The translations under genes and the position numbers were made by a program. A stretch of DNA of 24,666 nt, taken from a virus. Below the pieces are notes generated by a model, which saw nothing but the letters and a program-made list of their open reading frames with translations, did no database searches and was not told the origin of the DNA. Below are positions 1 through 24,666 of the stretch, in pieces (position 1 is the stretch's first letter; every line of letters starts with the position of its first letter). The stretch is from the IMG/VR virus record IMGVR_UViG_3300049491_000833, positions 1-24,666 of that record; one strand, 5' to 3'.

Positions 1-610
1 GGGTAGGGGGAAGGGGGAGCGCGCCCGCGCGCACGTGGGGGGTATCGGGTACCCCTTCGGATGGGTATGCGGTGGGCGTCGGGTCGGGTTCCGGATACCC
101 TTCCGGTTGGGTATCGGATACCCCTTCGGTTGGGTATGGGGTGGGGTCTCCGAAGTCGGCCCGGAGGGTATCCACCACGCGCATAACCGCTGGTCGGGTG
201 TGGTGCGGTAACTCATGCAACGGCAGGCGTGACAGCTCCGCCAAGAAAGCAGCGCGCAGTGTGGGTGACACGATCTGTTTCGCGTCTTCCCTCAGGCGCA
301 ACATCACCTTCGGTTGCTTGTACACCCCGTCATTTCTGACCATCGTGCGGACCAACACTTCTTCGGTGTCACGGTCGACGACGAGGAACCGGGACTCTGC
401 CAACACGTCTAACTGTTCGTCGAGTTGGTTTGGGGTGAGTCCTGCGGCGTTGTTCGCCCACCGTCTGACTCTCAGTGGGATGAGGCCGGCGTGTGACAGG
501 TCTGGTTGGGACAGGATGAACAGGTAGGCGCGTTGGGGGCCCTGTTCGAGGGATGCGAAGTCGGGGTCCCGCCAAATGTCGGCCATGATGCGGCCGTGTG
601 TGCGGGGCAT
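1..610 (-). CDS. Replication-type winged-HTH phage protein (partial, C-terminus beyond window)
   Basis: This reading frame stays open to the left edge, so at least 203 residues are present and the end is missing. It starts MPRTHGRIMADIWRDPDF, and the body (about residues 1-135) has features such as RAYLFILSQPDLSHAGLIP and VRNDGVYKQPK. These resemble the replication-initiation/helix-turn-helix proteins of early regions in actinobacteriophages, which are thought to bind the origin and help load the replisome. After about residue 155 comes a proline-rich, repetitive segment with YPTEGVSDT-like units, encoded by the repeat array at 40-137. The ATG at 610 has no good ribosome site but overlaps the stop of a 13-codon minicistron (TAATG), which suggests coupled translation. 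The family match is from memory of the motifs. The replication role is inferred from family and position. Confidence 0.75.
   Translation of the reverse strand, partial: MPRTHGRIMADIWRDPDFASLEQGPQRAYLFILSQPDLSHAGLIPLRVRRWANNAAGLTPNQLDEQLDVLAESRFLVVDRDTEEVLVRTMVRNDGVYKQPKVMLRLREDAKQIVSPTLRAAFLAELSRLPLHELPHHTRPAVMRVVDTLRADFGDPTPYPTEGVSDTQPEGYPEPDPTPTAYPSEGVPDTPHVRAGALPLPPT
40..137. repeat. Iteron-like array of three 29-bp repeats built on GGGTATC
   Basis: Three similar 29-bp units lie at 40-68, 86-114 and 109-137; the last two overlap by one GGGTAT element. Counting both strands, GGGTAT/ATACCC occurs at 40-46, 63-68, 94-100, 109-115, 117-123, 132-137 and, outside the units, 166-172, with a GGGTACCC variant at 47-54. 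Orientations alternate, giving a GGGTATC-G-GATACCC palindrome at 109-123. The array lies inside the replication-type gene, as the lambda origin lies inside gene O. An origin function is inferred. Confidence 0.6.
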
Positions 611-651
611 TAGTGGGTCACGTCGGGGGTTGGCGTGGTCGAACTATTCAT
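610..651 (-). CDS. 13-codon leader minicistron before the replication gene
   Basis: A short frame, MNSSTTPTPDVTH, starts with ATG at 651 behind an AAGGGA-type ribosome site about 8 bases upstream. It ends in TAA overlapping the ATG of the replication-type gene (TAATG). The larger gene has no convincing site of its own, so this minicistron may deliver ribosomes to it by translational coupling. The peptide itself looks featureless. This could be chance; the call rests only on the site and the exact overlap. Confidence 0.35.
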   Translation of the reverse strand: MNSSTTPTPDVTH

Positions 652-684
652 GATGGGTTTCCCTTGTCGGGGGGTGAGAAGGGC

Positions 685-888
685 TTACTGGTGTTCGGGT
701 AGTTCGGGTGGTGCGGTGAGCCGTGCAATGTGCTGATTCATGGCGTTGGTGTCGGGCCATCCGTAGGCCTCACCTATCCGTGTCACCTCGCTGGGTGTTT
801 GTTGGACGGCGACACTGGTCCAGGTGATGCTGCGGCCCTTGGCCAAACATTTGAGGATGGTGATGACCTCAGGTTTGGTGAGGGTCAT
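685..888 (-). CDS. Small HTH-like early protein (67 aa)
   Basis: The product begins MTLTKPEVITILKCLAKGRS. The mostly helical pattern, with a short helix, a turn around VQQTPSEVTRIG and a YGWPDTNAMNQHIA helix, resembles small HTH proteins of actinobacteriophage early regions. The ATG at 888 is preferred over the GTG at 900 because it forms an ATGA overlap with the stop of the 30-residue gene upstream. It is therefore read as the second gene of a tightly coupled pair. It could bind DNA, but no partner or site is visible and its role is unknown. Confidence 0.6.
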   Translation of the reverse strand: MTLTKPEVITILKCLAKGRSITWTSVAVQQTPSEVTRIGEAYGWPDTNAMNQHIARLTAPPELPEHQ

Positions 889-977
889 GTGCAGCGACAC
901 TCACCGGTCCACGGGTCGATGGGGCGGTCACAGGACCCGCACAGGCGGGTCGGGGGCTTCTCTCGGGGTTGGGTCAT
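885..977 (-). CDS. Tiny Cys-rich (zinc-knuckle-like) protein, 30 aa
   Basis: The 30-residue product carries LCGSCDRPIDPWTGECRC: a Cys-x2-Cys pair, about ten residues, then Cys-x-Cys. This spacing can hold one zinc ion. An AGAAAGG ribosome site lies about 8 bases before the ATG, and the stop overlaps the next start as ATGA, so it is very likely translated. Very small Cys-rich proteins of this kind are common among early genes of actinobacteriophages, with no known function. Nucleic-acid or protein binding through a zinc knuckle is a guess. Confidence 0.65.
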   Translation of the reverse strand: MTQPREKPPTRLCGSCDRPIDPWTGECRCT

Positions 978-1094
978 GGGTGTGCCTTTCTGAAAGATGA
1001 TTGGGCCGAACGGTACATCTGTTTCGCGGGTTTAGGTGTTGTGTTTCGCCGATTCGTGGCAACAATTTTGTTGTGAACAGTGCAAGTGCCGGGT
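978..1094 (-). promoter_or_regulatory. Intergenic region with paired repeats and an inverted repeat
   Basis: This gap precedes the tiny Cys-rich gene. It contains two direct copies of TGTTTCGC (1020-1027 and 1042-1049), 22 bases apart or about two helical turns, and an inverted repeat CAACAA-TT-TTGTTG at 1060-1073. Such spacing fits a regulator binding one DNA face. No clear -35/-10 pair was found. Regulatory use is inferred. Confidence 0.3.
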
Positions 1095-1358
1095 CTAGCG
1101 GCGTAGGAATGTGGCGATGTCGATGTTGAACACTCGGGTGAATACCACCAACTCTTCGACGTTCACCCGCCTTGGTGCGCGCCCTGGGATGGGGTGTTCA
1201 ATTTTCCACAGCGAACTGGACCCAATCGGGCAGCCCTCCTCGGCCATTAGTGCGGCTAGCCGGCGGTAGGACCAGCCTCGTTTCTGTCGTTCCTTCGCTA
1301 TCCGGCGGCCAACAGCAAGTTCGACGTCGATCGCGGCACATTCACGGACCCGTCCCAT
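1095..1358 (-). CDS. HTH (XRE-like) early regulatory protein, 87 aa
   Basis: The N-terminal half contains a Cro/CI-type helix-turn-helix: VGRRIAKERQKRGWSYRRLA (helix 1-2), then MAEEGCPIGSSSLWKIE (turn and recognition helix). A short tail follows (EELVVFTRVFNIDIATFL), as in single-domain XRE regulators. The start is ATG at 1358, overlapping the stop of the Gp3-like gene (TGATG); a GTG at 1361 is also possible. It is probably made from the same leftward early message and may tune early or late transcription. Its operator is unknown; the paired repeats just downstream of it are one candidate. Confidence 0.75.
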   Translation of the reverse strand: MGRVRECAAIDVELAVGRRIAKERQKRGWSYRRLAALMAEEGCPIGSSSLWKIEHPIPGRAPRRVNVEELVVFTRVFNIDIATFLRR

Positions 1359-2389
1359 CACAGCCTGCCTAGTTGTTGGTCGAGGAGGTCACCCAACTCG
1401 GTGAGGACACCGTCAGTTCCGGTGACGAGTTCGTCGAGTACTCCGGCGGTGGTGGCGGCTTCTTTCAGGGCGGTGACGACCCGGGCCGACGCGGTGGCCA
1501 GTGCTTTGGCGGCGATCGTGTCCGGTGACATTTGCCCGGAAGGGTCCGAGGTCGGTAAGGGTGCCTTCGAGGTGGGGACTGCCCCGGGTGTGCGGGCTGG
1601 TTTCGCGGTTAGTTCGGGCATGGAACCGGCTGGGAGCGCTTCCCGGTCGGTTCTTGTCGGGAGGGCTTCCGCGAATGACCTGGGGCCTTGTCCGGTCAAG
1701 ATTTGGCGCATGGACAGGTCCACGTCGATGACCACAACGGGGAACTGTTTGGTTTGCTGCTGGTTGGTGTGCACATCGATGACTTTCCGTTCCCGCTGTT
1801 CCAACCGGAGCCGGGCCGGGAGGACAGTGCCCGATTCTGCTGCGGCCTGCAGTAGTCGGGCGGTGTCGGAGATTTCTAGGGCGGCGTAGTAGGAGCCGGT
1901 GTCGAACCGCCACACACCCAAACCTGCGAGGTCGGGGAGGATGACGTTGATCCGGGTTTTCGGTTTGCACGCCTTCCCTGTCTGGGCGGCCTCAGCGCGT
2001 TCCACACCGCCCTCTGGGCACAGGCAGGGTGATTGCCTCAACTGTTCGGTGAAACCGTCACAGCGGCGCACGCAGCCTCCGCCAGACCACATTTCGTACC
2101 ACTGGTTGATGGGCTCGCCGGGTGGGATGACGATGGGGAGTTCGGTGACGTCTGTGACAACTTCCCACTGCCGCCCGGTGCCGTCGTCCTCTAACTGTCC
2201 CGGCGCCCACGCGTGGACGGTGCCGCCGAAGTGCTCGGCGACAGAGTCGGCGGCCACACGAGACCCGGTTGTCAACCGGAAGGTGTCCAGTTTCGTTGGA
2301 CGCTTACTGCCGGACTTACTAAGTCCCATTGCGCCGATGCGGATGCGGCCGATCTGGCGGCCTTGTTTCTGCAAATCAAGTAAAGGCAT
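1358..2389 (-). CDS. Gp3-like phage early protein with Cys cluster (343 aa)
   Basis: The product starts MPLLDLQKQGRQIGRIRIGA, with KRPTKLDTFRLT nearby, and has WSGGGCVRRCDG followed by SPCLCPEG. The cysteines are C106, C110, C122, C124 and C141, a likely metal-binding or structural cluster. This architecture matches the large actinophage family that I recall being grouped with phiC31 Gp3, the recombination directionality factor for serine integrases. The C-terminal third (about 245-343) is low-complexity, then helical. An AGGGAG site lies 8 bases before the ATG. It sits between the Cas4-like nuclease and an HTH gene on the leftward early message. Because the phage uses a tyrosine integrase, a role in DNA metabolism seems at least as likely as a directionality role. 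Confidence 0.6.
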   Translation of the reverse strand: MPLLDLQKQGRQIGRIRIGAMGLSKSGSKRPTKLDTFRLTTGSRVAADSVAEHFGGTVHAWAPGQLEDDGTGRQWEVVTDVTELPIVIPPGEPINQWYEMWSGGGCVRRCDGFTEQLRQSPCLCPEGGVERAEAAQTGKACKPKTRINVILPDLAGLGVWRFDTGSYYAALEISDTARLLQAAAESGTVLPARLRLEQRERKVIDVHTNQQQTKQFPVVVIDVDLSMRQILTGQGPRSFAEALPTRTDREALPAGSMPELTAKPARTPGAVPTSKAPLPTSDPSGQMSPDTIAAKALATASARVVTALKEAATTAGVLDELVTGTDGVLTELGDLLDQQLGRL

Positions 2390-2422
2390 AACAGTTGCTC
2401 CCTAGGTGAGTTCGGGTGTGGT

Positions 2423-3430
2423 TTAGGCGGCTTGCTGGGCGGGTTCGCCGAGGATGCGGATCATCAGAAGTGACTTCGCCCCGATCCCCTTGATGGACAT
2501 CAGCTGCGCGTCGGTCAGGGCGAGGACTTCCTCGAGGGTCCGCAACCCGGCGGCAATCAACGGGCCCCGTGCCCGCCCCAGGTCGTCGATGTCCTCGATG
2601 AGCGGGGACGGCTGAGAACCGTCCGGGAGTGGCTTGTACAAAGCTTTCGTGCGGAGCTTCGCGCCCTTCCCGGCCCGAACAACCGCCACGCGGTGCAAAA
2701 AGCGGTCGAACGCCTCTTGTTCCTGCTCGGGGGTGTCCACGATTTCGAACAGCTTGTACCCATCGGGATAGTCACAGGACAGGTGCAGCACAGCCCTGCC
2801 GTCAACCTCTGGCATTGGTGCTTTTTGGCCGTTCGGAAGCCACACCTCATCGCAACGCCGGTACCCGACGAGTTGCTCGCCGATGGTGTCGTCAAGGTTC
2901 TTCCCCGACTTGATATCCACAAGCAGACGCCGGCGCATCGCCGGGAACACCATGACGCTGTCCAGCGTGCCGGCGTAGCCGTAGATGACGTTCGCAACGG
3001 TGGCTTCGGACATTTCGATGACCGGTTCGTGGTCACACAAGAACGCCACGTAGCCGTCGACGAACTCGTCAACTTCGGCCAGTTCTTCGGCGTTCAACTC
3101 GTCGAAAGAAGGCAACGGGAGGTCGAGGTTCAGGTTCTCGGCCATGTTGTGAATCCGGGACCCCAGGTCGCGGCGGTAGTTCCGGTACCTCTCCGAGGCG
3201 TTCGCGATCAGGTTCTTCGCGGCGTCCGGGCCGGCCTCGTTCAAGGTCATGCCGACGAGGTCGTAGTGGTCGACGGCGAAATCTGCGGCCAGGCGGGCGG
3301 CCCACCCGGTCAGGTAGGCCTTGTTCGTGGTCGCCCCGATGATGGTCGTGACCGAGTCGTACACCAGGTCGGGGTTCGCGGGGTCTACGTAATACCTACC
3401 GTCATGGGCGTCGACACGCCCGACTGTCAC
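2423..3430 (-). CDS. Cas4/RecB-like PD-(D/E)XK exonuclease with C-terminal HhH (335 aa)
   Basis: The nuclease core has an upstream His (SRIHNMAE, H94), a first acidic residue in YAGTLDSVM (D157), the D-x-K motif in LLVDIKSGKN (D172, K174) and a Q-x3-Y motif in EQLVGYRRCD (Q186, Y190). This is the order seen in RecB/Cas4-type nucleases. The four cysteines of iron-sulphur Cas4 proteins are not evident. The C-terminus (about 305-327, LTDAQLMSIKGIGAKSLLMI) is a helix-hairpin-helix DNA-binding element. Family members process DNA ends in phage recombination and replication. The GTG start at 3430 overlaps the stop of the Cro-like gene (GTGA), so both belong to one early leftward operon. Confidence 0.8.
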   Translation of the reverse strand: MTVGRVDAHDGRYYVDPANPDLVYDSVTTIIGATTNKAYLTGWAARLAADFAVDHYDLVGMTLNEAGPDAAKNLIANASERYRNYRRDLGSRIHNMAENLNLDLPLPSFDELNAEELAEVDEFVDGYVAFLCDHEPVIEMSEATVANVIYGYAGTLDSVMVFPAMRRRLLVDIKSGKNLDDTIGEQLVGYRRCDEVWLPNGQKAPMPEVDGRAVLHLSCDYPDGYKLFEIVDTPEQEQEAFDRFLHRVAVVRAGKGAKLRTKALYKPLPDGSQPSPLIEDIDDLGRARGPLIAAGLRTLEEVLALTDAQLMSIKGIGAKSLLMIRILGEPAQQAA

Positions 3431-3762
3431 GGTGACACCTGGGCGGTGAGAAGAGTGTTGGCCACGGTGTTTCTCCTTGTGTTGTGTTGTCTGGTTTCCG
3501 CAACTGTTTCGCGGATAGCGGGCATGACGAATAGGTCGTCGGCTGGCACGTCCAACCGATCTGCGATCAACAGGGCGACGGTTCGTCGGCAGCCGTTGAT
3601 TTCTGGGCGGTTCGTGGAGCGGAGCGCGGAGATGAATTGGTGCGCAACCCCTGCGTGCGCAGCAAGTTCAACTGTTCCGACCCCCGCCCACGCCATGGTG
3701 TCGATCAGGTGTTGCTTTGACTTCAAACGCGCCGTTTCACGCTTTCGCTGTTTGTGTCCCAT
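3427..3762 (-). CDS. Cro-like HTH protein, first gene of the leftward early operon (111 aa)
   Basis: A basic N-terminus (MGHKQRKRETARLKSKQHLI) is followed by a helix-turn-helix around residues 30-72 (VGTVELAAHAGVAHQFISAL, then a helix ending in LIADRLDVPADDLF). It is transcribed away from the repressor-like gene at 3973, the classic place for a Cro-type protein. The ATG follows an AGGGGTGG ribosome site by 5-6 bases. The promoter at 3815-3843 and palindrome at 3792-3803 lie directly upstream. It probably blocks repressor synthesis and commits the phage to lytic growth. This role is inferred from position and fold. Confidence 0.75.
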   Translation of the reverse strand: MGHKQRKRETARLKSKQHLIDTMAWAGVGTVELAAHAGVAHQFISALRSTNRPEINGCRRTVALLIADRLDVPADDLFVMPAIRETVAETRQHNTRRNTVANTLLTAQVSP

Positions 3763-3791
3763 CTGTCCACCCCTGGAAGTTGAGTGCGCTT

Positions 3792-3812
3792 AGTTGCGCA
3801 ACTGTCTTGCGG
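3792..3812. promoter_or_regulatory. Candidate operator of the immunity region
   Basis: A perfect 12-bp palindrome, AGTTGCGCAACT, lies at 3792-3803, followed by a half-site-like CTTGCGG at 3806-3812. It falls just downstream of the -10 element of the leftward promoter, so a bound repressor would cover the transcription start. The TTGCG core recurs in the direct repeats between excisionase and integrase at 5440-5473. Confidence 0.5.
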
Positions 3813-3814
3813 GA

Positions 3815-3843
3815 AACCTACATGTCAATGCACTCACGGTCAA
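3815..3843 (-). promoter_or_regulatory. Leftward early promoter
   Basis: Read on the minus strand, TTGACC (3843-3838) and TAGGTT (3820-3815) are separated by exactly 17 bases. This fits the actinobacterial TTGACN/TANNNT consensus. It faces the Cro-like gene, whose start is at 3762, and the operator palindrome lies over the predicted start of transcription. It should drive the early genes from the Cro-like gene through the replication gene. Confidence 0.55.
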
Positions 3844-3972
3844 GAAATTACACCCATGTGTTTTGACTGCCCCACACCCGTTGGTGTTCCGTGGGGGCAT
3901 CATGCGGACGAGAACCCCCATGGGGGAACCCGTTGTGGTCCGTTGCTCACAGTCAGCAGAGGTGGTCTGGAC

Positions 3973-4359
3973 GTGCCCCCGAAACCCTCGCAGAATCAAC
4001 GCGTGGACCCACTCGCCCGATTGATCCGGGAACGGATGCAAGAACGCGGATGGAACTACGAAGACGTCGGACGCCAAGGCAACATCCCCGCCAGGACTGT
4101 TCTGCAGTTGGCTAACCCCAGGGCACCAAGGAAACAAACACCACGCCCGAAAACGTTGGAAGGCCTCGCCGCCGGCCTCCACATGAGTCTGACCCTTGTG
4201 CAGCGCGCAGCTGCCGAATCCGTGGGCTACAAGTTCACCGACGCCCCCACCTCACACACCCGCACAGTGGTATCGGTGATGGGGGAACTCGACGAGGACC
4301 AGCAACGCCGAATCGCCGAGTTCGTGCTGTCCATGGCCGAGTCCTGGAAGAAGCCGTGA
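3973..4359 (+). CDS. Immunity-repressor-like HTH protein (128 aa)
   Basis: The product has an N-terminal XRE-type helix-turn-helix (LARLIRERMQERGWNYEDVG, then NIPARTVLQLA, about residues 12-70). It has a short C-terminal helix region ending ELDEDQQRRIAEFVLSM. Its size and position, divergent from a Cro-like gene and next to the integration cassette, match the small single-domain repressors of actinobacteriophages. The frame is open upstream to 3784, but that stretch crosses the operator and is Cys-rich and unlike the family. The GTG at 3973 with AGAGGTGG upstream is therefore preferred. It would maintain lysogeny by repressing the leftward promoter. The second HTH gene at 4589 is an alternative candidate. 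Confidence 0.65.
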   Translation: MPPKPSQNQRVDPLARLIRERMQERGWNYEDVGRQGNIPARTVLQLANPRAPRKQTPRPKTLEGLAAGLHMSLTLVQRAAAESVGYKFTDAPTSHTRTVVSVMGELDEDQQRRIAEFVLSMAESWKKP

Positions 4360-4446
4360 GTTATCCACAGGTTGTGTCCGCCGGTCAGTGTTGGATGCGT
4401 CGAGGGCCGAGAATGGCCCTTCAACGACCACACCGGAAGGACGAGG

Positions 4447-4608
4447 GTGCAGGTAAGAGTCGCGGGGGAAGAGTTGGGTGTGCGCATGGCGCTAGTGAGG
4501 AGGGACGACACAACAGTGTTGCTCCTGGCGCCAGGCGTCATGACGTCCACGGATATGGCGATTTTGGGTGCCCTGCTCGGGGACGTGCATGAAAGAGACC
4601 CTGACTGA
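4447..4608 (+). CDS. Small protein of unknown function in the repressor cluster (53 aa)
   Basis: The product begins MQVRVAGEELGVRMALVRRD and continues with a hydrophobic stretch, TTVLLLAPGVMTSTDMAIL. The GTG start has an AAGGA site five bases upstream (GGAAGGACGAGG). The 3' end overlaps the next HTH gene by 20 bases, so the two are probably co-translated. No family is recognised. A start further upstream is possible, because the frame stays open to a TTG at 4372. It may be a small modulator of the neighbouring regulators, but nothing in the sequence shows this. Confidence 0.5.
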   Translation: MQVRVAGEELGVRMALVRRDDTTVLLLAPGVMTSTDMAILGALLGDVHERDPD

Positions 4609-4918
4609 CCTTGTGCTGCGGCGACGTAAAGAGCTGGGGATGAGTTTGCGTGCAGTCGCCGACGCCTCCGGTGGGGCGTTCACCTCCTCAACGGTGCACA
4701 GCATTGAACATGCGAAGTTCGGGAAGGTGAACCCGGACGTCATCGCAGGGTTAGCGAAAGCCCTTCGCCTGCCGGAGAAAGACGTTCGGGAAGCGGCCGG
4801 GCTGCAACAGTTCAAACCGCCCCCGTTCGTCCTCCCTGCCCGGGCGAACGAGTTGAACGCCCGCGAACGCGCCCTCGTCATCGAACTCATAGGGACCTTG
4901 TTGGCAGCCCATGACTGA
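4589..4918 (+). CDS. Second HTH (XRE) repressor-like protein (109 aa)
   Basis: A clear XRE-family helix-turn-helix occupies about residues 5-70: LVLRRRKELGMSLRAVADAS, then TSSTVHSIEHAK (recognition helix), then VIAGLAKALRLPEKDV. The tail has a helical ELNARERALVIELIGTLL segment like the end of the repressor-like protein at 3973, so the two may be paralogues. The ATG at 4589 is preceded by CGGGGA. It lies in one rightward cluster with the small genes on either side, and may be a co-repressor or the immunity repressor itself. Confidence 0.7.
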   Translation: MKETLTDLVLRRRKELGMSLRAVADASGGAFTSSTVHSIEHAKFGKVNPDVIAGLAKALRLPEKDVREAAGLQQFKPPPFVLPARANELNARERALVIELIGTLLAAHD

Positions 4919-5129
4919 CCTGGTGACATCGAGAGCACGTGCAGCGCAAGCAGCGTTGGATGCGGGGATGCCCCCTGGGCTTGTGATCGTGGTTGTCGAT
5001 GCGTCAGCTCGTTGGCGGGGCGGTTCCGAGGTCGAATACGAACCTTCGGTCCAGCAGGCCTGCGCACACGAATCGGCATCGCTGATCGATGAGGTGTTCG
5101 TCAGGCACGTGCGTCGACACACATGGTGA
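4911..5129 (+). CDS. Unrecognised 72-aa protein at the end of the repressor cluster
   Basis: The ATG at 4911 overlaps the end of the HTH gene by eight bases. The product, starting MTDLVTSRARAAQAALDAGM, has an alpha-helical N-terminus, a hydrophobic strand (GLVIVVVDAS) and an acidic middle, with no transmembrane segment or known motif. It ends directly before a strong hairpin, which makes it the last gene of the rightward immunity transcript. Small genes in this place are common and mostly uncharacterised; a role in lysogeny or superinfection control is only a guess. Confidence 0.6.
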   Translation: MTDLVTSRARAAQAALDAGMPPGLVIVVVDASARWRGGSEVEYEPSVQQACAHESASLIDEVFVRHVRRHTW

Positions 5130-5170
5130 AGGTGGGCCCGGAAATGCAGCAATCATCTCCGGACCCACCT
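5130..5170. terminator. Bidirectional hairpin terminator between convergent genes
   Basis: AGGTGGGCCCGGA (5130-5142) pairs with TCCGGACCCACCT (5158-5170) with one mismatch, around a 15-base loop. It lies between the rightward cluster ending at 5129 and the leftward excisionase ending at 5176. There is no T-tract, which is common in high-GC hosts. Confidence 0.7.
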
Positions 5171-5175
5171 CGCTG

Positions 5176-5415
5176 TTAGGAACCTTTCGGGCGCCCGACC
5201 GGTTTACGGCCCCTGGTCAACCAGGCGTCCAAATCTGCGCGTTTGAACCTCCACCGGCCCTTCGCGGCGTCGGACATCTTGTGCCCAACCAAACCGGACT
5301 TCTCATCAGCGGCGAGGCGGGTCAACCAGTAGGTGGAGATCCCGAGGTAGGCCGCGGCGTCGGATGACCGCAGCCACGGGTCGTCCGTGGTTGCTTTGTC
5401 ATGTACTTTCAGCAC
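5176..5415 (-). CDS. xis: Excisionase-type winged-HTH protein (79 aa)
   Basis: The product carries the MerR-like excisionase fold: PWLRSSDAAAYLGISTYWLT (helix-turn-helix, about residues 13-32) followed by a wing and GRWRFKRADLDAWL (about 53-66). Family members bind and bend attachment-site DNA to steer a tyrosine integrase toward excision, and often repress the integrase promoter. The GTG at 5415 has GGAGGG six bases upstream. It is divergent from the integrase, with both starts about 78 bases apart, and the two ATTACTTGCGG repeats lie between them. Confidence 0.75.
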   Translation of the reverse strand: MLKVHDKATTDDPWLRSSDAAAYLGISTYWLTRLAADEKSGLVGHKMSDAAKGRWRFKRADLDAWLTRGRKPVGRPKGS

Positions 5416-5439
5416 AGCAAACCCTCCGCACTCGTTGTT

Positions 5440-5473
5440 ATTACTTGCGGAAACACTACATCATTACTTGCGG
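5440..5473. repeat. Direct repeats ATTACTTGCGG between xis and int
   Basis: Two identical 11-bp copies lie at 5440-5450 and 5463-5473, 23 bases apart start to start, which is about two helical turns. They lie upstream of both divergent genes. They could be excisionase or repressor sites; the CTTGCGG core also occurs at 3806-3812 in the immunity operator region. Confidence 0.6.
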
Positions 5474-5492
5474 ACCGGGAAGGGGCTGTCAG

Positions 5493-6623
5493 GTGGGTTG
5501 GCCAGAGCCACATAGAGGTGAATGGCGAGGTGTCTACCGAGACGCCAACGGGAAACGCAGGAAATCGACAACAACGTTCCGGTACAAAGCTCAAGCCCGT
5601 GAATGGGCAGAGTCCCAAGAACGCGCAGCCAAAACGGGCCGCGACCCCGACGCCGGCCGCATCTTGTTGAAAGTATGGATCAGCCGTTGGGAAACCGGGA
5701 GAGTAGTCGAGCGCACCACCCAGGCCTCCGATCAAGGTCGTATCCGCGAAATCGTTGACCGCTTCGGCGACACCCCACTCGAGGACCTGTCACCAATGGC
5801 CATCTCGACGTGGTGCAAACAGCAATCAAAGGACGGGCGGGGCCCGGCCACCGTCGCGAAGTACCACCGGCTCCTCTCACGCATTCTGAACGACGCCGTC
5901 CAGGAACGGCTAATCACGGAGAACGTCGCGAAGTTCGTGAAGGTCTCCCTACCGACCACGCACAAGGAGACGTACCTGACGCGGGGGCAGGTCGACGAGC
6001 TGATGCGACTGTCCGAGTCCCCCGTGGTGATTCGCACCCTGGCGTACACAGGCCGTAGGTGGGGGGAGTTCGCCGGCCTACACAAGGGCGACGTCGATTT
6101 TCTGCGCGGCGTGATGACGGTGTCCCAGACGGTGACGGAGGTGTCCGGGAAGTACATGATCAAGCCGTACCCGAAAGGCCGCCGCCCGATCCAGGTCCCG
6201 GTCCCTCAGCACGTGCTGGACGCCCTCGCCGGGCACATGGCGCAGACTCCGCCGATCGTGTGCGGCTTGGAACGTGAGGACGGGAAGCCCCACAGGTGCT
6301 CTGGCCTGATCTTTCACACCGACCGCGGGAAACCCCTCTCACGCTGGGTGTGGCCCAGGACTCATCTTCTTCCACACCTGAGCGCTGCCGGGTGCCCACC
6401 AGAGACCACCACGCACGACCTTCGGCACACCTACGCGTCGTGGCTGATTCAGGACGGCGTGTCCCTACGTGTCGTGCAGAAGCTGCTTGGGCACAAGTCG
6501 ATTGTGACGACGGAGCGGTACTCACATTTGGAGGCCGACACAGGTTTGGATGCGGTCCGGAAAGCCCTGGACACCACATCTGACCCCACAGATGGAGAGT
6601 CTGAGGGGCAGTCTTTCGCCTGA
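5493..6623 (+). CDS. int: Tyrosine-family phage integrase (376 aa)
   Basis: All catalytic parts of a tyrosine recombinase are present: Arg I in AYTGRRWGEFAGL (R189), a lysine in KPYPKGRRPIQV (K224 or K228), HDLRHTYASW (H308, R311), and LGHKSIVTTERYSHL (H334, nucleophile Y343). The N-terminus (RGVYRDANGKRRKSTTTF) is an AP2-like arm-binding domain, and residues about 60-150 form the SAM-like core-binding domain. Length is typical. GTG at 5493 is chosen because AGGGG lies seven bases upstream and the protein then starts as relatives do; the frame is open further upstream into the repeat region. It recombines attP at 6649-6698 with a tRNA-Thr gene in the host. Confidence 0.93.
   Translation: MGWPEPHRGEWRGVYRDANGKRRKSTTTFRYKAQAREWAESQERAAKTGRDPDAGRILLKVWISRWETGRVVERTTQASDQGRIREIVDRFGDTPLEDLSPMAISTWCKQQSKDGRGPATVAKYHRLLSRILNDAVQERLITENVAKFVKVSLPTTHKETYLTRGQVDELMRLSESPVVIRTLAYTGRRWGEFAGLHKGDVDFLRGVMTVSQTVTEVSGKYMIKPYPKGRRPIQVPVPQHVLDALAGHMAQTPPIVCGLEREDGKPHRCSGLIFHTDRGKPLSRWVWPRTHLLPHLSAAGCPPETTTHDLRHTYASWLIQDGVSLRVVQKLLGHKSIVTTERYSHLEADTGLDAVRKALDTTSDPTDGESEGQSFA
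6570..6590 (+). repeat. Candidate P-arm integrase arm-type sites inside the int 3' end
   Basis: GACACCACA (6570-6578) and CTGACCCCACA (6580-6590) are two near copies of the CTGACACCACA repeat found on the other side of the attP core at 6788-6811. They lie in the last codons of the integrase. Arm-type function is inferred. Confidence 0.4.
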
Positions 6624-6648
6624 AAGTGGCTGTGACCTGCTGGTTTGT

Positions 6649-6698
6649 TGGGGCCGACGGGGGGACTCGAACCCCCAACATCCGCTTTACAAGAGCGG
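6649..6698 (-). other. attP: attP core: 3' part of a tRNA-Thr(UGU) gene
   Basis: On the minus strand the segment reads as the anticodon stem-loop (CCGCT-CTTGTAA-AGCGG, anticodon TGT), a five-base variable region, a perfect T arm (GGGGG-TTCGAGT-CCCCC), the 3' acceptor strand and CCA. The upstream side (CTGTTCAC and beyond) has no D arm or 5' acceptor strand, so this is a tRNA fragment and not a gene. It lies 26 bases after the integrase stop, the usual place for attP. Integration would restore the host tRNA. Confidence 0.85.
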
Positions 6699-6787
6699 GT
6701 GAACAGGCTGGTTCCGCGCCTGTTTCGTATTTCCCCAGGGAAACCATGCCCACAGGTGTTGTTTTGTTTACGTAGTTGATAACAGTT

Positions 6788-6835
6788 CTGACACCACACC
6801 TGACACCACACCTGTACTGCGAGGCGTGGTGTCAG
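6788..6835. repeat. Candidate P'-arm sites: CTGACACCACAC twice plus an inverted copy
   Basis: CTGACACCACAC occurs in tandem at 6788-6799 and 6800-6811, and the inverse GTGGTGTCAG at 6826-6835, which overlaps the stop codon of the fibre gene. Similar copies occur at 6570-6590 on the other side of the core. The arrangement is that of arm-type sites bound by a tyrosine integrase. Confidence 0.55.
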
Positions 6836-7848
6836 GCGGGCAGGTCGTCAGAGGTGAGCGTCCACGCCTTCAAGTTCCGGAAGCGTGCGGTGTAGTTGTA
6901 GGCGAAGAATCCGGGGTAAAGGTTTTGGGTGCCACCGGGAGACTTGTAGTGCGTGGAGTACCGCCGAACGCCGTCGATGTAGCAGACGACGCGGCTGCCA
7001 CCGAGGACCATCCGCACCTTGTGCCAGTCGTTGGAGAGCGTCGTAAATCCGAACGTCCCCCACGATGTACTAGCCAAAGCCTCGACCCGCCCCGCGCTGC
7101 GCCCGTCGAGTCGAAGCACGATGCAGTTGTCATTCACCGACGCATCAAACAGCCCGACCCCTGTGATGGAGTTGGTGTCGTCGGCGCCGAGAAGTTCGAC
7201 CTCGACCTCGACAACGATTTGGATTGCGGGGTCGGTGATTGGTGTCGTCACAGGTGCGCACCTACGCCACTGACCCCCACCGGGCGCCAGTTGCACCTGA
7301 CCGGTAACAAGAGTTGTCGTGCCACTCCCCGCGCTTGTGAGCCCGCTAGTTGTATCGAGCGCGAGGTTGTGCGAGGCGTTCCAGGTGAACCCGGCACCGC
7401 CGGCGTGCGTGTGGTCGCCCGCTGACACAGTCCCAGCCCCGGCACCGACGTCTTTCGTCGCTGCGTCACCCAGCCCAAGGTTGTCCCGGGCGGTTACGGC
7501 GCTAGCCAGGTCGGACAGGTTGTTGGATTTGAGGGGGTAGATCGAGTGGTCTGGTGCGTCCGCGCCGTCTGCACCGGCCGGGCCCGTGTCCCCTTGGGGG
7601 CCCTCTGGTCCTTCGGGACCTTCTGGGCCCTGAATGCCCTGGATTCCCTGCGCACCCGCGGCCCCAGCGTCACCCTGTGGGCCCTCCGGGCCTTCGGGGC
7701 CTTCATCCCCAGGCACACCCTGCACCCCTTGAATCCCCTGGATGCCCTGGATTCCTTGGATGCCCTGCGCCCCGGTGTCACCCTGCGGCCCGTCCGGGCC
7801 CGGTATCCCAGGTGGGCCTTCCGGGACATACACAATTTCGGTTGTCAC
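6832..7848 (-). CDS. Collagen-like tail fibre with C-terminal LamG/ConA-like domain (338 aa)
   Basis: Residues 11-97 are 29 uninterrupted Gly-X-Y triplets (GPP, GIP, GIQ, GPE and others), which form a collagen-like trimeric stalk. A tail-fibre linker follows (SNNLSDLASAVTARDNLGLG, then DAATKDVG), and then a beta-rich domain with WHKVRMVLGGSRVVCYIDG, typical of a concanavalin/LamG sandwich that may bind a surface glycan. GTG at 7848 has GGAGG eight bases upstream and overlaps the previous stop (GTGA). The product is a likely receptor-binding fibre. It lies beside attP, with the lysis genes and an opposite-strand block separating it from the tail genes. It may be exchangeable. Confidence 0.8.
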   Translation of the reverse strand: MTTEIVYVPEGPPGIPGPDGPQGDTGAQGIQGIQGIQGIQGVQGVPGDEGPEGPEGPQGDAGAAGAQGIQGIQGPEGPEGPEGPQGDTGPAGADGADAPDHSIYPLKSNNLSDLASAVTARDNLGLGDAATKDVGAGAGTVSAGDHTHAGGAGFTWNASHNLALDTTSGLTSAGSGTTTLVTGQVQLAPGGGQWRRCAPVTTPITDPAIQIVVEVEVELLGADDTNSITGVGLFDASVNDNCIVLRLDGRSAGRVEALASTSWGTFGFTTLSNDWHKVRMVLGGSRVVCYIDGVRRYSTHYKSPGGTQNLYPGFFAYNYTARFRNLKAWTLTSDDLPA

Positions 7849-8219
7849 AGTGTTACCTCCGGGGAGACACGAATTTTGCCCATCGCCCAACGTTCACGGC
7901 CATACGGGCCGTCAAGCTCAACCTGGTAATCCCCCACCGTCCACGTCCACGGCGTGGAGTCCGCATGCCCAACGGAGAGAGTGATCCAAATGTCTGTGGG
8001 GTAATCCGGGTCATCCACAACGCTGACTGTGATGTCAGCCAACAGGTCACCGGCCGGTTTCTGGCCCTTCCGAACCTGGCATTCACCCGTGAAATCGGCC
8101 GCATCCAAATCGACCCCGGCCAAATGTCGGCGCCACCCGTGAGACCAATCCGCGCCCTGAGGGACCAACAAGTCCTGTTCCACGTGGGCCGCCAGGTCCA
8201 CAACCCGCAGTTTCGGCAT
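7845..8219 (-). CDS. BppU-N-like baseplate/fibre-attachment protein (124 aa)
   Basis: The product starts MPKLRVVDLAAHVEQDLLVP and follows the pattern of phage proteins with a BppU N-terminal-like domain: a strand with 'VPQGADWSHGW', a central ADFTGECQVRK, then WTVGDYQVELDGPYGRERW and a final GKIRVSPEVTL. In other phages such domains join receptor-binding fibres to the baseplate. The stop overlaps the start of the collagen-like fibre (GTGA), supporting a joint role as adaptor. The ATG at 8219 has only a weak ribosome site, and a start further upstream in the open frame cannot be excluded. The family call is by pattern. Confidence 0.55.
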   Translation of the reverse strand: MPKLRVVDLAAHVEQDLLVPQGADWSHGWRRHLAGVDLDAADFTGECQVRKGQKPAGDLLADITVSVVDDPDYPTDIWITLSVGHADSTPWTWTVGDYQVELDGPYGRERWAMGKIRVSPEVTL

Positions 8220-8347
8220 ACCGTGAAGTGTCCCACGGCACAACCAACACCTACGGTGAGGCGCAACGGTACCGAGGCAAACCCACAACACCCTGAAAAC
8301 CTGCCCGGCCTGCCCCTACAGTCACCCCAACACCAACGGGGGTGCAA
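8220..8347. other. Divergent intergenic gap
   Basis: About 130 bases separate the leftward fibre pair from the rightward accessory genes. Promoters for both should lie here, but no convincing -35/-10 pair was seen on either strand. A GGGGG run just before 8348 is the ribosome site of the rightward gene. Confidence 0.3.
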
Positions 8348-8737
8348 GTGAGAACAGAAGCAGTCCTAGCGATCGCCTGCGGGATCGTCTTATTCGGGTT
8401 CGGAGTCAAAGAAACACTTGGCCCTGACACCCCGGACGGCACAGACGTCACCTACACAGCCGACTGCGATTACGTCCTCGACTTCGACGCCGGACATCAG
8501 CTCGTCGCCACCGCGTTCGTCTCCAACAACTCGGACGGGCCTGTGAAAGTTGATGTTGTGGCGACGTGGCGGCAGGCAGGTAACCCACCCATCACCGTGT
8601 CCAGAACGTTGACGTTGGCCGAAGACCGAACCGACGTTGAAGTTCACCTGAACAGCCCAGCGACCGACACCGAGATCGAACTGCTCCAAGTGTTGGACAA
8701 CGCAGACCAATGCACCGTCACAGCAACCCTCAAATGA
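8348..8737 (+). CDS. Predicted exported or membrane-anchored accessory protein (129 aa)
   Basis: The N-terminus (RTEAVLAIACGIVLFGFGV) is a single hydrophobic segment without a lipobox, so the product is either secreted or anchored with its body outside the cytoplasm. The rest is beta-rich and acidic with two cysteines (in TADCDY and NADQCTV) that could form a disulphide and an immunoglobulin-like sandwich. GTG at 8348 is chosen for the preceding GGGGG; GTG at 8342 is also possible. No family is recognised. Its opposite strand to the structural genes and place near attP suggest a gene expressed from the prophage, perhaps acting on the cell surface. That role is inferred. Confidence 0.6.
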   Translation: MRTEAVLAIACGIVLFGFGVKETLGPDTPDGTDVTYTADCDYVLDFDAGHQLVATAFVSNNSDGPVKVDVVATWRQAGNPPITVSRTLTLAEDRTDVEVHLNSPATDTEIELLQVLDNADQCTVTATLK

Positions 8738-8748
8738 AGGACCAGACA

Positions 8749-9000
8749 ATGGCTGATGTCACAGTCAAATACACCGGCGGCCCCATGGGTGTGAGTGCTT
8801 TGGCGCAGATGCTCCGCGCCGAGGGCGTCACAGTCACCTACGAGGCCCCTCAGGAGAAACGCAGCGCCGAGCAGGTCGTCGAGGCTGTCGTCGTGTATGT
8901 GGCGTGCAAGGGCGCAGATGCGGCGATCGCGGCGGCCCTGGCAAAGTTCCGGCAGTCCAGGTTCGGCGGGACATCTACAGCGGAAACAACCGACGAGTAG
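8749..9000 (+). CDS. Small alpha/beta protein with Ala-rich C-terminal helix (83 aa)
   Basis: The product reads MADVTVKYTGGPMGVSALAQ, then a strand (GVTVTYEAP), a helix (AEQVVEAVVVYVACKG) and an Ala-rich helix (DAAIAAALAKFRQSRFGG). AAGGA lies seven bases before the ATG, 11 bases after the previous gene. It resembles short hypothetical proteins of actinophages. It also faintly recalls small 'effector-associated' domains with a G/A-rich helix, but that resemblance is weak. It is probably co-transcribed with the exported protein upstream. No catalytic motif is visible. Confidence 0.6.
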   Translation: MADVTVKYTGGPMGVSALAQMLRAEGVTVTYEAPQEKRSAEQVVEAVVVYVACKGADAAIAAALAKFRQSRFGGTSTAETTDE

Positions 9001-9026
9001 CGCGGCGATTCTGTGCTGTGTTGGGG

Positions 9027-9055
9027 TTGACACCCACACACACGGGGGATAGTTT
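9027..9055 (+). promoter_or_regulatory. Rightward promoter of the accessory operon
   Basis: TTGACA (9027-9032) is a perfect -35 consensus. After exactly 17 bases comes TAGTTT (9050-9055), which fits the actinobacterial TANNNT -10. A leader of about 50 bases follows before the first gene at 9111. The sequence suggests expression without phage factors, thus from the prophage. Confidence 0.6.
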
Positions 9056-9110
9056 CATCTCACAAGGGAAGCCGTTAGGGCAAGCCCCGCTCTCCACGGG
9101 AGAACATCTC

Positions 9111-9437
9111 ATGCCTAGCCCACGCTGGGACCGCCTCGTCGAAACACTCGCGAAGTCCGGAATCACCGACATCAAGGTCACCGAACGTCAGTACTCGGAA
9201 GACCGCTGGGGTCAAGGAGTCCGCTTCGGCGTCTCCCGCTCGATCATCATTCGCACGCCCACCGGCCTCATTGAAATCGGGGACGAGTGGTGGAGTAAGA
9301 ACAGGGATGTGTGGATCGGGTGGATGGTTGTCCGTGAAGACAACTACGGCATTGTCAAAAAATATTGGCAACCGACGAAGAAACGCTCCGAGGTAGCAGA
9401 CAGAGTCCTCACCGCCCTAGAGGAGGCGGGGGCGTGA
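9111..9437 (+). CDS. Unknown protein, first gene of the accessory operon (108 aa)
   Basis: The product starts MPSPRWDRLVETLAKSGITD (helix) and continues with IKVTERQYSEDRWGQGVRFG and a beta-rich middle with several tryptophans (IGDEWWSKNRDVWIGWMVV). It ends in a charged helix (KRSEVADRVLTALEEAGA). ATG at 9111 has GGAG eight bases upstream and follows the promoter at 9027. No transmembrane segment, Cys cluster or catalytic motif is seen. The stop overlaps the next gene as GTGA. Function unknown. Context suggests one product of a four-gene prophage-expressed unit. Confidence 0.65.
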   Translation: MPSPRWDRLVETLAKSGITDIKVTERQYSEDRWGQGVRFGVSRSIIIRTPTGLIEIGDEWWSKNRDVWIGWMVVREDNYGIVKKYWQPTKKRSEVADRVLTALEEAGA

Positions 9438-9658
9438 GCCGCGCCGACCTGGTCATCACGTACGGGGACACGTTCACAGTCGCAAGGGACGAAGACGGGT
9501 ACCTGGCGGTCAAAGTCCAAAACGCGGCGTTCGTTGAAGAACCCCGCTGGATCTTGCCGCCAATGTCAGAACGCGACAGGTACTTGGACGCACTGATCGC
9601 AGCCCTGAAGAATCTACGGGACACACCTGACGACAAAGACTGGGGGAACCCCAAGTGA
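9434..9658 (+). CDS. Unknown protein, second gene of the accessory operon (74 aa)
   Basis: Product beginning MSRADLVITYGDTFTVARDE. Beta strands (DTFTVARDEDGYLAVKVQN) precede a tryptophan-containing loop and a helix (DRYLDALIAALKNLRD). GTG at 9434 lies behind a strong AGGAGG and overlaps the preceding stop by four bases. The frame is open upstream, but the overlap and ribosome site settle the start. No family is recognised. Its fold could be a small beta-alpha unit like that of the next gene, since both have strands around a D-G turn. Confidence 0.6.
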   Translation: MSRADLVITYGDTFTVARDEDGYLAVKVQNAAFVEEPRWILPPMSERDRYLDALIAALKNLRDTPDDKDWGNPK

Positions 9659-9840
9659 CACACAGTGAGTTCGAATCTGAAGCGGTGTTCGTTGGGTCCA
9701 CGGTGACTGGCTTTTTCCAAGTCCTCCCTGACGGTGACGGGTTCGTCGTTGAGATGCAGTCCGGGACGTGGCGCCGGTTGGCGTGGTTCGACAACCACGA
9801 TGACGCCGTGAGCTATGCGAACAAAAGGATGTGGCTGTGA
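9655..9840 (+). CDS. Unknown small protein, third gene of the accessory operon (61 aa)
   Basis: The product, starting MTHSEFESEAVFVGSTVTGF, is beta-rich (FFQVLPDGDGFVVEMQSGTW) and ends with a short helix (DDAVSYANKRMWL). The GTG start overlaps the previous stop (GTGA), and its own stop overlaps the GTG of the HTH gene. No motif points to a reaction. It could be a small partner protein of the operon. Confidence 0.55.
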   Translation: MTHSEFESEAVFVGSTVTGFFQVLPDGDGFVVEMQSGTWRRLAWFDNHDDAVSYANKRMWL

Positions 9841-10262
9841 CCCCCATTGAGTTGAAAGCCCGCCGCGAGGCTCTGGGTTTGTCCCAGGCCGCCCTGGCGT
9901 CAATGTTGGACGTCGCACAAAACACGGTGTCCCAATGGGAAGGCGGGCAACGCCGAATCCCCGAAGGGATAGGTGCGGAACTCGCCGCGTGTGAGGACCT
10001 CGTTGACGAATTCGTTCACCGCACGTTGGTTCAGATCACCAACACTCCGGGTCCCAAGATTGTGTTCACCCACGCATCCGACGCTGCGATGTGGGTGGCG
10101 CAACCGCAACTTCACGGCAAGGCCGCGGTGCTGCACAGGGTCGCAGCGGCAAGGGCTGTTGATGAGTTGCGCCGCCAAGGGGTTCCCACGGTGATCGTGG
10201 ACTGGGCCGAGGCCGGTGCGGCCCTGGATAGGTTGCTGCCTACCAGGGGTGTGGAGAGTTAG
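9837..10262 (+). CDS. XRE/DUF1870-like HTH protein closing the accessory operon (141 aa)
   Basis: The N-terminus is a clear helix-turn-helix: MTPIELKARREALGLSQAAL, then MLDVAQNTVSQWEGGQRRIP and PEGIGAEL (residues 1-50). The spacing is like DUF1870/YdiL-type regulators. The C-terminal half (about 60-141) is an alpha/beta domain (PGPKIVFTHASDAAMWV, VPTVIVDWAEAGAALDRLLP) without a recognised catalytic motif. GTG at 9837 is preferred to 9831 because of the AGGA spacing and the GTGA overlap. It could autoregulate the operon or be the antitoxin-like part of a small system. The gene meets the last lysis gene tail to tail with a 4-base overlap. Confidence 0.75.
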   Translation: MTPIELKARREALGLSQAALASMLDVAQNTVSQWEGGQRRIPEGIGAELAACEDLVDEFVHRTLVQITNTPGPKIVFTHASDAAMWVAQPQLHGKAAVLHRVAAARAVDELRRQGVPTVIVDWAEAGAALDRLLPTRGVES

Positions 10263-10459
10263 ACGTTGCCGCCTTGTGTGAGGTGTTGTCCGAGCCACGC
10301 GCCGCCACCTGTGCAGACAATCAGGGTGACAGCCCTGCCTGCCCGTGTGTCGCAGCGGCACACGCCCTGCAAGGTCCTTGTCAGCGTTCGGCCCTTGTGG
10401 TGTCGCCACGCTGTGAACTCAAGGACAGCACCAACGGTGCCCAGAGCGGCCCACGGCAT
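10259..10459 (-). CDS. Small membrane protein after the holin (66 aa)
   Basis: The product starts MPWAALGTVGAVLEFTAWRH and has a basic middle (HHKGRTLTRTLQGVCR). A second hydrophobic stretch, AVTLIVCTGGGAWLGQHL, makes one or two membrane segments likely. The ATG directly follows the holin stop (TAGATG), so translation should be coupled. Membrane proteins in this place in actinophages are often taken as holin partners or spanin-like factors, but the function is unproven. The stop codon overlaps that of the convergent HTH gene by four bases. Confidence 0.6.
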   Translation of the reverse strand: MPWAALGTVGAVLEFTAWRHHKGRTLTRTLQGVCRCDTRAGRAVTLIVCTGGGAWLGQHLTQGGNV

Positions 10460-10720
10460 CTAGTCGACCTGGGTGCGTGGGGTGTGTGGTGCGCTGTAGG
10501 CGGCCAGGAAACTTCCTGCGGCGGCCAACAGGGCAACGACAAGGGTTGACACGGGGCTGGGGACTGCTGCGACGGCGGCCTCAGCGGCTGATGCGGTTGC
10601 GGGGGCACCCCACACCGTGACACCCAACAGCCACACTGTGAACAGGGCGAACGCTGATCCGGCACCAGATCCGGCCAACCCTGCGATCACTTTGGTTTCA
10701 ATCCGGGCCCTGGTTCGCAT
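10460..10720 (-). CDS. Holin (86 aa, two membrane segments)
   Basis: A basic N-terminus (MRTRARIETK) is followed by two hydrophobic segments: about residues 11-38 (IAGLAGSGAGSAFALFTVWL and beyond) and about 57-75 (VSTLVVALLAAAGSFLAAYS). A short polar link with the motif AVAAVPSPVS lies between them. Size, topology and place beside the endolysin match actinophage holins, which open the inner membrane at the time of lysis. Proteins upstream and downstream are also predicted membrane proteins, so lysis may use a set of them. Confidence 0.8.
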   Translation of the reverse strand: MRTRARIETKVIAGLAGSGAGSAFALFTVWLLGVTVWGAPATASAAEAAVAAVPSPVSTLVVALLAAAGSFLAAYSAPHTPRTQVD

Positions 10721-10723
10721 CGG

Positions 10724-11134
10724 TTATGACCTTCCTCGTGGGGGCTGTTTCATGTCCTGCTGAATCTGGCGTTGCGTGTCCTCGATACGCCGTATCGCGT
10801 CATACGTCGAAGAGCCCCCGTTCGGGCGCCACTCTGACTCCACAGTTTTCAGGCGGTTATCGATCGGCTGAATCACTTCGGTGTTGATGCGAAGCACAGC
10901 GTCAGCGAGGTCAGCTTTCACCGCACCCACGTCGTCTTTCACCGCTTTCACCGCAGTTTTGACCGCTGTGATGTCGTTCTGGACCGGCATCAACGACAAC
11001 GTCAAATCGTTCTTCAGTGGGTTCACGATGGTGTACTTCACGAGTACCGACAGCACCCCACCGATGGCGATGAGATACAGCGCGAACTGTCCGATGGTCA
11101 CAACCCAGCCACCCACGGCGTCGACGGGTTCCAC
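10724..11134 (-). CDS. Membrane-anchored coiled-coil protein of the lysis region (136 aa; DUF2746-like)
   Basis: One transmembrane segment lies at about residues 9-34 (VVTIGQFALYLIAIGGVLSV). Long heptad-like helices follow (NDITAVKTAVKAVKDDVGAV and NTEVIQPIDNRLKTVE) and then a polar tail. This resembles the DUF2746 proteins found in the lysis regions of mycobacteriophages and relatives. An in-frame stop directly before the GTG at 11134 fixes the start. It might regulate holin assembly or span the envelope like a spanin. These are inferences from position. Confidence 0.6.
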   Translation of the reverse strand: MEPVDAVGGWVVTIGQFALYLIAIGGVLSVLVKYTIVNPLKNDLTLSLMPVQNDITAVKTAVKAVKDDVGAVKADLADAVLRINTEVIQPIDNRLKTVESEWRPNGGSSTYDAIRRIEDTQRQIQQDMKQPPRGRS

Positions 11135-11137
11135 GGG

Positions 11138-11179
11138 TCAGGCCTGCGCATGGGGGCAGTCCTGTCGTCGATGATTCAT
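11138..11179 (-). CDS. 13-codon minicistron in the lysis region
   Basis: The frame MNHRRQDCPHAQA starts with an ATG overlapping the stop of the 29-residue gene (ATGA) and has GGAAAGGA upstream. It ends three bases before the GTG of the coiled-coil membrane protein, which has a poor site of its own. It may serve only to pass ribosomes to that gene. The peptide may have no function. Confidence 0.3.
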   Translation of the reverse strand: MNHRRQDCPHAQA

Positions 11180-11265
11180 GGCGTTAGTCCTTTCCCGGGA
11201 TGGCGCCCCCACCATCGGATCAACCTGTAGACACCCCACCTGCATGTGCAGGAGCTCTCGTTCAT
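11176..11265 (-). CDS. 29-residue basic, Trp-rich peptide after the endolysin
   Basis: The product, MNESSCTCRWGVYRLIRWWG and a short tail, has Cys-x-Cys, five arginines and three tryptophans. It starts at an ATG overlapping the endolysin stop (ATGA) and ends at a stop overlapping the next minicistron. The composition resembles cationic, membrane-active peptides. Only the overlaps and composition support it as a gene. Confidence 0.4.
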   Translation of the reverse strand: MNESSCTCRWGVYRLIRWWGRHPGKGLTP

Positions 11266-12113
11266 TTTTGGTCCGTCGCGTCGATGTGGATGTAGTTCCC
11301 ACGGGCGGTCCTTAACCACTTGTCGCCGGCACGGTTTGTGGTGACTCCGACGTACAGAATCTCGGAGCCTTGTTTCCGGTACCCGGCGAACTTGGATGTG
11401 AGGAGTGGCTTGGTTCGTGCCCACGTCCCTGGCCAGCGGGTGACCTTGGCGACCTTCACGGTCGGGTTCAAACCAGTGGCGACGTACCGGTCAGTGAGGG
11501 TTTGAATCTCTGCGAGGCGGGCGAAGCCTTTGTTGCCGGGGCAGTCTTTCGCGGACACACACCTGTGCCCATGCCAGCGCGCAGTCTTGGTGGCCAGCCC
11601 TGACCGGATTTGTGCAGCGGCCCAACGGGCGGCCTGGTCGACCTGGATATCGGTGACGGGGTCGTCAACCATTTGCGGCAAACAGAGTGCCCGGGCGGTG
11701 TAGTTCAGGTTCAACCCCGACTCCCCACCCCTGGGCAGCGCCCGGCCTTGTGAGGGGCACCCGGCCCGGACACAGGTCCGCAACGTTTTGTCGTTGTACG
11801 TGTGCGCACCCCTACGGGTGAGGGGTTGCCCTTCGTACAGGCGGCCGGTGTTGAACACCAAACCGTTGTAGGAGAATCCGGTGTTCGGGAACCGGGCCCA
11901 GCCGATGCGCTCAATCGCCCTAGCGACCTCGTCCTCAGTGCCGAGCAGATCGCCAGGATCGTTCACCACAGCGATGTGGAGGAAGAACGCCTCGGACGGT
12001 GCGTCGACCCGGCGGACATCGTTGTAGGCGTCCCTGGCGCCCCACTGTTCCCGTAGGCGCATCGTCAGCCCTTCCGAGGTGAGGGCTGCACGTTCCGTCG
12101 CAACAGTGCCCAT
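11262..12113 (-). CDS. lysA: Endolysin: N-acetylmuramoyl-L-alanine amidase, PGRP/Amidase_2 type (283 aa)
   Basis: The catalytic domain fits the zinc amidase family that cuts the bond between muramic acid and L-alanine in peptidoglycan: FFLHIAVVND (H46), then FSYNGLVFNTGRLYEG, RRGAHTYND (H104) and WHGHRCVSAKDCPG (H183, C191) with the usual final H-x7-C ligands. The C-terminus (about 215-283, ending in ILYVGVTTNRAGDKWLRTAR) looks like an SH3b-type wall-binding domain. ATG at 12113 has GGAAGG ten bases upstream; the frame is open further upstream. No signal peptide is seen, so export would need the holin. Confidence 0.88.
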   Translation of the reverse strand: MGTVATERAALTSEGLTMRLREQWGARDAYNDVRRVDAPSEAFFLHIAVVNDPGDLLGTEDEVARAIERIGWARFPNTGFSYNGLVFNTGRLYEGQPLTRRGAHTYNDKTLRTCVRAGCPSQGRALPRGGESGLNLNYTARALCLPQMVDDPVTDIQVDQAARWAAAQIRSGLATKTARWHGHRCVSAKDCPGNKGFARLAEIQTLTDRYVATGLNPTVKVAKVTRWPGTWARTKPLLTSKFAGYRKQGSEILYVGVTTNRAGDKWLRTARGNYIHIDATDQK

Positions 12114-12203
12114 CAGGGGGTTACCTTCCGTGTGCTGTGTTCCAGTAAACACTTCACACACAGACTACGGAGAGTTCTCAACCATCCAGTTGCAGGCGCG
12201 CCA

Positions 12204-15200
12204 CTAAGTCAACGTGAAAGGTGCAAGCCACAACCCGTACCACGGGGTGGAGCCGTCCTCCTCGTAATAGACAGGCGCCACCGCGAGGCCCCTGTCGGCC
12301 TCCGCAGCAACAGTCACATTGCGGGCGTCGACCTCGATGTCGTCCCCGTCGCCCTCGTTCCACGTCCCAGGCGCCGGAATCTCTGACACCGAAGATGTGG
12401 CAGACGTTGTGGTGGCGCAGGTGATGATCTCCAGGCCTGCCAAACCGCGGGGTGCGCTGGCTTCGACACGAACCCCGTAGGCGTTGATCAGGCCGGCGGA
12501 GGTTTGCTGGAATGTCCCCCCGCCGCCGCGGTAGTCGTGGTTGTTCGCATCAATGTAGGTCGTGCCACCGGACCCCACAGAACCATCGGTGAGGTCGGTG
12601 GCGTGGGTGGTGACGAGGAGTCCGCTGATCGATGCTTGCATGCCGTCCCCTGTGCCGCTCAGCCCAACCACGCCGGTGTCGTTAGCCAGGTCGACGAGTG
12701 TGCCGACGGTGAGGTTCGCGCCGTCGAAGGAGATGGGGAACAGGCGCCCCTGGGGGGTGTAGGACGACGGTGAGGATGATCCGAAGATTTCGGCCACATA
12801 TTCACCTGTCGCAGTTTTGACGAGGCTGAGGGGGATGTTGTCGGCGTAGCTCGGTGTCCCGCTGTGGGTCGGGCCGACGACATCAACGGAGTCGATGAGG
12901 GTCCCTGAGGTCCGATCAATGGCGTAGGCCTTGACCTTGACCTTGCGGTGCCCTGCCGTGTCGTTCGTGGTGCGCCACCCGGCGATGACGATCAGGTAGT
13001 CACCATCAATCACCGAGGTGGAGAGGAGGTTGGAGTTCGTGAACTGCGCGGCCTGCGTGAACTCCCACAACGACGTTTCGGCGCAGAACAAACCCCACCC
13101 GGCAGTTGGTGTGCCGGTCATGTCGAAGTGCTGCACCACCAAACCACGATCTGCGGTTGACGATCGGCGGGACGGCGAAGCGACGTACATGTTTCCGGCG
13201 AGGTCACCGACCACTGAGGAGGCTTGCCACGAGTTGATGGTGTCGGCCATGCCGTTGAACGTTTGCTCCGTGCCAATCGTTGGGGTGCCATCAATGGCGA
13301 CATCGACGGTGACGGCCCACCACGGCGTGTAGGACACACCTGGGGACACTGCACGGGGAACAACAACGCCGTACTTGCCGGTGTCGATCTGTCCGCACCA
13401 CACCACTGTGGGGTTCGGGACGGGCTGGTTCACGATCGACCCGGACGTTCTCAGTGGCGCGAACCAGTCGGCGCCCACAATTTCAACACCGGTGTCGACA
13501 TCTTCTGAGGTGTCTGGGGGGATGGGGAGACGCATCGTCACCATTTTCGTAGGGACCGGGGAGGTGGACAGCATGCGCCCGGTGATTCCGGGGGCGGTTT
13601 GGGACTGTGACTTGGCCATGCGTTGCCCGAACACGATCGGTGACTTGCGCATGACTTCTCCCCACACGGGGTGCCACACGACAGGTCCTTGGCCGTCCCA
13701 CGACCCACCCAATGCGAGTAGTCGTGTCGAGATTTGGGATCCGGGCGGGCCGACGAGGCACTTGTCTGAGACGACGAAATCGACGTATGGGGTGGCGAAT
13801 TGTTCGGCGAGGAATTCGCCTTGGAGTACTTCTTGGTGTCGGGCCAGTCCGTCCTCGAGCGAGGCCAGGACAAGGTTCCCGCCGTGGACGAGTGACGGGG
13901 CGGTGCCTAGTTCGACCATGGTCTCCCGGCGGCCCAGTTCGCCAGCGGCAACCGTCTCTGTCACGGTTGTCCAACCGCTGCGGGTGAACAGGTCGGCGAC
14001 ACATCCGAGGGCTGGGACGCCGCGGGCGACCAACGATGTGTGTTGTTTCACCCAGACGGGAGCGGTGCCGTCAGACAAGTTTTCCCCGCCGCGCCACACA
14101 GCCTGCAGGACTTTGTCGGGAGTGACTTTCACCGACAAACCAAAGTCGGACAGGGCGTCGGCGACGTTGAAGATGGTGGTGCCGTAGCGGTGGACCGTTT
14201 CTTGGGCGTCCGCCCAGGTGGTGCCCTCGGAGTCCACGCTGGCGGTGAAGTCGACACTCAGCTCGAGCAGGGTTGAGTCTTGGGATTCGTCTGAGGCTCT
14301 GGTTTGTGCCTCGGACAGCAGGGTGATGAGGATCGCCCCGGGGGTGGGGCCGGGTGCGCGGGCCCCGGCGCCTGCCAGGTGAAGTCGGCAGGATTGGGTG
14401 TTGGCGTCGGTGACCATCAGCCAGGACGAGTTGTTCCCGTCGTCGTTCAACGTGCAGACCGCCAAGATGACGGGGTCAACCACGTCACCCTCTCCACCGG
14501 TTTGACGATGAGTGACGGTGTCAATCCCGATGGCATAAGTTCCGGCGTTGTAGGTCCGCTCAGCGGTGTGGACGTTCCGTTTCCCGAACTCGACATCGGA
14601 GGTGGACAGGATCGCTTCCCCTGCGCACCACAACGTCGCGGACTCGTCGGAGGAGAACCAGAACCGGACGACGGTGTCATCAGCTGCGATGGTGATCCAG
14701 TCCCGGAACAGTTTCCGGTTCCCGAACCCTCCCTGCGGTGTCAACCACCTCGCACCAGCCGACGCTGCGGCTTTCGGGAACTTCGGGGTTTGGTAGGTCC
14801 GTTTCCCGTCCTCAGTCCAGTAATACCTAGCAGCCCTGGAGATGGGGACTGAGTTGTCCCAAATGGTGGGGTCGTCGTCCGGGTCATATGAGGAGGATGG
14901 CCACCCGAAGATCCGTTCTTGTCCGGCGTCTTGTGGCATGTCCGCCCCGGACGCTTCGGGGCGCACAGCGGCGTCACTCAGCCACACTTCGGTGACGTGT
15001 CTCGCCCCGGAGATGGTGATGTCCAGGGCGGCGGGGCCGTCCCTGTGAACCAGGGTTCTGGTTTGGTCGCCGCGCAGCGCGTACATCTCAATTTCGGTCA
15101 GTGCTTCCCCTTCAACGAGGGGTAAGGCAACGGTGACGCAGCAGTCGTCCAACAAATGGGGGTCGTCAACCAACTGTGGGAGCCATGTGGAGACGGTGAA

Positions 15201-15320
15201 CCCGATCCCACCTGTGCCGCCGGCCTCAAAGGACCATTGGAGGTTGGTGACGGGCAGGATCGCCAAACACTCATTCTTGAAGGTGTCCCACACCCGGACT
15301 TGGGCGAACCCGCAGATCAT
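12204..15320 (-). CDS. Large tail hub/minor tail protein with inserted PA14-like domain (1038 aa)
   Basis: The N-terminus (FAQVRVWDTFKNECLAILPV, with TNLQWSFEAGG) resembles the siphovirus Gp37/Tal-like hub that closes the tail tip. At about residues 160-310 there is an extra beta domain with RDWITIAADDTVVRFWFSSD and ESATLWCAGEAIL, the pattern of PA14-type carbohydrate-binding modules. The hub resumes at about 340-590 (VHRYGTTIFNVADALSDFG and following). The last 430 residues are a repetitive beta-rich region, perhaps a propeller or sandwiches. The ATG overlaps the stop of the distal tail gene (ATGA). It probably binds the host surface. The domain limits are estimates. Confidence 0.75.
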   Translation of the reverse strand: MICGFAQVRVWDTFKNECLAILPVTNLQWSFEAGGTGGIGFTVSTWLPQLVDDPHLLDDCCVTVALPLVEGEALTEIEMYALRGDQTRTLVHRDGPAALDITISGARHVTEVWLSDAAVRPEASGADMPQDAGQERIFGWPSSSYDPDDDPTIWDNSVPISRAARYYWTEDGKRTYQTPKFPKAAASAGARWLTPQGGFGNRKLFRDWITIAADDTVVRFWFSSDESATLWCAGEAILSTSDVEFGKRNVHTAERTYNAGTYAIGIDTVTHRQTGGEGDVVDPVILAVCTLNDDGNNSSWLMVTDANTQSCRLHLAGAGARAPGPTPGAILITLLSEAQTRASDESQDSTLLELSVDFTASVDSEGTTWADAQETVHRYGTTIFNVADALSDFGLSVKVTPDKVLQAVWRGGENLSDGTAPVWVKQHTSLVARGVPALGCVADLFTRSGWTTVTETVAAGELGRRETMVELGTAPSLVHGGNLVLASLEDGLARHQEVLQGEFLAEQFATPYVDFVVSDKCLVGPPGSQISTRLLALGGSWDGQGPVVWHPVWGEVMRKSPIVFGQRMAKSQSQTAPGITGRMLSTSPVPTKMVTMRLPIPPDTSEDVDTGVEIVGADWFAPLRTSGSIVNQPVPNPTVVWCGQIDTGKYGVVVPRAVSPGVSYTPWWAVTVDVAIDGTPTIGTEQTFNGMADTINSWQASSVVGDLAGNMYVASPSRRSSTADRGLVVQHFDMTGTPTAGWGLFCAETSLWEFTQAAQFTNSNLLSTSVIDGDYLIVIAGWRTTNDTAGHRKVKVKAYAIDRTSGTLIDSVDVVGPTHSGTPSYADNIPLSLVKTATGEYVAEIFGSSSPSSYTPQGRLFPISFDGANLTVGTLVDLANDTGVVGLSGTGDGMQASISGLLVTTHATDLTDGSVGSGGTTYIDANNHDYRGGGGTFQQTSAGLINAYGVRVEASAPRGLAGLEIITCATTTSATSSVSEIPAPGTWNEGDGDDIEVDARNVTVAAEADRGLAVAPVYYEEDGSTPWYGLWLAPFTLT

Positions 15321-16066
15321 GTGGCGTCCCAGTGCTCAACAACCACTGTCCCCGCAGCAGTCCAGGTGAACGTGTTGTTCCCCGGTACTAGGGCCATGAT
15401 GTGGCCGTCAACAAAGTTGGACCCCAGGATTCGCCCTAGGACGTTGGATCCGCCGTTGGTGGCGGTGCACCACTGTGCATCCACGGTGGCAACCCCAGTA
15501 GTAACCAGGGCGTGGCCTGTGGTGGTGTTCGTCAACGTTCCGGCACCGGGGAGGGTGATGGTGATCCTGTGGGTCCTACGACGGCCTGTGGAGGCCACTG
15601 TGGCGCCCGAGCTGGTGACGTTCGTCGACGTGGAAGAGACGGAATGCCACGCGGCGTCCAGGGTTGCGAACCGGAGCAGGACACGTCCGATCCTGTTCGA
15701 CCCGCCGACCATCGTCGGGTCCACACCCCCCACAAATTTGGCGCGTTTCGTCCACGTCTCCGTCGTCACATCAACGGTTTGTTGCTTCCGCAAATCCAGA
15801 GTCGCAAGGGGTTGGTCGACGAGTTGTTCCAAGGTGTGGAGGCGGTCCAAAAACTCGGCCCTCGTGTCGCCATGGATCAGCATCCCGATGTTCACCTGGC
15901 GGGGCCGCGGGACCAAATCGAACGCTGGTAGTGACTCACCTGGGAGGTCTGGTTGGTCGTCGGAGTACTCCACCCCGAACGCGCCCTCCCACAACGTCTC
16001 TACTGTCCCTATGGCCTCCAGTGGGGTGGCTCCGATGAGGATGGTGTCTGTGGTGTCCACTGGCAT
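15317..16066 (-). CDS. Distal tail (Dit-like) protein (249 aa)
   Basis: The product lies just after the tape measure (1-base gap) and overlaps the hub gene, which is where the distal tail protein is encoded in siphoviruses. It has the N-terminal ring part (ARPRQVNI-like VPRPRQVNIGMLIHGDTRAE, then LHTLEQLVDQPLATLDLRKQ) and a beta-rich galectin-like C-terminal half (HRITITLPGAGTLTNTTTGH, ending NTFTWTAAGTVVVEHWD). Dit proteins join tube to baseplate. The start is ATG at 16066. Confidence 0.75.
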   Translation of the reverse strand: MPVDTTDTILIGATPLEAIGTVETLWEGAFGVEYSDDQPDLPGESLPAFDLVPRPRQVNIGMLIHGDTRAEFLDRLHTLEQLVDQPLATLDLRKQQTVDVTTETWTKRAKFVGGVDPTMVGGSNRIGRVLLRFATLDAAWHSVSSTSTNVTSSGATVASTGRRRTHRITITLPGAGTLTNTTTGHALVTTGVATVDAQWCTATNGGSNVLGRILGSNFVDGHIMALVPGNNTFTWTAAGTVVVEHWDAT

Positions 16067-16067
16067 G

Positions 16068-18530
16068 TCAGGCCCCTAACCCTCGGTAGCGGGCCTCTTG
16101 TAGGCCAGTCACAACGTCCCTACGAACTTCTTTCGGGTAGCCGACCATGTTCACCACGGGCCCGCCTTGCGCCGATGGGCGGCCACTAAAGGAGGTTCGG
16201 TAGTCCTGCCCGCCGGCGGGGAGCCTGATGGTGGAATCGAGCGTCACTGGGCCGCCTTGGGCGAGGTGGAGCACTCCGCTTCGGGCACGCCTACGTAACT
16301 CGAGCATCGCGCCGTGCCCACCGACAGCCTGGGTCTCTTGCGCGGTCCACATGTGTTCCCCGTTGGACGCCAAGATCGGCACCGAATCGGAGGTGCCAGA
16401 GCCGGGGCCGAAGATTCCGCCGCCTTGAGCGCGTCGTCCGGGTTCGTTGTCCAGGACGTCCTGGGAGCGCAGGAGGCGGTGGAACTCGTTGACCTCGATC
16501 GTGACCCGCTTGCCCTTGATCGCGGCGATGGCGGCCATCAGTGCGTCAATGCGGGCGCGCGCTGTGGACGTGTCGACCTTCACATCCGTTTTCGCGGTCT
16601 TCGGGATGGCACGAATCTTGTCCGCCAAGTCCCGGGCTTCTGCTTTCGTGGCGCCCATCGCGATCGCGGAGTCGTACAGTTCATCAGCCATTTGGTCTGC
16701 AGCAACAGCGGCTTTCTCCTGCGCTATGACAGCGCCGTTCGTGGCGGTTTCGTCCTCGATCAGGGCCTCGATGCGTTTCTTCGCCGCCCCAATCTGACGG
16801 TTGATCGACTCCTGGTTCTCACGGCCAGCCTCAGTGGAAAGGTCCAAACCCTTGATGTACGTGTCGAGTTCGTCGTTCAGGCGTTCCAACTCTTCGCGGA
16901 CCCGCTTCTTCGCCTCAGGGGAATCAGCGCGGGCCAACTCTTTCTCAGCCGCCGTGATCTCCTTCGTCAGTTCCGCCCGTTTCTCGACCCGCTCCCCCAC
17001 ATCCGCCACGGACTGTGCGTACGCAATCTCCGCATCACTGAAAGCCAACGCGGCATCAATGGCGTCGTAGTAAGCATCGTTCAGTTCGTTGAGCATGTCC
17101 GCCTGCTCTTGCGTCGCGATCGTCGCTGCCCGTTGCTCCTCAGCTGTTTCAGCGACAGCACTCGACAGATCAGTGGAGGCATACCGCGCTTCGTAGGATG
17201 CCCGGGCGGAGTCGTCGATCGCCGCAGTCAAATCCTCCGTCGCTGATTCGCCACCTGGCCACCAGTCGGGCGGGTTCGTCGCAAGGTCAAAGAACGTTTT
17301 CGTCTGGTCGATGATGCTGGAGGTGAGTTTCGGGACGTTGTTCTTCTCGGCCTCCGCATTCATCTCGTTCAGGCCGGATGTGATGGCCGTCAACACTTGC
17401 ACGAGGCTCCGCAAAGGCCCGTCCGCCGATTCCCCGGTGCCAATCGCCAGGACTTCGAGGGCGCCGACGAGTTCCTCGATGTCACCCTTGAGGTTGTCCA
17501 TCTTGATCGCCGCGGTTTCGGCTGCGAATCCGGCGTCGTCGACCTTGCTGGTCCAGTCGGCGATGCCTTTCGCGCCTTGGGCATAGAGGACGTTGGCGGC
17601 CCGGATCGCATCGGAACCGAAAATGGTGGCGAGAGCGGCGTCGCGTTCGGCCTGTTCCTTACCGGCCAGGGCTGACTGCAACTGGCCGGCGAGGGCGATG
17701 GTGCCAACAAAGTTGCCGCCAGCGTCATACGCCTCGATGCCGAGGCGTTTCATTTCGTCCGCTGCCTCGCCCGACGGGTTGGCCAGGCGTAAAAGCATGG
17801 TCCGGAACGAGGTCCCGGCATCGGACCCGATGAGACCGGCGCTAGCGAAAGCGGCAAGTGTCCCGGTCGTCTCTTCAACGGACAGACCCATCTGACCCGC
17901 GACTAGACCGGTCTGATTCAACGCCTGCCCCATGTCCGCAACCGAGCCCTGAGCCTTACCGGCAGCTGCTGCGAGGAGGTCGGCGATATGCGGGATGTCT
18001 TTACCTTCGAGCCCGAACTGCGACATCGTCGACGCGGCGATCTCAGCTGATGCGGCGACATCGTCCATGCCTGCGGCCGACAGCGCCAGTGCGCCGTCCA
18101 AACCTCCGGCGAGGATGTCCGTCGTCGACACCCCAGCCTTGGCTAAGGCGTCAATGCCGCCGGCGGCCTCGGACGCTGAATATTTGGTGGTCGACCCCGC
18201 TTCCAACGCTGCAGCGGTGAGGGCGTCCATGTTCTCGGTTGTTTCATGGGTGGATGCGGCGACTGCGTCCATAGCGACGTCAAATTCGGTGAACTTCGCG
18301 ACCGCGAACACAGCACCCAGACCCAACGCGGTCATCGGTGTGGCGGTGGCGTTCAAACGGCCTGGGATGATGCCGATGTCGTCGGCGAGGTCACGGAAGC
18401 CTTGTTGTGATTTGCGTGTTTGCCCTGTGGCTTTCTGCCCGAAACCGTCAACAGTCCTACCGGCTTGGGCGAATACCGCATCAAACCGTGGGTCTTTGAT
18501 GGCACCCAAACGGACTTCGACGGTGCTCAT
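16068..18530 (-). CDS. Tail tape measure protein (820 aa)
   Basis: The core at about residues 85-340 is that of TP901-type tape measure proteins: TKYSASEAAGGIDALAKAGV, AASTMSQFGLEGKDIPHIAD and GSDAGTSFRTMLLRL. A long charged coiled-coil part with ERVEKRAELTKEITAAEKEL follows, then a Gly-rich region (AQGGGIFGPGSGTSDSVPIL). The protein sets tail length; at roughly 1.5 angstrom per residue, the tail would be about 120 nm. ATG at 18530 overlaps the stop of the chaperone extension (ATGA). No peptidase motif was recognised. Confidence 0.92.
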   Translation of the reverse strand: MSTVEVRLGAIKDPRFDAVFAQAGRTVDGFGQKATGQTRKSQQGFRDLADDIGIIPGRLNATATPMTALGLGAVFAVAKFTEFDVAMDAVAASTHETTENMDALTAAALEAGSTTKYSASEAAGGIDALAKAGVSTTDILAGGLDGALALSAAGMDDVAASAEIAASTMSQFGLEGKDIPHIADLLAAAAGKAQGSVADMGQALNQTGLVAGQMGLSVEETTGTLAAFASAGLIGSDAGTSFRTMLLRLANPSGEAADEMKRLGIEAYDAGGNFVGTIALAGQLQSALAGKEQAERDAALATIFGSDAIRAANVLYAQGAKGIADWTSKVDDAGFAAETAAIKMDNLKGDIEELVGALEVLAIGTGESADGPLRSLVQVLTAITSGLNEMNAEAEKNNVPKLTSSIIDQTKTFFDLATNPPDWWPGGESATEDLTAAIDDSARASYEARYASTDLSSAVAETAEEQRAATIATQEQADMLNELNDAYYDAIDAALAFSDAEIAYAQSVADVGERVEKRAELTKEITAAEKELARADSPEAKKRVREELERLNDELDTYIKGLDLSTEAGRENQESINRQIGAAKKRIEALIEDETATNGAVIAQEKAAVAADQMADELYDSAIAMGATKAEARDLADKIRAIPKTAKTDVKVDTSTARARIDALMAAIAAIKGKRVTIEVNEFHRLLRSQDVLDNEPGRRAQGGGIFGPGSGTSDSVPILASNGEHMWTAQETQAVGGHGAMLELRRRARSGVLHLAQGGPVTLDSTIRLPAGGQDYRTSFSGRPSAQGGPVVNMVGYPKEVRRDVVTGLQEARYRGLGA

Positions 18531-19248
18531 GTGCCGATCCTTTCGAGGACGACGGACACACCATGCCCGTTGGCATCTGTGGGGATGGTGGCCCGGATTT
18601 GTTCGACCTGCTCACACACCGAACACCTCTTCAACGTGGGGCTGTATTGGTGTTGTTCGGTGTGGTGCACGCCGCACCCAGCACACAAACCTTTCTGCCA
18701 GGCGAGGTAGGCCACGATCTCGTCTTGGTCCTGCTCGGGCCATCCCCGGAACTGTGAGGGGGCGAGACCCGTCGCGGCACAGTGGGACATGATCAGCCAC
18801 CACTCCGGGTCGGCCAACCTTTTCCCAGGTCCACCTGCCGGCGGGTGACGTTCAACTGCTCCGCAGTGGTGACCAGCAGGTTGTATTCGGCCAACTCCCA
18901 CTCTTTGCAGATCTCGTCCAACAGTTCGTCGGTCGGTTCGGGGCTGGTCATTGACGCTGCCAGGAGTGCCCTTGGGAACGTGTCAGGGTTCCACCGGTAC
19001 TTGGTGTTGTCTAACGGCGGGTTGTCGTCGACGAGATCGGTGTAGTCCTGGCGGGGCAGCGCGGTGAACTCGAACATCACGGATGCTTGTTCGGCGGACT
19101 CCCGGGCCGCCTCCAGCACAGGTCTGATCCGTTCGACGTCCGCTTTAGATTGGGCTTTCAGCATCGCCTGCTGCGCGTCGTACAGTGCCTGGACTGGTTC
19201 GTCGTCCAGCCACACCCGGACGGTCGCTTTCCGCTTCTGTCTCAACAC
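18527..19248 (-). CDS. Tail assembly chaperone G-T fusion made by -1 frameshift (240 aa)
   Basis: The upstream frame ends at 18793, but at 18826-18820 it contains the slippery heptamer G-GGA-AAA in the right phase. A -1 slip continues in the second frame from 18820 to the stop at 18527. The extension (97 residues) reads RLADPEWWLIMSHCAATGLA, then LCAGCGVHHTEQ and LKRCSVCEQVEQ: two Cys-x2-Cys pairs like a zinc ribbon. Such extended chaperones bind the tape measure during tail assembly. No separate start is needed for the second frame, which begins usefully only at the shift. Confidence 0.8.
18793..19248 (-). CDS. Tail assembly chaperone, short form (151 aa)
   Basis: The unshifted product begins MLRQKRKATVRVWLDDEPVQ and is mostly helical (LYDAQQAMLKAQSKADVERI), with a middle segment rich in Pro and acidic residues. 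It lies between the tail tube and tape measure genes, the fixed place of the chaperone pair. GTG at 19248 is chosen for the GGGAGG five to six bases upstream; the frame stays open to 19398 but that part crosses a hairpin. It coats the tape measure and recruits tube subunits. Confidence 0.8.
   Translation of the reverse strand: MLRQKRKATVRVWLDDEPVQALYDAQQAMLKAQSKADVERIRPVLEAARESAEQASVMFEFTALPRQDYTDLVDDNPPLDNTKYRWNPDTFPRALLAASMTSPEPTDELLDEICKEWELAEYNLLVTTAEQLNVTRRQVDLGKGWPTRSGG
18820..18826 (-). other. Ribosomal -1 frameshift site GGGAAAA
   Basis: The heptamer is in the correct phase (G GGA AAA) with respect to the short chaperone frame, nine codons before its stop. The -1 frame it leads into is open for 97 codons. 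The same kind of site is used by lambda G/GT. Confidence 0.85.
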
Positions 19249-19295
19249 TTCGGCCTCCCAAGGACAACTGCCGAACCAACCCGGAAGGTTTATAG

Positions 19296-19311
19296 CCCCA
19301 GGCCCCTGGGG
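19296..19311 (-). terminator. GC hairpin between tail tube and chaperone genes
   Basis: CCCCAGG-CC-CCTGGGG on the plus strand gives a seven-base-pair stem, or six with a tetraloop. No T-tract follows. It could partly stop transcription after the abundantly needed tail tube, so that less chaperone is made, or protect the tube message. Confidence 0.5.
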
Positions 19312-19363
19312 GAACACCTGCCGTGAAGGTTCAGCCCTGGTGAGTGGGGCCAAACACTTGTTG

Positions 19364-19852
19364 TTATGCGGATACGACGGCTTCCTTGTCAGGGTCACCG
19401 GTGATCGCGAACTGCACGACGTAGCGACTCGCTTCGGCGTCCAAGGACCATGTGCGGTTCCGGGCGCCGATCTTCACTGGCCAAATCTCCACAATGTCGG
19501 AGGCGACGAGGGTTTGCTTGTTCGGGTGGAACACGATGTACCCGGACGCCCCTTCGACCATGACGTCGGAAATGTCGTTCCGATCGACTGAGTCCTGGTC
19601 GGAGCCGGTGCCGTCGTCCTCGATGAACGTGATGGTGGCGTCCCCGAAAGTCTCAGGGCCGTCCAGTTGGAGTTCGCGGCGGTACTTCAACACCGGGGTG
19701 TTGATGCGGTTCAGTTGGGTGTCGAACCCCGTCACCCCAGCGAACGCGGTGTGGAGTTCCTGCCCGGCGGTGATCTCGGCGATGTTCAACGGCAAGGCGA
19801 TGGTGGGGATCCACCATGCCCCTGCCTGTCCGCGTCGGAAGAACAGGGACAT
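19364..19852 (-). CDS. Tail tube (major tail) protein (162 aa)
   Basis: The product starts MSLFFRRGQAGAWWIPTIAL and has the short beta-rich composition of siphovirus tail tube proteins (INTPVLKYRRELQLDGPETF, then TITFIEDDGTGSDQDSVD and GYIVFHPNKQTL). It lies two genes downstream of the tail terminator and just before the chaperones, as in this phage class. AAGGAG lies six bases before the ATG at 19852, which overlaps the stop of the small gene before it (TAATG). Confidence 0.8.
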   Translation of the reverse strand: MSLFFRRGQAGAWWIPTIALPLNIAEITAGQELHTAFAGVTGFDTQLNRINTPVLKYRRELQLDGPETFGDATITFIEDDGTGSDQDSVDRNDISDVMVEGASGYIVFHPNKQTLVASDIVEIWPVKIGARNRTWSLDAEASRYVVQFAITGDPDKEAVVSA

Positions 19853-20010
19853 TAGGACTCCTTGGAGGGCTTGGCGGCGGACTTGGCGGGTTCGTCGGAG
19901 ACGACCTGCCAGCCCTTCTTCGACCACACACGGTCAAAGGCGCGTTGTGTGGTGTTCGCCGGTGCGGCCGGCGGCAACTTCGGGTGTGTGATGCGAATCA
20001 GATCGGCCAC
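19852..20010 (-). CDS. Small protein before the tail tube (52 aa)
   Basis: The product starts MADLIRITHPKLPPAAPANT and contains FDRVWSKKGWQVVSDEP, with a Lys/Ser/Ala-rich tail. Short proteins with a similar 'VW..KGW..V' core often lie before the tail tube gene in actinophages. AGGGAG lies eight bases before the GTG at 20010, which settles the start although the frame extends to 20100. The role is unknown, perhaps a tail assembly factor. It overlaps the tube gene as TAATG. Confidence 0.6.
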   Translation of the reverse strand: MADLIRITHPKLPPAAPANTTQRAFDRVWSKKGWQVVSDEPAKSAAKPSKES

Positions 20011-20099
20011 CGGTATCGCTCCCTGAATATTTGGGCTATCTACAGGTGAACGGTAGTTCCGATGGTTGTGCTGTGTTTGGCGGCACGCCGAACAGGCCA

Positions 20100-20513
20100 C
20101 TAATTGGGTTGGATGGTGAACAGGTACCGGTCGTGGCGTTGGGGAAGTTTCTCTTCACCGGCAGGGGTGGAGTCGTAGTGGTCCCGGTGCGTCACCAAAC
20201 CTGTGGTGAGGGGGATGTCGACGATCCAGGTGCCCCGGATTTGTCCGCATGCCCACCTGGTGACCTTGTCGGCCAACAGTCTCGCCTGAGCGTCTGTGAC
20301 GCCTACCGAGGTGACTTGTACGCCGATGCTGACGTAGGAGTTGGAGCCGAGCCCGGTCATGGTTCGGGGGGTGCCCATCATGGTGACCGCACAGAACGGG
20401 GCTGTGACGTCACCGACATCGCGGCCGTCAACAACCGGCAGACTCAAATGATCGGCCAAGGCTTCGATGAGTTCGGTGACGGTCCGGCCCGCCTCGACCC
20501 ATCCGTCACCCAT
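20100..20513 (-). CDS. Tail terminator/completion protein (137 aa)
   Basis: The product, starting MGDGWVEAGRTVTELIEALA, has the alpha/beta pattern of the tail-terminator family: a long first helix, then VTAPFCAVTMMGTPRTMTGL, strands (YVSIGVQVTSV) and a second helix (DAQARLLADKVTRWA). It follows the gp10-like gene, the standard order. ATG at 20513 overlaps the end of that gene by eight bases. These proteins cap the growing tail tube and join it to the head. Confidence 0.65.
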   Translation of the reverse strand: MGDGWVEAGRTVTELIEALADHLSLPVVDGRDVGDVTAPFCAVTMMGTPRTMTGLGSNSYVSIGVQVTSVGVTDAQARLLADKVTRWACGQIRGTWIVDIPLTTGLVTHRDHYDSTPAGEEKLPQRHDRYLFTIQPN

Positions 20514-20970
20514 CGCTTGACTTCTTCCTCGTTCGGCGTCCGTCGCCTTGGCCGCGTAGCGCAGCTGCTGTGGCTTTGGCGACAGCAACATCTAGTGCTG
20601 TGGCGAATTGGGGGGCGGTCTCGTCCAACGCGGGCTGGAAGTGCGGCAAGGGCTGTTGGTTGTACATGCGTCCCAACGAGTCGGCCCCCACAAAGCCGTA
20701 CTCCAACCGTCTGCCTTGAACGGAGTTCGTGCCAACCACGGCGGTGTAAGCACCTCGTTCGCGAGTCATCTGCAACGCGATGGACCTGCGGTAGTCCCCT
20801 GTGACGACACGCGGGCCTGGTCGGCCTGACGCCCTAGCCCGAACCCGGGTGCGCAGCAACGATCCGAATTGTTGGGTGGTGCGGTTCATGGCCCGTTCCA
20901 CCCCCGGGGAAACGTCCTTGAGTAACTTGGCGACCTCACTGGCGTTGCTTGTGATCGAAATGTTGGTCAC
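20506..20970 (-). CDS. HK97 gp10-like head-tail joining protein (154 aa)
   Basis: The product begins MTNISITSNASEVAKLLKDV, a first helix. It then has RTTQQFGSLLRTRVRARASG, the TGDYRRSI motif and a central GTNSVQGRRLEYGFVG, the familiar pattern of the gp10 family, ending in a basic tail. GTG at 20970 overlaps the previous stop (GTGA). Family members sit at the head-tail joint. Confidence 0.7.
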   Translation of the reverse strand: MTNISITSNASEVAKLLKDVSPGVERAMNRTTQQFGSLLRTRVRARASGRPGPRVVTGDYRRSIALQMTRERGAYTAVVGTNSVQGRRLEYGFVGADSLGRMYNQQPLPHFQPALDETAPQFATALDVAVAKATAAALRGQGDGRRTRKKSSDG

Positions 20971-21389
20971 GGGGACACCTGCCCTGGGGTGAACCCGGTC
21001 AACATCAGGGTTTGGATTGCGTTCGCTGATCCACCAGTGACGGATAGGACCGAGAACCGGCGGCCTTGGAGTCTCTCGTCCAAGCACACGCCGACCTCAA
21101 CAAGGTCCCCGGCCTGCGCTGTGATGACGGTGGGGAGCATGACGCACTTGTACGCCTCCTGCCCCACGGAAACACCAGGCGCCCGCTCCACTGCCCTCAA
21201 GTTTGTGGCGTCAACGATGACCGCGGGTTCGTCCTGGGCGACGATCGTTGAGGTGCGGCTGACTTCCAACGTGTCTGGGTCAACGGTGGTGGCCCCGTCT
21301 GGGCGCCGTATGGTCACGAACGTCCCGGAGCTCGTGATGGCGTCCCTGGCCAGGGTGCGGCCGATGCCGAACAGCGCTTCGAGGTTCAC
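20967..21389 (-). CDS. Head-tail connector-like protein (140 aa; DUF6093-like)
   Basis: The product, starting MNLEALFGIGRTLARDAITS, has a first helix, then strands such as TFVTIRRPDGATTVDPDTLE and a beta-rich body ending RRFSVLSVTGGSANAIQTLM. This fits the connector or adaptor proteins encoded just before gp10-like genes. GTG at 21389 overlaps the previous stop (GTGA). The family name is a pattern-based guess. Confidence 0.6.
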   Translation of the reverse strand: MNLEALFGIGRTLARDAITSSGTFVTIRRPDGATTVDPDTLEVSRTSTIVAQDEPAVIVDATNLRAVERAPGVSVGQEAYKCVMLPTVITAQAGDLVEVGVCLDERLQGRRFSVLSVTGGSANAIQTLMLTGFTPGQVSP

Positions 21390-21625
21390 CGCAGTTCACC
21401 GGCCAACTCCGACAGCGTTTCGAGAATGGCCTGCCCGACAGGGACCCGCCCAGAGGTGCGGTTCAACGCATCTTTGGTCAACTGCTCCGCATCAAGGGAA
21501 AACAGCCACTCCTGAACGGCGGAGGCGAAGTCAAACCCCAACTCCGGTTCGGTGACGGTCTGGTGCCACGCCAAATGCGTGTCCTCATCAGCAACAAGGG
21601 ATGAGCACACACGGCACGTCTGCAT
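21386..21625 (-). CDS. Small zinc-finger-like head-region protein (79 aa)
   Basis: The N-terminus has CRVCSSLVADEDTHLAWH: Cys-x2-Cys, ten residues, then His-x3-His if the second His is that of WHQ, so one zinc could be bound. The rest is helical and acidic (FASAVQEWLFSLDAEQL). Such 'C..C...H..WH' proteins recur in the head-connector region of actinophages. The ATG at 21625 has a poor ribosome site. The protein may be a head-completion or packaging helper. Confidence 0.6.
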   Translation of the reverse strand: MQTCRVCSSLVADEDTHLAWHQTVTEPELGFDFASAVQEWLFSLDAEQLTKDALNRTSGRVPVGQAILETLSELAGELR

Positions 21626-21642
21626 CCAAACAGGCTAGCCGT

Positions 21643-21834
21643 TCACTGTCCTACAGGACGGTAGACAGGCCCGCCCACGAGCCTCATGCGCCGGTTGTAC
21701 TCCACGACAGACTCCGCAGACCCGAACTGGGCGGCGAACAACAACTGCTCAACCGACATCGACTTGACGTCCAAATGCTCGGTCTGCTCAATTGCGTCCC
21801 GGACCGAATCCGGAACTTCACCGAAGATCATCAT
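21643..21834 (-). CDS. 63-aa protein overlapping the MuF-metallopeptidase gene
   Basis: The product starts MMIFGEVPDSVRDAIEQTEH, is helical and acidic in its first two thirds (SMSVEQLLFAAQFGSAESVV) and ends basic. The ATG at 21834 overlaps the stop of the MuF gene (ATGA), so the two are made together. No family is recognised. One reading is a small head protein. Another is an immunity protein for the peptidase domain, because immunity genes lie directly after MuF-linked toxins. The sequence alone cannot decide. Confidence 0.55.
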   Translation of the reverse strand: MMIFGEVPDSVRDAIEQTEHLDVKSMSVEQLLFAAQFGSAESVVEYNRRMRLVGGPVYRPVGQ

Positions 21835-23435
21835 GGTTTCCACCCGTAAAACTCGTGATAGACCTGCCCCAGCGGGTCAGTCTTGTCGAGCTGCCACTTA
21901 GCGTACGCCTCGGCGTAACCTTCCGCCACGGACGATTGACCGTAGGCCGTGTTCGCGTCCTTCGTCATCAGCCAGAACAGTTCGTCCTGTGTGTTGGTGA
22001 GCATCGTGACGGGGTTCCGCGTGTCCGAGCGGAGCCGGTCAACGATGTGGCCCATCTCGTGGATGTAGCTGTAGAAGTCGATGTTTGGTTGGGTCTGGGA
22101 CAGCTCGCCTCGGGCGAGCCGCGGGTTGACATAGATCGCTACCGGAAGCGCCGGCGAGGGGTAGACGTAGGCCATCACCACACCCTGGGGTTGTGGTGTG
22201 AAGTGTGCGTTGTCTTGAACCAACATCCCTATCGGCGCACCGACCAGGTCGTCGGGGAGAGTTGTCAACGCCTGGTCGAACCCTCGCAGGACTCTGGAGG
22301 TTTGTTCCACTGTGAGGTCGACTTCGATCTCCACTCGACGGTTGCCGTTCGCGAACGCTTGAAGTGCCGTCGTTGGGGCGGGGTTTCCGTCCTCGTCGAC
22401 GCGGAATCTGGTGACACGTTCCGGGTCGGGCGTCCAACTCCCCGCCTTGTACGTCTTGGACAGTTTGGGCTGTGCCATCTTCTTGGCGTGCCGTATCGCA
22501 GCTGCGGACTGGGCCTGTGAGCCGCGGTCGCTGATGATGCCGTTGCGGGCCAACCTGCGGCGTTCCACAGCTGCGGCGTGACGCGCCTCAGCCTTGGATT
22601 GGTCGGCTCGTTGGGCTGCGGTGGTGGACGGTTGCGCCTTTTTCGCTTGTGCTTTGGTGGTGATGTCGGGGCGGGGCGATGAGGACCTTCTGCACCGCGG
22701 GTGCGACAAGGGGTAGGCGCGGGCTTCTTCGACGGTGACTATTTTTCCGTTGGCAGGATTCGGGTCTTGGTGTGACGTCCACCCACACGCGGCGCCGTCA
22801 AAGATTTCCATGTATTTGATGCCGAACGCGTCGGCCTGGTCGAAGCCACCGATCTGGTGCACCTCCGCGGTGCGGGTGCGGATCAGCATGTCGGTGTAGT
22901 CGGCCAACGTGCGGGTGGAGCCGTCTTTGTAGGTGACTGCTGTGATGCCCTTCGACGCCAAATCTTGGGCGAGATCCTTGGCGGCCTGGGCGGGTATGGT
23001 GCCCCTGATCAACCGGTCGGCGATGCGGTCTTTTGCCAGATACCGGATTTGGTCCTTCGCGGTTTGTCTGACATGGGTGGTGGCACTCAGCAGGTCTTCG
23101 AACGTGTCTTGGACAACCAAGTTCAAAGCATCGACAGCGATTTGGGTGAACACCGGGCTTGTTCCTGCGGCCGTGGTTGCTGCCGTGGTGGCGCCCAACG
23201 TGTACGCCTCCGGGAGGCCCCGCTGCGCCCATCTGAGGGCTAGTTGGTCCGCGGCTGCCATGAGTTCGTCAACGGTGGCTTGCAGTTCGCGTAAACGGGC
23301 TAGGCGGGCTGTGCGGGGCATCGTGGGCCACTCCGCGATGATGCGGGCCTGTTCGGCGTCCAACCGGTCCTGGGCGGCCTGGAAAGTTCGCCGGATCGCC
23401 TGTGAGGTGGCATCCAAACCTGGCACATCAGGCAC
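21831..23435 (-). CDS. MuF-like minor capsid protein with C-terminal HExxH zinc metallopeptidase domain (534 aa)
   Basis: Residues 1-255 are MuF-like: a long helical N-terminus, then RTRTAEVHQIGGFDQADAFG, IFDGAACGWTSHQDPNPANG and the terminal HPRCRRSSSP. A charged Ala/Lys/Arg linker (about 256-325) leads to a separate C-terminal domain with YIHEMGHIVDRL (H459, E460, H463) and SVAEGYAEAYAKW (E505, a possible third ligand). This order resembles anthrax-lethal-factor-type zincins. MuF proteins are carried in the head; MuF fused to toxin domains is a known class. GTG at 23435 follows AGG by eight bases. The peptidase could mature the capsid, or act in the infected cell or on a competitor. Confidence 0.8.
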   Translation of the reverse strand: MPDVPGLDATSQAIRRTFQAAQDRLDAEQARIIAEWPTMPRTARLARLRELQATVDELMAAADQLALRWAQRGLPEAYTLGATTAATTAAGTSPVFTQIAVDALNLVVQDTFEDLLSATTHVRQTAKDQIRYLAKDRIADRLIRGTIPAQAAKDLAQDLASKGITAVTYKDGSTRTLADYTDMLIRTRTAEVHQIGGFDQADAFGIKYMEIFDGAACGWTSHQDPNPANGKIVTVEEARAYPLSHPRCRRSSSPRPDITTKAQAKKAQPSTTAAQRADQSKAEARHAAAVERRRLARNGIISDRGSQAQSAAAIRHAKKMAQPKLSKTYKAGSWTPDPERVTRFRVDEDGNPAPTTALQAFANGNRRVEIEVDLTVEQTSRVLRGFDQALTTLPDDLVGAPIGMLVQDNAHFTPQPQGVVMAYVYPSPALPVAIYVNPRLARGELSQTQPNIDFYSYIHEMGHIVDRLRSDTRNPVTMLTNTQDELFWLMTKDANTAYGQSSVAEGYAEAYAKWQLDKTDPLGQVYHEFYGWKP

Positions 23436-23439
23436 AGGG

Positions 23440-23769
23440 TTACCTCATGGTTGGTGTGCGGGACAGGTGTGTCACCGTCAAACCACCCGATGCGCCGGCG
23501 TCGTCCAAACCCAAAGCCGATGCGCGGGCTTCCAGGCGGCGAATGTGGGCGTCCAGGGCGTCGATCTCCCCCGACGTGACGGACAGGACCCCGGTCAGGG
23601 TGAACGATTTCGGTTGACCAAGAAGATCGCCTCTGCGTCGACGCAAGACCCGCAGCGACACCAACGTCGCCGCGCCCAGTTGGTCGAAGAACCCGTCGAG
23701 TGTTTCGTCGTCAGGTTCGGCGCCGACTTCATCCCGAATCTCCGCCAGTTCTGTGTCTGTCATCGCCAT
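23440..23769 (-). CDS. Head-tail connector-like protein (109 aa)
   Basis: The product begins MAMTDTELAEIRDEVGAEPD and continues with helices (TLDGFFDQLGAATLVSLRVL, then IDALDAHIRRLEARASAL) around a basic centre. This resembles the short connector proteins placed between capsid and later head genes. The frame extends to 23814, but that start lies in the loop of the hairpin at 23796-23830, so ATG at 23769 or 23763 is preferred, with a weak ribosome site. The role is inferred from size and place. Confidence 0.55.
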   Translation of the reverse strand: MAMTDTELAEIRDEVGAEPDDETLDGFFDQLGAATLVSLRVLRRRRGDLLGQPKSFTLTGVLSVTSGEIDALDAHIRRLEARASALGLDDAGASGGLTVTHLSRTPTMR

Positions 23770-23795
23770 GCGTTCAGTGTTGCACTTGACGCGAA

Positions 23796-23830
23796 GATGC
23801 CCTAGCAGGCTCACCTCCTGCTAGGGCATC
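23796..23830 (-). terminator. Strong hairpin after the capsid genes
   Basis: Two perfect 14-base arms, GATGCCCTAGCAGG (23796-23809) and CCTGCTAGGGCATC (23817-23830), surround a seven-base loop. Transcribed leftward, it follows the capsid gene and its small partner. No T-tract is present. It would reduce read-through, keeping capsid expression above that of the connectors, or stabilise the capsid message. Confidence 0.75.
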
Positions 23831-23874
23831 CCTCGTTGTTCACACCCGGCACGGGGGGATTCGGGTGCGAACCG

Positions 23875-24078
23875 CTATTCGGTGTAGATGTGTTCCCCCA
23901 CGACAGCGTCGTCTGGGAGCACGTCACCCCTCACGTACAGGGTTGAGGACCCTTCGTGGTGGATGAACACCGCTGGGACTCGGACGATGCGGGCAGCGGG
24001 GGTCTGCGTAACCGCACCGTCCGAGTCTTCAGGCGCGACCTCGTCGGCGACGGGGGCGCTTACTTTCCGGGTGGCCAT
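23875..24078 (-). CDS. Small protein after the capsid gene (67 aa)
   Basis: The product, MATRKVSAPVADEVAPEDSD and then a compact beta-rich part (RIVRVPAVFIHHEGSSTLYV), lies four bases after the capsid stop and before a hairpin. It is probably translated at a similar level to capsid. It may be a head decoration or assembly protein. No family is recognised. Confidence 0.6.
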   Translation of the reverse strand: MATRKVSAPVADEVAPEDSDGAVTQTPAARIVRVPAVFIHHEGSSTLYVRGDVLPDDAVVGEHIYTE

Positions 24079-24082
24079 CGGT

Positions 24083-24666
24083 TTACTTGACGTCCGACAC
24101 GAAAAGCGAGTTGATCTCGCCGGCGACGGGCATCGCGACCGCAGTGGCCTTCGACCAGCGAGTGACCGGGTCAGTCGACTTGTACGCCGCAGCGAAGATG
24201 CCGGGGGCGTCCTGGCGGGTGAAGTCCACAGCGTTCGACCCGGCCAACTCCAAAGCATCCGCGGTGGTCCCAAACTGGGTTTCTCCCAGGTTGTTACCGC
24301 CGAGGATGAAGTAGTCCTCACCGATGAACCGTGTTGACACCGCACCGACGTTGGCGCGGTTGTCGTTGACACTGATCGGTGGCAGGCCGTAGCCGGCGCG
24401 GACACTGTTCAGTTGGTCAAGGTTCAAATCCGGGCGGTCGGTCGCCGAACCGAAGTACGACGTCTTGTACTGCGTGTTCGCCTGCATCAAAGCCAGAACT
24501 GCGGAGCTGGTGACGGCGAATGACACGTTCCCGCCGTCGGTGCGGATGAGGTCCGCCCAGGCCCGTTCGTTCGTCAACGGCACAGCGGTGACGGTGTTGG
24601 ACCACAGAATTGCTGGTGCCGCGGTGTGCGGGGCAGGCAAACCGTAGTCGGCCTCCAACGTGAGGC
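24083..24666 (-). CDS. Major capsid protein, C-terminal part (partial, 5' end beyond window)
   Basis: About 194 codons are present; the start lies past the right edge. The sequence runs through ISVNDNRANVGAVSTRFIGE, DYFILGGNNLGETQFGTTAD and ends KATAVAMPVAGEINSLFVSD. This matches the last third of HK97-fold capsid proteins of the 'major capsid E' type, with the GxTxfGtT-like turn and the final P-x8-V strand. It lies upstream of connector genes, as expected. It forms the icosahedral shell. Confidence 0.75.
   Translation of the reverse strand, partial: LTLEADYGLPAPHTAAPAILWSNTVTAVPLTNERAWADLIRTDGGNVSFAVTSSAVLALMQANTQYKTSYFGSATDRPDLNLDQLNSVRAGYGLPPISVNDNRANVGAVSTRFIGEDYFILGGNNLGETQFGTTADALELAGSNAVDFTRQDAPGIFAAAYKSTDPVTRWSKATAVAMPVAGEINSLFVSDVK

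Follow-up and report, generated by a model that had tools for sequence, protein, structure and literature searches.

Putative initiator-binding iterons within the replication initiator gene of an actinobacterial phage

The initiator gene and its surroundings

The window (the whole stretch of viral DNA analysed here, 24,666 bases) begins inside a gene of the minus strand, the 3′ end of which is lost at the contig end. The gene, its predicted domains and its early-operon neighbours are as follows.

2–610, minus strand: predicted replication initiator gene, 5′ part (203 codons, ATG at 610)
152–610, minus strand: N-terminal winged-helix domain (codons 1–153; AlphaFold2), presumed to bind the iterons
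2–151, minus strand: proline-rich linker, predicted to be unstructured (AlphaFold2), bearing the repeat array
2423–3762, minus strand: early-operon neighbours upstream of the initiator, namely an exonuclease (2423–3430) and a Cro-like regulator (3427–3762)

In a search of the PHROG profiles, the encoded protein matches three families only: phrog_3171 (replication initiation protein; E = 1.4e-44, residues 1–193), phrog_8064 (E = 1.7e-34) and phrog_25711. These matches identify the gene as encoding a phage replication initiator of the phrog_3171 family. The initial annotation had described a replication-type DNA-binding protein, a description borne out by the phrog_3171 match and the predicted winged-helix domain. 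The N-terminal domain was modelled by AlphaFold2 with a mean pLDDT above 90 over residues 11–150 and with a helix–helix–strand–strand wing order, and residues 154–203 were modelled with pLDDT values of 59–77 and without secondary structure. All repeats but the first in the gene fall within this latter segment, which the initial annotation had described as proline-rich and dispensable-looking. The nearest viral structure models to the N-terminal domain include a replisome organizer (E = 1e-7), and a model annotated as the N-terminal part of lambda GpO is a weak match (E = 0.15). Sequence and fold searches of the PDB with the initiator gave no significant relative, Pfam and NCBIfam gave no domain in it, and no phage relative of the window was found at the nucleotide level. 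The C-terminal parts of complete relatives of the initiator match helicase-loader or primosomal families.

Several other features of the window were recorded. Two distinct repressor-like helix-turn-helix genes are present on the plus strand (3784–4359 and 4568–4918), both of which match phrog_12831 (transcriptional repressor). A gene for a Gp3-like protein (1358–2389, minus strand; PF18897, recombination directionality factor-like) is located among the early replication genes and stands apart from the integrase gene (5364–6623). A presumed tail-associated protein (6832–7890, minus strand) contains collagen-like Gly-X-Y repeats (GPEGPEGPQGDAG...). A tRNA search of the window found none.

Geometry of the repeat array

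Seven exact copies of GGGTAT or its complement ATACCC are found at 40–45 (+), 63–68 (+), 95–100 (−), 109–114 (+), 118–123 (−), 132–137 (+) and 166–171 (+), with a GGGTAC variant at 49–54. This cluster of seven elements and one variant was noticed in the initial annotation and is confirmed at positions 40–171. In synonymous-codon shuffles of the initiator gene, which preserve the protein and the codon usage, the mean count of GGGTAT is 1.2 and the maximum is 6, and a count of at least 7 is reached in 0 of 20,000 shuffles; similarly, none of 1,500 such shuffles contains any 6-mer with seven copies. The elements use all three reading frames and both orientations, and thus the repeated entity is the DNA and not a peptide. 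The initial annotation had described 29-bp units, and the segments 40–68 and 109–137 are indeed near-copies (within a 37-nt repeat, 109–145 is 92% identical to 40–76), but the true period of the array is 23 bp. Its basic unit is a 20-bp dyad, ATACCC-N8-GGGTAT, for which the expected number in shuffles of the window is 0.00. The elements of the array and the tracts beyond it, in gene order, are as follows.

166–171, plus strand: half-site GGGTAT, 34 bp ahead of the array in the gene sense, within the stretch that codes for the final helix of the N-terminal domain
118–137, no strand: putative iteron (dyad) ATACCCAACCGAAGGGGTAT, in the 23-bp register
95–114, no strand: putative iteron (dyad) ATACCCAACCGGAAGGGTAT, in the 23-bp register
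72–91, no strand: degenerate unit GAACCCGACCCGACGCCCAC, which fits the 23-bp register
49–68, no strand: putative iteron (dyad) ATACCCATCCGAAGGGGTAC, in the 23-bp register
40–45, plus strand: half-site GGGTAT, final unit of the 23-bp register
20–37, no strand: alternating purine/pyrimidine CG tract after the iterons, retained in the relatives L056 and L057
1–19, minus strand: beginning of a C-rich pyrimidine tract (CTCCCCCTTCCCCCTACCC in the gene sense), with four C5 runs in complete relatives

The three dyads conform to ATACCC-N8-GGGTAY. In gene coordinates the half-sites stand at >440, >474, <488, >497, <511, >543, (<557) and >566, which places the dyads at 474, 497 and 543, the degenerate unit at 520 and the half unit at 566. 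Most of the repeats lie in the proline-rich coding segment, where all had initially been placed; the exception is the 166–171 copy in the domain helix. A half-site 34 bp ahead of the array is likewise present in the relative L056. The four C5 runs found at the pyrimidine tract in complete relatives are of the G-quadruplex type on the opposite strand.

The spacings between half-sites, 14 bp for convergent and 9 bp for divergent pairs, are exactly conserved in L002, L056, L057, L058 and L060, which at 55–78% protein identity are the closest five among the viral relatives examined. The complete dyad ATACCC-N8-GGGTAT is present in eight of 259 loci, which comprise the window copy and its closest relatives. 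In a scan of all viral contigs, the 20-base form ATACCC-N8-GGGTATCNGATACCC was found in five contigs, in every case within the initiator gene family. A looser 18-base motif gave seven extra viral-contig matches; the stretches fetched for these showed no initiator gene, and the matches are taken as chance.

Repeat clusters across the initiator family

Homologues of the initiator are present in 309 phage records. Collections of phages, plasmids, viral contigs and genomes yielded 257 homologous genes; 147 remained without near-copies, and 128 of these have at least 220 codons. A 17-member alignment was too divergent for scanning and subgroup alignments were used. The densest repeated 7-mer of each gene was compared with synonymous shuffles (p ≤ 0.05). 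By this test 56 of the 128 non-redundant initiator genes contain a significant cluster, compared with three of 122 unrelated control ORFs from the same loci, and 55 of the 56 clusters are located in the same linker. An ACCC/GGGT core is found in 36 of the clusters, both orientations in 37 and more than one frame in 39. In the other 72 genes the exact 7-mers fall short of significance, partly because their arrays are short or degenerate. ACCC/GGGT exceeds the codon null only in the first 120 nt past the N-terminal domain (0–120 nt). In one unrelated control ORF beside the relatives, a 7-mer is repeated 11 times within 200 nt.

Beyond this core, the repeat flanks vary by lineage, with ATACCC in the window and AACCCTTC, GGGGTCA, TAACCCC, AACCGTT and others in phrog_3171 relatives. 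Repeat types cluster on the N-terminal-domain tree, with 32 changes compared with a shuffled mean of 57; the shared descent of a single gene accounts for part of this clustering. The commonest spacing across the family is 12 bp, or four codons; spacings that are not multiples of three also cluster, with a period of ∼12 bp.

This four-codon spacing and the low complexity of the linker would suit an origin of the repeats as a by-product of a repeated proline-rich peptide. Such a by-product would hardly account for elements that occupy three frames and both orientations and are lost on synonymous shuffling, or for the conservation of 14-, 9- and 23-bp spacings that are not codon multiples. The initial annotation had proposed a search in relatives for conserved repeats with changed protein sequence, and its outcome is favourable: the same DNA word is translated as EGF in one orientation and as NPF/NPS in the other. 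We regard a peptide-level cause, which the frame and synonymous-codon tests contradict, as extremely unlikely.

Selection on the DNA itself could also reflect sites for another protein, either a phage repressor acting in a stoperator-like manner or a host factor, and the phage does encode several helix-turn-helix regulators. However, GGGTAT occurs only once more, at 22992, in the remaining 24.5 kb of the window, so that there is no dispersed operator set. In the relatives, the density of the dominant 7-mers is 40 per kb inside the clusters and 0.12 per kb in the rest of the loci; since the 7-mers were selected for clustering, the second figure alone carries information. Dispersed operator sites were rejected on the scarcity of copies outside the array and of 7-mers outside the clusters. 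Furthermore, in diverse phages the repeats accompany the initiator gene, and repeat type follows the initiator tree; we consider recognition by a protein other than the initiator to be very improbable.

Alternatively, the initiator may bind these sites mainly to control expression, by autoregulation or as a roadblock to the early transcript, with the origin located elsewhere. Many initiators autoregulate, and the array lies in an early operon behind a Cro-like gene. Against this, the dominant 7-mers are nearly absent upstream (four occurrences in all within the 300 bp ahead of each of the 56 genes), and a phased array with a GC dip or a pyrimidine tract behind it suits an origin better. A role chiefly in expression control is thus judged unlikely.

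The GC dip was measured in the 60 nt that follow the ACCC/GGGT zone, where the family average is 0.58 compared with 0.65–0.67 expected. The dip is strong in L009; in the GC-rich close relatives L057, L059 and L029 the array has no clear AT-rich zone behind it. The window contig itself ends just past the repeats, before the region of any AT-rich zone. Among the viral loci, five of 15 downstream contig ends fall within ∼60 nt of one another just past the iterons (L002/L055, L058, L066, L155 and L241; 542–602 nt from the gene start), and the window also ends there. The break at the C5 tract probably reflects a drop-out in sequencing or assembly, because the ends coincide and complete relatives carry four C5 runs at this point.

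Many relatives contain a second element conserved at the DNA level, GGTTACGTAAGTACGGAAGG, farther downstream in the initiator gene. It is located at about gene position 640–680 in L012, L017, L053, L161 and others. Between the iterons and this element lies a pyrimidine-rich stretch (CTCCTACTCC type); in four of the genes measured this stretch is 83–89% C+T and the element stands ∼60 bp past the last iteron. GGTTACGTA is present in 27 genes, compared with about one expected, and 22 of 24 GYVS peptides are encoded by exactly GGTTACGTAAGT, with an expectation of 0.08% each. Of the viral contigs with the 20-mer GGTTACGTAAGTACGGAAGG, 52 of 53 (near-copies included) carry it within the initiator family. 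The sole fetched contig with the element outside a recognized initiator ORF is L306, which may contain a divergent initiator or a fragment. Complete members of the window clade mostly have C5 runs in place of GGTTACGTAAGTACGGAAGG, and the window ends before that point.

The repeats, the selection on them at the DNA level, their geometry and conservation, their position in the gene and the clustering of their types on the initiator tree were all computed from the sequences.

An origin within the gene and comparison with known systems

We consider it highly likely, on the basis of these sequence comparisons, that the repeats are initiator-binding iterons which form the core of the lytic replication origin of the phage inside its initiator gene. 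The initial annotation had put forward such an in-gene origin as a candidate, and the family match, the placement in the predicted linker and the repeats of the relatives lend it support. The phage is actinobacterial, and the same layout recurs in many related phages. We infer an origin function that would proceed through binding, dimerization, opening of the strands and recruitment of a helicase, as follows. Each 20-bp dyad would be bound by the N-terminal winged-helix domain, probably as a dimer, and initiators aligned at 23-bp steps (about two helical turns) would build an O-some-like complex. The DNA directly past the array, a pyrimidine tract followed in relatives by a segment that is AT-richer on average, would then open, and the C-terminal part of the initiator would recruit a helicase or helicase loader. 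The coding constraint on the iterons would be light because they occupy an unstructured interdomain linker.

A broader reading, which we advance tentatively as possible rather than probable, is that a large initiator family without detectable similarity to lambda O maintains an in-gene origin across actinobacterial phages, with an ACCC/GGGT core and lineage-specific flanks that diverge together with the DNA-binding domain. In many lineages a second module, consisting of the ∼60 bp pyrimidine-rich gap and then GGTTACGTAAGTACGGAAGG, would serve strand opening, priming or helicase loading; as part of the same tentative reading, this module would be previously undescribed. No report of iterons for phrog_3171-type initiators was found in the open-access literature searched, and the origins of temperate actinobacteriophages (of Gordonia, Mycobacterium, Streptomyces, Rhodococcus and others) appear to be unmapped for this initiator family. 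Exact candidate sites are now given in scores of phages and can be tested by synonymous mutation, an approach applied earlier to lambdoid iterons (PMC7466680). Lineage-specific iterons would imply replicons that are compatible with one another, for use in actinobacterial genetics.

The authors who described the extrachromosomal mycobacteriophage prophages Miko, Rachaly and Jeeves suspected an origin in or beside repA, citing lambda O (PMC7157519). We tried Miko RepA as a characterized homologue and rejected it, as it gives no match to the A2 profile at E ≤ 10; being undetected by the profile of the window family, it is a different initiator despite the common annotation name.

Iteron plasmids resemble the present system in that arrayed initiator sites adjoin the initiator, and plasmid iterons usually lie outside the gene. 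Plasmid sites bind monomers (PMC5043065), in contrast to the dyads within coding sequence in the window. Within the phrog_3171 family, relatives bear iterons at the same place as the window.

The closest parallel in layout is lambda, with which the initial annotation had already compared the array. In both, iterons lie inside the initiator gene past the DNA-binding domain and in several reading frames, and the initiator belongs to an early operon behind a Cro-like gene. Each iteron of either system is an inverted repeat of ∼18–20 bp with CCC...GGG half-sites, at a spacing of 20–24 bp (PMC5043065, PMC7466680). The lambda iterons are annotated as 18 bp (ATCCCTCAAAACGAGGGA) at a spacing of 20–24 bp and are described as bound by O dimers (PMC5043065); the window has 20-bp inverted repeats at a spacing of 23 bp in the linker after the DNA-binding domain. 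The parallel was upheld when lambda O was run as a positive control: it passes the same cluster test, its iterons occupy several reading frames, and the GC content drops beyond them. The two systems differ in the half-site (ATACCC in the window and ATCCCTC in lambda) and in the tract directly past the array, which is C-rich/CG in the window clade and AT-rich in lambda. The window initiator and lambda O, which matches phrog_277 and 12 others, share no PHROG; on this comparison of sequences the initiator falls outside the lambda O family, and the resemblance is one of layout. The window would provide an in-gene origin whose initiator does not belong to the O-type sequence family.
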